Shown: piece by piece, positions 1 to 64,000 of the stretch
Layout of the letters: the number at the start of each line of letters is the position of its first letter
Position numbering within the stretch: position 1 is the stretch's first letter
Source: Nitrospirota bacterium
GTDB taxonomy: Bacteria; Nitrospirota; Nitrospiria; Nitrospirales; Nitrospiraceae
DNA length: 64,000 nt
Reading direction: 5' to 3'
Assembly (NCBI GenBank): GCA_004296885.1
Contig: SCVN01000007.1
Location: 124,001-188,000, forward strand
Notes under the pieces: model-generated
What the model saw: the letters and a program-made list of their open reading frames with translations, nothing else
The model's database searches: none
Told to the model about the DNA's origin: nothing
Position numbers and translations under genes: made by a program

Positions 1-2273
1 GCGATCTTTTTGGGTTGGCCCAGGTTGTAGTAGCCGGGCAACAGTTTCATGATTTCGTTCTGAATGTCCTGCGGGGATTCGTAGCTCAATTCATAGCCAA
101 GTCCATTGGCCAGCGCGGTCATGATGTGCCAGTCCGGCAGGCTCTCTCCGATCGGGTCCATGGTCTGGCGGACACGCTGGACCTTGCCTTCCTGGTTCGT
201 CACGGTCCCGTCCTTTTCGGCGAAGGTGCAGGCCGGCAGAACGAAGTGCGCCATCTGCGCCGTGTCGGTCAGGAACGGGTCCTGGACCACCAACAGGTCC
301 AGTTTCGCCAGAGCGTCCTTGACGCCGGACGAAGCCGGCAGCGTCGCTAGCGGGTTTTCCCCGATGACGTACAGCGCCTTGATCTGACCATTGCGGCAGC
401 GATTGAGAATCTCCGCCAAATGCACGCCCTTGCCAATCGGCGGCAGCATGACCGGCTTGTCCTTGCCCCAGGCCTTGGCGAACTTGGCTCTCGCCGCTTC
501 ATCATCAAACCGGGCCTGACCGGGCAGGAACTCCGGCGCTGCGCCCAAGTCCATCGCACCCTGCTCGTTGGCCTCCTCGACCACCGTGTTGATGCCGCAA
601 CCGGGCCGGCCCAGCTTGCCGGTGATCCAGGCCAGGTCGATCAGGGTCAGCACGTCGTGATACCCGCCGGAACGGCGGACGATCCCCTCACCACAGATGA
701 TGACGGCGCGCGGCGCTTCGGCAAAGATCGCCGCCGCTTCGTGAATCTGCGCGACCGACACCCCGGTCTGCGCGGCAATGGCATCCAGCGACAAGCCGGC
801 GGCCGCTTGCTTGAGCGCCGCAAAGGCCTCCGGGTGCTTCCCGACCGTCTCTTCATCCACCAGATCCTGTTCGAGCACGGACTTGACCAGCCCCTGCGCA
901 AACAGGCCCTCCGTGCCGGGCTTGACCAGCGTCGGATGGGATGCGAGCTTGGCCATGTTGGTGTTGGCCGAGTTCACCACGATCACCTGAGCGTGATAGA
1001 CGCGGATCGCTTCCTTGATCCTGATACTCGCCACCGGGTTGGTTTCGGTGATGTTCGATCCGATCACAAGGATGGCCTTGGCCTTGGTGATGTCCTCGGA
1101 GTCGTTGGTCATCCGCCCGACGCCCAGAGCCTGCCGGACCGCGTGAACGAAGTTGGCATGGCCGTAGCGCGCGCTGCTGTCCAGTTGGTTGGTCCCGATC
1201 GCGGCGCGCATGAGCTTCTGGAACAGATAGAGTTCTTCGTTGGTGCAGCGTGCCGTGATGAGGCCGCCAATGGCGTTCGGCCCATGCTGCGCCTTGATCG
1301 CCGCGAGACGATCCACGACCTGATGCATGGTCTCCAGCCAGGGCGCTTCGGCCAGCTGTCCGTCCCGTCGCGCCAGCGGCTGGCGCAGCCGGGCCTGGCT
1401 GTCGATGAACTGGAACCCGAACCGTCCGCGGACGCAGATGCCGCCGTGCCCCTTGGCTGTCTCGGCCCGGTCTCCCCACTTGTTTTTCCAGGAGAGCGGA
1501 GCGGTCACGCGGACCACTTCGGTGTCCTTGGTCTCCACATACATCTGGCAACCGTCGCCGCAGTAATTGCAGGTGGTCGTCGTTTTCTTGAGCTGCCAGG
1601 GCTTGTAGAGATACTTGGAGTACTTGTTGGTGATCGCCCCCACCGGGCAGACCGCCAGGCAGTCACCGCAGAACTCGCAGGAGAGGGCCACGTCGCCCTT
1701 GGCCACCACCTGGGTGAACCCGCCTTTTTTGGTGAACTGCAGGGCGTCGATCATCAGCACGTCCTTGCAGATGTTGATGCACTCGCCGCAGGCGATGCAG
1801 CGGTTCATGTTGAAATCCAGCACGAGGCTGCGGGTGTCCTCCGGGATCAGCTTCTGTTTGGCATTGGCCAGGTTGGTCACCTGATGCTGGAAGGCCATGT
1901 CCTGCAGTTCGCAATGCCCGTCCGCGTCGCAGACCGGACAGTCCAGCGGGTGTACGGAGAGGTGCTTCTCCACCGCTTTTTTGCGGGCCAGGAAAAGATC
2001 ATCGCCTTCCGTGCGGATGATCATGCCGGCAGTCGCCTTGGCCGTGCAGGAACGGACCGGCGCCTTCTTGCCTTCCTGCATCACCAGGCACATGCCGCAA
2101 GAGCCGAACGGGTCGAACGTATAGTGGTAGCACATGGCCGGGATGATCTTGCCCGTGCTGGAGATGACGTCGTAGAGCGACACCCCGTCCTTAGCCGTCA
2201 CCGTGCGCCCGTCGATCGTCAGTTCGATCGCCGCCGCTTCGACTTCCGGATTGGTCGCTGGTTTCAAACCCAT
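1..2273 (-). CDS. nuoG: NADH-quinone oxidoreductase subunit G (partial, C-terminus outside window)
   Basis: Iron-sulfur/molybdopterin-fold subunit of complex I; about 757 residues are visible and the C-terminus lies beyond base 1. In order: an N-terminal [2Fe-2S] domain (CYHYTFDPFGSCGMC), the His-containing motif HPLDCPVCDADGHC, two complete [4Fe-4S] motifs (CIACGECINIC and CEFCGDCLAVCP), then a molybdopterin-oxidoreductase domain opening with CNYCGDGC. The paired four-cysteine motifs resemble formate-dehydrogenase/hydrogenase-type NuoG-like proteins more than E. coli NuoG, so a formate-dehydrogenase alpha-like name is possible. The position at the end of nuoABCD favours NuoG. nuoE and nuoF, normally between nuoD and nuoG, are absent. 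Start is ATG at 2273; an inverted-repeat element separates it from nuoD. Confidence 0.88.
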   Translation of the reverse strand, partial: MGLKPATNPEVEAAAIELTIDGRTVTAKDGVSLYDVISSTGKIIPAMCYHYTFDPFGSCGMCLVMQEGKKAPVRSCTAKATAGMIIRTEGDDLFLARKKAVEKHLSVHPLDCPVCDADGHCELQDMAFQHQVTNLANAKQKLIPEDTRSLVLDFNMNRCIACGECINICKDVLMIDALQFTKKGGFTQVVAKGDVALSCEFCGDCLAVCPVGAITNKYSKYLYKPWQLKKTTTTCNYCGDGCQMYVETKDTEVVRVTAPLSWKNKWGDRAETAKGHGGICVRGRFGFQFIDSQARLRQPLARRDGQLAEAPWLETMHQVVDRLAAIKAQHGPNAIGGLITARCTNEELYLFQKLMRAAIGTNQLDSSARYGHANFVHAVRQALGVGRMTNDSEDITKAKAILVIGSNITETNPVASIRIKEAIRVYHAQVIVVNSANTNMAKLASHPTLVKPGTEGLFAQGLVKSVLEQDLVDEETVGKHPEAFAALKQAAAGLSLDAIAAQTGVSVAQIHEAAAIFAEAPRAVIICGEGIVRRSGGYHDVLTLIDLAWITGKLGRPGCGINTVVEEANEQGAMDLGAAPEFLPGQARFDDEAARAKFAKAWGKDKPVMLPPIGKGVHLAEILNRCRNGQIKALYVIGENPLATLPASSGVKDALAKLDLLVVQDPFLTDTAQMAHFVLPACTFAEKDGTVTNQEGKVQRVRQTMDPIGESLPDWHIMTALANGLGYELSYESPQDIQNEIMKLLPGYYNLGQPKKI

Positions 2274-2284
2274 GCTTTATCTCC

Positions 2285-2367
2285 AACGCTGAACGATGAA
2301 GGCTGAACGATGAACTGGGAAACCGGCCACCTTACATTCACCGTTCATCATTCATACTTCATCGTTT
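2285..2367. repeat. Intergenic inverted-repeat element (GATGAA dialect), nuoD-nuoG
   Basis: A 14-bp unit occurs twice in tandem (2287-2300 and 2301-2314; NGCTGAACGATGAA). An inverted arm at about 2337-2366 (TTCATCATTCATACTTCATC core) pairs with it imperfectly. The right arm touches the nuoD stop codon at 2368. One member of the window-wide family described in the findings. Confidence 0.75.
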
Positions 2368-3615
2368 CTAACGATCGCACTCCCCCATCACGATGTCGTA
2401 GGTCCCGAAGATCGTGACCGCGTCCGCGATCATATAGCCGCGCGACATGAAATCGAACGCCCCCATATGAATGAACGACGGGGCGCGGATCTTCAGCCGG
2501 TAGGGCTTTCCGCCCCCCTGGCTCACGATATAGAAGCCGAGCTCGCCCTTGTGGGCCTCGGTCCCGCAATAGATCTCGCCCTTGGGCGCGTCAAACCCTT
2601 GCGAGAAGAGCTTGAATTGCTGGATCATGGACTCCAGGTTCGTGAACACCCGATCCTTGGGGGGCAGGGTCACGCTGGGCACCTCGGCCATGACCGGACC
2701 CTCCGGCGGCATCTGGTCGAGACATTGCTTGATGATCTTCACGCTCTCGCGCATCTCCTCGACCCTGATCCAGTACCGGTCGTAGGTGTCGCCGTTCTTG
2801 CCCACCGGCACGCTGAACTCGCAACGGGGATAGGCCGCATAGGGCTCATATTTGCGGAGATCATAGTCCACGCCAGACCCGCGCAACGTCGGTCCGCTGA
2901 GCCCGAAATTGACCGCGTCCTCCGCCGAAATCACCGCCACACCCTTGGTGCGCGCGACCCAGATCCGGTTCTTCTCCAGAAACACCACATACTCGTCGAT
3001 CAAGGGCAGGAAGTAGTCCAGGAACCGCCGGAGCTTGTCGAGCAACGAGGGGGTAAAGTCCCGCTCCACCCCGCCGATCCGGTACCAGCTCGTCGTGAGT
3101 CGGGCGCCGCAGAGCTCGTCGAACCAATCCAACAGAATCTCCCGGTCGCGGAAGGTATAGAAGAAGACCGTCATCGCGCCGATGTCCAACGCCTGGGTCC
3201 CCAGCCAGAACTGGTGCCCGATGATCCGCTGCACCTCCGCCACAATCGTGCGCAGGTACTCGGCCCGCTCGGGGACCGTGACGTTCATCAGCTTCTCGAC
3301 CGCGCGGCAGTAGGCGAAGTTGTTGTACATCGCGCAGACGTAATCCAGACGGTCCGTGTGCGGAATGAACTGGTGATAGGTGCCCTCTTCTGCCAGCTTC
3401 TCCACGCCCCGGTGCAAGAAGCCCATGACCGGCGTGGACTTGGTGATCCGCTCGCCTTCCAGTTCCAGAATCACCTTCAGCACCCCGTGCGTGCTCGGAT
3501 GCTGCGGCCCCATGTTCAGGAGCAGCTCTTCGGTCCGCACCAGCGGCAGCGACTCGGTCTCCGGTCGGCCCGGATCGACTTTGTAGATGGTGGTCCGTTG
3601 GTCGTCGAGTTGCAT
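2368..3615 (-). CDS. nuoD: NADH-quinone oxidoreductase subunit D
   Basis: 49-kDa subunit of the peripheral arm of complex I, forming the quinone-binding site with NuoB; 415 residues, normal for unfused NuoD. Family signatures are GPQHPSTHGVLKV near residues 35-47, HRGVEKLAEE near 68, the internal YGLFDREI-like region (FFYTFRDREI) and the conserved C-terminal DIVMGECDR. Starts 7 bases after nuoC ends, so it is translated from the same transcript. Downstream lies nuoG, with no nuoE or nuoF between. Confidence 0.97.
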   Translation of the reverse strand: MQLDDQRTTIYKVDPGRPETESLPLVRTEELLLNMGPQHPSTHGVLKVILELEGERITKSTPVMGFLHRGVEKLAEEGTYHQFIPHTDRLDYVCAMYNNFAYCRAVEKLMNVTVPERAEYLRTIVAEVQRIIGHQFWLGTQALDIGAMTVFFYTFRDREILLDWFDELCGARLTTSWYRIGGVERDFTPSLLDKLRRFLDYFLPLIDEYVVFLEKNRIWVARTKGVAVISAEDAVNFGLSGPTLRGSGVDYDLRKYEPYAAYPRCEFSVPVGKNGDTYDRYWIRVEEMRESVKIIKQCLDQMPPEGPVMAEVPSVTLPPKDRVFTNLESMIQQFKLFSQGFDAPKGEIYCGTEAHKGELGFYIVSQGGGKPYRLKIRAPSFIHMGAFDFMSRGYMIADAVTIFGTYDIVMGECDR

Positions 3616-3622
3616 CGCGCTG

Positions 3623-4135
3623 TTACTGGGCCCCTTCGTTCAGGAATTCGAACGTGTCCCGCCAGCCCTTGCCCTGGAGCGGGAAATCCTTGCGCAGCGG
3701 ATAGCCTTCCGTATATTCGTCCGGCATCAGAATGCGGCGCAAGTCCGGGTGGTTGCGGAAGCGGATGCCCATCATGTCGTAGACTTCCCGCTCCATGAAA
3801 TCCGCGCCCTTCCAGATGTCGGTCAAGGAATCCACCGTGCAGTCCGCCTCGGGCACCCGCGTCTTGAGCCGGATGCGATGCCGTTTCCGAATCGAGTAGA
3901 ATTCCCAGACCGCCTCGAACCGTTCCTCGTCATCGGGCCAATCCACGGAGCTGACGTGCACGATATAATCGAAATCCATGCCGGGGTCATCGTGCAGGAA
4001 CCGCGCGACGTCGTGGAGCGCCTTGCGCGTCACGGTGACGGCCAAATCACCGCGCCACTCTACGGCCTTCACGAAGCCTTCGGGAAACTCCTGCTGAAGG
4101 CGTTGGGCCAAGGGATGGGCAGGCGCGTCGCTCAT
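3623..4135 (-). CDS. nuoC: NADH-quinone oxidoreductase subunit C
   Basis: 30-kDa subunit of the complex I connecting module; 170 residues, separate from NuoD rather than fused as in E. coli. The signature region ERECYDM-like [20 protein letters not shown] is near residues 122-141, followed by YPLRKDFPL. Its start overlaps the nuoB stop by four bases (ATGA at 4132-4135), indicating translational coupling. Confidence 0.96.
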
Positions 4136-4659
4136 GCCTTCACCGACTCCTTGACCTGCTCCGGCTGCTTGGTGAATACCCGCTTTTGCATGATCCGTTC
4201 TTGCAATTTCAGAATCCCGTCGAAGAGCGCCTCGGGAGTCGGCGGACAGCCCGGGACGTAAATGTCCACCGGCACGAACCGGTCCACCCCTTGCACGACA
4301 CTATAGCTGTCATAGATATTGCCGGACGTGGCGCAAGAGCCCATGGCGATCACGTACTTGGGCTCTGGCATCTGGTCGTAGATTTTCCGGATGACGGGCG
4401 CCATCCGCCGGCAGACGGTTCCGGCCACGATCATCAGGTCCGATTGACGGGGAGAAGCCCGGAACACGCCGGCTCCGTAGCGATCCATGTCATAGCGTGA
4501 GGAAACGGCCGCGATCATTTCGATCGCGCAGCAAGCCAGCCCGAAGGTCATCGGCCAGAGCGAGCCCTTGCGCGCCCAGTTGACGGCCTTCTCGACCGTC
4601 GTCGTGATGACGTCCAGGTCTCCGTCCTTCTCGCGCTTGCCCAGTTGGATCAGTCCCAT
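4132..4659 (-). CDS. nuoB: NADH-quinone oxidoreductase subunit B
   Basis: PSST subunit carrying the terminal [4Fe-4S] cluster N2, which hands electrons to quinone; 175 residues. Visible ligands are the adjacent cysteines in [10 protein letters not shown], the cysteine in MGSCATSGN and the one in [11 protein letters not shown]. Second gene of the nuo operon; overlaps nuoC by four bases and follows nuoA after a 76-base gap that holds an inverted repeat. Confidence 0.97.
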
Positions 4660-4668
4660 GTCACACCC

Positions 4669-4730
4669 AACGATGAATGGGGAACGCGACGCTCCCTTCG
4701 TTCATCACTCATCATTCTGCGTTCATCGTT
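4669..4730. repeat. Intergenic inverted-repeat element (GATGAA dialect), nuoA-nuoB
   Basis: AACGATGAA at 4669-4677 is matched perfectly by TTCATCGTT at 4722-4730, with further degenerate TTCATCA units between. Lies between two co-transcribed complex I genes, so it would be a hairpin inside the mRNA. Confidence 0.75.
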
Positions 4731-4735
4731 GCCGC

Positions 4736-5119
4736 TCAGTCCCATTCCAACGCCCCCTTCTTCCAGGCATACACATAAGCCACCAGGAACAAGGCGATAA
4801 AGATCAGCATCTCGACCAGTCCGATAAATCCGATCTTGTAAAAGGTCACGGCCCAGGGATAGAGAAAAATCACTTCGATGTCGAAGATGACGAACAGCAT
4901 GGCAAAGATGTAATACCGGACCGGGAAGGGCATCCGGGCATCGGAAAAGGGCTCGCTCCCGCACTCATAGGCGCTGAGCTTTTCCGCATCCGGATACTTG
5001 GGCTGGACCAGATAGCTGATCACCAGCGTCACGACGCCGAAAGCCAGCGCAATGACGATGAAGAGCAGGATCGGGAAATAGCGAGTCAAATACTCGAGGA
5101 GCAACTCGGTGCCGCTCAC
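4736..5119 (-). CDS. nuoA: NADH-quinone oxidoreductase subunit A
   Basis: Small membrane subunit of complex I; 127 residues with three predicted transmembrane helices (about residues 12-34, 66-90, 97-119). The family signature YECGSEPFSDARMPFPVRYY is near residues 51-70. First gene of the operon. Start is GTG at 5119, preceded by a purine-rich GGGAGCGGGGG stretch; a promoter lies about 45 bases upstream. Confidence 0.95.
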   Translation of the reverse strand: MSGTELLLEYLTRYFPILLFIVIALAFGVVTLVISYLVQPKYPDAEKLSAYECGSEPFSDARMPFPVRYYIFAMLFVIFDIEVIFLYPWAVTFYKIGFIGLVEMLIFIALFLVAYVYAWKKGALEWD

Positions 5120-5143
5120 AAAACCCCCGCTCCCAACACCTTG

Positions 5144-5158
5144 ACTTCCAATGGAAGT
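5144..5158. promoter_or_regulatory. Candidate operator: perfect inverted repeat at nuoA transcription start
   Basis: ACTTCC at 5144-5149, three bases, then GGAAGT at 5153-5158. It overlaps the transcription start predicted from the nuoA promoter, a position suited to repression. The protein that binds it is unknown. Confidence 0.4.
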
Positions 5159-5163
5159 TCGGC

Positions 5164-5193
5164 ATTTTAGTCGTGCCTCTCTGCCAATAGCAA
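5164..5193 (-). promoter_or_regulatory. sigma70-type promoter for the nuo operon
   Basis: On the minus strand: -35 TTGCTA (5188-5193), 18-base spacer, -10 TAAAAT (5164-5169). The -10 context CTAAAATG recurs at 7256 and 31707. The transcript would start near 5157, giving a leader of about 40 bases before the nuoA GTG. Confidence 0.55.
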
Positions 5194-5658
5194 GCGCACA
5201 AAGGACCTACGGGCTAGGAACCGAAAGCCCTAGCCACGAGCACGCAACGCTCCCATCGTTTTGTTTTTTCAGCGATCCTTGTCCGGAGGCAGATCGGCGG
5301 AGACGGGTGGCAAGCCGATTGAGGGCCATATCAGCAGGCCGGTCAAGCCTGCTCTGGTCGCCTGCGCATCTTGTCTTGGGGTGTCCGCAATCCCTGCGGA
5401 GGCTCGCCTGATGCGGCATCCCACTCGGCTTGGAGCGGGGACCGCGCTTTCGCCTTGTTCCGCCGGTGAATCTGAGTTTCAATCCGGCGGGGCAGCGGCC
5501 CGGGAAGGCGGACTGGTTTCGGACTGGCTGGCTTGGGATCATGGGCCATGGCATCCCTCACGGAGGGCATCCGATCTCGCATCACGTACACTGCACGCTA
5601 GCACCAGCAGAAACCGCCTGTCAAACCGCCAGACACGTAGAAGCTTTGCCGTCTTGGC
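5194..5658. other. Gene-free stretch between nuoA and the OmpA-like gene
   Basis: No reading frame here looks like a protein. A hairpin can form at 5212-5235 (GGCTAGG ... CCTAGCC, 7-bp stem), and a T-rich run follows at about 5259-5270. Short open frames on both strands have arginine/proline-rich translations typical of GC-rich non-coding DNA. I could not match it to a known RNA family. Confidence 0.5.
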
Positions 5659-5686
5659 TTGACAATGATCGTCAGTTTGCTATGGT
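5659..5686 (+). promoter_or_regulatory. sigma70-type promoter for the OmpA-like gene
   Basis: Consensus -35 TTGACA at 5659-5664, 16-base spacer, -10-like TATGGT at 5681-5686. It drives the gene starting at 5721 and excludes the longer upstream open frame as coding. Confidence 0.55.
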
Positions 5687-5720
5687 TACGCCCATGTCTT
5701 GGCTTTGGCGTCGGAGGCCT

Positions 5721-7208
5721 ATGAATTGCCGCCTGTTTCTAACCATTTGCGTCACGTTGGCCACAGGTCTCTTGCTGATCCAGGCTCCCGCCTCGGCTGA
5801 CCACCCCGGCATCGAGAGCGTGCGCATGGGGGAAGCGGCCCTGACTTTCTCCTCAGGCTTTGTCCGTCCCTCGATGCCCATCGAAGGCATCGTCGGCCCC
5901 TTGAACGCCGACGCCCAGACAACCAGCAACAAAATGATTCTGGGCACCGGCGACCTGTGCTACCTGCAATTGACCAAAGCCAGCACCATCGAAGTCGGCG
6001 CCCATGTCACGATCTACCGACGCATCAACGAAATATTTCACCCGGCCAAGGGCAAGTACCTCGGCGATCTGTTCACCAACGTCGGCATCGGCCTGATCAC
6101 GGAAATCACACAGGGGCTCGCCACCGTGCGCATCGTTCGCTCCTGGGGACCCATCAACGCCGGCGATCGCGCAATCCGCTTTGTCCCCCCGCCCCCGGAA
6201 GAACCACCGGTGCCGGGCCGCAGGCTGCCGAGCGTGCCCGGCTATATCATCGCCTTTCCGCCATCGCTCTCTTTGATCGCCCAGACGCATATCGTGTATA
6301 TCGACTGGGGACGCAACGACGGGCTCCACACGGGAGACCGACTGGACGTGTTGCGGACCTCGGCGAACGTTCCCGTGCAGAGGATCGGCGAGTTGAAGGT
6401 GCTGGCCCTGGAAGATACGACGGCCACCGCCCTTGTCGTCCGCTCTACCGTGCCCTTTCTCCGTGCCGACCGGATCGCGTTCCAGGAACCAGCCCAGTCA
6501 GTCGTCCGCCGCTCCTCCGCAGAAACCATTGCCGAAGAAATGGACCGGCTGGCCAAAGCGGCACCGCCCGAGAAAGAAGCCACGCAACCGGCACTCGGCG
6601 CGCCGGAGCCTGGCCTTGATCTCTCCCGCCTCGCCGCCCTGGCTAAACAACTGGAGTTCGATCCGGGAGGCGCCCCGATCAGGCCGGCCGGACAAGCCGC
6701 GTTGAAAGAGATCGGCGAAATATTGAAAACCGTCTCGGACAAACAGATTCGCATCGAAGGGCACACGGACCGGATGCCGATCGGCCCTTCGCTTATAGGG
6801 CAATATTCGAATAACCTCGAACTCTCGAAGGCCCGGGCAAAAGAAATCGTCCGCTACCTCGCGGAAGAAGGCGGGGTGGATCCGGCCAACCTGATCGTTG
6901 TCGGACATGGCGACACAAAACCGGTGGCCAGCAACAGCACGGAGGACGGACGGAAACAGAATCGCCGGATTGAAATCGTGCTGGCGCCCAAGAAATCGCC
7001 TCCGTTGCTTTCCACCGGCCCGGCGGTCCAACCGGAACCCGAACGATCACCCGCTTCCTTGCCCGAACCAAATCCGCCAACACCGGCTGAACCGGCAAGG
7101 GTAGAGGAGGCCACTCCCCAATCCCCTCCGGTCGGCGAGCCGGCCCCCGCAACGAAGGGGGGGCCAGGAGACGCACCGCTTCCGCCCTCTCCGCCTTCGA
7201 TTCCGTAG
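5721..7208 (+). CDS. Exported OmpA/MotB C-terminal domain protein
   Basis: Envelope protein likely to bind peptidoglycan non-covalently; 495 residues. It begins with a signal peptide (MNCRLFLTICVTLATGLLLI, cleavage near ASA-D). A roughly 230-residue N-terminal region of unrecognised fold follows, with two segments of internally similar style (VGAHVTIYRR and LHTGDRLDVLR). Then an OmpA-like domain (IRIEGHTDRMPI, LSKARAKEIVRYL, VVGHGDTKPVA, NRRIEIVL) and a proline-rich tail of about 60 residues. GGAGG at 5713-5717 precedes ATG 5721 closely. Longer starts upstream would include the promoter and are rejected. Confidence 0.85.
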   Translation: MNCRLFLTICVTLATGLLLIQAPASADHPGIESVRMGEAALTFSSGFVRPSMPIEGIVGPLNADAQTTSNKMILGTGDLCYLQLTKASTIEVGAHVTIYRRINEIFHPAKGKYLGDLFTNVGIGLITEITQGLATVRIVRSWGPINAGDRAIRFVPPPPEEPPVPGRRLPSVPGYIIAFPPSLSLIAQTHIVYIDWGRNDGLHTGDRLDVLRTSANVPVQRIGELKVLALEDTTATALVVRSTVPFLRADRIAFQEPAQSVVRRSSAETIAEEMDRLAKAAPPEKEATQPALGAPEPGLDLSRLAALAKQLEFDPGGAPIRPAGQAALKEIGEILKTVSDKQIRIEGHTDRMPIGPSLIGQYSNNLELSKARAKEIVRYLAEEGGVDPANLIVVGHGDTKPVASNSTEDGRKQNRRIEIVLAPKKSPPLLSTGPAVQPEPERSPASLPEPNPPTPAEPARVEEATPQSPPVGEPAPATKGGPGDAPLPPSPPSIP

Positions 7209-7232
7209 CCGGACAACCCCGCGTTTGCCTGA

Positions 7233-7261
7233 TTGTTCCACCGCAACCCGACTGCTAAAAT
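7233..7261 (+). promoter_or_regulatory. Candidate promoter for priA
   Basis: TTGTTC at 7233-7238, 17-base spacer, TAAAAT at 7256-7261 in the same CTAAAATG context as the nuoA promoter. The -35 is weak. Supports a priA start downstream of 7261. Confidence 0.4.
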
Positions 7262-7334
7262 GCCGTATGCTTACGATTGTGTTTCCCAAGCCCTTCACGT
7301 CACGAACCGTCTCGTGACCCAATCCCCTGCAGCC

Positions 7335-9662
7335 ATGAGTCCGGCTCCGGCTTTTGCGGATGTGCTGGTTCCCCGGCACCTGCGCCGGGCTTTCACCTAT
7401 CGCATTCCCGCCCCGCTCCGCCAACACCTTGCGGTCGGCAGCCGAGTCCTGGTGCCATTCGGTCCCAGCACCATCCAGGGTGTGGTGATCGCCCTGGCGG
7501 TGGCACCGCCTCCCTCCTTCTCCAAGCCGGCCGCGGTCGAGCGCCTGAAGGAAATCATCGCGCTTGCGGACGACGCAGAGGCAAGCGTGGCGCCGCCGGA
7601 CCTCCTGGAACTGACCCGCCTCGTGGCAGACCAGTACCTCGCTCCTTGGGGCCAGTGCCTCCGGTTGGCCCTGCCGCCCCCCGTGCCATCCATCAAGCCT
7701 CCGCCGTACTACCGCATCACCGATGCAGGCAAGGCGGCGGACGGATCGTCATCCGCCAAGCTCTCGGCCCAGGCGCGCGAGCTGCTCGCGCGCCTGATGG
7801 CGACGCCCAGACGCAAGGGCCTGACGCTGGCCACGCTCAGCCGAGGCATGGAAGGGCCGCTGACCCGCACCCTCACGGACCTGAAGCGCCGGGGATTGTT
7901 GTTGGAGGAATGCGCGGAAGCCGCTGCCCCCCGTCAGCCCCGATCGACCGCCCGGCGAGCACACCGCATGCACAGCCTGTTTCAGGCAGAGCCGGACCAG
8001 TCTTGCAGCACCCTCCGTCTTCCTCCTGTCCTGCCATTCTGGCAAGAGCGGCTGCACGAGGCGCTGCAAAGCGGAGGCGGCCGGGCGTTGCTCCTGCACG
8101 CACCCTGGACCGATCGCATTGCCGGTTACCTCTGCGCCGCCGAGGAGGCGCTCGGCCGGCACCGCACCGTCCTCATCATTTCCCCGGACTCAACGCGCGC
8201 CTCGGCCATCGCCGGCGCCGCGCGGGCCAGATGGGGCGAGCAGGTGGAGTTGCTGCACAGCGGCCTGTCTCCGTCGGCGCGCGAGGCGGCCTGGCGCAAA
8301 ATCCATGCAGGAAGCGTGGCCGTGGTGGTGGGAACCAGGTCCGCCATCTTTGCGCCCCTCGCCTCCCTCGGCCTCATCTGCGTCGACCAGGAGGACGATC
8401 AGTCCCTGAAGGAAGAACAAGAGCCCCGCTACCAGGCACGCGACGTAGCCAAGCTCCGCGCAGGTCAGCACGGCGCCCTGCTGCTGCTCGGCTCGGCCCA
8501 TCCTTCGCTGGAAACCTGGCAGGCGATGGCAGACGGCGCGAAGAGCGAACGGATGTTATCGTTGTCCGCCGAGCAACTGCCCTTGGCCAAGCTCCCCCCC
8601 ATCTACGTGATCGACTTGCGCCAGACTCCCTATGGGACGGTCCTCTCTCAATCCGTGCTGGACGGCATCAAAGCGGCGGTGGACGCCAAGGCCGGAGCGG
8701 TCTTGTTTTTAAACCGCAAAGGATTTGCCTCCGCGCTGCTCTGCCGGGACTGCGGCAACGCCCCACGCTGTCCGCACTGTTCCGTGTCGCTGACCTACTA
8801 CCGCCAATCCGCCACCCTGGCCTGCCGCTACTGCGGCACCGCGACGCCGCCGCCCGACACCTGCCCGACCTGCCAAGGCGCCAGACTGGAACCGGTGGGG
8901 TCAGGCACGGAACGATTGGAGGAGATGCTGCGGCGCCTCTTGCCCCAAGCGAGCATTGCCAGGCTCGACCGCGACCAGGCCAAGACACAGGCCCAAGCGG
9001 ACCGGCTGCGGGCGGAAGCGGCGGCGGGCAAATGGGACATCCTCATCGGCACACAGATGCTGCTGCAAGGCCTCCCTCTGCCACGGGTGGGCTTCGTCGG
9101 CATCGCCAATGCGGATGCGGGACTCCACGCGGCGGACTTCCGCGCCGCCGAGCGCACCTACCACGCCTTGCTGGACGCAACGGCCTTGGCCAAGCCGGCA
9201 GACGAAGGCGGCAGGGTGCTGATCCAAACGTCGCTGCCGAGCCACCATGCCATCACCGCCGTGGTCCAGCACAACCCGGCACTCTTCTATGAGCAAGAGT
9301 TGCTCTCGCGACAGGCCCTCGGCTATCCGCCGTTCACCCATTTGATCAGCTTGCAGGTATCCGGCACACAAGCTGGAGCCGTCAAACAGGCGGCGACGCA
9401 CTGGGCCAAGCTGCTCCACCATGCGATTCCGACGATCTCGAAACCGGCACCGGGCGATCCCGAGCCGGTGACGATTCTCGGCCCGGTCCCGGCCCAGCAT
9501 GCACAACTCCGCGGACGACACCGGTACCAGCTTCTGGTCAAAGCGGTCAGCGCGGAGCAAGCCCGCCACACGGTGAAGGCCACGCTGGACGCAATGGAGC
9601 GCACAAGGGGGAAGAGCGGATTACGGTTCGACGCGGATGTGGACCCGCTGGAGATGACGTAA
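7335..9662 (+). CDS. priA: Primosomal protein N' (PriA) with degenerate helicase motifs
   Basis: Replication-restart protein that recognises stalled forks; 775 residues from ATG 7335, where the conserved ADVLVPRHLRRAFTYRIP begins. The eight zinc-binding cysteines are intact (CRDCGNAPRCPHC ... CRYCG ... CPTC), as are GTRSAIF, FLNRKGFA and the C-terminal domain (ILGPVPA, FDADVDPLEM). The ATPase motifs are not. The Walker A site (E. coli GVTGSGKTEVY) is HAPWTDRIAGY at 8097-8130; Walker B DEEH is DQED near 8385; motif V GTQMLAKG is GTQMLLQG; the arginine-finger motif QVAGRAGR is replaced by an unrelated sequence near 9170-9220. Helicase activity is therefore unlikely, as is already accepted for actinobacterial PriA. 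DNA binding and primosome scaffolding may remain. Confidence 0.9.
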   Translation: MSPAPAFADVLVPRHLRRAFTYRIPAPLRQHLAVGSRVLVPFGPSTIQGVVIALAVAPPPSFSKPAAVERLKEIIALADDAEASVAPPDLLELTRLVADQYLAPWGQCLRLALPPPVPSIKPPPYYRITDAGKAADGSSSAKLSAQARELLARLMATPRRKGLTLATLSRGMEGPLTRTLTDLKRRGLLLEECAEAAAPRQPRSTARRAHRMHSLFQAEPDQSCSTLRLPPVLPFWQERLHEALQSGGGRALLLHAPWTDRIAGYLCAAEEALGRHRTVLIISPDSTRASAIAGAARARWGEQVELLHSGLSPSAREAAWRKIHAGSVAVVVGTRSAIFAPLASLGLICVDQEDDQSLKEEQEPRYQARDVAKLRAGQHGALLLLGSAHPSLETWQAMADGAKSERMLSLSAEQLPLAKLPPIYVIDLRQTPYGTVLSQSVLDGIKAAVDAKAGAVLFLNRKGFASALLCRDCGNAPRCPHCSVSLTYYRQSATLACRYCGTATPPPDTCPTCQGARLEPVGSGTERLEEMLRRLLPQASIARLDRDQAKTQAQADRLRAEAAAGKWDILIGTQMLLQGLPLPRVGFVGIANADAGLHAADFRAAERTYHALLDATALAKPADEGGRVLIQTSLPSHHAITAVVQHNPALFYEQELLSRQALGYPPFTHLISLQVSGTQAGAVKQAATHWAKLLHHAIPTISKPAPGDPEPVTILGPVPAQHAQLRGRHRYQLLVKAVSAEQARHTVKATLDAMERTRGKSGLRFDADVDPLEMT

Positions 9663-9663
9663 C

Positions 9664-9690
9664 GGAATGATGAATGCAAAACGATGAACG
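9664..9690. repeat. Single arm of the GATGAA intergenic repeat
   Basis: GGAATGATGAATG followed by AACGATGAACG between the convergent priA and TlpA-like stop codons. No matching inverted arm is visible. Confidence 0.5.
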
Positions 9691-9696
9691 TAGAGG

Positions 9697-10221
9697 CTAG
9701 CGTTTCAGTCCCGCCAAGAACTCCCGATACTTGGGGTTTTGATTGATCCCGCCGCCACGGTGGACCAACTGAATATTCCCATTTGAGTCCAGCAGGACGA
9801 ACGTCGGCGTGGCAGTCACCTTGAATGCCTGGGATATCCAATTGTCCTCATCAAAGGCAGTTGGAAACACGAACGTCTCAGGATGGGACTTCACATAGGC
9901 TTCCACGTTTCCCCGCATATCGGAAAACCCAATGGCGACGACCTGAAGTGATACCGGCCTCTCCTGCTGATAGAACTGGCCCAGGATCGGCAATTCCTTC
10001 CGGCAGACCGGACACCAGGGAGCCCAGAATACCAGCAGCGCTGAGCGCCCCTTGAGAGACTCCTTGCTGTAGGCTTCTCCGGCCAACGTGACGAGATCAA
10101 ACCGGGGCGCAGCGGAGGCTGCGGGTTCAGCCGCAGCCTCCACCGTCTGCCCAACCAGAAAGAGGACGCTCAGGCCAGCCACGACAAGCGACAGCACGAT
10201 CAACTGTGTCTTGCGTCGCAT
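9697..10221 (-). CDS. TlpA/ResA-like thiol-disulfide oxidoreductase
   Basis: Exported thioredoxin-fold protein that probably reduces or isomerises disulfides outside the cytoplasm; 174 residues from ATG 10221. N-terminal hydrophobic signal/anchor (about residues 8-26), then a TlpA-like domain with active site WAPWCPVCRKELP, cis-proline region ATPTFVLLD and a central insertion typical of the family. Fifteen bases after the DsrE-like gene, with which it forms a two-gene operon. A longer frame upstream overlaps that gene and is not used. Confidence 0.85.
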   Translation of the reverse strand: MRRKTQLIVLSLVVAGLSVLFLVGQTVEAAAEPAASAAPRFDLVTLAGEAYSKESLKGRSALLVFWAPWCPVCRKELPILGQFYQQERPVSLQVVAIGFSDMRGNVEAYVKSHPETFVFPTAFDEDNWISQAFKVTATPTFVLLDSNGNIQLVHRGGGINQNPKYREFLAGLKR

Positions 10222-10235
10222 GCCCCGTTCCCCCT

Positions 10236-10700
10236 TCACGGCTTGATATACACGTAGCCCTGCCGCTGAAGGTCGGCAATTCGTTTGACCGCCACCGGAT
10301 GCAAGGTCGCGACAAAGCCTTTGGCGAGTTTCTCCAACGGCGTGCCATACAGCTTCATCGAGATTTGGCACATTTCCGCGTGGAGCCCCTTCTCGATAGC
10401 CTGGTCGAACCTAGTCTTGAGTTCCGGGTCCATCTTGTCCTGTTCAAACAGGGTGAGCGCGGGACCGTGGACGACCAATTCCACATCAATCTTGTCCGGT
10501 CCACCCTCGGCGTCAATGTGCTTGTTGATGAGGGCGAGGGCATACTTGGCGACATCGGGGTCCTTGCCGTCCACGTGGTACAGCACTTTCACCTTGCCCG
10601 CAGCATGCGGCTCTTCGGCCTGCAGCCAGGCAGGACCGGCCAGCAGCGACGCAATCACGGCACAGACGAACAACCCCCTTTGTATGCAGCTTGTGGACAT
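10236..10700 (-). CDS. Exported DsrE-like family protein
   Basis: 154 residues from ATG 10700, preceded by an ideal ribosome site (GGAGGACACG). Cleavable signal peptide (about residues 1-28, ending WLQA-EE), then a DsrE/F-like alpha/beta domain (VKVLYHVDGKDPDVAKYALA, VELVVHGPALTLF, CQISMKLYG). The conserved cysteine in MCQISMKLYG sits where DsrE-family proteins carry their sulfur-binding residue. Pairing with a TlpA-like thioredoxin suggests periplasmic sulfur or thiol chemistry; the substrate is unknown. Confidence 0.75.
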   Translation of the reverse strand: MSTSCIQRGLFVCAVIASLLAGPAWLQAEEPHAAGKVKVLYHVDGKDPDVAKYALALINKHIDAEGGPDKIDVELVVHGPALTLFEQDKMDPELKTRFDQAIEKGLHAEMCQISMKLYGTPLEKLAKGFVATLHPVAVKRIADLQRQGYVYIKP

Positions 10701-11135
10701 CGTGTCCTCCTTGGATTGAGGCTTGGGAATGAAAACCTTGCCGTTCATCGTACACCCAGGTCCGGGGGGAATGACAGGGCAGAGAAAATAATTCGACGCT
10801 CAAGCAGCCGCAAGAACGAGCTGAGGGCTAACGTGGCCCGCTGGAGATGAATCAGAAGAGATGGGCGAGTAACGATGGCGGAGAGGCAGCCTGGCTAATT
10901 CCCTTTACTCGCAGACTCAGGGGCACCGCGGCTGACGAACGGCGGGCCTCATCGGCGTCGGCACGATGCGTTGATCTCTTTCCGCTGACCGGGCCTTACT
11001 GTTGGCCGGTCGCCTCTTCTCGGAATGACGCCATTTCAATTTTGAGATAGGTTCTAGTCTTCTGTGGAGTGAGAGACTAGCGGCCTCGTCGGAGGACTTT
11101 TTTTGAACATCCCACTTCGATGCGGAGACAAGACA
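10701..11135. other. Gene-free stretch with inverted repeat
   Basis: No convincing coding sequence. CTAGTCT (11054-11060) and AGACTAG (11074-11080) form a perfect 7-bp inverted repeat with a 13-base loop; T runs follow at about 11098-11104 and 11147-11153. These could be termination signals at the boundary of the AT-rich gene beyond it, but are not placed as a classic terminator. Confidence 0.4.
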
Positions 11136-11669
11136 TCACGTTGCAGTTTTTTTGATCAATATCGAGCCGGGAAGCCTTCCACGTCTTATGAGATTTGGCA
11201 ATTGCTCCAACTTTAAGAATTCGTGAGCAGATTTCTGCTTTACTATCTGCTTCATGTTAGATTCCGTGAATTTTTTCCGCCAATCGCCATAAGTCTCTTG
11301 AAGCGAAGCGCCTTCGATCCAGTAACCGCTCATTTCCGGCACTCGCAAAAGAACAACTCCCCATCGACAAGATGAAGTAGTTGTTTTTGCCTTCTTCACC
11401 AAGTCCATGAAACCATCGCTCGGCTCATTCCACCAATTCTCTTGAGAGGCAAAGGCTGAAATAAGCAGATCAGTCCCATCAAACGATGCGCGGAAGTAGT
11501 TCGCATTCCCAGATTTGAGAGGTTCTGCCGTAGCCCCTGCCTTTGTCAACTCTCCTCTTACTGCCTGAGCAAATTTATGACTTATCTGCGTTTTATCAAG
11601 ACGCTTCTCTTTGCCGGCTTTCGCTGCCCATATGACAAAATCTCTTAATGTAAGCTCGTCGATTTCCAT
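11136..11669 (-). CDS. Hypothetical protein, AT-rich, probably transferred
   Basis: 177 residues. I do not recognise the family. The protein is soluble-looking and lysine-rich, starting MEIDELTLRDFVIWAAKAG, with no signal peptide or membrane segment. A helical N-terminus is followed by a mixed region with YFRASFDGTDLLISAF. Base composition is markedly richer in A/T than every neighbour, and the gene is flanked by T runs, which suggests recent acquisition. It stands alone between two unrelated genes, giving no context clue. Confidence 0.6.
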   Translation of the reverse strand: MEIDELTLRDFVIWAAKAGKEKRLDKTQISHKFAQAVRGELTKAGATAEPLKSGNANYFRASFDGTDLLISAFASQENWWNEPSDGFMDLVKKAKTTTSSCRWGVVLLRVPEMSGYWIEGASLQETYGDWRKKFTESNMKQIVKQKSAHEFLKLEQLPNLIRRGRLPGSILIKKTAT

Positions 11670-11714
11670 ACAGATCTCAACGCACGTTAATTGCGTACAT
11701 TCCGATCTTCCCGT

Positions 11715-12116
11715 CTATCTATTACTCGACCCGCCTATATCTTGATCTTTCTGCTTCCAGACCATCCGTTTAAAGAGGCCGTAGGAAAAGGTGAGCCAGA
11801 AGATGGAGGAGAAGAGGCCGAAGAGGACTGCGGTGAGGATGAGGCCCATCTGCTCGTCGGTCGGCTGCGCTCCCTGATCGCCGGTCAGCTTGACTTGCAC
11901 CATCGTGGCGACCGGCCAGGCGAAGCTTTCCAGCCCCAGCAAGAGCGTGGCCCAGGCCCAGACGGCGCCGATGGTCTCGGCTCGCCAGAGCAGAAAGGCC
12001 GCGACACCCACGCCCACCAAGGCAAAGAGCAAGGCCGGCAACTGTCCCCAGACGAGCCAGAACCCCAGCGTCACCACCAGACTGCCGAGGACCGCATTGA
12101 GTTGAAGCATGCCCAT
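11715..12116 (-). CDS. Small integral membrane protein
   Basis: 133 residues from ATG 12116, which has GAGG six bases upstream; the longer open frame lacks a comparable site. Four hydrophobic helices (about residues 5-25, 28-47, 51-70, 92-116), a short hydrophilic loop and a basic C-terminus. Family unknown. Divergently oriented from the HAD phosphatase gene at 12277, which begins the compatible-solute locus; a role in that locus is conceivable but not shown. Confidence 0.65.
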   Translation of the reverse strand: MGMLQLNAVLGSLVVTLGFWLVWGQLPALLFALVGVGVAAFLLWRAETIGAVWAWATLLLGLESFAWPVATMVQVKLTGDQGAQPTDEQMGLILTAVLFGLFSSIFWLTFSYGLFKRMVWKQKDQDIGGSSNR

Positions 12117-12276
12117 CCTGTTCCTCACGAGAGACCGGCGGCGGGAAGTGTGCAGGCTTTCGGCGGTGAAGTCAACGAACCTCCGGCGCGCTGTTTCCAA
12201 GGGCTCGATTGCACAGCCTCCACACATCCGGTATCGTAACGGCCCTTAGCCTCTTCAACCGGGAGCGATCGTCCGC

Positions 12277-13146
12277 ATGACGCGCATGGTGGTGTTTACC
12301 GACCTGGACGGGAGCCTCCTGGATGCGGCCACCTACTCCTTCGAGGCGGCCAGGGAGGCGCTGGCCGCCTTGCGCGACCGGAACGTTCCCTTGGTCCTGG
12401 CGTCCAGCAAGACGAAAGCCGAGATGGATGTGATCCGATCCCGCTTGGGCCATACCCATCCGTTCGTCGTCGAAAACGGCGGCGGAGTTTTCATTCCCGC
12501 CGGCCTCTTCCATGTTCCGATTCCCAATGCCACGCCCCGCAGGGGTTGCCAGGTCGTCGAGCTGGGAACGGCATACGCAGGGTTGCGCCGCAGATTGAAA
12601 GAGATTGCACAGGTGTTAGGGTTCGAAGTTCGCGGCTTCGGAGACATGTCGGTCGCGGAGGTTGCGGAGCGAGCAGGCCTCGACCTGTCAGAGGCGGCCG
12701 CCGCGAAGCAGCGCGAATATGACGAGCCATTCGTGTTCGACGGTCCGGCCGAACGTATCGAGGAATTCCGCCGTCAGGCCGAAACGCGGGGGCTGCGATG
12801 CGTCAAGGGAGGGCGCTTCCATCATCTGATGGGGCGGAACGACAAGGGATCCGCCTGCCGGCTGCTCATCGACTGTTACCGCCGCCAATTCAAGGACGAT
12901 CAGGGGAGCCTCATCACCGTCGCCATCGGTGACAGCCTGAACGATTTGCCCATGCTGGCTGTGGTGGACCGGCCTGTGCTCGTGCAGAAGCCCGATGGCT
13001 CGTATGAGCCGGACATCCGGCTCCCCAACCTGACCCTTGCCCCTGGCATCGGCCCGGTAGGCTGGAATGCCGCCGTCCTCCAACTCATAAATCGGCTGAA
13101 CGGCGGACAGGAGATCGTCCGCGGCCCCAGGCAGCCCGGTCCGTGA
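12277..13146 (+). CDS. Glucosyl/mannosyl-3-phosphoglycerate phosphatase (HAD family)
   Basis: Removes phosphate from glycosyl-3-phosphoglycerate to give the compatible solute; 289 residues. HAD motif I is FTDLDGSLLDA (residues 7-17), motif II is in VLASSKTKAEMD, and motif IV is IGDSLNDLPML; the C2-type cap includes ENGGGVF. The pattern matches the MpgP/YedP family. Substrate (glucosyl versus mannosyl) cannot be read from sequence. A GpgS-like synthase about 2 kb away favours glucosyl-3-phosphoglycerate. Oriented towards the glycosyltransferase genes, with an MscS-like gene between. Confidence 0.85.
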   Translation: MTRMVVFTDLDGSLLDAATYSFEAAREALAALRDRNVPLVLASSKTKAEMDVIRSRLGHTHPFVVENGGGVFIPAGLFHVPIPNATPRRGCQVVELGTAYAGLRRRLKEIAQVLGFEVRGFGDMSVAEVAERAGLDLSEAAAAKQREYDEPFVFDGPAERIEEFRRQAETRGLRCVKGGRFHHLMGRNDKGSACRLLIDCYRRQFKDDQGSLITVAIGDSLNDLPMLAVVDRPVLVQKPDGSYEPDIRLPNLTLAPGIGPVGWNAAVLQLINRLNGGQEIVRGPRQPGP

Positions 13147-13168
13147 ACGGAAGAGGACCGGTTCTCGG

Positions 13169-13873
13169 TCAGAGGTGCGTCAAGTCGTCCTTGCTCCGCC
13201 CCCCGTTCCGGCCGAACTGCCGATCGAGCAGCTCCTTGGCCAAGTCCTTGGCCCCCAGCCCGAAGGCCAGCGCCGCCGCCAGCACCACGCCGCCGAATGC
13301 AAGGCCGAACCCCACCACGACGATGTGCTGCGCGATGCCGAGTTGTTCGAGGGCCATCGCCACCGCTACCAGTTGAACGCCCCAGCGCGAGCAGGCCGCC
13401 ACCAGCCGGGCGGGCGGCAGGCTGGCGTTGACCGCGGCAATCAGCACTGCCTGCGAAACGAAGTTCGACAATAGATAGCCCGCGGCCAGGATCACGGCGG
13501 CCGTCAACAGGTGCGGGATGTAGGCCAGAAACGACTGCACGAAGTGGTTGACCGGCGGGAGGTTCAGCACGCTCAGTCCGGCCATGGTCGTAAAGACGAG
13601 CACGGTCCAGAACGCGGCGCGCCCGACGAGATGCGAGGGATCCTGCTTCACCCCGCCCCGCGCCAGCGCCGCGTTCACCCCCAGGCGGTTCGTAAGGTGA
13701 TCCAGCCCGATCACGCGCAGGAATCGCTCGACCAGGTACCCCAGCCCCCAGGCCACCACCAACCCGACGGACAGGATGATGGCCATCGCGAGCAGATTCG
13801 GCAGCAGCGCCAGCACCTTCTGTCCCAGCGCTTCCAGCGGCCCCAGCAACGCCGTTTCCCAGAATGTATTCAT
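13169..13873 (-). CDS. Mechanosensitive channel-like transmembrane protein (CmpX/TM-helix repeat type)
   Basis: 234 residues with about five membrane helices (residues 24-48, 82-106, 118-140, 160-178, 186-210). It resembles the conserved TM-helix repeat proteins related to MscS but lacks the soluble beta domain of a full MscS. The glycine/alanine-rich helix AFGGVVLAAALAFGLGAKDLA resembles the MscS pore helix followed by its cytoplasmic turn. Located between osmolyte phosphatase and glycosyltransferase genes, which suggests a part in osmotic adjustment. Confidence 0.75.
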   Translation of the reverse strand: MNTFWETALLGPLEALGQKVLALLPNLLAMAIILSVGLVVAWGLGYLVERFLRVIGLDHLTNRLGVNAALARGGVKQDPSHLVGRAAFWTVLVFTTMAGLSVLNLPPVNHFVQSFLAYIPHLLTAAVILAAGYLLSNFVSQAVLIAAVNASLPPARLVAACSRWGVQLVAVAMALEQLGIAQHIVVVGFGLAFGGVVLAAALAFGLGAKDLAKELLDRQFGRNGGRSKDDLTHL

Positions 13874-13977
13874 GGTGCCCCCTACTTCGCTTGCGCGAGC
13901 AGCCCGTTTCGATCACAGTCGGAAAGGATCTGAATGTGCCGCAAGCGAGACCCCCTGAAGAACGTGATCGTGGGTCA

Positions 13978-15252
13978 TCATCCGTTATCCCTTTTCCACC
14001 GGTCCATCAGATAGGGTTTGCGCTGCTCGAAGGCCTGGCAGAGCGTCTCGATCCGGCCTTCGGCTTCGGCGGACGTCAACCCCTGGGTCTCCAACACGAA
14101 GGTCGCCGTGCGGCCCAGGTAGAGCGGGGTCAGAGCCTTGAGCACATGTTCGTGCGGCATGACCCGACGGTGATAGGAAACGGCCACATCGTAGACCAGC
14201 CGCGCCCACAGATCGTCCGGAATGCGGAACGTCTCCGCCGGGCAGGCCTTCAGCGGCAGGAGTGCGTCCAGGGTGTCAGGCGCGAGCATCTGTTTCCAGA
14301 TCGGCTCCAGATCGGCCAGCCCCTGCCGGAAATTCTCGACCATCCGCTCCACGTTGACGTTCACGGGCTCCACGCCTACCTCATACTGAAAGCCGTACAG
14401 CCTGACCGGACTCGATCCGTTCGGTTTGGCCCAGACCTCCTGATGCTCTTCCATGAGGGCAAACAAGGCCCCCATGACCTGCACCAGCATCGCGGCCAGG
14501 TCCGCGGCCGGATCCTTGGGGTTGTGGATCTTGGCGCCCAGGAAACTCTGGCAGACCCGCGCGCCGCTGGCGATCGCCTCCGTCGTCATCCAGATGTCGA
14601 TGCCGAACTGCGCGACGTCCGATTCCCAGACATGCTGGTCCAGGTAGTGCTCGGCCAGCCGCCCCGAGAAGCCGAAATCGCCCCCGATCGGCTGGCGGAT
14701 GCGCTGCCCGTACAGAGCCCTGGTCAGCGGATAGACGATGCTGTTGGTGATGGTCCCGTCGTACTTGTGACGGAGGTAATAGGGAGCCACGTAATCATAG
14801 CCTTCCTTCAGCACGGGCCGGACCAGCAACTCGATCCATTCGGGCGTGATACTGCGCAGATCCGAGTCCACCACCGCGCAGGCCTTGGCCTTCAACCGCC
14901 GCGCGATTTCAAAAATGGTCCGGAATGCGCTGCCCTTCCCCGGAATCCCCTGGTAGGGCGTGATGATCTTGTACAGGGGACTCTGGCACTCGCTGATGAG
15001 CATGGCGCCGAAGTCCACGCCCGCGCGGGCGACCGCCTCGGGAGTGCCGTCCGACGAGCCCCCGTCCGAATTGACCAGGACCACGCGCGAAGCAGGGAAA
15101 TACTTGGCCAGTCCGGCGCTGACGGCCCGCACCACGTGGCCGATCGTGCCGGCGTTGTTAAAACTGGGGATGCCGACCAGCACGTCGGTCTCGCCGATCT
15201 CTTGCACCTTGGTGTCGGTTTCCGGGGACAAGAGCGTCGTCGAGACGGTCAT
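13978..15252 (-). CDS. Glycosyltransferase, GT2/GT81-like, probably second sugar in a glucosylglycerate-type solute
   Basis: 424 residues. N-terminal GT-A fold: nucleotide-sugar site VLVGIPSFNNAGTIGHVV, acidic metal-binding motif VVDSDLRSITPEW, acceptor region QPIGGDFGFSG, then FGIDIWMTTEAIASGARVC. The general layout recalls glycosylglycerate synthases and glucosylglucosylglycerate synthase. It overlaps gpgS by four bases (15249-15252), so the two are translationally coupled. The likely job is to add a second hexose to glucosylglycerate, but it could be an alternative first-step enzyme. Confidence 0.75.
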   Translation of the reverse strand: MTVSTTLLSPETDTKVQEIGETDVLVGIPSFNNAGTIGHVVRAVSAGLAKYFPASRVVLVNSDGGSSDGTPEAVARAGVDFGAMLISECQSPLYKIITPYQGIPGKGSAFRTIFEIARRLKAKACAVVDSDLRSITPEWIELLVRPVLKEGYDYVAPYYLRHKYDGTITNSIVYPLTRALYGQRIRQPIGGDFGFSGRLAEHYLDQHVWESDVAQFGIDIWMTTEAIASGARVCQSFLGAKIHNPKDPAADLAAMLVQVMGALFALMEEHQEVWAKPNGSSPVRLYGFQYEVGVEPVNVNVERMVENFRQGLADLEPIWKQMLAPDTLDALLPLKACPAETFRIPDDLWARLVYDVAVSYHRRVMPHEHVLKALTPLYLGRTATFVLETQGLTSAEAEGRIETLCQAFEQRKPYLMDRWKRDNG

Positions 15253-16493
15253 GCGCGGGCCTGTTCACTGACGCCCACGGGGTCCCATTCATGGTCGTCT
15301 TCGACCGCCTCGATGAGACGGCCGAAAATATCGGGCACCGCGGCGGTCACGCGACTCCAGTTCGAGATCATCGGCACGCCCAGCGGATCGTCGAGAAACG
15401 CCTCCGTGGCCAGCTTCATGCCTTTCAGAAACACCTCCACGGCGGCCCGTTCCTCGTGCCGGTCGAATTTCAGACAGTTGATGGCGGCGTCATTTTCATA
15501 CCGGCTGATGGCTTCCTGGGCGGCTTGCAGATAGGTGGCGCGAAGCGTCTTCAGCGTCCCGTCCGACAGCACCATGCCTTCGCTGGCCAGGTTCCGGAAC
15601 AGCGACTTGGTGATGTCGATGCACATCTTCAGCAGACCGGCGTCCGGGTCATCCCCCGACAGGGCCTGATGCTTGTGCTCGTAGGTGTCGGCAATATCGA
15701 CCTGGCAGATCCGGCGCAACGCGCAATTGCGGTACACCTCGGCCAACACGCCGACTTCCAGCCCCCAGTCACCGGGAATCCGATTGATCCAGGCGAGGTC
15801 TCGCACCATCGCAAACTCACCGGACAGCGGGTACCGGAAGCTGTCCAGAAAGGTCAACAGAGGCTGCGGGCCGACCAGCCGTTGCAGGCTGCGGAGGAGG
15901 GGCGTGATGTACAGGCGCGTCACCCGGCCGTGGAGGCGGTCCGTCACGCGGCTGTAGTAGCCCTTGCAAAATTCGTAGCCCATGTTCGGGTTCGCGATGG
16001 GGTAACACAACCGGGCCAGATATTCGCGTGAATAGCTGAGGATGTCGCAATCGTGCAGGACGATGGCCTTGCTCTGATGGCGGGCGAGGACGTACCCGAA
16101 CGCCGTCCAGCAACCCCGCCCCTTGCCCGGCAGCCCGACGTCGATAGCCTGCGAGGCCAGGAGCTTCAAGATACCTTGAATGCGCGGCCCGTCGTTCCAG
16201 ATCAATCGGACACGCTGCGGAAGGACCGAAAAGTAGTCTCTCGCGAAGCGGAATTCCAAGGCCGAGGCCTTGTCGAGCGAGATCACGATCTCGTTCAGGT
16301 AGCGGACGTCCTTCAATATCTCGACAATCCCCTTGAGCGCCGGACGCTCCAGCTCCGCATAGAGCGACGGCAGCACCAGCGCGACCGGGTTGGCCGTCGC
16401 GTGCCGTTGCAGTTCCGCTTCGAGCTGCTCCAGGTTCGGTTGTCCGAGACGGTGCAACACCGCCACGACGCCGTTCTGATGGAAGTCGGACAT
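15249..16493 (-). CDS. gpgS: Glucosyl-3-phosphoglycerate synthase-like glycosyltransferase
   Basis: Joins NDP-glucose to 3-phosphoglycerate, the first step of glucosylglycerate synthesis; 414 residues from ATG 16493, preceded by GAGG. The start MSDFHQNGVVAVLHRLG, the donor-site region LPGKGRGCWTAF, the metal motif VLHDCDILSYSREYL and DWGLEVGVLAEVYRN are typical of the GpgS (GT81) family. First gene of a two-gene operon; the cognate phosphatase candidate is at 12277. The reading frame continues upstream to 16628 but that part has no family resemblance. Confidence 0.85.
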   Translation of the reverse strand: MSDFHQNGVVAVLHRLGQPNLEQLEAELQRHATANPVALVLPSLYAELERPALKGIVEILKDVRYLNEIVISLDKASALEFRFARDYFSVLPQRVRLIWNDGPRIQGILKLLASQAIDVGLPGKGRGCWTAFGYVLARHQSKAIVLHDCDILSYSREYLARLCYPIANPNMGYEFCKGYYSRVTDRLHGRVTRLYITPLLRSLQRLVGPQPLLTFLDSFRYPLSGEFAMVRDLAWINRIPGDWGLEVGVLAEVYRNCALRRICQVDIADTYEHKHQALSGDDPDAGLLKMCIDITKSLFRNLASEGMVLSDGTLKTLRATYLQAAQEAISRYENDAAINCLKFDRHEERAAVEVFLKGMKLATEAFLDDPLGVPMISNWSRVTAAVPDIFGRLIEAVEDDHEWDPVGVSEQARA

Positions 16494-16694
16494 GGATACG
16501 CCTCGCCGTGTATGGATGCGATCACAGGCGACGGTATGGACGCGGCAGGCAGTTGGATTATTGTCCCCTATCGCGCGGTGTTGGTCAAGCCTCCCGCCAA
16601 CGGCATCCGCGCACCGCGCGGATGGCAACCGGGCCGCCCGTCATTCGACATCGGTTGCCTTGCACATCCGGCTTCAGTATGGTGTGGCCTGCAC

Positions 16695-17858
16695 ATGGAA
16701 CTTCAGAGTTTCCTCCTCAGCCTCATCATCGTCTACGCTTCGGCCCGCCTCCTGGGCGAGATGGCCGATCGGCTCGGACAGCCGGCCGTGTTGGGCGAGT
16801 TGCTCGCCGGCGTCCTGGTCGGCGGAAGTCTCCTGGGCTGGGTCGAAGCCACCGAACCTCTGACCCTGCTCGGCGACATCGGCGTCATGCTGCTGCTCTT
16901 CGAGATCGGGTTGGAGTCGGACCTGCAGTCGTTTCTGCGCGTCGGCAAAACCGCCGCGCTGGTGGCGACGATCGGCGTGGCCGCTCCGTTTACGTTGGGG
17001 TATTTGCTCGGGTTGGCGTTGCACCTGAGCCACTTGCAGGCGGTCTTCATCGGCGCGACCCTCACCGCGACCAGCATCGCCATCTCGGCCCGCACACTGT
17101 CCGAACTGGGCTGGCTGAAGACGGCCGAAGGGCAGATCATTCTGGGGGCGGCGGTCATCGACGACATTCTGGGCCTGATCGTCCTCTCGGTGGTGATCGG
17201 CCTGGCCACATCCGGCACCGTGTCCTGGCTGGCAGCCGGGTGGACGGCCGGGCTGGCCGTCTTCCTGCTCGCGTCGGCCATTCTGGTCGGCACCCGCTAT
17301 GCCCATCGGATCAGCCGACTGCTGAGCCTGATGAGGGCGCGCGGCAGCCTGATCGTGGCCGCCGTAACCTTCGCCCTGGCGCTGGGCTACCTGGCGGGAC
17401 TGCTCCACATCGCGCCGCTGCTTGGCGCCTTCGCGGCCGGGCTGGTGCTCGCCCGAACGGAGCATCAGGCGCACATCGAGGAGGCGATCAAGCCGGTGGC
17501 CAACGTCTTCGTGCCGATCTTTTTCGTCCTGGTCGGGATGGCCGTGGACCTGCGGCTCTTGAATCCGATGCAGCCAGAGAACTGGCCGGTCTTGCTTCTG
17601 GCCGGCGGGTTGCTTGTTGTTGCGGTGGCCGGAAAGCTCGCGTCCGGTTTAGGAGTCGCGGGGGTGAAGGCCGACCGATGGATGGTGGGGATCGGGATGT
17701 TGCCGCGCGGAGAAGTGGGGTTGATCTTTGCGGGAACCGGCCTGTCTCGGCAGATCATCGGAGAGGGCGAGTATGGGGCGATCCTGCTGGTCGTGGCGTG
17801 CACCACCTTCCTGGCCCCTGTCCTGCTCAAGTGGCGCTGCCGCCACGCAGGCGGTTAA
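16695..17858 (+). CDS. CPA2-family cation:proton antiporter (KefB/NapA-like)
   Basis: 387 residues, about twelve to thirteen membrane helices, no TrkA-N domain. The ion-binding motif AAVIDDILGLIVL (residues 153-165) carries the paired aspartates of electrogenic CPA2 exchangers; the partner region LPRGEVGLIFAG is present near 336. Start ATG 16695 matches the family N-terminus (QSFLLSLIIVYASARLLGE). A TATGGT -10-like box 12 bases upstream leaves almost no leader, so the mRNA could be nearly leaderless, or the box is irrelevant. Divergent from gpgS; K+/Na+ exchange next to an osmolyte operon fits osmotic adaptation. Confidence 0.9.
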   Translation: MELQSFLLSLIIVYASARLLGEMADRLGQPAVLGELLAGVLVGGSLLGWVEATEPLTLLGDIGVMLLLFEIGLESDLQSFLRVGKTAALVATIGVAAPFTLGYLLGLALHLSHLQAVFIGATLTATSIAISARTLSELGWLKTAEGQIILGAAVIDDILGLIVLSVVIGLATSGTVSWLAAGWTAGLAVFLLASAILVGTRYAHRISRLLSLMRARGSLIVAAVTFALALGYLAGLLHIAPLLGAFAAGLVLARTEHQAHIEEAIKPVANVFVPIFFVLVGMAVDLRLLNPMQPENWPVLLLAGGLLVVAVAGKLASGLGVAGVKADRWMVGIGMLPRGEVGLIFAGTGLSRQIIGEGEYGAILLVVACTTFLAPVLLKWRCRHAGG

Positions 17859-17907
17859 ACAGCCTGTTGGCCACTTCACCCTACATCACCCTGTCCCATG
17901 ACAGCCG

Positions 17908-19425
17908 TCACATCCGATTTCTCCATTGTCGCCCGTCGCGCGCGAGCAAGTCGGCGGCCTCGACCGGTCCCCAGCTCCCGGCCTGGTAGAGGGGAACTCC
18001 CTTGGGGGGCAGCCCCTGCCACACATTGAGGATCGGCTCCACGACTCCCCACCCGGTTTCCACGTTGTCGGCCCGCTGAAAGAGCGTGGCATCGCCGGCC
18101 AGACAATCGTGCAGCAGCGTCTCATAGCCGGTGCTGGGGGCATCGCCGAAATATTTGGCATACTGGAAATCCATGTCCACCATGCCGACCCGCACGGCGG
18201 GGCCTGGAATTTTGGCGTCGAAGCGCAGCGAGATCCCTTCGTCCGGCTGGATGCGGATGACGAGCAGATTCGGCGCCAGGTGCTCCGTCGGCGTCTGCCG
18301 GAACAGCATGAAGGGGGCCCGCTTGAACTGGATGATGATCTCGGTCGCGCGCGTGGGCAGACGCTTGCCGGTGCGCAGATAGAAGGGGACATCCGCCCAC
18401 CGCCAGCTGTCGATCAACAGTTTCATGGCCACGAAGGTTTCCGTGTCGGAGTCCGGCCTCACGTAGGGTTCCGTCCGGTAGGCCGCCACCGGCTGCCCCG
18501 CCACCGCCCCCTCCGTATACTGCCCGGCCACGACGGAGCGGAGCACATCGAGCGGCTCGAACGGGAGGATCGCCCGCAGGACCTTGGCCTTCTCATCCCG
18601 CACCGCATCCGCGTCGAAGGAGTTCGGCGGCTCCATCGCAATCAAGGACACCAGTTGCAGCAAATGGTTCGGCACCATGTCCCGCAGCGCCCCGGCCGCG
18701 TCGTAGTATCGCCCGCGGTGCTCCACTCCGACGGTTTCCGCCACCGTCACCTGCACATGGTCGATATACCGCCGGTTCCAGACCGGCTCGAAGATGCCGT
18801 TGGAAAACCGGAAGACCAGGATATTCTGGACCGTTTCCTTCCCCAGGTAATGGTCGATCCGATAGATCTGGTTTTCCTGCAGCACACGGGACAGCTCGTG
18901 GTTCAGCGCCTTCGCCGACGCCAGGTTCGAGCCGAACGGCTTTTCGATGATCACGCGCCGCCACGCGGCCTCCCGCTGGTCCGTCAGCCCGCGCATCCCC
19001 AGCTGACGGACGATCTCGGAGAAAAACTGCGGGGCCGTGGCCAGGTAAAACAGGAAGTTGCCGCCGGTCCGATGCCGCTCGTTCACTTCGTCCAGGAACT
19101 CATGCAGCCGCCGATAGGCCAGGGAATCGAGGAAGTCCCCCGTCACGTAGTAGACCCGCCGGATGAACTGCTCCCACACCAGCGGGTCCAGCGGACCGGC
19201 GATATGATCCTTGATCGTCCGGCCCAGCTTCTCCCGGAACTCCTCCGACGACATCGGCGTAATAGCCATCCCCACGAGGGCGAAGTCCTCCGGCAGATGG
19301 CGGCCGACCAGCAGGTTGTAGAGAGCGGGAATCAGTTTCCGCTGGGTCAGGTCGCCGTCAGCCCCGAACACCACAATGGTGCTGGGGTCCCGCAGCGTTC
19401 CCGTCTGGAAGGCCTGTGAATCCAT
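17908..19425 (-). CDS. zwf: Glucose-6-phosphate 1-dehydrogenase
   Basis: Oxidises glucose-6-phosphate to 6-phosphogluconolactone with NAD(P)+; 505 residues, normal length. Cofactor motif [19 protein letters not shown] (usual GASGDLT; Ala-Asp in place of Ala-Ser), substrate-binding signature [13 protein letters not shown] with catalytic histidine, and EKPFG. No pgl or 6-phosphogluconate gene follows; the downstream neighbour is convergent. May supply NADPH next to osmolyte genes that draw on the same hexose-phosphate pool. Confidence 0.96.
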
Positions 19426-19590
19426 CGTGCTCCGTTGTCATTCGGTTACCGTGCAGCGGACGGTCCAGGCAGAGCCCAGAACAAGTGCTGTCATTCTACA
19501 CCCGCTGGGGCCCTGCGAGGCAGCGCGCGCGAAGTGTACCGTCGGGGGCGAACATCGAGAAAGCCCCCGGAATTACCTCACGCCATCGGA

Positions 19591-20145
19591 TTACGCTTGG
19601 GGCGGCACCAGCTTGTGGCGGCCGATCGCGCCTTGCAGCGTTTCGCCTCCGACGGTCACGTAGAGTTCCCCGTGGCTATGGACGAGTTCGAACTTGGTAT
19701 TGCGATCCACCTTGGCGTCGAGCGCATCGAGAAAGTCGGGCGCGAGCCGCCACACTTCGATCTCCTCGACGTTGTAGATGGGCCTGGTTCGCGCCTCGCG
19801 CCACAAGTTTGAGAGTTCAACGTGGGTGAACAGGGCCACACGGACCGCGGCTTTGCTAGCCTTGTGCAAACGCTCGGCCGAAGGGGCCCCGATCTCGATC
19901 CAGGTGCGGATCGTCCCCGAATCGTCGCGAACGGCCAGGGGCGGCTCGTCGGTCGAGGCAATGCCCTCCTTGCTGAACCCAATCCCCTCCTCGTAACAGA
20001 GACAGTAGGCGATCGCCCTGGTGAGCAGATAGCGCATGCTCTCCGAGGGCTGGCGGGCCAGGCGCAAGTCTAGCGCCTCATAGACCCCGCGATCCACGTC
20101 GGACAGGGTCACCTGCCAATGATAGACGGTGGCCTTGATGGCCAT
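19591..20145 (-). CDS. yaeQ: YaeQ family protein
   Basis: 184 residues, full family length. The N-terminal MAIKATVYHWQVTLSDVDRG and the PD-(D/E)XK-like arrangement (ALDLRLARQPSES, IEIGAPSAERLHKASKAA) match the YaeQ family, a nuclease-fold group of uncertain activity linked in E. coli to RfaH suppression. Monocistronic. The conserved LRLARHPSE-like stretch is intact. Confidence 0.93.
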   Translation of the reverse strand: MAIKATVYHWQVTLSDVDRGVYEALDLRLARQPSESMRYLLTRAIAYCLCYEEGIGFSKEGIASTDEPPLAVRDDSGTIRTWIEIGAPSAERLHKASKAAVRVALFTHVELSNLWREARTRPIYNVEEIEVWRLAPDFLDALDAKVDRNTKFELVHSHGELYVTVGGETLQGAIGRHKLVPPQA

Positions 20146-20634
20146 GGGAGCATCCTCACATTACATTCCACCCTGCGCCGGCGACGGCCGCCGGTCAGAA
20201 GCACAACCGGCTCCCGCCCCCATGACGCTCACACACGCGACTCCAGCCTTCATCCAGGCGACAGAGTCGGATAGCGAGACAGGCTGATGGGAGTGGCGAA
20301 TCCGCGATAACGGCGGCGGCTTGCAGGAACCAAGGGGTTTAGGGTGGGAGGAGGCACGCACCTACGAGAGCAAGTAGGTACGGCGGAGATCTTGGTGGGA
20401 CTTTAGGCTTCCCAGTCGAAGCTGGGCTTGCACACCATCCTCAACGCTCGACCCCCTGATGAACCATATTCCCTCGGGGCGTTAATCTCCTCCCACACGA
20501 TCACCTTAGCTCTCCGACGCGGGTGAGTCAAGGGAGGCCGGGACGGCTGCGCCACGGAAATTGGCTGGATTGCCGGGATCGAGGGGGCTGGTCCGGACTG
20601 AGCCCAACCAGGCAAAGGCTGGTGGTCACTTTGC
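20146..20634. other. Gene-free stretch with possible gene remnant
   Basis: Between yaeQ and the dienelactone hydrolase. On the minus strand about 20403-20520 translates into a stretch (KVIVWEEINAPREYG) that looks more protein-like than random GC-rich shadow, but it has no start or upstream domain and runs into DLH coding sequence. ACCTAC/GTAGGT at about 20362-20382 forms a small hairpin. Possibly the tail of a decayed gene. Confidence 0.35.
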
Positions 20635-21420
20635 TTAGTGCTTGGTCTCAGTCGAAGTGGCCGCCGCGCGCCGATCGCCTTCTCCCAACCGACGTTTGAA
20701 CAGCTCCAGTGCCATGTCGTAACAAATCCGGGCTGCGGCCGGATCGTAGCGGGGGCCTTCGTCACGCAGGAACGCATGGGCGGCGTTGAACTCGTGCCAC
20801 TGGAAGTGTGCGCCCGCGTCACTCAGGGCCTTGTAGATGAGCGCCCGCCCCTCGCGGGGAATATGCGGGTCCTGCCTGCCCCAGATCATCAGCAGCTCGC
20901 CCGTGATCTCTCCGATCCGGTCCAGGCTGTCATCGTGCATGCCCTTGCCCAAACCGCGTTTGTGGATGTCGGTCGCATAGAAACAGGCGGAAGCCAGCAC
21001 ATCCGGCTGCATCGCGGCGCGAAAGGCCAGATGCCCCCCGATGCAAATCCCCATCACGCCCAGCCTGCCCGTGCAATGCGGGGAGGACTTCAGATAGTCC
21101 AGCGCCGCGCGCGCATCGCCGTCGTAGCTCGACAGTTCCTTAGTGGTCTTGTGTCGGTTGCCGCGCGCAGCGCCTGCCTCGTCATAGGCCAGCACAGTAC
21201 CGGCCGGCTCCAACTCGTGGTAAATCTCCGGCACCGCCACCACGAATCCGTGGCTTGCCAGCATCGCCGCGGCGCGCCGGATGGGCCCGGTCACCTGGAA
21301 GATCTCCGAGTAGAGGACCAGGCCCGGATAGCGCCCCTCGGCCACCGGCCGAAAGAGGTACGTGCGCATAGGCCCGGTCGGAGTGGGGATATCAGCCGAT
21401 TCCGTGTCGGTAATAATCAT
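20635..21420 (-). CDS. Dienelactone hydrolase family protein
   Basis: Alpha/beta hydrolase, cytoplasmic; 261 residues. Nucleophile elbow GICIGG with catalytic cysteine, acid region MIWGRQDPHIP, and histidine in FNAAHAFLRDEG together give the Cys-Asp-His triad of dienelactone hydrolases. No aromatic-degradation genes are nearby, so the physiological ester is unknown; many members are general carboxymethylenebutenolidase-like esterases. Confidence 0.9.
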   Translation of the reverse strand: MIITDTESADIPTPTGPMRTYLFRPVAEGRYPGLVLYSEIFQVTGPIRRAAAMLASHGFVVAVPEIYHELEPAGTVLAYDEAGAARGNRHKTTKELSSYDGDARAALDYLKSSPHCTGRLGVMGICIGGHLAFRAAMQPDVLASACFYATDIHKRGLGKGMHDDSLDRIGEITGELLMIWGRQDPHIPREGRALIYKALSDAGAHFQWHEFNAAHAFLRDEGPRYDPAAARICYDMALELFKRRLGEGDRRAAATSTETKH

Positions 21421-21536
21421 CTCGTTCTCCGAGGGAGTGGCAGGGAACTCGCCGCATAGGACAATAGACTATCTGTGAGTATAGCCACGCCCCTATGAAT
21501 TGTCACGGACGCGGCAGGCTGCCTAAGAAGTGCTGA

Positions 21537-21617
21537 ATGCTAAACGCTGAGTGATGAATGGTCGATCAAGAGGAGCCGATGGCTGATGGCAGGAGACGGA
21601 TAAGAGCTGATGGCCGA
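21537..21617. repeat. Degenerate GCTGA/GATGA repeat cluster
   Basis: Short near-repeats (GCTGAATGCTAAACGCTGAG, GATGGCTGATGGC, GAGCTGATGGCC, GAGCTGAC) sit downstream of the lipoprotein stop. They share words with the intergenic inverted-repeat family but without a clear opposite arm. Confidence 0.4.
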
Positions 21618-21627
21618 GAGCTGACAA

Positions 21628-21858
21628 CTACGGTGTATAGCTCGCGTCGATAGCCGAGGGTTGATACCGACTGGCTCCCGCTGCCGCGGCGGCTTTGTCA
21701 TGGCGCGCAGACATGGGCCGCGTGCATGGGGAATTCCCGCCCCTCGCACACCCATACTGCTGGAGGCTATCCATGTACTGCGTGCCGGCCTCGGCCGCAC
21801 AGCCGGCCAGCATGAAGCACAGTGCGACTGGCACCACCAGGCGTTGGATGGATTCCAT
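21628..21858 (-). CDS. Small lipoprotein
   Basis: 76 residues from ATG 21858, with GGAGGGAAGGAC just upstream. Type II signal peptide with lipobox LAGC (MESIQRLVVPVALCFMLAGC), so the mature protein is only about 57 residues, acylated on cysteine. Two further cysteines (QYGCARGGNSPC) could form a disulfide. No family recognised and no operon partner. Confidence 0.65.
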   Translation of the reverse strand: MESIQRLVVPVALCFMLAGCAAEAGTQYMDSLQQYGCARGGNSPCTRPMSARHDKAAAAAGASRYQPSAIDASYTP

Positions 21859-22393
21859 GTCCTTCCCTCCTCGATTGGAACGAGGCGGCCTGACTCGCCG
21901 CGACTTCCACTCGGAGGAAAGCAAGAAACCTACCAGGGACTCCTGCCGGTTCCTGCATATTGGTCAAGGGCTTATACAGACCTTGGCTGACTCGCCTGAC
22001 ACAACCGCAGCCCTTGTGGCAATTTTTGACCGGCAACGTCAATCTGGTGACCGGGGAAGGGAAGAGAAGAGCGTATGGCGTATGGCAGGAAACGAAAGGA
22101 CAGGAGCTGAGAGAGATGAGTTGATCGAACGTGCGGATCAAGCGAGGAAATTGAAAGAGATCACTGGAGGTGCTTCTCCGGCGGCATCAATTGCTAAAAA
22201 CCTTGAATAGCCGCCGGCTCAACCGAAGGTTGGTGTCTAGAACCGGAAATACTCTGGAGGGTTTTCTCCGTCGCGCTCAAGAAGAATAGCGCGTCGGTAC
22301 ACACCAAGCGAGGCGAAGAACCTAAGTTACTGAAGGGAAGGTACCACTCCGCCCGCAGTCGATCGAAGCGGGCGGCTCAAACGAAGTTTGGTA
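21859..22393. other. Gene-free stretch 3' of tRNA-Leu with paired hairpin repeats
   Basis: No credible protein-coding frame. Two related hairpins are present: CAACC-GAA-GGTTG (22220-22232) and CAAAC-GAA-GTTTG (22378-22390), both inside the shared context GGCTCAAnCGAAGnTTGGT. The second is preceded by a strong stem CCGCCCGC/GCGGGCGG (22349-22375). On the minus strand these follow the tRNA-Leu transcript. Confidence 0.5.
22349..22390 (-). terminator. Double hairpin just 3' of tRNA-Leu
   Basis: On the minus strand, four bases after the encoded CCA, CAAAC-TTC-GTTTG is followed by an 8-bp GC stem (22349-22356 with 22368-22375, 11-base loop). There is no U tract, so it may act in 3' processing or factor-dependent termination rather than as a classic terminator. 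Confidence 0.4.
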
Positions 22394-22477
22394 TGGTGCC
22401 GAAGGCGGGACTTGAACCCGCACGGGTTTCCCCACACGCCCCTCAAACGTGCGCGTCTGCCATTTCGCCACTTCGGC
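22394..22477 (-). tRNA. tRNA-Leu, anticodon GAG
   Basis: Acceptor GCCGAAG pairs with CTTCGGC; D arm GCG...CGC; anticodon stem CACGT/GCGTG with loop TTGAGGG, giving anticodon GAG (codons CUC/CUU). A long class II variable arm (TGGGGAAACCCG), T arm GCGGG-TTCAAGT-CCCGC, discriminator A and encoded CCA. The class II arm confirms the leucine type. Confidence 0.96.
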
Positions 22478-22485
22478 TCGGGCGC

Positions 22486-22514
22486 ATTATACCCAGACGC
22501 TTCCTAAATCTCCA
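22486..22514 (-). promoter_or_regulatory. tRNA-Leu promoter
   Basis: Minus strand -10 TATAAT (22486-22491) with TGGAGA (22509-22514) at 17-base spacing. The -10 lies eight bases from the mature tRNA 5' end. Confidence 0.6.
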
Positions 22515-22813
22515 CCTCCTCGCCTCCTCTTTTCTCCTTTCTCCTTCCAAGCAAGGGGCAGGCTGATACGAGCACTGTGTGCCGAAGCAGCATGGCTCCC
22601 CGCCTTGGATACCCCCTCCAGAAAGGGTGTGCCGGGATCGGAGCGAGTCCGCCGTAGGAGCGATCAGCCCGCCGCGGCCACGGAGGGAAGGCAAGCGGAA
22701 ACTGACCGAGTCCGCGAAGGAATTCCCGAAGGACTTCCGCCCTGCGTGGCAAGGCTGGCAGTTCCGAAGGCGTCGAAGCTCCGCACCCTGGCACACCCGC
22801 CCTCCTTAGTTGC
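22515..22813. other. Gene-free stretch upstream of the HAD-IB gene
   Basis: About 300 bases without a supported gene on either strand. A short segment (GTGTGCCGAAGCAGCATGG near 22579) superficially recalls the SRP RNA apical loop, but the conserved loop sequence is not there and no enclosing stem was found. Confidence 0.4.
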
Positions 22814-22843
22814 TTGTCAATCAACGGTCCGTATGGGTATGAT
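22814..22843 (+). promoter_or_regulatory. sigma70-type promoter for the HAD-IB gene
   Basis: TTGTCA at 22814-22819, 18-base spacer, TATGAT at 22838-22843 (five of six in each box). It rules out the upstream ATG at 22814 as the translation start. Confidence 0.6.
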
Positions 22844-22867
22844 CGCCTAAACGCGCACATCCATTGC

Positions 22868-23563
22868 ATGATTGCACCCGCATCGCCAGCGATTCCAACC
22901 CCGCGCCGAGACCGTCGCGTGGCCGCCTTTTTCGACGTGGACAACACGTTACTCCCCGGCTCCGCGATCGAGGTAGGCTTCTTCCGCTATCTCTGGCGCA
23001 AGGGACACGTGGGGTCGCGGGAGGCGAGCCGCAGCCTCTGGTATCTGCTGCAACATCTGCCGGCCCTGTCCTTGCACCCGTTACGCGAGCGGAAACTGTA
23101 TCTGGAAGGCAAGCGGCCGGCCGAGATCGAACCGCTGGCGGCGGAATTCGTACACTCTGAAGTATGCCCCCGCCTTTCCACTGCCAGCCTGGCGGCGCTG
23201 GAGCGGCATCGGGACTCAGGCCATCACCTGGTGTTGATCACCGGCTCGCTGGATTTCCTGATCGCCCCCCTGGCCGGCCATTTGAAGGTGGACTTGGCCC
23301 TGGCCGCGATTCCGGAGCGGCGCGACGGCCGCTACACCGGCTTGATCGTGCCGCCCTATCCTTATGGAGAGGGCAAGCGCCGGCTGGTCGAAACCTTCGC
23401 CAAGGAGGCGGGCATTGTCTTGCAAGACAGCTATGCCTATGGGGACAGTCCCGGCGACGCGGAGACGCTGCGGCTCGTCGGCCACCCGTTGGTGGTGAAC
23501 CCGATCCGAGGCATGGGACGGATCGCGCGGCGCGAAGGCTGGCGGATCGAGAGATGGGAGTAA
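22868..23563 (+). CDS. HAD-superfamily subfamily IB hydrolase (SerB-like)
   Basis: 231 residues from ATG 22868, downstream of a good promoter. Motif I FFDVDNTLLPGSA, motif II VLITGSLDFLIAPL, motif III lysine region GEGKRRLVETF, motif IV YGDSPGDAETL; the C1 cap helices lie between. These features match the HAD-IB (phosphoserine-phosphatase-like) family, whose members act on phosphomonoesters including phospholipid head groups. No serine-pathway neighbours, so SerB itself is not assigned. Confidence 0.85.
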   Translation: MIAPASPAIPTPRRDRRVAAFFDVDNTLLPGSAIEVGFFRYLWRKGHVGSREASRSLWYLLQHLPALSLHPLRERKLYLEGKRPAEIEPLAAEFVHSEVCPRLSTASLAALERHRDSGHHLVLITGSLDFLIAPLAGHLKVDLALAAIPERRDGRYTGLIVPPYPYGEGKRRLVETFAKEAGIVLQDSYAYGDSPGDAETLRLVGHPLVVNPIRGMGRIARREGWRIERWE

Positions 23564-23571
23564 CGCATTGT

Positions 23572-23646
23572 AAAGTTGGAAAGTCTGAAAGTCTTTCAAG
23601 TCCGGGTTTGCAACATTTCGACTTTCTGACTTTGCGACTTTCAAAC
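23572..23646. repeat. Intergenic inverted-repeat element (AAAGTCTGAAAGTC dialect)
   Basis: Left arm 23572-23602 built of AAAGT(C/T)TG units; right arm 23620-23646 (GACTTTCTGACTTTGCGACT) is its imperfect inverse. Sits immediately upstream of the queE-like remnant. Confidence 0.7.
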
Positions 23647-23650
23647 GATT

Positions 23651-23704
23651 ATGCGCATCACGGGAATCTTCCATGGCATCCGGAGCGAGTCGTCCTACGT
23701 CGGA
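23651..23704 (+). pseudogene. Duplicated fragment of the queE 5' end
   Basis: The first 50 bases of queE (24220-24269) are copied here with only a few substitutions (ATGCGCATCACGGGAATCTT versus ATGCGCATCACGGAAATCTT), encoding MRITGIFHGIRSESSYVGQE. The frame then leaves the queE match and stops at 23732 after 27 codons. This is a remnant of a tandem duplication or of a displaced queE start. Confidence 0.75.
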
Positions 23705-23717
23705 CAAGAGGTTTGGT

Positions 23718-24095
23718 GTGACGACGGTTCCTGAGTTCGAGGAGCACGAGGGGTATCTGTTCGTTCGGATTCCCCCCTGCGATTCCGTCGAGCAGATGTG
23801 CGCCAATGCGAAATGGATTGCGACGGAATGCCATGCCCGGGGGTTTTCCAAAGTCTTGCTCGACACCCTATTGATTACGAATCTGCCGCCCGCCGGCAAC
23901 TTGTATGAAGTCGGGGCCCGATGCGCCGACCTCCTGGTTGATCATCTCAAAGTCGCGGCAGTCGTGTGCGCGCAAGCCACCTCCTCGGACCGTTCCTTCG
24001 AGAACGTCCTGCGGAACCGGGGCATCAACTACCGGTGGTTTCTCGACGCAGAGCAAGCAAAACAGTGGCTCGTCAAGGACGACGTGCCAAAATAA
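23718..24095 (+). CDS. Hypothetical protein between queE remnant and queE
   Basis: 125 residues from GTG 23718, which has AAGAGG seven bases upstream. An ATG at 23673 would add 15 residues but lies inside the queE-like fragment in another frame, so its N-terminus would be accidental. The protein is an alpha/beta single domain (EHEGYLFVRIPPCDSVEQM, KVLLDTLLITNLP, LRNRGINYRWFLDAEQAKQWL) with a layout like STAS/SpoIIAA-type domains of one-domain bacterial proteins. Function unknown. Confidence 0.65.
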   Translation: MTTVPEFEEHEGYLFVRIPPCDSVEQMCANAKWIATECHARGFSKVLLDTLLITNLPPAGNLYEVGARCADLLVDHLKVAAVVCAQATSSDRSFENVLRNRGINYRWFLDAEQAKQWLVKDDVPK

Positions 24096-24210
24096 TGCTG
24101 AAGGCGGAACGATGAAATGATGAATGTCTGGTTCAACACGGCGAACGAGGGATGTCCGGTCCGAGCTCCTCGCCATAACCTTCAGCATTCATCACTCCCC
24201 GTCCATCGTT
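24096..24210. repeat. Intergenic inverted-repeat element (GATGAA dialect), upstream of queE
   Basis: TGCTGAAGG at 24096-24104 is matched perfectly by CCTTCAGCA at 24179-24187. GATGAAATGATGAATG and ATTCATCACTCC...CCATCG extend the arms. It begins directly at the stop codon of the preceding gene. Confidence 0.7.
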
Positions 24211-24219
24211 GGTTGTAAG

Positions 24220-24855
24220 ATGCGCATCACGGAAATCTTCCATAGCATCCAGGGCGAGTCGTCCTACGCGGGGCAGTCCTGTGTCTTCGTCCGGCTGACC
24301 GGCTGTCCCTTGCGCTGCACCTGGTGCGACAGCGAGTACACCTTTTCCGGCGGGATCGACATGCCCCTGGAGGCGGTGCTGGCCAAGGTCAAGGCCTACG
24401 GCTGTCCGCTGGTGGAGGTAACGGGCGGCGAACCCTTGCACCAGCCGGAGGCCTTCACCCTCGTCACCCGGCTCTGCGACGAGGGCTACGAAGTCCTGGT
24501 CGAGACCAGCGGCGCGATCGATACGGCCCCGTTGGACCGACGCGCCCATGTGATCCTGGACGTGAAGTGTCCCGGCAGCGGGATGCTGGACCGGATGCAC
24601 TGGCCGAACCTGGCACGGCTCACCAAGCAGGACGAAGCCAAGTTCGTGATCAAGGACCGGGCGGACTATGACTGGGCGTGCGGGATCGTGAAGCAGTACG
24701 ATCTCGCGGCGCGCTGCACGGTGCTGTTCGCGCCCGTGTTCGGCGAGCTGGACCCGCAGCACCTGGCCGAATGGATTCTGGCCGACCGGCTGCCGGTGCG
24801 GTTCCAACTGCAATTGCACAAGTTCATCTGGGCCCCGGATATGCGGGGGGTGTGA
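24220..24855 (+). CDS. queE: 7-carboxy-7-deazaguanine synthase
   Basis: Radical SAM enzyme converting 6-carboxytetrahydropterin to 7-carboxy-7-deazaguanine in queuosine synthesis; 211 residues from ATG 24220. Radical SAM motif is CPLRCTWC (CxxxCxxC) at residues 27-34, with upstream GESSYAGQSCVFVRLTGC, SAM-binding VTGGEPL and C-terminal FQLQLHKFIWAP. No queC, queD or queF in the window. The frame extends upstream but the start chosen gives the exact family N-terminus (MRITEIFHSIQGE). Confidence 0.95.
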   Translation: MRITEIFHSIQGESSYAGQSCVFVRLTGCPLRCTWCDSEYTFSGGIDMPLEAVLAKVKAYGCPLVEVTGGEPLHQPEAFTLVTRLCDEGYEVLVETSGAIDTAPLDRRAHVILDVKCPGSGMLDRMHWPNLARLTKQDEAKFVIKDRADYDWACGIVKQYDLAARCTVLFAPVFGELDPQHLAEWILADRLPVRFQLQLHKFIWAPDMRGV

Positions 24856-24858
24856 AAG

Positions 24859-24993
24859 AATTGAGTAATTGACGAATGTGGAATTGTCGATTGAGGATTG
24901 AGAAAGATGCGAGGCAATGGCTCAACGTATCACTCCACCCATCGTCAATTCATGAAACAATCGTCAATCTCTTAATCCAACAATCGTCAATTT
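24859..24993. repeat. Intergenic inverted-repeat element (CGTCAATT dialect), queE-pepA
   Basis: Left arm 24859-24902 holds AATTGACGA and AATTGTCGATTG units. Right arm 24940-24992 holds three ATCGTCAAT copies. Same architecture as the GATGAA elements but a different word. Ends about 20 bases before pepA. Confidence 0.75.
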
Positions 24994-25011
24994 TTCTTGA
25001 AGGAGACACGA

Positions 25012-26547
25012 ATGGCATCTGTTGACGTACACGTGAAGCAAGGCCGCATCGAAACCGAGGCGGACGAGGTCCTGGTGCTCCACCATTATGAGGGCGAGAC
25101 CGGACTGCACGACGAAGCCGCCACGGTGGATCGGGCGCTCAAGGGACTCTTGCGCGACTTGCTCAAGAGCGGCGAGTTCGAGGGGAAGAACGGCCAGACG
25201 GTCCTCCTGCACACGCACGGCAAGATTCCCGCCAAGCGCGTCCTGCTGGTCGGGCTGGGCAGGAAGAAGGATGCGAAACTCGACCAGGTGCGGCAGGCCA
25301 TGGGCACGGTCGCCAAGAAGGTCCGGCAGGCCGGCGCCAGGTCGTTCACCACGCCCCTGCACGGCCGCGCGATTGCCGACACGACGGGACTGCTGTTGGC
25401 CCAGGCGATGGTGGAAGGGGCCATCCTGGGTGGCTACCAGTTCACCGCCTACCGGAGCGACCGGGACAAGAACTCGAAGGACCTGACCCGCATCCGCTTC
25501 GTCGCCGCCGGGGCGTCGGAGGCGGCGCAGATCCGGGAGGGGGCCCGCCGGGGTTTGGCCGGCGCCGAGGCGACGATGTTCGTGCGCGACCTCTGCAACC
25601 ATCCCTCCAACGTGATGACACCCTCGCGCATCGCGGCCGAGGCCAAGCGGATCGGCAAGGAGCGAGGCGTCACGGTCAAGGTGCTGGAGCAACGCGCCGT
25701 GGAGAAGCTCGGGATGGGCGCGTTCCTGGGCGTGGCGCGGGGCAGCCACGAGCCGCCCAAGTTCATCATCCTGGAATATCGGGGACCGGCCGGGCGGGCC
25801 TCGGGCAACGGAGGCGGGAGCAAGCCCATCGTGCTGGTCGGCAAGACCATCACGTTCGACACGGGCGGCATCTCGCTCAAGCCGGCCGAGAACATGGAGC
25901 AGATGAAGGCGGACATGACCGGCGGCGCCGAGGTGCTGGCGACGATCCGGGCGATCTCGCGCTTGAAGCTGCCGCTGCACGTGATCGGCCTCCTGCCGGC
26001 GACCGAGAACATGCCGGGCGGGCGGGCGATCAAGCCGGGCGACATCCTGAGGACCCTCTCGGGCAAGACCGTGGAAGTGCAGAACACGGATGCGGAAGGA
26101 CGGTTGATCCTGGCGGACGGGCTGGCCTATGCCACGCGCTTGAAGCCGAAAGCGATCATCGACATTGCGACCCTGACCGGGGCCTGTGCGGTAGCGCTGG
26201 GGCAATTCGCCATCGGCCTGTTGGGCAACGACGAGTCGCTCAAACGCCGCGTCCAGCAGGCCGGGCTCACCGCCGGCGAGCGGGCCTGGGAAATGCCGCT
26301 CTGGGAGGAGTATTTCGAGCAACTCCGGAGCGACGTGGCCGACATGCGCAACATCGGCGGCCGGGGCGGCGGGATGATCACCGCGGCGCTGTTCCTCAGC
26401 AAGTTCGTGGGCGACTGTCCCTGGGTGCACCTGGACATCGCCAGCACCGATTGGAGCGAGCGCGAGCGAGCCTACGTGTCCAAGGGCCCCACCGGCATCG
26501 GTACCCGCCTGCTGATCCAATACCTGCTGAATGAAGCCGAGAGGTAA
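25012..26547 (+). CDS. pepA: Leucyl aminopeptidase (cytosol aminopeptidase, M17)
   Basis: Two-zinc aminopeptidase of peptide turnover; 511 residues from ATG 25012, with AAGGAG six bases upstream. Metal and active-site regions: VGKTITFDTGGISLKPAENM (catalytic lysines and aspartate), DMTGGAEVL, the family signature NTDAEGRLILADGL, and MRNIGGRGGGMITAALFL. PepA of E. coli also binds DNA, but that is not predicted here. First gene of a pepA-nagZ-MFS operon. Confidence 0.97.
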   Translation: MASVDVHVKQGRIETEADEVLVLHHYEGETGLHDEAATVDRALKGLLRDLLKSGEFEGKNGQTVLLHTHGKIPAKRVLLVGLGRKKDAKLDQVRQAMGTVAKKVRQAGARSFTTPLHGRAIADTTGLLLAQAMVEGAILGGYQFTAYRSDRDKNSKDLTRIRFVAAGASEAAQIREGARRGLAGAEATMFVRDLCNHPSNVMTPSRIAAEAKRIGKERGVTVKVLEQRAVEKLGMGAFLGVARGSHEPPKFIILEYRGPAGRASGNGGGSKPIVLVGKTITFDTGGISLKPAENMEQMKADMTGGAEVLATIRAISRLKLPLHVIGLLPATENMPGGRAIKPGDILRTLSGKTVEVQNTDAEGRLILADGLAYATRLKPKAIIDIATLTGACAVALGQFAIGLLGNDESLKRRVQQAGLTAGERAWEMPLWEEYFEQLRSDVADMRNIGGRGGGMITAALFLSKFVGDCPWVHLDIASTDWSERERAYVSKGPTGIGTRLLIQYLLNEAER

Positions 26548-26553
26548 GCGCTG

Positions 26554-27657
26554 ATGGCTCACTCGTTGCGCGATAAGATCGGCCAGCTCTTCATGCTGGG
26601 GTTCATGGGCACTTCGGTCACGCCCGAGTTGGCCGATTTCATCGCCACCTACAAGCCGGGCGGAGTGATTCTCTTCCGGCGCAATCTGGAGAGCGTCGCG
26701 CAGATCGTCCGGCTGACCAATGACCTGCAGAAACTGTCCCCTCACTCGCCCCTGCTGATCTCGATCGACCAGGAGGGGGGCCGGGTCTCTCGACTGCCGG
26801 CCGGCTTCACCATCTTTCCCCCCTGCGCCGCGCTGGGCGCTTGCGGCTCCTACGACCTGGCCTATGCGGCCGCTTCGGTGACGGCGACCGAGCTGCGCGC
26901 CGTCGGCATCAACATGAACATGGCGCCGGTGCTGGACGTCCATACGAACCCGGCCAATCCGATCATCGGCGACCGGGCCTTCGGGTCCGATCCGGCCCTG
27001 GTGAGCGATCTGGGCGAAGCCACCTTCAAGGGGCTCCAGGACAACCACGTCGTGGCTTGCGGCAAACATTTTCCCGGCCACGGGGACACGACCGCCGACT
27101 CCCACAAGGAACTGCCCTTGGTAAATGGCTCGCGCGAGCGGCTGGAGGCAATTGAACTGCCTCCCTTCCACCATGCGTTTCAACGAGGCTTGGCCAGCCT
27201 CATGACCGCCCACGTCCTCTACCCGGCGCTGGACGGCCAATATCCCGCGACCCTCTCTCCGGCGATTTTGACCGGCTTGCTCCGTGGACAGATGGGCTTC
27301 GACGGCCTGGTTCTCACGGACGATATGGAAATGCAGGCGATCCTGGACCACTATGGGATCGGCGATGCGTCGGTCCGCGCCTTTCAAGCCGGGGCGGATG
27401 TGATTCTGATCTGCAAGGAACAGGCATTGCAGGTGACAGCCCTGGAGACGTTCGCTCGGGCCGTGGAGGACGGGACGATCCCCCAGGCGCGGGTCGAGGC
27501 CTCGCTCCGACGGGTCGCCCTGGTGAAAACACGCTTCCTCCATCCCTACAAGCCGGCCGACCTCACGTCGGCGACGGTGGCGGTGGGGACCGGCAGCCAT
27601 CGAGCCTTGCACGCGCAGCTGCTCCAGGCTGCCGCCCGCCTGAAAGCCTCTGCGTGA
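26554..27657 (+). CDS. nagZ: Beta-N-acetylhexosaminidase (GH3)
   Basis: Cleaves GlcNAc from muropeptides in cell-wall recycling; 367 residues. Substrate-binding motif KHFPGHGDTTADSH (catalytic Asp-His dyad loop of NagZ), IDQEGGRVSRLP, and nucleophile region LVLTDDMEMQAI. No signal peptide, so cytoplasmic as in Gram-negatives. Starts 7 bases after pepA and overlaps the following MFS gene by four bases (GTGA). Recycling of muropeptides next to a peptidase and a transporter is coherent. Confidence 0.96.
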   Translation: MAHSLRDKIGQLFMLGFMGTSVTPELADFIATYKPGGVILFRRNLESVAQIVRLTNDLQKLSPHSPLLISIDQEGGRVSRLPAGFTIFPPCAALGACGSYDLAYAAASVTATELRAVGINMNMAPVLDVHTNPANPIIGDRAFGSDPALVSDLGEATFKGLQDNHVVACGKHFPGHGDTTADSHKELPLVNGSRERLEAIELPPFHHAFQRGLASLMTAHVLYPALDGQYPATLSPAILTGLLRGQMGFDGLVLTDDMEMQAILDHYGIGDASVRAFQAGADVILICKEQALQVTALETFARAVEDGTIPQARVEASLRRVALVKTRFLHPYKPADLTSATVAVGTGSHRALHAQLLQAAARLKASA

Positions 27658-28949
27658 CCGAGCAGGTCCAGACGACCCCGGTGGGACGCCGGGAACTCTG
27701 GGCCTGGTGCCTGTACGACTTCGCCAACTCCTCCTTCACCACCCTCATCGTCACCGTCGCCTACAGCGTCTATTTCGTGCAAGTGGTCGCGCGCGACCTG
27801 GGGCAGGACGGCACCGCCGAGCGCGTCTGGTTCTGGGGCTATGCGATCTCCATGCTGATCGTGGCCCTGCTCTCGCCCTCGCTCGGCGCCCTGGCGGACG
27901 CCCGCGCGGCCAAGCGGACGGGCCTGATCGCCTCCACCCTCGTCTGCGTCGCCTGCACCGCCCTGCTCTTTTTCGTCCAGGCCGGCGATGTCTGGATGGG
28001 CCTCCTCCTCTTCGCGGTGGCCAATATCGCCTTTGATCTGGGGTTCATGTTTTGCAGCGCGTTTCTGGTCGAGCTGGCCCCCCCGGAAGCGATGGGGCGC
28101 ATCTCCGGCTACGGATGGGGCCTGGGCTATGCGGGGGGACTCCTCTCGTTGGCGATCGCCTACCCGCTGATCAGCGGCGGCTTCACGGAATCGAATCTGC
28201 CTCTGTACCGGACCAGTTTCGTCGTGACCGCCGGCTTTTTCCTGCTCGCCTCACTCCCCACCTTCTTGTGGCTGCAGGAGCGGGCGGTGCCGCAGCAGCG
28301 GGAGGGCCCGTCCCTCTGGCGGGACGCCTTCGGGCGACTCGCACAGACCGCTCGCCGACTCCGTCAATACCGGGATCTTTCTACTTACTTGATCGCCTAC
28401 CTGATCTACACCGACGCGATCAACACGGTCATCGTCGCGTCGGGCATTTTCGCCAACAAAGTCCTGGACTTTTCTCCGGGCGATCTGATTATCTACTTCC
28501 TGATTACGCAGGTAACGGCCGGCCTCGGCGCCGTCTGGTTCGGGCGGTTGGCGGATCGGATCGGCTCGAAGCGGACCATCAGTCTCACGCTCCTGATCTG
28601 GATCGGCTTGGCTGGCTGCGCCGCCATCGTGCAGACCCAGGCGCAGTTCTATGCGATCGGACTCGTGGCCGGCGCGGTGTTGGGCGCCAACCAAAGCGCC
28701 AGCCGCACGCTTGTGGCGCAGTTTACCCCCGTCGGGCGGCAGGCCGAATTTTTCAGTTTCTTCTCGGTCACGGGGAAATTCGCCGCCGTGATCGGCCCCA
28801 TGGTCTACGGGGAAGTCACGGCCTGGACGGGCAGCCAGCGCTGGGCTATTCTTTCGATGGCGGTCTTTTTCGCGCTCGGCCTGCTGGCGTTCCAGGCGGT
28901 GGACGAGCGGCGGGGCCGGGCGGCGGCACAGTCAGTCGACAAGTCCTAA
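27654..28949 (+). CDS. MFS transporter, UMF1 (Atg22-like) family
   Basis: 431 residues, twelve membrane helices, GTG start at 27654 overlapping the nagZ stop. The N-terminus GRRELWAWCLYDFANSSFTT and the LYDFANS motif are diagnostic for the UMF1 family, and RLADRIGSKRTI is the usual MFS loop. Substrate unknown; eukaryotic Atg22 exports amino acids. Coupling with pepA and nagZ suggests transport of a cell-wall- or peptide-derived product. Confidence 0.88.
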   Translation: MTEQVQTTPVGRRELWAWCLYDFANSSFTTLIVTVAYSVYFVQVVARDLGQDGTAERVWFWGYAISMLIVALLSPSLGALADARAAKRTGLIASTLVCVACTALLFFVQAGDVWMGLLLFAVANIAFDLGFMFCSAFLVELAPPEAMGRISGYGWGLGYAGGLLSLAIAYPLISGGFTESNLPLYRTSFVVTAGFFLLASLPTFLWLQERAVPQQREGPSLWRDAFGRLAQTARRLRQYRDLSTYLIAYLIYTDAINTVIVASGIFANKVLDFSPGDLIIYFLITQVTAGLGAVWFGRLADRIGSKRTISLTLLIWIGLAGCAAIVQTQAQFYAIGLVAGAVLGANQSASRTLVAQFTPVGRQAEFFSFFSVTGKFAAVIGPMVYGEVTAWTGSQRWAILSMAVFFALGLLAFQAVDERRGRAAAQSVDKS

Positions 28950-29015
28950 AGTCTGAACGTCACGAAGTCGTCATTGGAAGGCTTTCTGACTTGAGCGACT
29001 TTCAAACTTTTTGAC
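28948..29015. repeat. Intergenic inverted-repeat element (AAAGTCTGAA dialect)
   Basis: AAAGTCTGAACGTCACGAAG at 28948 starts inside the MFS stop codon. The opposing arm CTTTCTGACTTGAGCGACTT begins at 28982, followed by CAAACTTTTTGAC. Confidence 0.65.
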
Positions 29016-29026
29016 TGGGAACTCAC

Positions 29027-29425
29027 ATGGGTGTGAAGAAGGGCGACATTCTCGACGAACGGAAACGGCACCCGGACTCCTGCGGCCTGGTCGTGAAGGT
29101 GATGGGCGGGGGCGAGGGGTTTGAAAAGATCGTCTGCTGCGGCCATGAACTGACCCAGGATGATGTCGTGCAACAGATGGGCTCGCCGCTGGGACGCAAG
29201 AAGGGGGAACTGCCGCTGGCCGTGATCCTGGACGAAAAGAAATTCTACCCCGATGCCTGCGGCCTCCGAGTCATGATCATGGACGGCGGCGCCGGGTTCC
29301 AGAAGATCGTCTGCTGCGGCCACGAACTCACGATCACGTCGATGCAGGAGCTGAAGTTCGGCCAACTGCGCAATCCGGCCCCGATGTCCCCTGGTCCCAA
29401 CACAGGCCACCAGGGCACCGCCTAA
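29027..29425 (+). CDS. Tandem desulforedoxin-like protein
   Basis: 132 residues made of two near-identical modules (about residues 7-45 and 66-103). Each has LDE-K-x-PD-(S/A)CG, a glycine turn and KIVCCGHELT. The CG...VCCG pattern is that of the desulforedoxin/desulfoferrodoxin N-terminal iron site (CxxCG-x15-CC), but the first cysteine of the pair is a proline in both modules. That leaves Cys19, 37, 38 and Cys79, 96, 97. Metal binding with another ligand (for example the histidine of CCGH) is possible. Function unknown. Confidence 0.7.
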   Translation: MGVKKGDILDERKRHPDSCGLVVKVMGGGEGFEKIVCCGHELTQDDVVQQMGSPLGRKKGELPLAVILDEKKFYPDACGLRVMIMDGGAGFQKIVCCGHELTITSMQELKFGQLRNPAPMSPGPNTGHQGTA

Positions 29426-29447
29426 CCGTGCGAGAGGAGGCCTTTCC

Positions 29448-29951
29448 ATGAGCGATCGGACGGATATCATGAAGCATCTCCCCTGCCGGGTCGTGCACTG
29501 GATGGAATGGCTGGACCGCTGGGGCTATGTCACCGCGGGGTTCAGCCTGCTCTTGCTGGGCATGCTCATCTTCGGCTACAGCTGGCTCTCCTTCATCAGG
29601 GCCATCGAGCGGGTCGGCCTGCTGGTCGCCGGGCTCAAATTGCTGAACGACCTGCTCCTCGTCATCATCTTGTTGGAGTTGTATCGGACCGTCATCCGGT
29701 TCCTCCAAACCGGTATCCTCGCCTTAGAGCCCTACCTGGCCGTGGGCATTATCGCCTGCACGCGGCGGATCCTGACGGCCAGCGCCGAACTCTCCCACCA
29801 ACCGGAGGTCACCGACCTGCTGTTCAACCGCTATCTCATGGACGTGGGGTTGAACGTCGTCGTCATTATGGTGCTGATCTTCGCGGTGTTTATCCTCCGG
29901 CGGCGGCCGGCCCAGGCCGATCACGTTGCGACACGATCGGACAACGCCTGA
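29448..29951 (+). CDS. PsiE-family membrane protein
   Basis: 167 residues with four membrane helices (about 28-52, 57-80, 92-110, 133-155). Helical pattern and the ELYRTVIRF stretch after helix two resemble the phosphate-starvation-inducible PsiE family, whose molecular role is unknown. GAGAGGAGG lies upstream. Twenty-six bases before the SLC13 transporter, so probably co-transcribed. Confidence 0.7.
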   Translation: MSDRTDIMKHLPCRVVHWMEWLDRWGYVTAGFSLLLLGMLIFGYSWLSFIRAIERVGLLVAGLKLLNDLLLVIILLELYRTVIRFLQTGILALEPYLAVGIIACTRRILTASAELSHQPEVTDLLFNRYLMDVGLNVVVIMVLIFAVFILRRRPAQADHVATRSDNA

Positions 29952-29977
29952 CGCCCATCGGCCGGGCCCATCCCACG

Positions 29978-31501
29978 ATGTCCGAGGTCATTGCCCAGGA
30001 TCCTCTCGCACCGGCTGAAGCACACGTCAGTCCAGCGCAGCGCCGCTTGAAACGGCTGGGCCTTGTGGCCGGTCCGGCCGCGGCCCTGCTGTTCTATCTG
30101 CTCCCGCTCCCGGCGCTGTCGGGTGATGCGCACATCCTCACCGCCATCCTCGCCTGGGCGGTCATCTACTGGATTACGGAGCCGATCCCCCTTCCAATCA
30201 CTTCGTTGCTCGGCACGACGTTTTGCGTCGTGGCCGGGCTCGGTTCGGCAAAAAACATCTTTTCCGCCTACGCGCATCCCATCATATTTTTGTTCATCGG
30301 CAGTTTTTTTCTCGCCGAGGCGATGGCCGTGCAGGGTGTCGACCGGCGATTTGCCGCCTGGATGTTGTCGTTTCCCTGGGTCGCCGCCAGTTCCTCCCGC
30401 GTCCTGCTGGCGGTCGGCGCCATCACCGCGGCGATTTCCATGTGGATCAGCAACACCGCGGCCACGGCGATGATGCTGCCGGTCGCGATGGGAATCTGTG
30501 CGACGCTGGGCGGGGCTTCGGCAGAGAGCCAGCGCCATTTCCGGACAGCCCTTATGCTCATCCTCTCGTATGGGGCCACGGCCGGCGGCATGGCCACCGT
30601 GATCGGAACCCCGCCGAATCTGATCGGTGTCGGGCTCCTCGCCGAACAGGCGGGAGCCTCTATCTCCTTCTTTGCCTGGATGGCCTTTGGCTTGCCCCTG
30701 GCCGTACTGATGTTGTGCCTGAGCTGGGGACTGTTGCTCCTGCTCCACCCGCCCGGCACCGCCGTCATTCCGTACCTCACCAGCCAATTTCAGGCCCAGC
30801 GCGAGGCCCTCGGTCCTTGGACGAGAGGACAGATCAATGCATGCCTGGCCTTCGGCCTCGCCGTCCTGTTTTGGATCGGACCGGGACTGATCGCCGCCTT
30901 CTGGGGCTCCGCGCATCCTGTGTCCGTCTGGTTCGACCGTCACTTGCCCAACGAACTGGTGGCACTGACCGCCGCCGGGCTGCTGTTTCTGCTGCCCGTC
31001 GACATGGCGCGCGGCCAGTTTACCCTGTCCTGGAAGCAGGCCGGCGGTATCAACTGGGGCATCATCCTGCTCTTCGGAGGAGGGCTGGCCTTCGGCGAGT
31101 TGATGGTGAAGACCGGTTTATCGACCGCGGTCGGACATGGCTTCGTGAACTGGTTCGGGGTGAGCACGCTCTGGAGCCTGACCGCCCTGTCCATCGGCGT
31201 GGCCGTCCTGGTCAGCGAGCTGGCGTCCAATACTGCATCCGCCAGCATGTTGGTGCCGCTGGTCATCGCCATTGCGCAATCCGCCGACGTACCCGTCGCG
31301 CCGCCGGCGCTGGGAGCCTGTCTGGGAGCCAGCCTGGGCTTTGCCCTGCCGGTCTCCACCCCTCCCAACGCCATCGTCTACGGCACCGGCCACATTTCGA
31401 TCCACAGCATGATCCGCGCCGGCCTCCTGTTCGACCTCATCGGAGCTGCGTTCATCTGGCTGACGCTCAGACTGCTCTGCCCTTTTCTTGGCTTGGCCTG
31501 A
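29978..31501 (+). CDS. SLC13/DASS-family anion:sodium symporter
   Basis: 507 residues from ATG 29978, about eleven to twelve helices. The two family signatures are visible: SNTAATAMMLPVA (first clamshell motif) and SNTASASMLVPLVIAI-like SELASNTASASMLVPL (second). GTPPNLIG and STPPNAIVYG are the sodium-binding loops. Typical substrates are dicarboxylates, sulfate or phosphate. Its PsiE-like neighbour hints at an inorganic anion but does not settle it. A much longer open frame upstream in this frame is antisense-like filler within psiE and is rejected. Confidence 0.9.
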   Translation: MSEVIAQDPLAPAEAHVSPAQRRLKRLGLVAGPAAALLFYLLPLPALSGDAHILTAILAWAVIYWITEPIPLPITSLLGTTFCVVAGLGSAKNIFSAYAHPIIFLFIGSFFLAEAMAVQGVDRRFAAWMLSFPWVAASSSRVLLAVGAITAAISMWISNTAATAMMLPVAMGICATLGGASAESQRHFRTALMLILSYGATAGGMATVIGTPPNLIGVGLLAEQAGASISFFAWMAFGLPLAVLMLCLSWGLLLLLHPPGTAVIPYLTSQFQAQREALGPWTRGQINACLAFGLAVLFWIGPGLIAAFWGSAHPVSVWFDRHLPNELVALTAAGLLFLLPVDMARGQFTLSWKQAGGINWGIILLFGGGLAFGELMVKTGLSTAVGHGFVNWFGVSTLWSLTALSIGVAVLVSELASNTASASMLVPLVIAIAQSADVPVAPPALGACLGASLGFALPVSTPPNAIVYGTGHISIHSMIRAGLLFDLIGAAFIWLTLRLLCPFLGLA

Positions 31502-31683
31502 TCGCCTGGCGCGGCGGCCTAAGCCGGTGCCGTTCCCTCTCCTCGCATCTTTTCTTGCTTCCTTTTTCTTCGTGGACAGGTCGTGAGGCCGGCCCACTGC
31601 GATCGTCGCGCAAGCACTTCCGAATGTGCGATCGGGAGCACAGGACGGCTTCGCGTCCCCTCCGCCTCTCCCTGTTCCTCGCC

Positions 31684-31712
31684 TTGCAAGTTGGCTCCCT
31701 GTCGGCTAAAAT
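31684..31712 (+). promoter_or_regulatory. sigma70-type promoter upstream of exported protein gene
   Basis: TTGCAA (31684-31689), 17-base spacer, TAAAAT (31707-31712) in the recurring CTAAAATG context. A leader of about 60 bases runs to ATG 31780. Confidence 0.55.
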
Positions 31713-31779
31713 GACCCGATTTTTACGGATTGATAAGCTGCATCGGCCCCCCGGGGGCTCGGGTCGTAAGGAGGAGCGC

Positions 31780-32310
31780 ATGAGCGGGAGACGGTGGTTG
31801 GTGGTGTTGGCGTGGCTGATGGTGTCGGTGCTGCTGACCGGCTGGGACATGGCCTCTGCGGAACCCTATGAACTGACCAAGAACGATGTGATGGACCCCA
31901 AGCTCGTGAAGAGCGCGGACATCTCCCTCTTCGGCGTCAAGTTGGGCGACCCGGAATCGAAAGCCGTGGATCTGCTGGTCAACGAAAAGATCGCCGGCAT
32001 CAAGCCGGAGCAGGAAGCCTCGTTCATCTTCATCCTGGATCAGCGCAAGCCCACCGGCCCGATGGCGGGGGTGCAACTGTTGGACGGCAAGGTCGCGCTG
32101 ATTTTCATCAACAACCGCTTTGCCTACAAGACGCGCGGGATCTTCCGGGCCGTGCTGAACAGCGAGAGCCCCGATGACATCCGCAAATTGCTGGGCAAGG
32201 AAGACTTTGGGGATGAGAACGTGATGGGCGCCGCGATGAACTACGAGAAGCAAGGCTTTGTGGTGAATTACCTCGGCAAGGACGTCAACATCGAATTCTC
32301 CCGCCCCTAG
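31780..32310 (+). CDS. Hypothetical exported protein
   Basis: 176 residues with a very strong ribosome site (AAGGAGGAGCGC) and signal peptide (MSGRRWLVVLAWLMVSVLLT, cleavage near ASA-E). The mature domain has DISLFGVKLGDPESKAVDLL and GVQLLDGKVALIFINNRFAYK, a compact alpha/beta layout with no metal or catalytic motif. No family recognised. The strong promoter and ribosome site suggest high expression. Confidence 0.75.
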   Translation: MSGRRWLVVLAWLMVSVLLTGWDMASAEPYELTKNDVMDPKLVKSADISLFGVKLGDPESKAVDLLVNEKIAGIKPEQEASFIFILDQRKPTGPMAGVQLLDGKVALIFINNRFAYKTRGIFRAVLNSESPDDIRKLLGKEDFGDENVMGAAMNYEKQGFVVNYLGKDVNIEFSRP

Positions 32311-32405
32311 TAAGGCACGTTCCCGCCTCGATGCTCCAGGCTCTCGACCGCTACGCTGTAGAGGAGTGAAGAGAGAGAATCAGCCCGATCGGCCAGGCCG
32401 GCCCT

Positions 32406-33344
32406 TCAGCGCTGCTGGAGGCCGTAGTTGATCAGACTGGCCGCCGTGTTCCAGCGGCGGTTGGCATGCAGCAGCACCAGCAGCAGTTCTTTCCCGTCCT
32501 GGGACACCTTGGCGATCAGGCATCGGCCCGCGCGTGAGGTAAATCCCGTCTTGACCCCCTCCACGCCGGGGAACTTGCCGAGCAGACGATTCGTGTTCTT
32601 CAGCAAATAGGTGCGGTTCGCATTGACCGGGCTGATCAGTTGGATCTCCTCGCGTACCAGGGACCGGAACACCGGATCTTGCAGCGCCACTTCGCTGAGC
32701 TTCGCCAGATCGGCCGCCGTCGCGTAATGCTCCGGCGCATCGAACCCGCAGGCGTTGCTGAAATGGGTGTCCGTCAGCCCCAGGGCGGCGGCCTTCGCGT
32801 TCATCAACGCCACGAACCGCTCCTCCGATCCCCCAACATGCTCGGCCGCGGCCAGGCAGGCATCGTTCGCCGAGGTGATCAGCATCGCCTTGAGCAGATC
32901 TCCGAGGTGATAGACATGCCCGGGCCTGAGCCGCAAGTGGGTCTTGGGCGCGGCCGCGGCGGTCCGACTGACCGTGACCAAGTCCTCCTGCCGCCCCGAC
33001 TCCAGAATCACCAGCGCCGACATGATCTTGGTCAGGCTGGCCGGCGAAAGCCTCCGGTCGGAACCATATTCGTAGAGGGTGCGCCCCGTGTGCAAGTCCT
33101 TGAGCAGGATGCCGTGCGCCGAGTGCTGGTTGTTCAGCGTCTGGGCATGCCGGGAGCGGTTGCGCAAGGCGACGGGGAAGTCATCCTCGGGCTCCATGAG
33201 CGCGCGATTGACGATCGGTTGGGCTGCGGTCGGTGCGGGAAGGGCAAGAGGGCCTGCCGCCATCAAGGCGGCGAGCGCCGGAAGGAACCAGCGATGGTTC
33301 CTGCGGACGCTAGAGCGTGAAGGTTTCTCGGGTTTTGTTTCCAC
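32406..33344 (-). CDS. D-alanyl-D-alanine carboxypeptidase (S11, low-molecular-weight PBP)
   Basis: Trims the terminal D-Ala of peptidoglycan stem peptides in the periplasm; 312 residues from GTG 33344. Signal peptide followed by active-site motifs SLTK (SxxK), SAND (SxN) and VKTGFT (KTG). There is no obvious C-terminal amphipathic anchor as in DacA. The 5' end overlaps the upstream zinc-ribbon gene by 35 bases. A longer frame to 33428 would overlap that gene more deeply and lacks a signal-peptide-like start. Confidence 0.88.
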   Translation of the reverse strand: METKPEKPSRSSVRRNHRWFLPALAALMAAGPLALPAPTAAQPIVNRALMEPEDDFPVALRNRSRHAQTLNNQHSAHGILLKDLHTGRTLYEYGSDRRLSPASLTKIMSALVILESGRQEDLVTVSRTAAAAPKTHLRLRPGHVYHLGDLLKAMLITSANDACLAAAEHVGGSEERFVALMNAKAAALGLTDTHFSNACGFDAPEHYATAADLAKLSEVALQDPVFRSLVREEIQLISPVNANRTYLLKNTNRLLGKFPGVEGVKTGFTSRAGRCLIAKVSQDGKELLLVLLHANRRWNTAASLINYGLQQR

Positions 33345-33498
33345 GTACCCCGCTGTCAATGACCTTGTGAAAAAACCTGAGGAGATCGGCCAGATCCAGC
33401 CAAAACCCGCAGTTGAGACAACGGGCATAGAGACGTCGGTTGAGCAGCGTGTAGTGCCGCTCCACCATCATAAATCCTTTGCACTTGAGACAATTCAT
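33310..33498 (-). CDS. Small zinc-ribbon protein
   Basis: 62 residues. Two CxxC pairs (Cys3/Cys6 in MNCLKCKGF and Cys27/Cys30 in RCLNCGFW) form a probable four-cysteine zinc ribbon; the remainder is short and basic. Similar tiny proteins often regulate or chaperone, but no function can be assigned. It overlaps the carboxypeptidase gene in another frame, so the two are probably co-expressed. Confidence 0.65.
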   Translation of the reverse strand: MNCLKCKGFMMVERHYTLLNRRLYARCLNCGFWLDLADLLRFFHKVIDSGVRGNKTRETFTL

Positions 33499-34050
33499 GA
33501 GCCTGCTCGGCTGATCGCATCATGCCCCGCGTCCAGAACCAACTGGCGACCGCATGCATCGAGCTTCTACCTCGTCCCGTAGCTCCTGTCAAGCAGATTG
33601 TGCGCTCGCAGACCGGTGGAAAGGCCTTCCGGCTTGGGTCTTGGTCGCTCATCCCCCTCGACGTACTGCTCCCGTAGACCAGGTGGAACCGCGTCTGACT
33701 GTCCGGCATAGGGCGGACAAGGGAGAACGGTGGCGGTTTGAACATCCTGGATGGCCCTCAGAGGTCATATCGGTTGTTTTCCTCCGGAACTTGAGAGGGC
33801 CCGCTCAAGATTTTTCCGATAACCAGCCGGAAGTCGCTCAGCCCGCATGATTCATGAGGGTTCGTGACGAAACCGCTGCGGCGGCATGCGAGACGGGCGC
33901 GTAGAGCCGCGAAGACCCAAGGCGTCGCTGAACAGGATGTCGCGGGACCGAGCGGCGAGCCTGCCCCGCTTGAGTGCGGAACCCCTGCACGCAAGCCTGT
34001 CGCAGCGGCGTCTCGGCGGCTGCAGTCGCAGCCGCCATGAAGAATGCGGG
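33499..34050. other. Gene-free stretch
   Basis: About 550 bases with no supported gene. Short open frames on both strands have Arg/Pro/Ser-rich translations typical of GC-rich DNA. The only clear structure is the perfect hairpin at 34015-34036, listed separately. I saw no promoter with good boxes. Confidence 0.5.
34015..34036 (-). terminator. Perfect GC hairpin after the FG-GAP lipoprotein gene
   Basis: GGCGGCTGC (34015-34023), four-base loop, GCAGCCGCC (34028-34036), 15 bases beyond the stop codon at 34051. No U tract follows, so intrinsic termination is uncertain; it could protect the mRNA 3' end. Confidence 0.45.
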
Positions 34051-35211
34051 CTAGGACTTGGCCGGAGCGGCCGGCGACGCCGACGCCTTCAAGCCCCGGT
34101 GGAGAAAGATCGAAACGCTGCCGGTCCCGTTATTGGCGATGGCCAGCCCCGGCTCTTCGGCGGCGTGCTTGGTGGTGAGGGTGAGCGAGGCGATGGCGAA
34201 GGGGCCGCCCTTCGTCTTGTAGTTTTGCGGCGGGTATTGGAAGGTGCCGTCGCCGCGGCCGTATAAGATGGACAGGTCGTTCGATTGGACGTTGGCGACG
34301 GCCACGTCGGACAAGTGGTCTCCGTTAAAATCACGGGCCAGCCCGAATACGGGCCCCGCATCCGCACCGGCTTCCTTGCCGGCCTGGAACGTGCCGTCCC
34401 CGTTGCCCAGAAAGATCGTGAACGTATCCATTTCCCCGTTCATCACGAGCAAGTCGGTCAGCTGGTCATTGTTGAAATCCGCGAAGCCCACCACCAACGG
34501 CCGCTTCCCGGTCCGATAATCCGTGGGCTTCTGAAACGTGCCGTCGCCCTTCCCCAACCAAATGGACACCGCGCTGCTCATCGGCCCTCCGTTGGTCACA
34601 GCCAGGTCCGGCTTGCCGTCCCGGTTCAAGTCCGCCACGGCGATGGACGTCGGCGTATCTCCGTACTCATAGAGCACCCCTTCGGCAAACGTGCCGTCCC
34701 CGTTGCCGAGGAACACTTTCACCTTGTCGTTGCGAAGGGCGACAACGAGGTCCGGCTTCTGATCGCCGTTGAAATCACCGCTGGCGATGGACACCGGCGT
34801 CTTGTTCACGGTATAGCGCTGGCCCTGCCCGAAATGCCCGTTCGCCAAGCCCAGGAAAATGGCCACATGGTCGCTGCCGGCGCAGGCCACCGCCAGATCC
34901 ATCCAGCCGTCGCCGTTATAATCGTTCAACGCCAGGGCCCGGGGCTCCTTGGCGGCCTCGATCTGGACCTGATCCCTGAACGTCCCGTCTCCGTTGCCGA
35001 ACAACAGCGACAAGGTGTTATTCGCGATGTTGGTGGTAATGAGATCGGTGAGCCCATCCTGATTGAAATCGGCGGTAGCCACCGAGGTCGGGTTCTTCCC
35101 GACCGGGTAGGTCGCAAAAAGATAGAAGAGGTCCGGCGGGACATAGGAGTCCTTTTGGACGCAGCCGGCGAAGGCCAGCAGGCCCAGGACGAACGTGACA
35201 CGAAGCAGCAT
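34051..35211 (-). CDS. FG-GAP/VCBS repeat lipoprotein
   Basis: 386 residues from ATG 35211. Lipoprotein signal MLLRVTFVLGLLAFAGC, then about six to seven FG-GAP repeats, each with a DFNxDG(x)xD calcium-like loop and GNGDGTF: for example ADFNQDGLTDL, NDYNGDGWMDL, GDFNGDQKPDL, ADLNRDGKPDL, ADFNNDQLTDL, RDFNGDHLSDV. Such repeats build an integrin-type beta propeller that usually binds Ca2+ and partner proteins or polysaccharide at the cell surface. The last blade is degenerate. Monocistronic. Confidence 0.88.
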   Translation of the reverse strand: MLLRVTFVLGLLAFAGCVQKDSYVPPDLFYLFATYPVGKNPTSVATADFNQDGLTDLITTNIANNTLSLLFGNGDGTFRDQVQIEAAKEPRALALNDYNGDGWMDLAVACAGSDHVAIFLGLANGHFGQGQRYTVNKTPVSIASGDFNGDQKPDLVVALRNDKVKVFLGNGDGTFAEGVLYEYGDTPTSIAVADLNRDGKPDLAVTNGGPMSSAVSIWLGKGDGTFQKPTDYRTGKRPLVVGFADFNNDQLTDLLVMNGEMDTFTIFLGNGDGTFQAGKEAGADAGPVFGLARDFNGDHLSDVAVANVQSNDLSILYGRGDGTFQYPPQNYKTKGGPFAIASLTLTTKHAAEEPGLAIANNGTGSVSIFLHRGLKASASPAAPAKS

Positions 35212-35547
35212 CGTGGCGGCATTGCCCTGCCGGACTGCCTGGACTTGCCTCACGGGAACAGGCCTTTCTGCGCTGCCGATGCGATCAATAGGAAGGGTGG
35301 CGTTGCCTTGGGCACCCGCAACGCTGCAGAAGATCGCCACCGCTCCCTTGCGTACGGATTGAGTATACAAAGCCCCTCTACGCTTCGCAATGACCATTCA
35401 CTATGGAGAGGGCGCAACCCGCCCGGCGCCGCCCAACGGATGCGCCAGCGTCAGCCGACACATGTCGTCCGAAGATTGATGCGATTCCCTCTGGAAGATG
35501 GGCGCAGACCTGAGGTAGAATGCGCCTCTGATTCAGAGGAGGAGCCC
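35212..35547. other. Divergent intergenic region between lipoprotein and 35548 gene
   Basis: Holds the upstream regions of two divergent genes. A TAGAAT -10-like box at 35516-35521 precedes the plus-strand gene. CTCTG-ATT-CAGAG forms a small perfect inverted repeat just before its ribosome site. No further gene is supported. Confidence 0.4.
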
Positions 35548-35868
35548 ATGGCAGAGAAAGTGAAGATCGAGCTGACGATGTACGGGATCGCGGAAGTCCT
35601 CAAGTGGTGCATCGACAAGAACCACGGCCGGGTTCCCGTCGCGGATACGGAAAGCTTCAAGAAGATGCAGGCCTTGCTCGCGGAGAAGCCGCAATCCAAC
35701 GACTACTTCGCGCTGGACCAGTTCTGGAAGAAGTCGGTGGTGCTGGAGTTGACGGAAGACGAAGTGGCCACGATCGACCGCTGCCTCTACGACATTCCCA
35801 ATTTCGACAACGTGCAACTCCCCCAGATCAGGCACAAGTTCTGGCCGAAGCAGAAAGCCGCCCACTGA
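35548..35868 (+). CDS. Hypothetical protein
   Basis: 106 residues from ATG 35548, with GAGGAGGAG directly upstream. Soluble, charged, mostly helical; features include LTMYGIAEVLKWCIDKN and LTEDEVATIDRCLYDIPNFD. No metal motif, signal peptide or known domain recognised. Single gene, transcribed away from the FG-GAP lipoprotein. Confidence 0.7.
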   Translation: MAEKVKIELTMYGIAEVLKWCIDKNHGRVPVADTESFKKMQALLAEKPQSNDYFALDQFWKKSVVLELTEDEVATIDRCLYDIPNFDNVQLPQIRHKFWPKQKAAH

Positions 35869-35961
35869 TGATTCCCTCGGATATAGGAGCCGATCCCCGG
35901 CTGAACGCTGGAACAGCCGGGGATCGGTTTGCCTGAAGAGGCGCTCGCCTCGCTCGTCAAG

Positions 35962-36489
35962 TCAATTGGATGGGGAAGTCGGCGGGGCCGCCACGGTCGC
36001 AACCTGAGCGAGACGGTCGGAACAAAACTTCGTGACCGGGTCCGTTTCGGCATCCGGATCGGTCCCGTCCCAGAACACCGTGTGGATATTCCAGCGGATG
36101 ACGGGATAGAAAATCACCCCCGGGTTCGTAATCAGCACCGCCCCGACTTCCGTCAGGATATCCTCTTCGTCCATCCTGGTGCGTACCCGCTTGTAGACCT
36201 TGTCATACCAGTCCAGCATCGGACGATGGGACGTCTTGGCTTCCACGAACCGTCGATAGGCTTCTCCCGCATCCGGCATGCCGTCCTGACGGCGATCGCC
36301 GACTGCCCCGTTCAACGTCGCATCGCGACGGAGCATCGAGGCGCGCCAGGACGCTTCGAGGTATTCCAACTCTTCTTGGGCTTTGAGATAGTCAGGCGTG
36401 AGGCTGGCCAGGCAGCGCCCTTCATGCTTGAGCGCCGTGGCGCAGCCGGCCAAGAGGAACCCCGCCAACAGCAGGCCCGCAAGCTTCAT
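35962..36489 (-). CDS. Hypothetical lipoprotein
   Basis: 175 residues. Type II signal MKLAGLLLAGFLLAGC with lipobox LAGC; the mature part is helical and charged (YLKAQEELEYLEASWRASM, AGEAYRRFVEAKTS), then a shorter hydrophobic segment around VGAVLITNPGVIFYPVIRW. Two more cysteines (GRCLA, KFCSD). No family recognised. It lies 37 bases downstream of the PCP_red gene on the same strand. Confidence 0.7.
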   Translation of the reverse strand: MKLAGLLLAGFLLAGCATALKHEGRCLASLTPDYLKAQEELEYLEASWRASMLRRDATLNGAVGDRRQDGMPDAGEAYRRFVEAKTSHRPMLDWYDKVYKRVRTRMDEEDILTEVGAVLITNPGVIFYPVIRWNIHTVFWDGTDPDAETDPVTKFCSDRLAQVATVAAPPTSPSN

Positions 36490-36526
36490 ACAACTAACTC
36501 TCCGGCCCTCGATGGCAAGGCAGGCC

Positions 36527-37531
36527 CTACAGAGAGCCTTCGCCTTTGAGGTAACTCCGGAACCGATCCATCAACTCGGCGCCGAGCGTGCCGCCTTCGG
36601 GCTTTTTCGTTTCCGGGTCCTTGAAGTGCTCCCGGATCTCGGCGAGACGCTTTTCAGCTTGCTCATTGCCCTGCAGACGCTTCGTTTTTTGCAGCGCCGT
36701 CTCAAAGGCGTCGAAGGTCAACTCTTTGTAACCGAAGCTTCGGATACGTTTGACGGCCTTCATCATGGCCTCGTTTCGGAACTTCGTGAGATGATCCGAA
36801 TCAATCTCCTTCAGCCCCAGCTTACGGGCCCGGCGCTCGGCGGCTTTTCGGATTCCGCTGCGCACGAAGTCCGGCGAGGTCTGCAGCCGCTTCCAGGATT
36901 CATCCGTCCACGCAACCCGTTCCAAGGGCGCGTCCCACAGCTGCGTCAGCGCCGCTTCGTCGATCCGCGCCAGCCCCTTGTCGCGGGCCATATCCTCCGT
37001 GTCCCGCTTGAGCATATCGGTGACGAAGTCCATGGCGATCGGCGGCGCCTCCTTGATCTTTTCCTGCAGCCGTCCCAGGGCCCCTTCGCTCCACTCCATC
37101 GGGGGACGCGCCGCCTCCTGTACATCGCCCAGCGCTTCGACACGCTCGAAGAGCTCGACGTTGACTTCCAGGTGGCCGCCTTCGACGGCCAACTCCTCGG
37201 CGATCTGTTTGATCATCGACTGCATGAATTCCGGCACCGCGGCCAATCGCTCCCGGGCCGCGGCGGTCCAGGGCAATTTCCCCTGAGCCATCTGGTCGGC
37301 GGCTGCCGCCATGCCCGCCTCCCCGCCCATGCGCCCCATCATCTGGCCCTTGAACTGGTCCAGGATCGCGCCGGTGATTTCGGGATAGCCGAGCTCGCGG
37401 GCTTTTTTCTCGGCCAGCTTCTTCACCATCCCGCGGAGAAACGTCGGGGCCCGCTCCATGCGCTGCAGCGCGTCCTCGGTCCAGAGGATGTCGGGCGCGG
37501 CGGCCTGATGTTGCGAATCGAGAGTTCCCAT
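36527..37531 (-). CDS. Protein of four tandem PCP_red modules
   Basis: 334 residues. Four copies of an approximately 45-residue helical module, W-(T/S)-x2-A-x2-R(L/M)-x3-P-x-F-(V/L)-x6-K-x-A-E-x2-A, at about residues 15-60 (ILWTEDALQRMERAPTFLRG), 86-128, 144-198 and 206-250 (VAWTDESWKRLQTSPDFVRS). The third is the most divergent. The module is the one at the C-terminus of light-independent protochlorophyllide reductase subunit B (PCP_red family), here without any chlorophyll enzyme. Follows the ihf gene by 20 bases at the end of the large aromatic/rpsA block. Biochemical role unknown. Confidence 0.8.
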   Translation of the reverse strand: MGTLDSQHQAAAPDILWTEDALQRMERAPTFLRGMVKKLAEKKARELGYPEITGAILDQFKGQMMGRMGGEAGMAAAADQMAQGKLPWTAAARERLAAVPEFMQSMIKQIAEELAVEGGHLEVNVELFERVEALGDVQEAARPPMEWSEGALGRLQEKIKEAPPIAMDFVTDMLKRDTEDMARDKGLARIDEAALTQLWDAPLERVAWTDESWKRLQTSPDFVRSGIRKAAERRARKLGLKEIDSDHLTKFRNEAMMKAVKRIRSFGYKELTFDAFETALQKTKRLQGNEQAEKRLAEIREHFKDPETKKPEGGTLGAELMDRFRSYLKGEGSL

Positions 37532-37551
37532 ACTGAGCCTTTCGGGCTGAT

Positions 37552-37830
37552 TTACCGGTTTAACAGCTCTTTCAGTTCCTTGCCGGCCTTGAAGAACGGC
37601 ACCCGCTTGGCCGGGACCGCCACGGTCGCGCCGGTCTTCGGATTGCGGCCTTCCTTCATCCGGCGGGCGCGCAGACGAAAGCTGCCGAACCCCCGAATCT
37701 CGGTCTTGTCACCTTTTTGCAGCGAGTTGCGGATGCTGTTGAAGATGGTGTTCACGACGATCTCAGCCTGTCGCTTGGTCAATGTCGTGACTTGTTCCGA
37801 GACTCGTTCGATGATCTGTGCCTTCGTCAT
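37552..37830 (-). CDS. HU/IHF-type DNA-binding protein
   Basis: Nucleoid protein that bends DNA; 92 residues, typical length. MTKAQIIERVSEQVTTLTKR at the N-terminus, the beta-arm signature GFGSFRLRARRMKEGRNPKT and the C-terminal VPFFKAGKELKELL are conserved. Position downstream of rpsA-sppA parallels ihfB downstream of rpsA in proteobacteria, so an IHF-beta-like identity is favoured, but alpha/beta/HU cannot be separated with certainty. Confidence 0.92.
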   Translation of the reverse strand: MTKAQIIERVSEQVTTLTKRQAEIVVNTIFNSIRNSLQKGDKTEIRGFGSFRLRARRMKEGRNPKTGATVAVPAKRVPFFKAGKELKELLNR

Positions 37831-37878
37831 GTCCTGGCCTCCTGGAGAGAAGAGTTGCGCATGCCGTCACCGCATGAA

Positions 37879-38775
37879 TCAGAACGCCATCAGGTACTTG
37901 AGGCTGACGCCGGTCTGAAAGTCCAGCCGGGGAAGCGGGCCGAACACATGGCTTTCGAGCAGCTCCCTGACCGAGAACCGCCGCCGGGGCTCCACCACTT
38001 TGGGCTCCCCCTCGATGCCGCCCATCTCGGCGGCGAGCTTAATGGCATCGTCCAGGTCACCCAGCTCATCCACCAGCTTGGCGGCCTTGGCCTGTCGGCC
38101 GGTAAAAACGCGTCCATCGGCCAGCGTGCGGACCTCGCGCACATCCAGCGAGCGCCCTTCGGCCACGGCCTCGATGAACTGGTTGTGCACATCGTCCATC
38201 ACGGCCTGGAGAATAAGACGGTCATCTTCTTTCATCTTTCGGAACGGCGACCCGATGTCCTTGTGCTCACCACTCTTGACCACCACGCTCTCCACACCGA
38301 TTTTCTTGAGGAGGCCCTCGAAGTTCGCCAACTCCATGATCACCCCTATGCTGCCCGTCAAGGTGCCGGGATTGGCCATGATCCGGTCGGTGGCGGCGGC
38401 GATGTAGTAACCTCCCGAAGCCGCCACCGTCCCCATCGAGGCGACGACGGCCTTGTTGTTCTTGCTCCGGATGCGCTTCACCGCATCATAGATTTCCTGA
38501 GACGGCACCACTCCGCCGCCGGGACTGTCGATCCGCAGGACGATGGCCTTCACCGAGGGACTCTCCGCGTACTTCTTCAGGTCCCCCACGGTCTGCTGGG
38601 CATCCAGAATCACCCCCTCGACGCGGATCAAGGCGACCCGATCCTCGCCGGACACGTCGAGATCCGGCCCCAGGATATTGGCCAGCGTCAGGAGCAGGAA
38701 TCCCCCCAGCACAAGCCAGAAGAGGATCCGCAAGGGCTTCCAGCGACGCGGTTTCTGAGTGCTGTCGTCCGTCAT
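37879..38775 (-). CDS. sppA: Signal peptide peptidase SppA
   Basis: Membrane-anchored serine protease that degrades cleaved signal peptides; 298 residues from ATG 38775. One N-terminal membrane helix (ILFWLVLGGFLLLTLANIL), then an SppA domain with VLRIDSPGGGVVPSQEIYDA, catalytic serine in GTVAASGGYYIA, and lysine in SGEHKDIGSPFRKM. The short (half-length) form typical of many bacteria. Downstream of rpsA in the same block. A second ATG 15 bases upstream is possible. Confidence 0.93.
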   Translation of the reverse strand: MTDDSTQKPRRWKPLRILFWLVLGGFLLLTLANILGPDLDVSGEDRVALIRVEGVILDAQQTVGDLKKYAESPSVKAIVLRIDSPGGGVVPSQEIYDAVKRIRSKNNKAVVASMGTVAASGGYYIAAATDRIMANPGTLTGSIGVIMELANFEGLLKKIGVESVVVKSGEHKDIGSPFRKMKEDDRLILQAVMDDVHNQFIEAVAEGRSLDVREVRTLADGRVFTGRQAKAAKLVDELGDLDDAIKLAAEMGGIEGEPKVVEPRRRFSVRELLESHVFGPLPRLDFQTGVSLKYLMAF

Positions 38776-38853
38776 GAGCGTAAGAACCATCCGCTTGCAC
38801 CCGTCGGCGGCCGGCGCTGTGCCGGCCGCCGACGGCGTCGTTGCTGTCGTCCG

Positions 38854-40572
38854 TTACCCGTTGCCCGATTCGTCGTCGTTGCGCTTCTTGGTCTTTTTGG
38901 CCGCCCGCCCGAGCGTCTGATCCAGCACGCCCTGGGTAGCATGGTACTCGTCCACCTGCTTCCGCTCCGAGTCCATCACGTGTTCCCGCAGGCTCAACGC
39001 GATCTTCCGCTCATCCCGGTCCACCTTGATGATCTTGGCCGCCACGTCGTCCCCGACCTTGAACTTCTCCTCCATGCGTACCGAGGGCTCCAGCCCCGTC
39101 TCGCTGATATGGATCAGCCCTTCCAGGCCGCCTTCCAGTTCGACGAACACACCGAAGTCCGTGATCTTGGTGACCTTGCCGTTCACGCTGGTCCCCATCC
39201 GATACTTCGACGGAATCTCGTCTTCCCAGGGATCGCGGCTCAGCTGCTTGTATCCCAACGACAGCCGTTCTTTTTCCTTGTCGATCCGCAGCACGACCGC
39301 GGACACCGGCTGGCCCTTCTTGAACAGCTCGGACGGGTGCTTGATGTGCTTGGTCCAGGACATGTCGGAAATGTGGATCAAGCCGTCGATCCCCTCATCC
39401 AGACCGACGAAGGCGCCGAAATCTGTCAGACTCTTCACCTTCCCCTCGATGCGGGTGCCGCTCGGGTACTTGGCCTCGACCATGTCCCAGGGGTTCGGCG
39501 CGGTCTGCTTCATCCCCAGCGAGATCTTCCGGCTGTTGGGATCTACGTTCAGGACCGCCGCTTCGACCTGATCCCCGACCGAGACCAGGCGGGACGGATG
39601 CCGGACTTCATGCGTCCAGGACATTTCGGACACGTGCACCAATCCTTCGACGCCCGGCTCCAGCTCGATGAACGCGCCATAGTCGGTTAGGCTCACGACC
39701 CGCCCCTTTACCCTGGTCCCAACCGGGTACTTGTTGCCCACGTTCGTCCAGGGATCCGCGCCCTTTTGCTTCAGGCCGAGCGAGATCCGGCCCGTCTCAC
39801 GGTCGTACTTCAATACCATGACTTCCACTTTGTCGCCGATCACGAACAGCTCGGAGGGATGGCCGACCCGCCCCCAGGACATGTCCGTGATGTGCAGCAA
39901 GCCGTCGATCCCACCCAGGTCGATGAAGGCGCCGTACTCGGTGATGTTCTTGACCATGCCCTGGATCAACTGGCCTTCCTTCAGCGTCGAGAGGGTCGTC
40001 TGCCGTTTCTTATCCCTGGTCTCCTCCAGCAGGACGCGGCGCGACACCACCACGTTCCCCCGGCGATGGTTGATCTTGATGATCTTCAGTGGGAAGGTCT
40101 TGCCGACCAAGCCGTCCAGGTCGCGCACGGGATGCAGATCGATTTGCGAGCCGGGCAGGAAGGCTTTGACGCCGATGTCCACCATCATCCCGCCCTTGAT
40201 GCGGGAGATGATCCGGCCCTCGACGACTTTCTCGTCCTTGTGGGCCTTTTCCAGTTCCTCCCAGACCTTCATCTTGTCGGCTTTTTCCTTCGACAAGATC
40301 AGGTTGCCGTCGGCGTCCTCGCGCTCTTCGATATAGACCTGCAACCGGTCGCCCGGCTTCAGCCCCTGCAGGTCTTCCGGCACAAACTGATCGGTCGGGA
40401 TGATCCCTTCCGACTTGTACCCGATGTCCACGACCACTTTGTCTTTGCTGACCGCCACCACGCGGCCCTCGATGATCGTGCCCTCTTCGAAGTTCCGGAA
40501 GGTCTCTTCGTACAGAGCCTCCAAGGCCACCCGGTCCATCACCTCGCCCGCCTGCTTCGTTGCCATGTCCAT
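38854..40572 (-). CDS. rpsA: 30S ribosomal protein S1
   Basis: mRNA-binding ribosomal protein; 572 residues with six S1 (OB-fold) domains, comparable to E. coli. The first two diverge, the last four carry the regular core (YGAFIELEPGVEGLVHVSEM, FGAFVGLDEGIDGLIHISDM and similar). A lysine-rich C-terminal tail ends KKTKKRNDDESGNG. Lies between plsC and sppA; the cmk-(plsC)-rpsA order is a widespread bacterial arrangement. AGGA lies eight bases before ATG 40572. Confidence 0.97.
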   Translation of the reverse strand: MDMATKQAGEVMDRVALEALYEETFRNFEEGTIIEGRVVAVSKDKVVVDIGYKSEGIIPTDQFVPEDLQGLKPGDRLQVYIEEREDADGNLILSKEKADKMKVWEELEKAHKDEKVVEGRIISRIKGGMMVDIGVKAFLPGSQIDLHPVRDLDGLVGKTFPLKIIKINHRRGNVVVSRRVLLEETRDKKRQTTLSTLKEGQLIQGMVKNITEYGAFIDLGGIDGLLHITDMSWGRVGHPSELFVIGDKVEVMVLKYDRETGRISLGLKQKGADPWTNVGNKYPVGTRVKGRVVSLTDYGAFIELEPGVEGLVHVSEMSWTHEVRHPSRLVSVGDQVEAAVLNVDPNSRKISLGMKQTAPNPWDMVEAKYPSGTRIEGKVKSLTDFGAFVGLDEGIDGLIHISDMSWTKHIKHPSELFKKGQPVSAVVLRIDKEKERLSLGYKQLSRDPWEDEIPSKYRMGTSVNGKVTKITDFGVFVELEGGLEGLIHISETGLEPSVRMEEKFKVGDDVAAKIIKVDRDERKIALSLREHVMDSERKQVDEYHATQGVLDQTLGRAAKKTKKRNDDESGNG

Positions 40573-40680
40573 GCGTATGATCCTAACTTTCTGAACTTCC
40601 GACTCCCGTCGGATGCTGATGGTAAACGCGATGGCGGTGCAGCCCTCTCTGGGCCGCCATGCCCGCCGAAACGTCGAGCC

Positions 40681-41352
40681 TCACTCAGCGCTGAGAGACC
40701 CGGCGGCCGAACCAATGGGCCGATCCACCGGCGGGGGTACCTGCCCCAATTCGGCGATCCGCTCCATGACAGTCCGGCTCACGTGTCGATAAAACTCCTT
40801 CCCGGTCATTCGCTCCAGATCCTTCCCGAAATCCAGCGGCGCCCCGAACCGTACATCGATCGGCCGGAACCGCACCCAGGTCCTGCCCATCGGCAGCGCG
40901 TCGAAGGCGCCTTTGATATACGCCGGCACCACGGGACACCGGGTCTCTTCCACGATCACGCCGATCCCCGGCTTGCCCGGACGCAAGGCCCCATCCGGCG
41001 TGCGCGTGCCTTCCGGATAGATCACGACGACCTGCCCCTGCTTAATCAGGCTGATCGCCTTCCCGAACCCTTCCCGATCCAGGCGGCCCAGCCGGATGGG
41101 GATCCATCCCAACCAGCGGCAGACCGCTTTGACCCAGTCAGGGCCGAACAAGTCCTGACGGCCCAAGTACCAGGCCCGCCGCCGGAGGCCGCAGCCTACG
41201 AGCGGAATGTCCAGGTAGCTGGCATGGTTCGCCGCGATCAGCAGCCCCCCCTGTTTGGGCACCAGTTCCAGCCCTCGGACCCGAAACCGGAAACAGAGCC
41301 GGGCGATCGCTTGGCAGGCCACCCACAGATACGCATACGCGATTCCGCTCAC
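40681..41352 (-). CDS. plsC: 1-acyl-sn-glycerol-3-phosphate acyltransferase
   Basis: Acylates lysophosphatidic acid at sn-2 in phospholipid synthesis; 223 residues with an N-terminal membrane segment. Catalytic NHASYLD (HX4D motif), then the substrate motif YPEGTRTPDG and a conserved VVPAYIKGA. Overlaps cmk by four bases (ATGA), so it is translationally coupled. Confidence 0.94.
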   Translation of the reverse strand: MSGIAYAYLWVACQAIARLCFRFRVRGLELVPKQGGLLIAANHASYLDIPLVGCGLRRRAWYLGRQDLFGPDWVKAVCRWLGWIPIRLGRLDREGFGKAISLIKQGQVVVIYPEGTRTPDGALRPGKPGIGVIVEETRCPVVPAYIKGAFDALPMGRTWVRFRPIDVRFGAPLDFGKDLERMTGKEFYRHVSRTVMERIAELGQVPPPVDRPIGSAAGSLSAE

Positions 41353-42074
41353 AGTTTGGTCGCGATCACATCCAACAGCCGGTCGACCACCTGCTCCACC
41401 GTCAACGCCGAGGAATCGATCCGCACCGCGTCCGACGCCGGGACGAGCGGAGCCAGTTCCCTGGTCCTGTCCTGCCTGTCTCGGGTCTCGATTTCCTGAC
41501 GGGTCTCCTCCAACCGCGACGCCTGACCGGCCCCGGCCAGGTCATGATGCCGCCTGGCCGCTCTGGTCGCCACATCCGCATCCAAAAAAAACTTGGCCTG
41601 GGCCTGGGGGAAAATGCGCGTTCCCAGGTCCCGCCCTTCGGCGACAATCCCGCCCGCCGCACCGATGTCACGCTGGACCGGGAGCAGCCATTCGCGCACC
41701 GCCGGAATCGCCGAGACGAGGGAGGCCAGCCGGCTGATCTCGGGCGTCCGGATCTCCTCCGTCACATCCCGCCCATCGACCGACACCAAAGGCCGTTCGG
41801 GCCGATATTCCAGCATGACCTTGGTCGTGGGCAGCAACCCCGCCACCGCCGCCGCATCCGAGGGATCGACGCCGGCCTCGCGCACTTTCCAGGCCACTCC
41901 CCGATACAGGGCGCCCGTGTCCAGATACAGGTAGCCCAACCGCGCTGCCAGCAGCTTGGCCACCGTGCTCTTGCCGGCTCCGGCCGGACCATCGAGGGTC
42001 ACGATCAGCCGCGGCTGCGTCGTTGGCGCATCCGACGCGGCTTCGGATCGGGCCTGCATGGTGGACCGAGTCAT
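41349..42074 (-). CDS. cmk: Cytidylate kinase
   Basis: Phosphorylates CMP/dCMP; 241 residues. P-loop LDGPAGAGKSTVAKLLAARL (residues 26-45), CMP-binding LDTGALYRGVAWK, VAEGRDLGTRIFPQAQAKFF and the LID arginines. The N-terminal 20 residues are an extension relative to E. coli. Overlaps both aroA (42071-42074) and plsC (41349-41352) by four bases. Confidence 0.96.
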   Translation of the reverse strand: MTRSTMQARSEAASDAPTTQPRLIVTLDGPAGAGKSTVAKLLAARLGYLYLDTGALYRGVAWKVREAGVDPSDAAAVAGLLPTTKVMLEYRPERPLVSVDGRDVTEEIRTPEISRLASLVSAIPAVREWLLPVQRDIGAAGGIVAEGRDLGTRIFPQAQAKFFLDADVATRAARRHHDLAGAGQASRLEETRQEIETRDRQDRTRELAPLVPASDAVRIDSSALTVEQVVDRLLDVIATKL

Positions 42075-43378
42075 GATAATGTCGTTAACTCCGCGAGCTT
42101 GCGCTCGAATCCCGGGAACGACGTTTCAATGCAGGCTGTGTCGTCGATCCGCGACGGGGCATCGGCAACCAACCCGGCCACTGCCATGGACATGGCGACG
42201 CGGTGATCCCCGTGGCTGTGGCAGGAGGCTCCTGTGAACAGTCGTCCCGCCGCCCCTTCGATGACCATCCCGTCTTGTGTCTCGGTGATCGTCGCGCCCA
42301 TTTTGCGCAGCTCGGACGCCATCGTGGCAATACGATCGCTTTCCTTCACCCGCAACTCGCCCGCCCCGCTGATCACCGTCCGGCCCTTCGCATAGGCGGC
42401 CGCCACGCAGAGCACGGGAAACTCGTCGATGGTTTGCGGAATCTGCGCTTCTCCGATCGTCACGCCGCGCAAGACCGAAGCCCGCACCCGCAGGTCGGCA
42501 ATCGGCTCCCCCGCCTCTTCTCTCGGGTTGAGCACCTGAATGTCTGCCCCCATCTCGTTCAAGATCGTCAGCAGGCCAATGCGGGTGGGGTTGACGCCCA
42601 CACCGCTGATCGTCACGTCGGATCCTGGCACGAGCGACGCACCCACCAGGAAAAACGCGGCAGCCGAAAAATCTCCCGCCACGGGTAACTCTTTGACCCC
42701 TTGCCAACCCGTGGCCGGCCGCCCATCGAGCACCAGAGCCTGTCCCTGCTCTCTGATCGAAATCCCGAAAAATCTGAACAGGCGCTCCGTATGGTCCCGT
42801 GACCGCCTCGGCTCCGTAATGCTGGTCTGCCCTTCGGCGAACAGCCCGGCCAGGAGCAACGACGACTTCACTTGCGCGCTGGCCACCGGCGATTGATAGG
42901 CCATCCCTGTGAGCCGGCTGCCGGTAATCGCCAGGGGGGCCAACTCGCCGCCCTTGCGGCCGGCGATCGTCGCGCCCATGGCACGCAGCGGCTTGACCAC
43001 CCGCCCCATCGGGCGCCGGCGGATGGACTCGTCGCCGGTCAGGACCGTGAAGAAGTCTTGTCCGGCCAGGAGGCCGGCCAGCAACCGGATGCCCGTGCCG
43101 GAGTTCCCGCAATCAATCGGCTGGGACGGCTCGGAGAGGCCCCACAGGCCCTTGCCGGACACCAGCAGCCGATCCGGCTGTTCCTGGATGGGAATGCCCA
43201 TCCCTTGCAGTGCCCGCATCGTATTCAGACAGTCTTCACCGCGACAGTACTTGGTGATCAGGCTGTTCCCCTCCGCCAACGCACTCAGGATCAGCGCTCG
43301 GTGCGTGATGGACTTGTCGCCCGGCACCGTCAGTGTGCCGCGCAAGGCCCCCCCCGGTTTGACGGTCAACGAGGTCAT
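42071..43378 (-). CDS. aroA: 3-phosphoshikimate 1-carboxyvinyltransferase (EPSP synthase)
   Basis: Sixth step of the shikimate pathway; 435 residues from ATG 43378. Substrate-binding PGDKSITHRALILSALAEG near residues 19-37, DCGNSGTGIRLLAGLLA (the phosphoenolpyruvate-site loop is NSGTG, not the plant-type LGNAGTAMR), RPMGRVVKPL, and SHGDHRVAMSMAVAG. The Gly-Thr-Gly loop resembles class II (glyphosate-tolerant) enzymes such as CP4. Overlaps tyrA and cmk by four bases each. Confidence 0.96.
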   Translation of the reverse strand: MTSLTVKPGGALRGTLTVPGDKSITHRALILSALAEGNSLITKYCRGEDCLNTMRALQGMGIPIQEQPDRLLVSGKGLWGLSEPSQPIDCGNSGTGIRLLAGLLAGQDFFTVLTGDESIRRRPMGRVVKPLRAMGATIAGRKGGELAPLAITGSRLTGMAYQSPVASAQVKSSLLLAGLFAEGQTSITEPRRSRDHTERLFRFFGISIREQGQALVLDGRPATGWQGVKELPVAGDFSAAAFFLVGASLVPGSDVTISGVGVNPTRIGLLTILNEMGADIQVLNPREEAGEPIADLRVRASVLRGVTIGEAQIPQTIDEFPVLCVAAAYAKGRTVISGAGELRVKESDRIATMASELRKMGATITETQDGMVIEGAAGRLFTGASCHSHGDHRVAMSMAVAGLVADAPSRIDDTACIETSFPGFERKLAELTTLS

Positions 43379-44253
43379 GATTTGTTCAGCCGTTCCCGCA
43401 CGTCTTTGGCCCGCGTCAATTCTTTTTCGATGCCCGGCCCGTCGCCCGCCTGGATGAGCCGCTTGAGTTCCTGAAGATGACGGATATAGATATCGAGCTG
43501 AGCCACTACGTTGTCCCGGTTCCACAGGAAAATGTCCCGCCACATCTCCGGCGAACTGGCGGCGATGCGGGTCGTATCGCGCAATCCGCCTCCCGCATAG
43601 GCCAGCAAATCCAGTTCCGGCGTCTGGCGCTCCTTGACCTCAGTCAGGGCATTGATCAAGGCGAAGGCCGCCGCATGGGGCAAATGGCTGACGGCACCCA
43701 GGACACGATCGTGCAAAAACGGATCCATCGAAAGCACGACGGCCCCCGCCTCCGTCCAGACTTCCCGGACCGTGGACAGCGCGTGCGCATCGGTGTGTTC
43801 GGTCGGCGTCAAAATACAGCGGGCACCCTTGAAGAGATCCACGGAACCGGCGGCCACGCCGGTCTTCTCTTTCCCGGCGATCGGATGGCCGCCCACGAAG
43901 CAGGCCCGTTCCGGCATCAGGCCTTCTGCTTGCGCGACCAGAGGCCCCTTCACACTGCCGACATCCGTGACGATCGCCCCCTTCGCCAGACACCCGGCCC
44001 AGTCCTTGAGGTGCCGCTCGTAGGTATCCACCGGCGTCGCCAAGACCACCAGATCTGCCCCGGCAACTCCCTCCTTGGCGTCCGCCACGTACCGATCGAT
44101 CGCGCCCAGTTCCACGGCGGCTTTGAGGTTCTCCACGCGCCGTCCGATGCCCACCACCTGATCGGCCATCGCCCGCCGTCTGAGGATCATCCCCAGCGAG
44201 CCGCCGATCAGACCGACGCCGACGATTGCCACTTGCTTGAAATGCACGGCCAT
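43375..44253 (-). CDS. tyrA: Prephenate/arogenate dehydrogenase
   Basis: Oxidative decarboxylation to 4-hydroxyphenylpyruvate (or tyrosine from arogenate); 292 residues from ATG 44253. Rossmann motif VAIVGVGLIGGSLGMILRRR, TDVGSVKGPLV, and the catalytic region GGHPIAGKEKTGVAAGS containing the essential histidine. No fused chorismate mutase or ACT domain, so no obvious tyrosine feedback module. Cofactor and substrate preference cannot be read out. Confidence 0.95.
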   Translation of the reverse strand: MAVHFKQVAIVGVGLIGGSLGMILRRRAMADQVVGIGRRVENLKAAVELGAIDRYVADAKEGVAGADLVVLATPVDTYERHLKDWAGCLAKGAIVTDVGSVKGPLVAQAEGLMPERACFVGGHPIAGKEKTGVAAGSVDLFKGARCILTPTEHTDAHALSTVREVWTEAGAVVLSMDPFLHDRVLGAVSHLPHAAAFALINALTEVKERQTPELDLLAYAGGGLRDTTRIAASSPEMWRDIFLWNRDNVVAQLDIYIRHLQELKRLIQAGDGPGIEKELTRAKDVRERLNKS

Positions 44254-44255
44254 AG

Positions 44256-44354
44256 ACGAATTATGAATGATGCGCGATGAATGATGAATGCACGATGAGA
44301 TCACTCATGGCAAGGGCCGGACTATTCATCATTCTGCATTGATCATTCAACATT
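44256..44354. repeat. Intergenic inverted-repeat element (GATGAA dialect), aroF-tyrA
   Basis: Left arm 44256-44300 is a run of ATGAATGATG/CGATGAATGATGAATG words. Right arm 44324-44354 reads ATTCATCATTCTGCATTGAT and CATTCAACATTG. It fills the gap between two co-directional shikimate genes and ends six bases from the aroF stop. Confidence 0.75.
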
Positions 44355-44359
44355 GTGTT

Positions 44360-45373
44360 TCAAATCTCCCGACCGACCGCCGCCGCGATCTTCCTAAGAT
44401 CTTGCATCAACTCCTTGAACTTGCTCGGCTTGATGGATTCTTCCCCGTCGCAGAGGGCGCACTCGGGGTTGGAATGGACCTCGATCAACAGGCCGTCCGC
44501 GCCGGCGGCGATGGCGGCTTTGGACATCGGCGCCACCAAATTCCACTTGCCCGTGGCATGACTGGGGTCCACGATGACGGGCAGATGGGACAGTTCCTTG
44601 AGCGTCGGCACCGCGGCCAGGTCCAGGGTGTTGCGGTACTGGGTTTCGAAGGTGCGAATGCCCCGCTCGCAGAGCATCACGTTGCGGTTCCCGCGGGACA
44701 TGATGTACTCGGCGGAGAGGAGAAACTCCTTGATCGTGGCCGAGAGCCCCCGTTTCAGCAACACCGGCTTGTCGTAGGCGCCGACTTCCTTGAGCAGTTC
44801 GAAGTTTTGCATGTTGCGGGCGCCGATCTGGATGATATCCGCCTTCTGCAAAAACAGCTCGATGTCGCGGGTGTCCAGAATTTCGCTCACCACCGGCATG
44901 CCGGTCTGCTTCTTGGCCTCGATCAGGTAGTCCAGCCCCTCCCGTCCCACGCCCTGGAAGGAATAGGGCGACGTCCGCGGCTTGTAGGCCCCGCCCCGCA
45001 GGATGCTGCCCCCTGCGGCCTTCACCTCATGGGCAATGCCGACGGTCAGTTCAAGCTTCTCGACCGCGCAGGGGCCGGCCATGATGACCACTTTCTGACC
45101 TCCGACCTTGACGCCATTCACATCGATGACCGTGTTGTCCTTCTTGAACTCGCGGCTGACAAGCTTCCACGGGGCCAGGATGGGCGTGACGCTTTCCACG
45201 CCGGGGAACGCGGTGATCGGCTGGTTCTGGAGGATGCGATCGTCGCCGATGACGCCGATGATCGTCCGCTCCTCTCCCTGCGTCATGTGCGACTTCAGGC
45301 CCAGCTCACGCAACCGGTCCAGCAAGTGATCGATCTGGGGTTCGGTGGCTTCGGGTTTCAGCACAATAATCAT
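44360..45373 (-). CDS. aroF: 3-deoxy-7-phosphoheptulonate synthase (DAHP synthase, type I-beta)
   Basis: First enzyme of the shikimate pathway; 337 residues. N-terminal ferredoxin-like regulatory domain of about 70 residues ([18 protein letters not shown]) as in Thermotoga AroF, then the TIM-barrel core with [39 protein letters not shown] and [12 protein letters not shown]. The regulatory domain is the known site for tyrosine/phenylalanine feedback in that family. Lies between hisC and tyrA. Confidence 0.96.
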
Positions 45374-45412
45374 GACAACCTCGTGCTTCTGAAATAACTG
45401 GGCTCGCTTACT

Positions 45413-46492
45413 TTAGGTCCCCATAATCTTCTTGAGGGCGGCCAGAAACCGTCGGTTTTCCTCGGGGAGGCCGATCGTGACGCGTAGCATCCGCCCTTCG
45501 ATATGGCGGACGATGACACCCTCGCGCAGAAGGGCTTGAAACACCTCCCGGCCGTCGCGGCCGACGTCGAAATAGAGGAAATTCGCCTGGCTCGGCAGCG
45601 GCTGGAAACCCAGCGCGGCAAGCCCGGCCCGAACGACAACCATCTCCGACTGATTCAGCGCACGGCTCTGCGCCACATGCTCCTCGTCGGCCAAGGCCGC
45701 CAAGGCCGCCCGTTGGGCCAGACTGTTGGCGTTGAACGGAGGACGGAGGCGATTCAGGTAGCCTGCGATCTCGCCCGTCGTCAGGCCATAGCCGATGCGC
45801 AGACCGGCCAGGCCGTAAATCTTGGAGAAGGTGCGCAGCACGATCGCGTTCCGGCCCTGCTTTACATAAGCGAGGCTGTCCGGAAACTCGCGGCTCTGCA
45901 CATACTCGTAATAGGCCTCGTCGAACACCACGATCACCGACTCCGGCACGCGCGCCATCAGCCGGCTCACCTCGTCCGCGGTTACCATGGTTCCGGTGGG
46001 ATTGTTGGGATTGCACAGGAACAGGAGCCTGGTTCTCGGCGTGACGGCCTCCACCATGGCCGCCAGGTCATGGTGGCCCTCCTGCATGGGGACGATGACG
46101 GGCTTCCCATGCGCGGCGGTCACTTCCATCTTGTAAATCACGAAAGTCTGGTCGGCCATGACCGCTTCGTCGCCGGGCGACAGGAACGTCCGAGCCAGAA
46201 AACCGATGATCTCGTCCGACCCGTTGCCCAGAATGACCTGCTCCGGCTGAACCTTCCAGCGGTCCGCCAGGGCCACGCGCAGCTTGTGGGCGCCCCCGTC
46301 GGGATACCGATGCAACGTGCCCGTGACCTCGGCAAGCACGGCGAGGGCCCTGGGCGAAGGGCCGAGCGGGTTCTCGTTGGACGCCAGCTTGACGGCTTTG
46401 GGAATCCCCAGTTCACGTTCCAGTTCTTCGACCGGCTTCCCCGGAACGTAGGGCGTCAGCGACGCGATGTCGGGATGGACTTTAAGCGACAT
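45413..46492 (-). CDS. hisC: Histidinol-phosphate / aromatic aminotransferase
   Basis: PLP-dependent class I/II aminotransferase; 359 residues. SNENPLGPSP, NGSDEIIGFLARTFL, PNNPTGTMV, FDEAYYEYV, and lysine motif TFSKIYGLAGLRIGYG. HisC-family by sequence. Placement between pheA and aroF-tyrA-aroA suggests it also or mainly transaminates phenylpyruvate and 4-hydroxyphenylpyruvate, as HisC does in Bacillus. Five bases after pheA. Confidence 0.92.
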   Translation of the reverse strand: MSLKVHPDIASLTPYVPGKPVEELERELGIPKAVKLASNENPLGPSPRALAVLAEVTGTLHRYPDGGAHKLRVALADRWKVQPEQVILGNGSDEIIGFLARTFLSPGDEAVMADQTFVIYKMEVTAAHGKPVIVPMQEGHHDLAAMVEAVTPRTRLLFLCNPNNPTGTMVTADEVSRLMARVPESVIVVFDEAYYEYVQSREFPDSLAYVKQGRNAIVLRTFSKIYGLAGLRIGYGLTTGEIAGYLNRLRPPFNANSLAQRAALAALADEEHVAQSRALNQSEMVVVRAGLAALGFQPLPSQANFLYFDVGRDGREVFQALLREGVIVRHIEGRMLRVTIGLPEENRRFLAALKKIMGT

Positions 46493-46496
46493 AGGG

Positions 46497-47579
46497 TTAG
46501 TTATGGGCCGGGTACGATCCTAGAATCTTCATGAACAGGCACCGGCTCTTGATCTCTTCCAACGCCTTCTTCACCGGCTCCTCTTCGACATGCCCCTCGA
46601 CATCCACGAAAAAGATATACTCCCAGGCCTTGCGACGGGACGGCCGGGACTCAATTTTGGTCATGTTGAGGCCGTGTGAGGCGAAGGGCCGCAGCAGATC
46701 GTAGAGCGCGCCGACCTTGTCCTTGACCGAGATCATGACCGAGGTTTTGTCCTTGCCGGTCCGCTCCGGCGCCTTCTTCGAGAGGACCAAAAAGCGGGTG
46801 AAGTTGTGGACATTGTCCTCGATCCTGGCCTTGATGATCTTCAAGCCGTAGATTTGCGCCGCCAATTCCGAGGCAATGGCCGCCGCAGTTGGGTCGGTGG
46901 CGCAGATTTCGGCGGCCCGGGCCGTGCTGGTCACTTCCGAGACCGGCACCTGCGGGAGGTTGGTTTCCAGCCAGTGACGGCACTGGGCGATCGGCTGCGG
47001 GTGCGAATAGATTTTCGTGATGTCTTCGAGGCGCCCGGTTTTCGAGAGCAAGTTGTGGGACACTTCCAGGAGCACCTCGCCATAGATCAGCAAGGTGGAA
47101 TCGACGAACATGTCGAGGGTGTAGTTGACGACGCCCTCGGTCGAGTTTTCGATCGGCACCACCCCGAAGTTGGCTCGCCCCCGTTCCACTTCGTCGAATA
47201 CATCCTTGATGCTGTTGACCGGGACATACTGGGCCGAAGCCCCGAATTTCTTGATGCAGGCCAGATGCGTAAACGTAGCAGCCGGTCCGAAGTAGGCGAC
47301 CTTCTGAGGCCCTTCCAGCGATAGGGAGGCGGACATAATTTCCCGGTAGACGGGGCGGATCGCATCGTTGGGGAACGGGCCCTGATTTTGGGCCATGAGG
47401 CGATTCACAATTTCCGCTTCCCGACCGGGCGTATGCAGGTTCGCGTTGCTGTCCGATTCCTTTTTCAGTTTGCCGATTTCGATGACGGACTTGGACCGCT
47501 CGTTGAGCAGGCACAGGATCTCGTCGTCGATCCGATCGATCTCCTTCCGGAACTGCTGGATGTCCTGCCGGTTTGCCAT
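46497..47579 (-). CDS. pheA: Bifunctional chorismate mutase / prephenate dehydratase
   Basis: Converts chorismate via prephenate to phenylpyruvate; 360 residues. AroQ-type chorismate mutase at residues 5-85 (FRKEIDRIDDEILCLLNERS), prephenate dehydratase about 92-270 (VAYFGPAATFTHLA, VPIENSTEGVV), and a C-terminal ACT domain with the phenylalanine-binding ESRPSRRKAWEYIFFVD. First gene of the aromatic block. The leader (47580-47777) contains TTCCTG/CAGGAA and GAGCC/GGCTC inverted repeats, but no clear phenylalanine-rich leader peptide was identified. Confidence 0.96.
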   Translation of the reverse strand: MANRQDIQQFRKEIDRIDDEILCLLNERSKSVIEIGKLKKESDSNANLHTPGREAEIVNRLMAQNQGPFPNDAIRPVYREIMSASLSLEGPQKVAYFGPAATFTHLACIKKFGASAQYVPVNSIKDVFDEVERGRANFGVVPIENSTEGVVNYTLDMFVDSTLLIYGEVLLEVSHNLLSKTGRLEDITKIYSHPQPIAQCRHWLETNLPQVPVSEVTSTARAAEICATDPTAAAIASELAAQIYGLKIIKARIEDNVHNFTRFLVLSKKAPERTGKDKTSVMISVKDKVGALYDLLRPFASHGLNMTKIESRPSRRKAWEYIFFVDVEGHVEEEPVKKALEEIKSRCLFMKILGSYPAHN

Positions 47580-47777
47580 AGATTACTCAGCCGGACGCAG
47601 CCTATTCCTGCCTGCGGCCAGACAGGAAATGGTACAGGAAGCAACCTGGCTTTGCAAGATTTATCAATGGGATTCGAATGGTTGGGGGAGCCGCCGGCTC
47701 TCAGCATTCAACTTTCAGCTCGGAGCCGCTTCGCAGAGGATTCTGACTGTGCACGCTGATGACTGATGGCTTCTTGG

Positions 47778-48782
47778 CTACGTCAGTAAATCTTTCGTCT
47801 TTCCAAAGTGTTCGAACGTAAGCCTGGTGGCCTGGCGGCCGCGTGCGGTCCGCTCCAAGTAGCCGGATTGAATGAGGAAGGGCTCGTAGACGTCTTCTAA
47901 TGTGCCTTTCTCCTCGTTAACGGCCGCCGCCAGGGATTCGACCCCGACCGGCCCTCCACCAAACTTCTCGAGAATCGTCAGGAGAATCTTGCGATCCATG
48001 TCGTCGAACCCTGCTTGGTCCACACCCAGCCAAGCCAAAGCGTCGCAGGCCACTTGGCGGGTGATACGGCCCTCCGCTTTGATCTGCGCAAAGTCGCGAA
48101 CGCGCTTGATCAAGCGGTTGACAATGCGCGGGGTGCCCCGCGCGCGACCGGCAATCTCAGCGGCTCCTTCAGGGACGATCGGAATGCCCAGGAGGCCGGC
48201 CGAGCGGGTGACGATGGTCTGCAGATCGGCCGGCGCGTAGAAATCCAGGCGGTTCACCAACCCGAAGCGTTCCCGCAGGGGCGAGGTCAAGGCTCCGGCC
48301 CTGGTCGTCGCCCCGATCAAGGTGAAGCGCGGCAGGTCCAGCTTGATCGTGCGCGTCGAGGGGCCCTGCCCAACAACCAGGTCGAGCTGGTAATCCTCCA
48401 TGGCCGGATAGAGCGCCTCCTCGACGGAGGCCGGCAACCGGTGGATTTCGTCGATGAAAAGAACATCGCGCTCCTGCAGGTTCGTGAGGATCGCCGCCAG
48501 GTCTCCCGCATGGGCCAGGACCAACCCCGAGGTCGAGCGGATTGCCGCCCCCATTTCCCGCGCGATGATATGGGCGATCGTGGTCTTGCCCAACCCGGGC
48601 GGCCCGTAAAAAATCGCATGGTCGAGGGCCTCCCCCCTGCGCTTTGCGGCTTCGATGCAAATGCGCAGCGACTCCTTCATCCGTTCCTGCCCGACATATT
48701 CCTCGAGCGTCTGGGGACGGAGCGTGGCTTCCAGCCCCCGTTCATCCTCCGTCATCTGACTGGTCACAATCCGGTCGGTCAC
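47778..48782 (-). CDS. ruvB: Holliday junction branch migration ATPase RuvB
   Basis: AAA+ motor of branch migration; 334 residues from GTG 48782 with GAGG upstream. [20 protein letters not shown], Walker [17 protein letters not shown], Walker [16 protein letters not shown], sensor [10 protein letters not shown] and the C-terminal winged helix ([17 protein letters not shown]). Separated from ruvA by an exported Cys-rich protein gene. Confidence 0.97.
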
Positions 48783-48825
48783 CCCGGTACCTCATGGTTC
48801 GTCATCCAAGGACGGAACGGCCCGT

Positions 48826-49338
48826 TCACTTGCTCTCCTTCGCCGCATCTTTCGGAGCGGGCACGTACTTCGGCGGGGACGGCATCGCCCCCTGACCCGG
48901 CGTCGGCATCGTTCCGGCGCAATTTGGCGGACAGAACCGGCCCCCCTGAGTCGGGTCGGGCAGATGGTCCTCGAACTTCTCGAGCTGGCACTGACTCATG
49001 CGTCCCCCCTCCTCGCTCCCGCAGCGGGCCGGCACCGACGAGTAGCCCACTTGGCGATAGCCCTCGGGACAAGACCCGCAGACCGCCAGGAGATTCATCG
49101 CGCCGATGGGCACACATTCCACCAGGACCGGATCGCCGTCTTTGCAGATCTCCGGCGCCTTGGTGACCCCCGTTTTGGCATAGCCAGATGGGCACGTTCC
49201 GCAGGTCATCCTGATGCTCTTGGGCGCTTCGTCCTCGGCTGAAGCGGCACAGGGGAGCACGACCCAGGCCAGGACCAGCAGCAGCCGTCCGCCTACGGCC
49301 AGGACCTTCGACCCAATGCCCTGTTGGCCCTGTCGCAT
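48826..49338 (-). CDS. Exported cysteine-rich protein between ruvA and ruvB
   Basis: 170 residues. Signal peptide (hydrophobic about 12-34, cleavage near ASA-E), then two homologous Cys modules: TCGTCPSGYAKTG...IC...EC and VCGSCPEGYRQVG...RC...QC, ten cysteines in the mature part including FCPPNC. The C-terminus is proline-rich (MPTPGQGAMPSPPKYVPAP). No family recognised; the even, paired cysteines suggest disulfides or metal binding outside the cytoplasm. Four bases from ruvA and 43 from ruvB, on the same strand, so it is carried on the DNA-repair transcript without an obvious functional link. Confidence 0.75.
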   Translation of the reverse strand: MRQGQQGIGSKVLAVGGRLLLVLAWVVLPCAASAEDEAPKSIRMTCGTCPSGYAKTGVTKAPEICKDGDPVLVECVPIGAMNLLAVCGSCPEGYRQVGYSSVPARCGSEEGGRMSQCQLEKFEDHLPDPTQGGRFCPPNCAGTMPTPGQGAMPSPPKYVPAPKDAAKESK

Positions 49339-49341
49339 GGA

Positions 49342-49950
49342 CTATCCCTTCGCCAGGTCCTTCAAGACCTCTCGAATGACTTCTTTCAACGTGCCTGCCG
49401 ACGACGACCTGGCCGCCACGCCTTTGAGCGTCTGCTTGACCTCGGCGGGCTTGTACCCCAAGTTAACCAGCGCGGACAAGGCGTCCTCCTGGAGCTGATT
49501 CAAGGGTTCTGCGGCGGGTTCCGGAAAGGCCGCGGATCCGGGAGCCAGCCGTTCGACCTTGTCCTTGATCTCCAACGCGATTCGCGCTGCGGTTTTCTTT
49601 CCGACGCCGGGCACCGTGGCCAGCTTGTCGACGTCGCCGGCTCTCACCGCCGCAATCAGGTCGGCCACGCTCAGGGCGGACAGCACGCTCAGGGCCAGCT
49701 TCGGGCCGATGCCGGAAATGCCCGTGAGCAGGATGAAGGACTCCTTTTCCAAGAGGGTCAGGAAGCCGAAGAGCTGGATCGCATCCTCCCGCACATGGGT
49801 ATGCACGCTGAGCGACGCAAGCTCGTTCAGCTCCGGCAGGGAATAAAAGGTGCTGAGGGGGATGAGAACTTCGTACCCGACGCCGTGGACATCGAGCGTA
49901 ATGTGGGAAGGAGCCTTGAAGGCCAGCCGGCCGGTCAGTGAGGCGATCAT
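49342..49950 (-). CDS. ruvA: Holliday junction branch migration protein RuvA
   Basis: Tetrameric junction-binding partner of RuvB; 202 residues. N-terminal OB fold (MIASLTGRLAFKAPSHITLD), helix-hairpin-helix regions (LLTGISGIGPKLALSVLS and VPGVGKKTAARIALEIKD) and the C-terminal RuvB-contact domain (LVNLGYKPAEVKQTL). Downstream of yebC with a repeat element between. Confidence 0.96.
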   Translation of the reverse strand: MIASLTGRLAFKAPSHITLDVHGVGYEVLIPLSTFYSLPELNELASLSVHTHVREDAIQLFGFLTLLEKESFILLTGISGIGPKLALSVLSALSVADLIAAVRAGDVDKLATVPGVGKKTAARIALEIKDKVERLAPGSAAFPEPAAEPLNQLQEDALSALVNLGYKPAEVKQTLKGVAARSSSAGTLKEVIREVLKDLAKG

Positions 49951-49967
49951 TGTCGAGGCAACACGGA

Positions 49968-50040
49968 GTGATGAATGCGAAGCGCTGAATGAAGGGCGAA
50001 CGGCTGTCGCTCAGCGTTCATCTTCAGCTTTCATCGTTCG
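49968..50040. repeat. Intergenic inverted-repeat element (GATGAA/GCTGAA dialect), yebC-ruvA
   Basis: Left arm 49968-50002 (GTGATGAATGCGAAGCGCTG, AATGAAGGGCGAACG). Right arm 50008-50040 (CGCTCAGCGTTCATCTTCAG, CTTTCATCGTTCG). The right arm abuts the yebC stop codon. Confidence 0.7.
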
Positions 50041-50793
50041 TTAACCTGCTGCCGCCACCTTCTCCATGATCTCGTCCGGAATGTCGAAGTTCGCATGGAC
50101 TTTCTGGACATCGTCATGCTCGTCCAGGATCTCCATCAGCTTGAGCATCTGCTCGGCCGCCTTCTCTTGGAGCTTCACATAATTCTGCGGCACGAAGGTC
50201 ACTTCCGCCAGAGAGGATTCGATCTTCGCGTCGGTCAAGGCCTTCTTGACCGTCTCGAAGTCATGGGGTTCGGTGATCACCTCGAAGGTCTTCTCGTCCA
50301 CCTTTACGTCCTCGGCCCCGGCGTCCAGAGCCAGGGACAGGAGCTTGTCCTCATCCACCTTGCCCTTTTCCACCACGATTAACCCCTTCTTCTGGAATTG
50401 CCAGGAGACGGCGCCGGCCTCGGCCATGTTGCCGCTGTTCTTTGTGAGCAGGTTCCGGATTTCCGCGACAGTGCGATTGCGGTTGTCGCTGGTGATTTCG
50501 AGCAGCACCGCCGTGCCCCCCGGCCCGTATCCTTCCAACGTGAACTCTTCATAGGTAACGCCGGGCAGTTCGCCCGTGCCGCGCTGGATGGCTTTCTTCA
50601 GCGTGTCGCCGGGCATGTTGGCATCTTTGGCCTTGGCGATGGCCAGGCGCAGACGCGGGTTCCCATCCGGATCGCCGCCTGCCCGGGCCGCAATCGTGAT
50701 CTCGCGGATGATGCGGGTAAAGATTTTGCCGCGTTTGGCGTCTACCGAAGCTTTGTGCCGCTTCGTGGTGGCCCAGTGACTATGGCCGCCCAT
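50041..50793 (-). CDS. yebC: YebC/PmpR-family DNA-binding protein
   Basis: 250 residues. MGGHSHWATTKRHKASVDAK at the N-terminus, ARAGGDPDGNPRLRLAIAKAK and EGYGPGGTAVLLEITSDNRNRT are the family hallmarks. Members act as transcriptional regulators or, as shown more recently for some, help ribosomes through proline-rich stretches. It usually precedes ruvC-ruvA-ruvB; here ruvC is missing. Confidence 0.95.
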   Translation of the reverse strand: MGGHSHWATTKRHKASVDAKRGKIFTRIIREITIAARAGGDPDGNPRLRLAIAKAKDANMPGDTLKKAIQRGTGELPGVTYEEFTLEGYGPGGTAVLLEITSDNRNRTVAEIRNLLTKNSGNMAEAGAVSWQFQKKGLIVVEKGKVDEDKLLSLALDAGAEDVKVDEKTFEVITEPHDFETVKKALTDAKIESSLAEVTFVPQNYVKLQEKAAEQMLKLMEILDEHDDVQKVHANFDIPDEIMEKVAAAG

Positions 50794-50903
50794 GATTCAG
50801 TCCCCCCAAATCTCAACAATCATCTGTATTTACGCGGTCGTTCTAACATACCCACGAGAGCAGAGTCAACGCCGAACCAGCCGCCGGCAGGTCACCGATC
50901 TGT

Positions 50904-51218
50904 TTAGGAAGCGTCGCGCGGCAGGTCATATTCTTTGGCAGTCGCCACTGCGTCTACGACGCTCCAGGCCGCCAGGGCCAGGAATGGGAAGGCGCGGAGC
51001 AAGATAGCCCCGCTGTTCGGAAGCGACGTTCCGGTCAGCGCCCCTTGCAGCAAACTCAGCATGCCTTCGGAGACCCCAAGCCCGGCATCGATGACCAGGG
51101 CGCCGACGAGAAACCCCGCACCCTTTCCCCACTTCCGGCAATAGAATTGCCCGAGCCCCGGCATCAGGCCGGACAGGACGCCCGCCACAGTCGGATTTTT
51201 TGACGGCTTGGCGTCCAT
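50904..51218 (-). CDS. Small membrane protein, TM2/DUF-type
   Basis: 104 residues from ATG 51218, with GGAGCGGAACC upstream. The start KNPTVAGVLSGLMPGLGQFY followed by CRKWGKGAGFL is the pattern of small two- to three-helix membrane proteins related to the TM2/DUF5683 group (PGLGQFYnGxxxKG). Helices at about 14-30, 38-60 and 74-92. Function unknown. Confidence 0.7.
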   Translation of the reverse strand: MDAKPSKNPTVAGVLSGLMPGLGQFYCRKWGKGAGFLVGALVIDAGLGVSEGMLSLLQGALTGTSLPNSGAILLRAFPFLALAAWSVVDAVATAKEYDLPRDAS

Positions 51219-51292
51219 CGGTTCCGCTCCAAAATGAGAAGGGCCCATCCCCAGGATGAGCCCTTGCCGCACGACGCAATCCGAAGGGACCG

Positions 51293-52039
51293 CTACATGA
51301 ACTTCATGAACTTGTCTTTGGCCTCGTCCATCACCTGCGCCGTGATCGTGGTGGCGCCGCGCTCCTTCGCCAGCCGCTCGATCTCGCGGCGGGCCATGGG
51401 GCGGATGAAGTCCGGGATGTTTTCCAGCCGCTTCTCCGCATCGGCCGACCAGGTGACGCCGTTGGAGTCGTTCTTGGAATCGTCCATCACTTGCAACGTG
51501 ATGGTGGTCAGGCCATTCTTGCGGGCATAGGCCTCGATACTGCTCTGCACCATCGGTTTGACGAAGGAGGGGAGCCGGTCCAGTTTCTCTTTCGCATCCG
51601 GGGTCCAGGCAAAGTCCGACGTGCCTGGCTGGCTGGACGTCAACCCCATCTGCGCCACCATGGCGGAGAAGGGACAGCCGCCCGCCTTCTCGCCTTCTTT
51701 CGCCGGAGTCTCGGCGCTCGCCGTGGCGCCCGCCGCAGGCGCGGCCGGCTTGCCGGCCTGAATCTTTTCGTTCAGGTAGGCGGCCATCTGGCCGGAGCCG
51801 GCGAGAGCTTCGTCTTTGAGCGTACCCCGCGTCATTTCAAACGGCTGGGCCGCTTCGGTGCGGCCGCCCAGCTTGACGCCGAGCGAACTGACCATCTGAG
51901 TTTCGCCCGGGTTCGTCACCATCGAGAACTTGGCGCTGCAGGAGGGGCAGGCGAAAAAGACGCCCAGCGAACCTTCCGCCGGTTTTTCCACCTTCTCGAA
52001 GGTCATGTAGGTTTCACAATTCAAACAGACGAATTTCAT
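51293..52039 (-). CDS. Zinc-ribbon protein with two C-terminal PCP_red modules
   Basis: 248 residues from ATG 52039, with AAGGAG upstream. N-terminal zinc ribbon C5-x2-C8 ... C31-x2-C34 (FVCLNCETY, FACPSCSAK), an alanine/proline-rich linker (about 92-120), GGCPFSAM, then two PCP_red modules at about 143-190 (FAWTPDAKEKLDRLPSFVKP) and 195-243 (VTWSADAEKRLENIPDFIRP). Both modules match the protochlorophyllide reductase B C-terminal domain very closely. Downstream of the Mrp gene on the same strand. A role in Fe-S or redox chemistry is plausible from that neighbour but unproven. Confidence 0.8.
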   Translation of the reverse strand: MKFVCLNCETYMTFEKVEKPAEGSLGVFFACPSCSAKFSMVTNPGETQMVSSLGVKLGGRTEAAQPFEMTRGTLKDEALAGSGQMAAYLNEKIQAGKPAAPAAGATASAETPAKEGEKAGGCPFSAMVAQMGLTSSQPGTSDFAWTPDAKEKLDRLPSFVKPMVQSSIEAYARKNGLTTITLQVMDDSKNDSNGVTWSADAEKRLENIPDFIRPMARREIERLAKERGATTITAQVMDEAKDKFMKFM

Positions 52040-52069
52040 ATGGAACTCCTTGGGGAAGTCGTCAGTATT

Positions 52070-52107
52070 CAGTTCTCGGCCTACTGAAGACTGATCGCTG
52101 AGAACTG
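52070..52107. repeat. Intergenic inverted repeat (CAGTTCTC), mrp-PCP_red
   Basis: CAGTTCTC (52070-52077) and GAGAACTG (52100-52107) pair perfectly, with TACTGAAGACTGATCGCT between. It ends two bases from the mrp stop codon. Confidence 0.65.
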
Positions 52108-52108
52108 T

Positions 52109-53026
52109 CTACAACTTTTCCGCCAACACCTTCTTATAGTCCAGCATCGCCTGGACCCGCTCCGCGATCTCCTGATAGCGCTGGATGGTCGGGTACGTGG
52201 CGTCCAACAGTGGCAGGCCCTTGTCGAAGGTCCGCGCCAGCGTCCGATCGAAGGGGACGCGGCCCAGCAAAGGCACGTTCAACGCGTCGCACATGGCGTC
52301 CGTGTCCCCCTCGAACAGTTCGTGCTCGACGCCGCAGGAAGGGCACCGGAACCGGCTCATATTCTCCACCATGCCCAGCACGTGGATCCCCATGTCCCTG
52401 GCATAGGTCACCGATTTCTGCACGACGTCGGAGGCGACCTCGGAGGGCGTCGTCACGACGATCGCCCCGGCCAGGTCCGGGATGAACCCGGCGATGACCG
52501 GCGGCTTGTCCGCCGCGGCCCCGGGCGGCAGGTCGGTCAGCAGGTAGTCCAACTCGCCCCATATCACGTCCGCCAGGAACTCGCGGATCACGTTCATTTC
52601 CATCAGCCCGAGCCAGACCGGGCTCAGGTCCATCGGCCCTTTCCAGCGCACGGGCGACGCAGCGCCCAGAAAGAAGTCCATGGACGCGACCTTGACCCCC
52701 AATGGGCCGACCGGCGGAATGGCCCCCTCCGGCGTAATGGTGAGCGCCTGCCCATGCATGCCCAGCATGCGCGGCACGCAAGGCCCGTTCAGGTCCACGT
52801 CCAGCAGCCCCACTTTATGCCCCAGGCGGGCCAGCGCCAGAGCCAGGTTCACCGTGGTCATGCTCTTGCCGACGCCGCCCTTGCCGCTCATGACCACCAG
52901 CTTGTGCCGGATGCCGGCCATGCGGGCCTGTACCTGCTTCATCTGCGCGGTAATCTGCTGGACGACCTTGGCGTCGTCGCTGTACTGGAGCTTGCTGAGG
53001 ATGGATTTCAGGTCTTTATCGGCCAT
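52109..53026 (-). CDS. Mrp/NBP35-family P-loop ATPase (iron-sulfur carrier)
   Basis: Assembles or carries [4Fe-4S] clusters to apo-proteins; 305 residues from ATG 53026. Deviant Walker A MSGKGGVGKSMTTVNLALAL, switch I LLDVDLNGPCVPRMLG, DYLLTDLPPG, and the cluster-binding CxxC in RFRCPSCGVEHELF. No N-terminal DUF59 domain. Downstream of the sulfate-assimilation genes, several of which encode Fe-S enzymes (CysH, sulfite reductase), so it may serve them. Confidence 0.93.
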   Translation of the reverse strand: MADKDLKSILSKLQYSDDAKVVQQITAQMKQVQARMAGIRHKLVVMSGKGGVGKSMTTVNLALALARLGHKVGLLDVDLNGPCVPRMLGMHGQALTITPEGAIPPVGPLGVKVASMDFFLGAASPVRWKGPMDLSPVWLGLMEMNVIREFLADVIWGELDYLLTDLPPGAAADKPPVIAGFIPDLAGAIVVTTPSEVASDVVQKSVTYARDMGIHVLGMVENMSRFRCPSCGVEHELFEGDTDAMCDALNVPLLGRVPFDRTLARTFDKGLPLLDATYPTIQRYQEIAERVQAMLDYKKVLAEKL

Positions 53027-53148
53027 GACGAACTCCAAAGAGACTGTCAGCCGTCAGCAACAGGCTACTCTTGATTGCTGAAGGCCGGGTGTCGATCGCT
53101 TCGTGGCATTGGCACGGTAACACAGGGGTTTCGAGGGAGTCAAACCGC

Positions 53149-54993
53149 TCAAATTGAATACTGAAACGTCGGCTTGCCCCCGATTGCCTGCGCCAGGACG
53201 CCTTTTTTCTTGAGTTCTTCGATGATCCGGCGCGCTGCCTCATCGAAGTCCTTCGGCCCGGCGAACTGGATATCCGTGTCGGGAGGCGACTCCTCGGCCG
53301 CCTTGCTCATATGCACGGTGATGACCGGAGCCGGATGCACCAAGGTACGGATCGCTTGGGCGGCTTGCGCATAGGCCGACCCGAAGGCTTTGGTGGTGGA
53401 CACCACGATCAGCCCCGTGTCGATGAGCAGGCGGGCCACTTCGCCGTACCGGCGCGCCATCTCGTCCGTCCCGGCCTGGTCCGCTCCGGCCAGGTCCGCA
53501 TCCAGGCCGCGCCGGAGGTTTTCCCCCTCCAACAGGTAGGCATGACGACCCTCGGCCACCAGCACCGACTCCAGCTTGCGGGCCAGGAAGGACTTGCCGG
53601 TCTGCGGCGCTCCCGTGAGGAGCACCACCGCCGCCCGATGTCCGTAATGCTGCGCCCGCTCTTCCGCCCCCACTTCTCCTTTGACCCAGGCGAAATCCCT
53701 CCGCCTGGCTTCATCGCGCAGAAACTCCTGTTCGTCATGCACCAAGTCGGTGATGATGCCCCCGCCGGCGATATCATACTCGTCCACGATCACGAACCGG
53801 CCGGTCGACTCGAAGGCATAGTACGGGTCGAACGCGATCGGGGATTTCGTCCGGAGCGTCAACTCCGCCACCTGGTTTCGCTCGACGACACTCCCCCCCT
53901 GCCGTTGGTCCAAATCCGCCGTGTCGACGATCCGGTTGATCGCCGCCACCTCGCAGTCCACCTCGTGGGTGGCCAGACGAAGCTGATACTTCCGGCCGCG
54001 CTCCAACGGGCGCCGGCCCAGCCAGAACAAGTTGACCCGGAAAGAGGTGGAGACGAGCGGGATGGACTCCTGGCGGGACGCGATCTCGCCGCGCTCGATG
54101 AAAATCTGCTCGTCCAGCGTGATTCCGACGGACTGTCCGGCTGTAGCCTCGGTCGGGGACGGTTCGACGTTGAAGGCCTCTACGGATTTAATGTTGGCCG
54201 ACTTGTTGGACGGGGAGAAGACCAATCGGTCGCCGACCTTCAAGCGGCCGGCGGTCAAGCGGCCGGCGATGATCCGTCGCGCGTCGAACTTGTAGACGTC
54301 CTGGACCGGGAACCGGAGCGGTTGCTCGCGGCGGGCGGTTTCCTTGCGAAACGCCTCCAGCGTCTCAAGCACGGTCCGGCCCTGGTACCAGGCCATGTGG
54401 GTGCTGCGGGAGGCGATGTTGTCGCCGAGCTTCGCGCTCACCGGAATGACGCGCTCCGGCACCACCTTCAACTGGCCCAAGAAGTCCCGGTATTCCTTTT
54501 CGATGCCGTCGAACACGTCCTGGCGGTACCCGACCAGGTCCATCTTGTTCACTACCACCGCGACCTGCTTGACGCCCAGGAGCGACAACAGATACCCATG
54601 CTTTTTGGACTGCTCCTTCACGCCCTCCAGCGCGTCGATCAGCAGCAGGGCCGCCTCCGCGCGGGCGGCGCCGGAGATCATGTTCTTGAGAAACTCCTTG
54701 TGGCCCGGCGCGTCGATGATGATGTACTGGCGCCCCTTCCACGTGAAAAACGTGCGGGCCGTGTCGATCGTGATGCCCTGCTCCTGCTCCTCCAGGAATG
54801 CATCGAAGAGGAAGGCGTACTCGAACTCCTTGCCCTGCTGGCGGCAGATGGCCTGCACCTTCTCCAGCTTCCCATCGGGGAGCGAGCCGGTGTCGGCGTA
54901 GAGCCGCCCCAGCAGCGTGGACTTCCCATGGTCCACGTGCCCGACGATCACGATGTTCAGATTTTCCGTGGGTCTGGTTTGTACGGTCGCCAT
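53149..54993 (-). CDS. cysN: Sulfate adenylyltransferase subunit 1 fused to a divergent APS kinase domain
   Basis: 614 residues. N-terminal GTPase (CysN, about 10-235: [38 protein letters not shown]), EF-Tu-like beta domains to about 430, then an APS-kinase-like domain (CysC, about 445-614). GTP hydrolysis drives ATP sulfurylase in the CysD partner. The kinase P-loop is [14 protein letters not shown], and the usual DGDNVRxGL is EGENLRRGL, replacing the catalytic aspartate by glutamate; the usual FTGIDDPYEPP loop is missing. Because the pathway here uses APS reductase, PAPS may not be needed and the kinase may be decaying. Overlaps cysD by one base (TAATG). Confidence 0.92.
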
Positions 54994-55790
54994 TACATAT
55001 ACCCGTCTTTCCTCAGCAGCTCCATCCCGCGCCCCTCATCCTGCGCCCGTCCGGACCGCTCGGCCACCGTGGTATGGCGCAGCTCTTCAATGATGGCATC
55101 CACGGTCTTGGCCGTGGATTTGATCGGGGTGGTGCAGGGGGCGCAGCCCAGGCTGCGATACCTCATGCCGTCGCCCTTGTCGAGATAGAGGTCGATAAAG
55201 GGGATGTTCTCGTACTTGATGTATTCCCAGATGTTGATCTCCGTCCAGTCCAGGAGCGGGTGAATCCGGATGTGGGTGCCCGGCGGGAACGCGGTCTTGA
55301 ACTGATCCCAGAGCTCCGGCGGCTGATCCCTGAAATCCCAGTCGCCGTGCTTGTCGCGCGGCGAGAAGTATCGCTCCTTGGCCCTGGTGCCCTCTTCATC
55401 GGCCCGCACCCCCAAAATGATGCCCGTGTAGCCCTTCTGCTCGATCAGCTGCTTCAGCCCGTTGGTCTTGAGCGCCGTGCAGCAGGCAACCCGGCCCAAC
55501 GTATGGTTCATGCCGCCCGCGAGGGCTTCCTTGTTCTGGCCGACGACCAGGTTCAACCGCCACTCACGGGCCAGCCGGTCCCGGTACTCGATCATCGCGG
55601 GAATCTTGTAGCTGGTATCCACATGGAGCAGCGGAAACGGCACATGGCCGAAGAAAGCCTTGCGCGCCAGCCACAAGAGGACGGTCGAGTCCTTCCCCAT
55701 GGACCAGAGCATGGCCAGGTTGTCGAAATGCTTGTAGGCTTCGCGAAGAATGTAGACGCTTTGGTCTTCGAGCTGGCGGAGGTGCTTCAT
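54993..55790 (-). CDS. cysD: Sulfate adenylyltransferase subunit 2
   Basis: Catalytic ATP sulfurylase subunit making APS from sulfate and ATP; 265 residues. [22 protein letters not shown]-loop [37 protein letters not shown], and the C-terminal [13 protein letters not shown]. Its stop overlaps the cysNC start, the usual cysDN arrangement. Confidence 0.97.
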
Positions 55791-55820
55791 CTAAAACCTT
55801 TAAAACCTTCGGGTTGAACA

Positions 55821-55926
55821 GTCGTCAAGTCTGAAAGTCTTCAAGTCGAAATAAAAAGTGGAACCCATAGGTTGCGGCATTGGCTCCGATGACTTCACGA
55901 CTTGATGAACTTTCGGACTTTCAGAC
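55821..55926. repeat. Intergenic inverted-repeat element (GTCTGAAAGTC dialect), trpD2-cysD
   Basis: GTCTGAAAGTC (55829-55839) and GACTTTCAGAC (55916-55926) form a perfect 11-bp inverted repeat; GTCGTCAAGT/ACTTGATGAAC extend it imperfectly. The right arm overlaps the TrpD2-like stop codon at 55921-55923. Confidence 0.8.
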
Positions 55927-56970
55927 ATGAATAGGTTCCTTCACAATAGCAAGTTCGGCCAGCTTCCGCGCCGCCGCGCCGCTGTCCAGCGCCTGCTGCG
56001 CCAGCGGAACGCCGGCCGAAATGGATTGGACCTTGCCGGCGGCATAGAGCAACATGGCCGCGTTCAAGACCACCCAGTCCCGCTGCCCGCCGCGCACCTG
56101 GTTGTGCAGGATGCGCCGCAACAGGGTCGCCTCCTGGTCCAGCTGCCCAGGAGGAAACCCGGACATGGATTGAAAGCTCCCCGGCGAAAGACCGCAGTCC
56201 TTGGACGTCAGCGTCAAGGGCGCGATGCGCTCGTCCCGCACCTCGAGCACCCGGGTTGCCGAGGCGATGGACAATTCCGGCTCGCCTTCCGACCCGCGGA
56301 TGATCAGCGCCCGCTTGCCGCCCAGCATGAGCAGCGCCTCGGCCGTCTTTTCGAAATAGGGGGGATGGCTCAGGCCGATCACCTGCGAGGCGGCCCGGGC
56401 CGGGTTCAGCATCTTGGCCACCGGATGGAACAGACTCCGCACCCCAAGTTCGCGCCGCAGATCCAGAAACCGGGCGACCGGCGGATGGTAGAGGGCGATA
56501 TCCAGATAGACCAATCCTTTCGCCGTCAGTTCCTCGGCCGCTTGCTTGGGCGGCAGGTCGGTCGGCAAGCCGAGCTTGGCCAGAATTTCGACGGTCCCGG
56601 GCCGCTCCGGAATGCCTTCATGCCCGTGCATCAGAATCGCAGCCCCGGCGGCGGCGGCCACGATCGCCGCGCCCGCGGATACGTGAAAGGTGTCCTGTTT
56701 CCCCGCGTACGTCGGCAAATCCACCAGCGGCAGGTGGCGCGGCACCGGCAGGGGCGGGACATACTCCCGCGCTGCCGAGGTGAAGGCCGCCAGTTCTGTG
56801 ATCGATTCCATCTTCACGCGCATGGCCAGGAGGAAGGCGCCGACCTGCGCCGGCGTGGTCTGTCCCTCGACGAGCATCCGCATCGCCTGCTTGGCCTCTT
56901 CCCAAGTCAGGTCCTTGGAAGCCTTCTGACCCTTGCCGATTTTGGCGATGAATTGCGAGAATTCCGTCAT
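55921..56970 (-). CDS. TrpD2-like (YbiB-type) anthranilate phosphoribosyltransferase homologue in a sulfate-assimilation operon
   Basis: 349 residues, nucleoside-phosphorylase-like fold: helical N-terminal domain (LTWEEAKQAMRMLVEGQTTP), then ILMHGHEGIPERPGTVEILAKLG, FHPVAKMLNPARAASQVIGLSH and ALIIRGSEGEPELS. Canonical TrpD has GTGGD in the PRPP site; here the equivalent region is PTYAGKQDTFHVSAGAA, which lacks it. E. coli YbiB, a member of this group, binds nucleic acid and is not a TrpD. No trp genes lie nearby; the neighbours are a DsrE-like gene and cysD. Confidence 0.85.
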   Translation of the reverse strand: MTEFSQFIAKIGKGQKASKDLTWEEAKQAMRMLVEGQTTPAQVGAFLLAMRVKMESITELAAFTSAAREYVPPLPVPRHLPLVDLPTYAGKQDTFHVSAGAAIVAAAAGAAILMHGHEGIPERPGTVEILAKLGLPTDLPPKQAAEELTAKGLVYLDIALYHPPVARFLDLRRELGVRSLFHPVAKMLNPARAASQVIGLSHPPYFEKTAEALLMLGGKRALIIRGSEGEPELSIASATRVLEVRDERIAPLTLTSKDCGLSPGSFQSMSGFPPGQLDQEATLLRRILHNQVRGGQRDWVVLNAAMLLYAAGKVQSISAGVPLAQQALDSGAAARKLAELAIVKEPIHV

Positions 56971-56995
56971 GCCTGATCCGTCCTCCGCGCCCGCG

Positions 56996-57409
56996 TTAAA
57001 ACGTCAGCACCTGGTCCGCCGGCGCGACCGCTTCCTTCCAGAAGGCCTCGGCCTTCTGCACCTCGTCCAGTTCGGGCAGTAGCTGATCCACGGTGATCTC
57101 GAAGTACTCGATCGTCTCGCGGCAGATCGAGAGCTTCACGTCCCCCGCCTCTTTGACCTCACGCAACACGGCCGGCACATCGAGCCGTTTCCGCTCCCGC
57201 AGCAAGTCGCGCACCTTCGACTCGCGTCCCTTGTAGGCCTCCGAAAACGTCAACTGCTTCACTTTCTCGTGCGTCAATTTGGACGCCGCTTCGTCCCGAA
57301 ACAACACGCTGACCTGCGCGCCGGACGCAGCGGCGATGCGGATCCATTCGCAGGCCTGCAACAGGTTGTTGTAGCTTCCCCCGGTCACGATCACGGCCAG
57401 CTTCTTCAT
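56996..57409 (-). CDS. DsrE/DsrF-like protein in the sulfate-assimilation operon
   Basis: 137 residues, cytoplasmic. MKKLAVIVTGGSYNNLLQAC at the N-terminus and SICRETIEYF near residues 94-103 carry the fold and conserved cysteine of DsrE-type proteins, small sulfur-relay or nucleotide-binding proteins. Between cysH and the TrpD2-like gene on the same strand. A persulfide carrier working with the TusA domain of the sulfite reductase fusion is a reasonable idea but is inference only. Confidence 0.75.
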   Translation of the reverse strand: MKKLAVIVTGGSYNNLLQACEWIRIAAASGAQVSVLFRDEAASKLTHEKVKQLTFSEAYKGRESKVRDLLRERKRLDVPAVLREVKEAGDVKLSICRETIEYFEITVDQLLPELDEVQKAEAFWKEAVAPADQVLTF

Positions 57410-57426
57410 CTCTGGAACCTCACTGC

Positions 57427-57509
57427 AAATGATGAATGCTGAATAATGAGTGATGAATGACGGTTCTGGTTGAATTCATCATTCAGCGTTCCGCATTCAG
57501 CACTATTTG
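57427..57509. repeat. Intergenic inverted-repeat element (GATGAATG dialect), cysH-dsrE
   Basis: Left arm 57427-57463 is AAATGATGAATGCTGAATAA and GTGATGAATGACGG. Right arm 57473-57509 is AATTCATCATTCAGCG and CCGCATTCAGCACTATTT. It overlaps the cysH stop codon (57503-57505). Confidence 0.75.
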
Positions 57510-58225
57510 TGGAGCCCACACTCGGTTTTCGCGAAGTTCTGCCACCGGCCGGATCGCGGATCGGCCCCGGGCATGACCGGAGCCGTGCAATGGGTGCAAC
57601 CGATGCTGGGGTAGTTTTGGTCATGCAGCCGGTTATAGGGCACCTCGTAGACCTTGATGTAGGCCCAGACCTCCGCCACGCTCCAGCGGGCCAGCGGGTT
57701 GAACTTGACCAACTGAAATTTCTTGTCCCATTCCACCAGTCCCGCGTTCGCGCGGGTCGGCGCCTGATCGCGCCGGATGCCGGTGATCCAGGCCTCGTAG
57801 CCGCCCAACACCCGGGTCAGCGGTTCGACCTTGCGCAATTGGCAACATTGGTCCGGCTGCTTGGCCCAGAGCTCCGCTCCGTATTGAGCCGCCTGCTGCT
57901 CGGGCGTCAGCAGCGACTTCACCTGGATCACTTGCGCGGGACGCAATCCGTATTGGGCCGCGATTCGGTCCCGCACCTCGTGGGTTTCCGGAAACAGAAA
58001 GTCCGTATCCAGGTAGAAGAGGGGCGCGTTCGAGTCCAACCGGTGGATCATGTCCACCAACGCCACGTCTTCCGCCCCGAAGCTACAGGCCAACACGATA
58101 TGCCCGCGATATCGCTCTAGAGCGTAGGCGAGCACCTCTTGCGGCTGCTTGGACTCGAAGGAGTCGCTCAGCGCCTTCAATTCCTCATCGGAGGGTCTGG
58201 TCCGGACTTCCGTCTTGTCGGTCAC
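57503..58225 (-). CDS. cysH: Adenosine-5'-phosphosulfate reductase
   Basis: Reduces APS to sulfite with thioredoxin; 240 residues from GTG 58225. IVLACSFGAEDVALVDM (nucleotide loop), FYLDTDFLFPET, the cluster cysteines CC in QPDQCCQLRKVEPL and CxxC in IGCTHCTAPV (CC-x~80-CxxC binds [4Fe-4S]), GIRRDQAPTRA, and the C-terminal catalytic ECGLHK. The four cluster cysteines define an APS reductase, not a PAPS reductase. Eight bases after the sulfite reductase gene. A longer frame upstream lies antisense-like inside that gene and is not coding. Confidence 0.95.
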   Translation of the reverse strand: MTDKTEVRTRPSDEELKALSDSFESKQPQEVLAYALERYRGHIVLACSFGAEDVALVDMIHRLDSNAPLFYLDTDFLFPETHEVRDRIAAQYGLRPAQVIQVKSLLTPEQQAAQYGAELWAKQPDQCCQLRKVEPLTRVLGGYEAWITGIRRDQAPTRANAGLVEWDKKFQLVKFNPLARWSVAEVWAYIKVYEVPYNRLHDQNYPSIGCTHCTAPVMPGADPRSGRWQNFAKTECGLHK

Positions 58226-58233
58226 GATTGTCC

Positions 58234-60741
58234 CTAGCCCTCGACCTTTTCCACCAGCACTTTGAAGTGGGCGGCCGTCGGCTCCAACGGCTCTTCCAAC
58301 AGAATCTTGTGTCCGTCGTTGCGCAAGCTCATGGGCACGTTTTTGATCGGCTCGCCCGCGTCCAGCCAGACCTCCAGCCGCTCGCCTGCCTCCATCATTT
58401 CCAGCTTCAACTTGGTCTTCACATAATTGAGCGGGCAGGCCACGCCGCGGAGATCGTAGACCGCCGCCTCCGGCCCGGCTGCAACGGGTTGGGAGGGAGG
58501 CTCGGCCTCCGCCGCCTGCATTGCGGATACCTCGGCCTCGCCGGCTTGCGCCAGCTTCAAATCCTTGCCGATCTGCTCGGTCGCCGCCCGGCACACTTCC
58601 ACGAATCCCCGGGCGAAGGCAATCTTGGCCTGCGCGAATTCCGGGCTGCTGTCCTTCTGGCCCAAGTCACCCGCCTGCACCCCCAGGTTCTTGTACCGGG
58701 CCGGCACGATGCTGCGCTGGCCCAACCGCCGCTCGAACTCGGCAAAGGTTTCGGCATCCGTGGCCGGATCCAAGCCCTCGGTCACCAGCAAGGCCTTGGC
58801 CGCGGCCAGCACGGCCCGGTAGGATTTGTTGACCGAGACGGAATACTGGTGCTTCTCGGCCAGCAACTTGGCCTGATAAAGTTCCTGCTCCGCCTCGAGG
58901 ATCCGATCGCCGATCATCTCCAAGGCGCCGCCGGCGCATTCGCCCGGCCCCAGATCCTCCAGGATGAACTCCTCTTCCCCTTCCCAGTCGTAATAAAAGG
59001 TCTGGTCCTCCTCGAACGCCGGCACGATCGTATAGGGAATCAGCTCTTCTTTCAGCGCAACCTTGCCAGCCCGCGTGATGAAGGAAGGGAGGCTCTCACC
59101 CTGGCGCCGGTCGCGGCGATAGACCGAGAGCAGATGCGTGATGGCGGCCGGCACGCTCTTGGCCGGCAATTTCACGGTCATCTGGCCGATCTTGGCCGTC
59201 CCGTTCACCTGCCCGCCCAGGTGCAACTCATAGTGAGGCGCCACATGGTCTCCCAGACGCTTGCCCACGCCATGCAAGCCGATCGTCGCGATGTGGTGTT
59301 GGGCACAGGAATTGTGGCAGCCGCTGATCTTGACGCTGACGTCCTTCAAATCCTCGGGCACACGGCCGGGCGGGAAGACTTCCGCCATGGCCCGCGCCAA
59401 ACCCTTCGACGAGGTGATGCCCAGACCGCAGGTGTCGGTACCGGGGCAGGCGATGATGTCTTCAACCAACTCCGCGCCCGGATCGCCTAATCCCTGCGAA
59501 ACCAGGTCTTCGTAGAGGGCCGCCAACCTCGCCTCCGGCACCCACCGCAATACCAGATTTTGATTGATCGTGGTCCGCAAGTTCCCGTTTGAATAGTCCT
59601 CCGCCAGATCCGTGACGAACTGCATCTGCCGGGCGGTGAGGTCGCCCATCTGGAGCTTGATTGCGGCCACCGCATAGCCCTGCTGCTTCTGGAGCACCAC
59701 GTTGGTCCGTTTCCACATCTGATAGGGCGTTTCAGCGACCCCATGGCCGTTGCCCGGTGCTCCGTTGCCATTGCCATTGCCGTTTCCATTGCCCGCAGAG
59801 GAGGACGAGGTCGGCATGATGAGGGGCACCGGCTCGTCGGCATGCGCGAGCAGCTTGATGGGGCCGTGATCTGGCCTGGCGTGGCCCAGACTCACATAGG
59901 CCTCTTCCCAGCGCCGCTTGAACTCCTCGAAGCCCAGCTTGTCGATCACGAACTTCATCCGGGCCTTGTTGCGGTTCTTGCGGTTCCCCAGCGTATCGAA
60001 GACTTTGATGACCGCCTCGATCGTGGGGATCAATTCGTTCATCGGAACGAACTCGCGCAACAGCTGCGCGATGCGCGGGGCCGAGCCGAGCCCGCCCCCG
60101 ACGACCATACGGAATCCGATGGTTCCGTCCTCGCGCCTGGCCGCCAGAAGTCCCACGTCGTGAATCGGCGTCAAGGCGCAGTCGTGCCGGCAGCCGGAGA
60201 AGGCGATTTTGAACTTCCGCGGCAGGCTCTGGTTGAGCGGGTTCCGCAAGAGATGGAACGCCACGGTTTTGGCATAGGGCGTGACGTCGAACACCTCGCC
60301 CTGGCAGACGCCGGCCAAGTGGCAGGCCGTCACGTTCCGCACTGTGTTGGCGCAGGCCTCCCTGGTCGTCAGCCCCACTTCGGCCAGTCCGCGCATCACC
60401 GTGCCGACATCCTTGAGTTCGACGAAGTGGAGCTGGATGTCCTGGCGGGTCGTGACGTGACCGACGCCGGTCCCGTACCGGTCGGCCAGTTCGGCCACCC
60501 GTCGCAGCTGATTGGCATTCAGTCCGCCGAAGGGGATCTTAATCCGTACCATTTGCACACCGGGCTGGCGCTGCCCGTAAATGCCATGTTGCAACCGGAA
60601 GGGCTTGAACAGGTCGTTGGACACATCTCCCGCCTGCAGCCGTTGGGCTTCGCCTTCGAAGGTTTCGATCTCTTCGAGAATGTCAGGCGGAATGGGGGCG
60701 GTCTGTATGGCCACCGGCTGCAGGGTCCGTGGAGTACTCAT
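58234..60741 (-). CDS. Sulfite reductase hemoprotein fused to a helical domain and a TusA domain
   Basis: Ferredoxin-type assimilatory sulfite (or nitrite) reductase making sulfide; 835 residues from ATG 60741. Two half-repeats: residues 50-300 and 340-570. The canonical siroheme-[4Fe-4S] motif is in the second half (C432-x5-C438, C475-x3-C479: ACPGTDTCGLG, SGCHNSCAQHH). The first half has the same set at the same spacing (C140-x5-C146, C184-x3-C188: ACHLAGVC, SGCRHDCAL). A Gly-Asn linker (residues 317-334) joins them. Residues 605-735 are helical and HEPN-like (VNKSYRAVLAAAKALL). Residues 760-835 are TusA-like with the sulfur cysteine in RGVACPLNY. A TusA fusion suggests direct handling of the sulfide product. 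Confidence 0.92.
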   Translation of the reverse strand: MSTPRTLQPVAIQTAPIPPDILEEIETFEGEAQRLQAGDVSNDLFKPFRLQHGIYGQRQPGVQMVRIKIPFGGLNANQLRRVAELADRYGTGVGHVTTRQDIQLHFVELKDVGTVMRGLAEVGLTTREACANTVRNVTACHLAGVCQGEVFDVTPYAKTVAFHLLRNPLNQSLPRKFKIAFSGCRHDCALTPIHDVGLLAARREDGTIGFRMVVGGGLGSAPRIAQLLREFVPMNELIPTIEAVIKVFDTLGNRKNRNKARMKFVIDKLGFEEFKRRWEEAYVSLGHARPDHGPIKLLAHADEPVPLIMPTSSSSAGNGNGNGNGNGAPGNGHGVAETPYQMWKRTNVVLQKQQGYAVAAIKLQMGDLTARQMQFVTDLAEDYSNGNLRTTINQNLVLRWVPEARLAALYEDLVSQGLGDPGAELVEDIIACPGTDTCGLGITSSKGLARAMAEVFPPGRVPEDLKDVSVKISGCHNSCAQHHIATIGLHGVGKRLGDHVAPHYELHLGGQVNGTAKIGQMTVKLPAKSVPAAITHLLSVYRRDRRQGESLPSFITRAGKVALKEELIPYTIVPAFEEDQTFYYDWEGEEEFILEDLGPGECAGGALEMIGDRILEAEQELYQAKLLAEKHQYSVSVNKSYRAVLAAAKALLVTEGLDPATDAETFAEFERRLGQRSIVPARYKNLGVQAGDLGQKDSSPEFAQAKIAFARGFVEVCRAATEQIGKDLKLAQAGEAEVSAMQAAEAEPPSQPVAAGPEAAVYDLRGVACPLNYVKTKLKLEMMEAGERLEVWLDAGEPIKNVPMSLRNDGHKILLEEPLEPTAAHFKVLVEKVEG
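59762..59795. repeat. Hexanucleotide (ATTGCC) microsatellite inside sulfite reductase linker
   Basis: Imperfect repeats of CCATTG/CCGTTG encode alternating Gly-Asn residues in the linker between the two reductase halves. The six-base unit keeps the frame when its copy number changes, so linker length could vary among strains. Confidence 0.6.
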
Positions 60742-60752
60742 GAGAATTGCTC

Positions 60753-60831
60753 CATTTGAAAATTCGAGCATGAACGATTTGAAGTAGTCGTCGTCAATCG
60801 ACCATCCCAACGATCGTCAATGATTCAAATG
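60753..60831. repeat. Intergenic inverted-repeat element, rrf2-sulfite reductase
   Basis: CATTTGAA (60753-60760) and TTCAAATG (60824-60831) pair perfectly; GTCGTCAATCG and CGATCGTCAAT between them use the CGTCAAT word of the queE-pepA element. Sits between the regulator stop codon and the reductase start. Confidence 0.6.
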
Positions 60832-61277
60832 TGGTACATCAGGGTCCGTTCACGGTCAAGTTGCTGATGGCGTTCTGCCAGCTCGCGAAGCGTCACGGCA
60901 CTCAACACGCCCAGTTCCGCCTGGCGGACCCGTTCCCAAACATCGGCCAAAAGCAAGTCCGGCCTCGATGGCCCCTTGATGTGACGCCCCGTCCCTCGAT
61001 GGCCGCTCGGCGCCGAAAGGGTACCGTCCAACGCTTCCACGATGTCCGCCAGTGAAATTTCCTCCGGTAGTTTGCCCAAAAGATAGCCTCCCTGGGCACC
61101 GCGGAGGCTGTCCACCAGCCCTGCGTTCTTCATCGCGTTCAGGACCTGCTCAAGAAAACGGAGCGGAATAGCCTGACGCTTGGCAATCGTCTTTGCCTGG
61201 ATGGGCGAGGTGCCGTCATTCAAGGCCAAATCCAGCGCTGCAAGCACTCCATATGTGGCCTTCAACGAGATTTTCAT
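60825..61277 (-). CDS. Rrf2-family transcriptional regulator (CymR-like)
   Basis: 150 residues. Winged-helix N-terminus (MKISLKATYGVLAALDLALN), recognition region IPLRFLEQVLNAMKNAGLVDSLRGAQGGYLL with the Rrf2 signature RGAQGGY. The IscR/NsrR cluster cysteines (three around residues 90-110) are absent: the loop there is SAPSGHRGTGRH. It is therefore an Fe-S-independent type like CymR, which controls cysteine and sulfur assimilation. First gene of the sulfate operon; a perfect inverted repeat lies in its own leader, suggesting autoregulation. Confidence 0.9.
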   Translation of the reverse strand: MKISLKATYGVLAALDLALNDGTSPIQAKTIAKRQAIPLRFLEQVLNAMKNAGLVDSLRGAQGGYLLGKLPEEISLADIVEALDGTLSAPSGHRGTGRHIKGPSRPDLLLADVWERVRQAELGVLSAVTLRELAERHQQLDRERTLMYHI

Positions 61278-61296
61278 GGATTGTTATTCACGAGTA

Positions 61297-61308
61297 TTCC
61301 GATAGGAA
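61297..61308. promoter_or_regulatory. Candidate Rrf2 operator
   Basis: TTCC-GATA-GGAA inside TATTCCGATAGGAAATGATA, between the predicted transcription start and the rrf2 start codon. Position and symmetry fit autorepression. TTCC-N3/4-GGAA also occurs at the nuoA start (5144-5158). Confidence 0.45.
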
Positions 61309-61322
61309 ATGATATAGACGTA

Positions 61323-61352
61323 CTTATACAACCCAATCACATGAAATGTCAA
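61323..61352 (-). promoter_or_regulatory. sigma70 promoter of the sulfate-assimilation operon
   Basis: Minus strand: perfect -35 TTGACA (61347-61352), 18-base spacer, -10 TATAAG (61323-61328). Predicted start about 40 bases before ATG 61277. One of the best promoters in the window. Confidence 0.65.
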
Positions 61353-61767
61353 GTCGTTTTACCTCTCACATGGCTGGATTCCCCCTCGGACTCACCGCTA
61401 TAGTTCAGAATATCTGTGCCATTTCCCATGCTACGGAGCATGGGCTCCTTCCCCAATTCTGGTGCCGAGGGCAGAGGGAACCGCACCCTCTTTCCATGTC
61501 AGCCACGAGCGATACAATATTCCAAATTCTTCAGCTCTGGGATAGCAAAAACCGGCAGGCATACCAATTTTTCGGCCCACTCCAGCTCCTGAGTAGGGGA
61601 GACAGCCAAAGAAATCCAGCCGAATTGCAAGAAGTGCAGACCATGACATCGTGGCACCACTGTTGCTTCTTCCCAACCGACTCGGCTGGACGAGTCGGTC
61701 CTACTTTATCCGTTGACTTGGCGGAATCCGGTGGAGGATAATCCCGCCTCTTCTTCTTGGTGCCTTC
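61353..61767. other. Gene-free stretch between rrf2 and the Fis-type regulator
   Basis: No supported gene; a frame at 61346-61741 has no domain-like features. A hairpin ACCGACTC/GAGTCGGT (61676-61683 with 61692-61699, 8-base loop) lies about 70 bases before the next gene and may be a leader or terminator element. No T run follows it closely. Confidence 0.45.
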
Positions 61768-62352
61768 ATGCCGACCCGAACAGCCGCCGTCAGCATTCTT
61801 TTGCTCACTGCCGATCCTGACCTCCAGGCCCAGATCAAGCGCGACTTCAAGGACACGGCGATTACGGTGGCCAAGGATCTGGCATCGTTGCCTCGGGCTT
61901 CGGCCAAACGTACGTTCGACGGCGTGATCATCGAAACCAAACGGAACCATCCCCAGGAGCTGGCGGAACTCTCCCGACATATCGATCCGGCCAGAACGGT
62001 TGTCGTCGCGGGATCGCGTGCAGTCCTCCGGCAGACCCACCGTATGTTTCACGCCCTCTCGAACGGCGCCGGTCCCTCGGCCAACCATGCCGATCCGAAC
62101 TTTTCCCTCGAAGACTATATCAAGTCAAAATTGGGAGATTTTGTCAGGGGAATGAAGAACGGCTCCGCCCGTGATTTGCATCCGATTTTGATCAAGGCGG
62201 TGGAAGAACCTTTGATTACGCTCGTGCTGAGGGAAACTAACGGCAATCAGATGCAAGCCGCCGACCTGCTGGGCATGAACCGCAACACCCTCCGCAAGAA
62301 AATCACCGAGTTCCGGATCTCCGTCAAGCGGGAGCGAGCACGCCGGACGTAG
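61768..62352 (+). CDS. Fis-type DNA-binding regulator with pseudo-receiver domain
   Basis: 194 residues. Residues 7-85 fold like a response-regulator receiver (VSILLLTADPDLQAQIKRDF, FDGVIIETKRN, RTVVVAGS), but the phosphoacceptor aspartate position at the end of the third strand is Glu56, a phosphomimetic, and the acidic pair is reduced. Residues 140-186 are a Fis/NtrC-type helix-turn-helix (LITLVLRETNGNQMQAADLL, GMNRNTLRKKITEF). There is no AAA+ sigma54 domain. No kinase gene adjacent. Target genes unknown. Confidence 0.85.
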   Translation: MPTRTAAVSILLLTADPDLQAQIKRDFKDTAITVAKDLASLPRASAKRTFDGVIIETKRNHPQELAELSRHIDPARTVVVAGSRAVLRQTHRMFHALSNGAGPSANHADPNFSLEDYIKSKLGDFVRGMKNGSARDLHPILIKAVEEPLITLVLRETNGNQMQAADLLGMNRNTLRKKITEFRISVKRERARRT

Positions 62353-62430
62353 AACCATCCGCCCCGAACAGGGCTGGCCCGATCGGGGGCGGACTGAATC
62401 CATTTGACGCCCCCTATCCAGGCGAAATTC

Positions 62431-62457
62431 TTGACAGTACCGCTTGGGCTATATTAG
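62431..62457 (+). promoter_or_regulatory. tRNA-Val promoter
   Basis: Perfect -35 TTGACA at 62431-62436 and TATATTAG around 62450-62457 as -10. The spacer is short (about 15) whichever hexamer is used. The mature tRNA starts about 17 bases further on. Confidence 0.5.
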
Positions 62458-62473
62458 CATGGCCCCGAACGTT

Positions 62474-62548
62474 AGGCGCGTAGCTCAGGGGGAGAGCGCT
62501 ACCTTGACACGGTAGAGGTCGACGGTTCAAGACCGTCCGCGCCTACCA
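62474..62548 (+). tRNA. tRNA-Val, anticodon GAC
   Basis: Acceptor AGGCGCG/CGCGCCT, D arm GCTC-AGGGGGA-GAGC, anticodon stem CTACC/GGTAG with loop TTGACAC (anticodon GAC, codons GUC/GUU), T arm GACGG-TTCAAGA-CCGTC, discriminator A and encoded CCA. Confidence 0.96.
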
Positions 62549-62785
62549 TTTCGCGGAACGAGGGCATCAGGTCGCCGGGGACGAGAACCCATTCGATTGC
62601 GGGAGACGGAGTCAGATGCGAGGTCGCGGGCAACAGAGAACCACGGGCGCAGTAACGTCCATGCGTTGAGGGTTTCTCCAAGCCGGTCCGGCCGCAGATG
62701 ATTTCGGGATGCTTCCCGCAGGAACGAAGAGGTTCCGAGAGACGAGTCCCGCGGCAATCATGATGCCTTTTCTTATTTGAGCCCT
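62549..62785. promoter_or_regulatory. Leader between tRNA-Val and thrS
   Basis: 237 bases without a gene. CGGGA-TGCT-TCCCG and GGAAC-GAAGAG-GTTCC form small stems near 62708-62740. GGCA-ATCATGA-TGCC followed by TTTTCTTATTT lies just before the thrS ATG and resembles a weak terminator or attenuator. The conserved T-box sequence is not present. Confidence 0.35.
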
Positions 62786-64000
62786 ATGCCCATCGGGACC
62801 CAACAGATTCAGATCACATTGACGGACGGGACCACCCGCCAGGTTCCGAGCGGCTGTACCGTCGCTGAAGCCCTGAGCGGAACAACCGGCCGTCTCAGCC
62901 CGGACATCCTGGCGGCGAAGGTTAACGGCACGCCCGTGGACCTGAGCAAGACCCTGACCGAACCAGCGACGGTGGAACCGATTACCTTCGCCACCCCGGA
63001 GGGTAAAGAAGTCTACCGGCACAGCAGCACCCATATCATGGCTCAGGCGGTCAAAGAGGTTTTTCCCTCGGCCCAAGTCACCATCGGCCCGGCCATCGAG
63101 GAGGGCTTTTACTACGACTTTGCCTTCGAACGGTCGTTCACTCCGGATGATCTGGCCAAGATCGAGGCCCGCACATTGGAGCTGATCAAGGCCAACCGCC
63201 CCTTCAAGCGGTTGGAGATGCGCCGCTGGGACGCAGTCAATTTCTTCAAACAGCGCGGCGAGTTGTATAAGGCTGAAATCCTCGAAAGCATCGAAGACGA
63301 GACCGTGTCCCTCTACGATCAGGGTGATTTCATCGACCTCTGCCGCGGACCGCACCTGCCGTCCACCGGACGGGTCGGGGCCTTCAAGCTGCTCTCCAGC
63401 GCCGGCGCCTACTGGCGGGGAGACGAGCGCAACCCGATGTTACAGCGGATTTACGGAACCTCCTTTCCGACCCAGGCGGAGCTGGATGCGCACCTCGCCA
63501 AGCTCGAAGAGATCAAGCGGCGGGACCACCGCAAGCTCGGCAAAGAGCTCGACTTGATCTCGCTGCAGGACGAGATCGGACCCGGCCTCGTCCTGTGGCA
63601 TCCCAAGGGCGCCCTGGTCCGCCTGCTGATCGAGAATTTCTGGCGGGAGCAGCACATCAAGCAGGGCTATGAGCTGGTCTATTCGCCTCACGTCGCGCGG
63701 CTGGATCTCTGGAAAACCAGTGGACACGTGGACTACTACCGGGAAAACATGTTCGCCTCGATGAAGGTGGAGGCCAGCGAGTACCAGCTCAAGCCGATGA
63801 ATTGCCCGTTCCACATCATGATCTACAAGGGCCACCTGCGCAGCTACCGGGACTTGCCGATCCGGTACGGCGAGTTGGGCACCGTATATCGGTATGAGCG
63901 AACCGGCGTGCTGCACGGCCTGTTGCGGGTCCGCGGCTTTACCCAGGACGACGCCCATCTGTTCTGCCGCCCGGACCAGATCGAATCCGAAGTCAGCCGG
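62786..64000 (+). CDS. thrS: Threonyl-tRNA synthetase (partial, C-terminus outside window)
   Basis: Charges tRNA-Thr; 405 residues visible from ATG 62786. TGS domain (about 1-70: [20 protein letters not shown]), editing domain with zinc residues [11 protein letters not shown] and DLCRGPHL, then class II core motifs ([46 protein letters not shown]). The visible part is intact, with the editing site present. The C-terminal anticodon-binding domain lies beyond base 64000. Confidence 0.96.

Follow-up and report, generated by a model that had tools for sequence, protein, structure and literature searches.

A tandem PCP_red protein of Nitrospirota is a likely partner of a radical SAM enzyme system

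Why would a non-photosynthetic bacterium keep a protein with four copies of PCP_red (PF08369), the C-terminal domain of BchB/ChlB? The question is raised by a gene at 36527..37531 (minus strand) of the window, the 64,000-nucleotide stretch of Nitrospirota DNA analyzed here. The gene starts with ATG and encodes 334 residues, the stop being included in the coordinates; we call its product the tetra protein. A putative ribosome-binding-like site, read from the sequence as GAAAGG (37538..37543, minus strand), precedes the ATG, inside the 20-nt gap after an HU gene. No search in this analysis assigned a function to the gene. Nor did we find a paper on a multi-module PCP_red form in the open-licence literature, which is weak evidence of absence.

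Against the Pfam PCP_red profile (cut-off 32.5 bits), the whole protein scored 141.8 bits (E 6e-42) over four stretches, all on the minus strand. Scored singly, module 1 (residues 15–64, 37340..37489), module 4 (residues 206–255, 36767..36916) and module 2 (residues 86–135, 37127..37276) passed, at 54.1, 47.2 and 45.0 bits, respectively. Thus not all four modules fell below threshold, the outcome that an earlier note on this DNA had named as counting against its assignment. Module 3 (residues 145–201, 36929..37099) is divergent and failed, at 21.7 bits (E 8e-4). Its W147, P163 and F169 are invariant in 58 aligned rows, and in AlphaFold models its predicted secondary structure resembles that of the other modules. 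The four modules of the earlier note were thus borne out, but the protein does not consist only of them, as a conserved tail (residues 256–334, 36530..36766, minus strand) belongs to it. Within residues 256–304 of this tail, 11 of 49 columns are invariant and 24 of 49 are conserved at 90% or more (58 rows), about the level of the modules. Module 4 is the most conserved part of the protein, with 16 of 51 columns invariant in the same rows. The tail has the look of half a fifth module with two helices after it; fifth-module matches in relatives are weak (E 0.09–0.26). In the gene fusions described below, it accompanies module 4.

Structure prediction, which the earlier note had called for, agreed with this assignment. 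Two AlphaFold models (53 and 58 rows; m96fff9a49302 and mb7ab853e0a6f) are of modest confidence, with mean pLDDT 68.4 and 69.6 and pTM 0.42. Both predict a strand–helix–helix–strand–helix topology for the module. The best structural matches of the predicted modules are the solved PCP_red domains 2KRU and 2L09. Module 1 superposes on 2KRU with Z 8.5 and 8.9 in two comparisons (rmsd 3.2 over 59 aligned residues for the Z 8.5 fit), and module 4 on 2L09 with Z 8.1 twice (rmsd 2.4, 62 aligned). No BchB crystal or cryo-EM chain was among the 50 fold matches listed. Weaker rows comprise RuvB/RuvBL AAA+ C-domains, histones and ClpC N-domains (Foldseek E 0.2 or worse, Z 6–7.8), a likeness of the models that may merely reflect a common arrangement.

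To see how widely the gene is kept, we turned to related genomes. Among the best 80 of 102 related stretches, the nearest relatives are from Nitrospira genomes (81% identity for N. moscoviensis and 76% for N. defluvii), and full-length relatives at 61–98% identity occur in 80 genome loci. The window itself is Nitrospira DNA. A full-length model was then run on 395 Nitrospirota genomes, 163 in the gene's own class and 232 outside it (counts made by hand). The gene is present in 158 of the 163 at E ≤ 1e-121; the five exceptions (G380, G308, G358, G161 and G238) gave only weak or partial matches. Outside the class, 6 of 232 genomes matched below 1e-60, three in family f11 and three in f13. The tetra gene is therefore near-universal in its class, and so in Nitrospira, a non-photosynthetic nitrifier group. 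Nitrospira are nitrite oxidisers and comammox organisms, and rank among the major nitrifiers. As for single modules, the genome searches covered Nitrospirota and 14 control genomes. At least one PCP_red module was found in 78 of 148 sampled Nitrospirota genomes, the 40 own-class genomes among them each holding 9–12, and in one of the 14 controls, Synechococcus elongatus. Plasmid records held no match to the tetra protein.

Comparison with six relatives gave dN/dS values of 0.024–0.086 for the tetra gene, which is thus under strong purifying selection. With the full-length relatives, this shows that the modular protein is no product of chance. These data bear on the idea, suggested by the domain's name and its homology with the BchB C-terminus, that the gene is a functionless relic of a lost photosynthetic apparatus. 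The selection data contradict it, the gene has been kept by nearly the whole class, and most module positions form separate groups in a tree of modules; we give the idea next to no chance. Nor is chlorophyll chemistry indicated elsewhere in the genome, which is 100% complete by estimate. PF00148 (the BchN/BchB/NifD family) has no match in it and matches 4 of 14 control genomes. PF00142 (NifH-like) has seven weak-to-moderate matches, the best at 46.2 bits, for a model that also matches 14 of 14 controls. The absence of PF00148, together with PCP_red on several non-photosynthetic proteins, upholds the earlier note's argument against chlorophyll chemistry.

What do the neighboring genes say? Upstream of the tetra gene, on the minus strand, lie, in order of distance, an HU/IHF-family gene (37552..37830; PF00216, 104 bits), sppA for signal peptide peptidase (37879..38790; TIGR00706, 255 bits) and rpsA for ribosomal protein S1 (38854..40572; NF004952, 809 bits). 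The earlier note had placed the gene at the end of an rpsA-sppA-ihf block. The position is real, with the HU/IHF-family gene directly preceding the tetra gene in the same orientation in 76 of 80 loci, sppA present in 75 and rpsA present in 73, but "ihf" is better given as HU/IHF family, since the IHF-beta score (111.3 bits) misses the cut-off of 115. Such constancy could mean that the tetra protein is a nucleoid- or translation-linked partner of HU, and the weak structural resemblance of the modules to histones and AAA+ C-domains would fit. Yet with a pI of 6.0 and a net charge of –3 the protein is slightly on the acidic side (median pI 6.2 over 81 rows), those structural matches reach Foldseek E 0.2 at best and the fusions point elsewhere. 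Moreover, none of the tested neighbors was found in the four deepest-branching of the 80 loci, which are also the four without HU. We regard a nucleoid or translation-linked role as very improbable. In some of the deepest relatives, the tetra gene adjoins Mrp/ribbon-PCP_red or radical SAM genes instead, so the rpsA-sppA-HU position is not the informative context.

The host genome holds 12 PCP_red modules across five proteins, the tetra protein included. One of the others lies in the window, ∼14 kb from the tetra gene: a ribbon-like protein (51293..52039, minus strand) with two CxxC pairs (residues 5 and 31) and two PCP_red modules (PF08369, 122.9 bits). It adjoins a gene for an Mrp/NBP35-type P-loop ATPase (52109..53038, minus strand; PF10609, 245 bits). 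This pair recurs in the G117, G054 and G012 loci (L157, L163 and L168), adjoining in L163 and L168 as in the window. In plasmid records, the ribbon-PCP_red query retrieved BchB only (5 of 5 records). Family f21 has a one-module ribbon-PCP_red gene (L165:5617-5997, L166:4877-5275) that does not adjoin Mrp; on one side of it lies a 530-residue gene and on the other a short one resembling leuD by eye. A 163-residue protein with two modules is encoded on contig C20 of the host genome (L090:5167-5658, plus strand), between a DUF420 gene and a gene for a cytochrome-bd-like oxidase (PF01654, 68 bits), the latter one gene further along. The remaining two are encoded by adjacent genes: a 707-residue protein of the order Usp-Usp-PCP_red-rubredoxin-PCP_red-PCP_red, directly followed by a 459-residue radical SAM/SPASM-PCP_red protein and then by a CopD-like membrane protein.

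The Mrp pairing raises the possibility of Fe–S or metal delivery, with PCP_red proteins serving the Mrp/NBP35 ATPase and the tetra protein as their scaffold. In G117, G155, G360 and G368, genes for Mrp, ribbon-PCP_red and a heme-oxygenase-like protein (PF14518, 100 bits for G117) are clustered around the tetra gene itself. Against this reading, it is radical SAM and Usp proteins that the fusions involve, and no fusion with Mrp was seen among the loci examined. Furthermore, the tetra protein has no conserved Cys column in 58 rows, only 8 of which contain any Cys. A delivery role is thus decidedly unlikely, and Fe–S binding by the tetra protein itself, one of the options of the earlier note, finds no backing.

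An indication of function came from gene fusions. In three draft genomes of f13, belonging to two genera (G008, G049 and G054), a radical SAM/SPASM-PCP_red protein runs on into tetra modules 2–4 and the tail, in one open frame of ∼706–730 residues. BLAST of the tetra protein against the C-terminal halves of the three fusions gave 37–41% identity, with E 5e-63 to 2e-71 when scaled to a 1e8-letter database. The alignment spans tetra residues 17–330, at 40% identity, and has a pairwise E of 4e-71 for G049. In the module tree, in which 53 columns were retained and support is accordingly limited, the first fused module falls among radical SAM modules (97/93) and fused module 4 joins its counterpart in the tetra protein. 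For module 2, the fused and tetra copies meet at a fork with nil SH-aLRT support. We considered the tetra protein as a fission product of a radical SAM-PCP_red protein and rejected this, as tetra module 1 stands apart from the radical SAM module in this tree of few columns. For the same reason, a fusion in which module 1 was lost is the better fit. A further fusion, in G012 (f7), joins module 4 and the tail to a Usp-PCP_red protein (E 8e-15); its module 4 groups with tetra module 4 (91/92) and its gene adjoins one for radical SAM-PCP_red.

Gene order and co-occurrence point the same way. In G181, which belongs to the tetra gene's own class, four genes are contiguous on the minus strand of L202, with gaps of ∼245, 90 and 43 nt: Usp-PCP_red-rubredoxin (7578-9959 and on), radical SAM-PCP_red (5935-7332), tetra (4864-5844) and CopD-like (4341-4820). 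The first is enlarged, with five PCP_red and three rubredoxin-like stretches. Of 40 sampled own-class genomes, 39 match the AhbD model TIGR04545 at E ≤ 1e-60, the exception being G018. In the host genome, the radical SAM gene lies ∼100 kb from the tetra gene, not in one operon. It is likely, and we would say highly so, that the tetra protein is linked to the radical SAM system. The fusion with a radical SAM enzyme is the main new fact reported here. What was an orphan repeat of a domain now has a particular radical SAM enzyme as its likely partner. Fusions and gene order also lend indirect support to the protein-binding role that the earlier note had listed.

The radical SAM partner matches PF04055 and PF13186, and the CX3CX2C motif and SPASM cysteines were preserved in all five examples examined. 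All five Usp partners have at least one ATP-type G2XG9XG(S/T) motif, and three of the five have a Cys4 rubredoxin. The nearest named families of the radical SAM partner are NirJ2 (TIGR04055) and AhbD (TIGR04545), each with an equivalog cut-off of 500 bits. The host protein scored 324.6 bits against NirJ2 and 312.9 against AhbD, and three other radical SAM-PCP_red proteins scored 301–348 bits against the two. All fall well under both cut-offs, so the scores do not fix the substrate class of the partner. It differs from these families also in its PCP_red arm and its Usp/rubredoxin and CopD-like partners. The solved structures nearest to it include PqqE and SkfB. Both of these enzymes act on peptides.

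Judging from sequence comparisons, we lean, a little better than evenly, towards the tetra protein being a separable, non-catalytic arm of this Nitrospirota radical SAM system, a scaffold or substrate adapter, with PCP_red domains as docking units. This reading follows from the arm being in the same frame as radical SAM/SPASM-PCP_red in three relatives and a separate gene in others, and from PCP_red being shared by three parts. The system would combine a part for ATP binding and redox, a radical catalyst, a membrane component and, as scaffold, the tetra protein; the links between them are fusions, gene order and co-occurrence. PCP_red modules would hold these parts together. The tetra protein may present the substrate, or it may connect the radical SAM enzyme with the ATP-binding/rubredoxin protein. 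Its working surface would be module 4 and the tail, in which R215, R224, R252, R262 and R295 are invariant. The substrate might be a tetrapyrrole or a tetrapyrrole-bearing protein, a suggestion we make with less assurance.

Several observations bear on that last point. In all three f13 genomes, a HemY-family gene stands beside the fusion (L161:3184-4572, L162:3327-4712 and L164:3202-4587), and the two of these proteins that were scanned scored 290.7 and 304.4 bits (cut-off 97.85). A second HemY copy is found elsewhere in each, in G008 and G049 together with HemN and HemH. The HemY gene of f13 occupies the slot after the fusion that in some own-class genomes is held by the CopD-like gene. We rejected the CopD-like protein as a HemY replacement: 9 of 9 own-class genomes tested have HemY elsewhere, and no HemJ profile is among its Pfam matches. 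The two proteins of family f14 that were scanned (L170:5036-6055 and L169:5537-6676) carry PCP_red on the N-terminal side of a Cld/HemQ-like domain. These features, with NirJ2/AhbD as nearest families, give the tetrapyrrole leaning. Against it stand the peptide enzymes among the nearest solved structures, an Arg-for-His difference in one f14 Cld-like domain and the failure of a simple heme synthase reading, both described below. A tetrapyrrole substrate is plausible but on balance improbable.

The host genome encodes HemH, HemY and two Cld-family proteins; HemF is absent from it, as is HemN (best match 176.6 bits, cut-off 325). Might radical SAM-PCP_red then be the missing heme synthase, a substitute for coproheme decarboxylase? 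As its sole role, this was rejected. Cld/HemQ (PF06778) is absent from G117, G129, f7, f11 and f13, and a heme route is present in Cld-less genomes: HemN and HemH in G008 and G049, HemN, HemF and HemH in G129, and HemF and HemH in G117. Since genomes hold both the system and a protoporphyrin-type route, the system is not simply a heme synthase.

One may also ask whether the tetra protein handles tetrapyrroles by itself, each module binding a porphyrin or precursor that the protein stores, passes on or senses. Such a carrier or sensor would suit the presence of PCP_red on BchB, on NirJ2/AhbD-like radical SAM proteins and on the Cld/HemQ-like domain, as well as the HemY copy next to the fusion, and the conserved arginines could meet propionates. 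However, no His or Cys is invariant in 58 rows, H120 being the sole strongly conserved His (95%), and PCP_red also occurs on proteins that have no known tetrapyrrole, namely those with Usp, rubredoxin or ribbon parts. We think it unlikely that the protein acts in this way. Returning to the docking arm, its boldest extension would be a so far undescribed Nitrospirota radical SAM pathway, docked through PCP_red, that makes or inserts a modified tetrapyrrole cofactor. In it, the tetra protein would be the substrate-presenting scaffold, and a broader docking family, made up of tetrapyrrole enzymes, would include BchB PCP_red as one of its branches. This is speculative, and we would not expect it to hold.

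Compared with known PCP_red proteins, the tetra protein shares profile and fold with the C-terminal domain of BchB/ChlB (solved as 2KRU). It differs in its four copies, its unique tail and its lack of a nitrogenase-like core, in a genome that has no PF00148 partner. Against the model for the BchB/ChlB subunit of DPOR (TIGR01278, cut-off 490 bits), it scored 70.5 bits, over the module regions only. Asr4154 of Nostoc (2L09), a 62-residue PCP_red protein, likewise has no BchB core, but has one module and no tail. We know of no radical SAM link for Asr4154. The fusions suggest why BchB has PCP_red at all: the domain would belong to a general docking family and not be a chlorophyll-specific part. 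In f14, the PCP_red and Cld matches lie close together on one contig, in open frames of equal length, in 13 genomes. The L170 protein of this family has Arg in its Cld-like domain where the aligned Nitrospira protein has His, presumably the heme ligand.

Follow-up and report, generated by a model that had tools for sequence, protein, structure and literature searches.

A Nitrospirota assimilatory-type sulfite reductase with complete cluster cysteine sets in both halves and a proposed second, siroheme-less [4Fe-4S] site

A single gene of a Nitrospirota bacterium, here called P0001, encodes an assimilatory-type sulfite reductase (SiR) in which each of two homologous halves carries the complete canonical CX5CXnCX3C cysteine set. 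We lean toward the reading that the protein has one siroheme-[4Fe-4S] catalytic centre and, retained in the first half, a second [4Fe-4S] cluster predicted to lack siroheme. In the textbook description of the aSir/NirA enzymes the cluster motif has been lost from the first half (PMC10229431), whereas in the P0001 family it has not, 137 of 138 distinct homologues from Nitrospirota having all four first-half cysteines. P0001 is nevertheless a variant of aSir/NirA, filed there by ancestry despite its complete first-half set. No published description of the retained cysteine set or of the TusA fusion discussed below was found in open PubMed Central papers. The gene and its features lie as follows in the window, the whole 64,000-nucleotide stretch of DNA that was analysed:

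58234..60741, minus strand: assimilatory-type sulfite reductase gene, P0001, 835 amino acids
59902..60579, minus strand: first SiR half, residues 55-280 (PF03460 at 55-122, PF01077 at 131-280)
60178..60324, minus strand: C140-x5-C146-x37-C184-x3-C188, the four cysteines of the first half, where a second [4Fe-4S] site without siroheme is proposed
59047..59721, minus strand: second SiR half, residues 341-565 (Pfam and repeat alignment)
59305..59448, minus strand: C432-x5-C438-x36-C475-x3-C479, the four cysteines of the second half, assigned by homology to the catalytic siroheme-coupled [4Fe-4S]
58930..58950, minus strand: GPGECAG motif closing the SiR core, its C602 invariant in the 138 homologues
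58759..58905, minus strand: HEPN-like helical region (PF05168, E = 6e-6, residues 613-661)
58246..58458, minus strand: TusA sulfur-carrier domain, residues 762-832 (PF01206, E = 6e-15)

P0001 runs from an ATG at 60741 to a stop codon at 58234-58236 and is laid out as first SiR half, Gly/Asn-rich linker, second SiR half, GECAG motif, HEPN-like helical region and TusA domain. Pfam finds two stretches each of PF01077 (NIR_SIR) and PF03460 (the ferredoxin-like half domain). The first half is made up of a ferredoxin-like half domain and a NIR_SIR 4Fe-4S domain and bears R99, R135, K176 and K178. That the two NIR_SIR halves are repeats of one another is borne out by profile-profile alignment (E = 1.2e-22 at 23% identity), in which C140 pairs with C432, C146 with C438, C184 with C475, and C188 with C479. 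On re-checking, the open reading frame (on the minus strand), its coordinates, and the place and spacing of each of the eight cysteines agreed exactly with the first-pass annotation, whose claim of a complete set in both halves holds. Its description of the chain was incomplete, missing the HEPN-like and TusA domains and the invariant GECAG cysteine. Against the NCBIfam equivalogs P0001 scores 140 for CysI (cut-off 757), 294 for the NirA family (cut-off 523) and 254 for ferredoxin-nitrite reductase (cut-off 594), each time short of the threshold. A frameshift or assembly artefact was considered and discarded, as the frame is free of stops and relatives carry the gene intact.

We examined conservation in the 138 homologues, which share about 41-95% identity with P0001. 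C140 and C184 are present in all of them and C146 and C188 in all but one, with corresponding counts of 33 and 32 among the 33 representatives below 80% identity; the second-half residues C432, C438, C475 and C479 are found in 138 of 138. The lone exception (L134) has serine for C146 and histidine for C188, giving Cys-Ser-Cys-His, and two members (L161 and L162) have all four first-half cysteines with one additional residue separating the last two. Conservation across the homologues excludes chance or the oddity of a single genome as the source of the first-half set. Variability of these cysteines among close homologues, which the first-pass annotation had named as the finding that would speak against it, was looked for, and the four are near-invariant. 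In a first set of relatives the protein search found a match in 41 of 41 genomes, though in one of them (G018) it hit only a remoter paralogue; in a wider set, all within Nitrospirota, 269 of 397 genomes matched at E <= 1e-60. The comparison sequences from outside Nitrospirota come from plasmid and viral records; scans of viral contigs yielded one Bacteroidota-like relative, found twice, and no further relatives beyond it. A complete first-half set may well occur in other phyla too.

Some unusual gene forms were also noted. In Nitrospira sp. RSF6 (L075) the SiR gene is represented by two adjacent open frames of 310 and 547 amino acids, owing either to an early stop codon or to an error in the sequencing. 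Certain other Nitrospirota proteins (L152, L154-L157 and L167), whose open frames reach about 1,100 amino acids, carry SiR-like repeats, form a separate long branch, and have Cys-x2-Cys in place of C184-x3-C188.

Across the superfamily the first-half set decays by grades, from complete through three cysteines to none. The NirA proteins of Nitrospirota and haloarchaea retain the equivalents of C140, C184 and C188, and a three-cysteine cluster in their first half is possible; the generalization that only the C-terminal half keeps its cysteines is thus too absolute. At the C146 position, NirA proteins L158, L159, L160, L163-L166, L169, L170, L179 and L189 have Ser, Asp, Ala, Gly, Asn or Ile. In Bacteroidota homologues that possess the HEPN-like region the first-half positions read Ser/Asp/Ser/Ser or similar, and the set is likewise lost from the proteobacterial aSir and CysI sequences examined. 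The ligands tend to change together: none of the four survives in the Bacteroidota proteins, and in both Thermus and L134 C146 and C188 have jointly become Ser and His.

These comparisons bear on whether the first-half cysteines hold a cluster at all, as they might instead help the protein to fold, form a disulfide pair or bind another metal such as zinc, as a relic of the duplication. The NirA proteins with three cysteines and a replaced C146 indicate that homologues can do without all four, and the Bacteroidota, proteobacterial and CysI enzymes keep the second-half cysteines and the pocket bases with no first-half set. We nonetheless judge a role without a cluster unlikely, given that the spacing is exactly that of a cluster motif and that the four cysteines occur together in all but one of the homologues. 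Moreover, the cytoplasm is a reducing compartment, and we know of no role for four thiols so arranged in the absence of a metal. A second cluster is plausible because the first-half cysteines are complete and near-invariant, and a bare cluster would be the most economical use of four residues so exactly spaced and so well kept. Conservation of thiols would not by itself prove a cluster, as C130 and C602 are likewise invariant in the 138 homologues and lie outside both sets. The earlier suggestion of two cofactors or a vestigial second site is supported in part, a second cluster being plausible; "vestigial" fits poorly with near-invariance.

Whether siroheme accompanies this second cluster can be judged from the pocket residues. 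In the solved enzymes the positive residues of one half or protomer mainly hold the siroheme and the other holds the cluster; in Fsr, for example, the cluster is anchored by one protomer and the siroheme mainly by positive residues of the other (PMC10229431). R99, R135, K176 and K178 of the first half are invariant in all 138 homologues, and the pocket for the second-half cluster is therefore complete. Their second-half counterparts are N393, E427, D467 and S469; arginine or lysine is never found at 393, 427 or 467 and occurs at 469 in 15 of the 138. Because the counterparts that would serve the first-half centre are mostly non-basic, a second catalytic siroheme is unlikely, and the proposal of two equivalent siroheme centres is unsupported, the second half being without the basic pocket residues that a second site would need.

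A chain with two siroheme-[4Fe-4S] centres as in DsrAB, one of them catalytic and the other structural (possibly containing siroheme or sirohydrochlorin), is a rival proposal. The cysteine sets are complete in both halves, and DsrAB shows that an inactive second tetrapyrrole site can persist, DsrB helping to hold the structural tetrapyrrole (PMC10229431). In addition, two mostly conserved bases of the second half, K471 and R389, are near the would-be second pocket. In our alignment, however, DsrB has Arg, Ser, His and Arg at the pocket positions where P0001 has Asn, Glu, Asp and Ser, and three of these four positions are never basic among the homologues, so that we find this arrangement doubtful. 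A weak or non-catalytic siroheme at the second site may still be entertained, considering the occasional basic residue at 469 and the retention of K471 and R389. AlphaFold models of the full chain and of the core are too weak at the sites of interest, most of the cysteine loops having a pLDDT under 50 (pTM 0.48), and Foldseek confirms the NirA/SiR fold and nothing beyond for the SiR core.

Our preferred arrangement, one siroheme centre and a bare second cluster, would have come about as follows. The ancient duplication and fusion behind all aSir/NirA enzymes would have led to a single-chain assimilatory sulfite reductase in Nitrospirota, whose first half kept its four cluster ligands after the duplication. 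Catalysis would take place at one centre, with the second-half cysteines holding the siroheme-coupled [4Fe-4S] cluster and R99, R135, K176 and K178 of the first half holding siroheme and sulfite; these roles follow from homology to the solved aSirs. A second [4Fe-4S] cluster would most likely sit on the first-half cysteines, at the pseudo-symmetric position, siroheme there being absent or at least non-catalytic, and this cluster might act as an electron relay or stabilize the fold. The analysis shows directly the sequence and its conservation, the pairing of the repeat positions, the family-wide lack of three of the four bases, the operon and the halves tree; from these we infer the occupancy of the second site, its lack of siroheme and its role.

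The identities of nearby genes were also considered:

60825..61277, minus strand: Rrf2-family regulator, upstream of SiR (beside the SiR gene in 80 of 80 fetched loci)
57503..58225, minus strand: cysH, (P)APS reductase (starts 8 bases past the SiR stop; 76 of 80 loci)
56996..57409, minus strand: DsrE-like protein (in only 4 of 80 fetched loci)
55921..56970, minus strand: TrpD-like glycosyltransferase family 3 protein (74 of 80 loci; no obvious role in the operon)
54993..55790, minus strand: cysD, sulfate adenylyltransferase small subunit
53149..54993, minus strand: cysNC, sulfate adenylyltransferase large subunit with a fused APS-kinase-like domain

The Rrf2, SiR, cysH, TrpD-like, cysD and cysNC genes are conserved neighbours in most of the 80 loci. 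With cysH, cysD and cysNC, the operon is assimilatory and fits a six-electron reduction of sulfite to sulfide. No second siroheme-type (NIR_SIR) reductase was found in the genome, P0001 being the only one, and a uroporphyrinogen methyltransferase is present. Some 5 kb from that methyltransferase gene lies a second, TusA-like stretch (G000:C23:226542-226766 and 231312-232025).

The C-terminal part of P0001 raises the question of where the sulfur goes. The GPGECAG-type motif with C602 is also present in Bacteroidota homologues and in Thermus, where it forms the very C-terminus. The HEPN-like region, whose predicted helices reach about residue 741, has a Foldseek match to the HEPN structure 2hsb. 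The TusA domain, which Foldseek matches to E. coli TusA, has its active-site cysteine, C769, in a CPxN motif. C769 is kept wherever the domain is present; several Nitrospirota members and Thermus are without TusA. Together, C602 and C769 suggest sulfur transfer on the enzyme itself. P0001 might then be a sulfur-delivering SiR, in which C602 and the fused TusA accept active-site sulfur as a protein-bound persulfide, in a hand-off somewhat like that from DsrAB to DsrC, and the extra cluster tunes the electron supply. The invariance of C602, the retention of the TusA cysteine and the DsrE-like gene adjacent in this operon point in this direction. Against it, the DsrE-like gene is restricted to a few of the loci and the TusA domain is dispensed with in several members. 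Furthermore, an arginine where DsrA has threonine is a mark of aSir-type six-electron reduction to free sulfide (PMC10229431), and R99, which lines up with the threonine of DsrA in our alignment, appears to be that arginine. We therefore regard sulfur delivery as rather improbable, although it could be an add-on, compatible with one siroheme and a second cluster. Less probable still, and at present quite remote, is the combination of two working metal centres with a persulfide passed from C602 to the protein's own TusA in place of free sulfide, which would make P0001 a single-polypeptide, assimilatory counterpart of DsrAB-DsrC-TusA.

The ancestry of the protein was approached with a quick tree of the separate halves, the four cysteine columns having been left out. 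The first halves form one group (SH-aLRT 81, which is modest) and the second halves another (96), with the ordinary aSir/NirA halves, and DsrA and DsrB branch together, away from both. Because its halves group with those of aSir/NirA and apart from DsrA and DsrB, we place P0001, on this sequence evidence, in the aSir/NirA line and do not consider it a recent DsrA-DsrB fusion. The earlier likening to a DsrA+DsrB pair compressed into one chain survives as an analogy only. An actual fusion of DsrA and DsrB is excluded by the halves tree, by the motif type, and by the lack of a ferredoxin insertion and of DsrC: Pfam finds no inserted Dsr-type ferredoxin (Fer4) domain in P0001, and a search of the genome for DsrC with PF04358, which does detect the E. 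coli control, comes up empty. Retention of the first-half set from the duplicated ancestor, as opposed to later gain, is the simpler reading, and we prefer it because the same four positions are present in second halves, AsrC and DsrA in the alignment. The preference does not come from the full-length tree, on which neither a clade holding every complete set (p-AU 0.181) nor one uniting the two Cys-Ser-Cys-His lineages, L134 and Thermus (p-AU 0.161), is rejected.

Nitrospira are major nitrifiers. The Nitrospirota enzymes, almost all of which keep the set, together with related enzymes having three cysteines and others having none, form a natural gradation between two cysteine sets and a single one. 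According to published accounts the assimilatory line lost one cluster-siroheme site when the ancestral sulfite reductase was duplicated and fused (PMC10229431), and with this gradation one can test in living enzymes whether the pocket went first and the cluster later.

Among known systems, P0001 resembles DsrAB in that both homologous halves carry a cluster motif and just one has a full catalytic pocket. It differs in being a single chain where DsrAB has separate alpha and beta subunits, in having the aSir-type CX5CXnCX3C in both halves where DsrB, the catalytic half, has CXnCCX3C (PMC10229431, and in the DsrB sequences examined), and in having arginine at the DsrA threonine position. With aSir, CysI and NirA it shares two fused halves, the second-half CX5CXnCX3C and the first-half Arg/Arg/Lys/Lys pocket, but it has in addition a complete first-half cysteine set and the fused HEPN-like and TusA domains. 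The NirA proteins of Nitrospirota and haloarchaea (L158, L166, L169, L170, L179, L189 and others) share three first-half cysteines with it; C146 is replaced, and those aligned over the C-terminal part have neither GECAG nor TusA. The "nitrite/sulfite reductase" of Thermus oshimai (WP_015065284.1, L173), at 42% identity, has the common core and the GECA C-terminus, and its gene adjoins PAPS reductase and siroheme genes, but its first half reads Cys-Ser-Cys-His and the chain stops at GECAV, without HEPN or TusA. Fsr and AsrC have the same cysteine motif per repeat as P0001 but a single repeat per chain, and the homodimeric Fsr models the state before fusion (PMC10229431).
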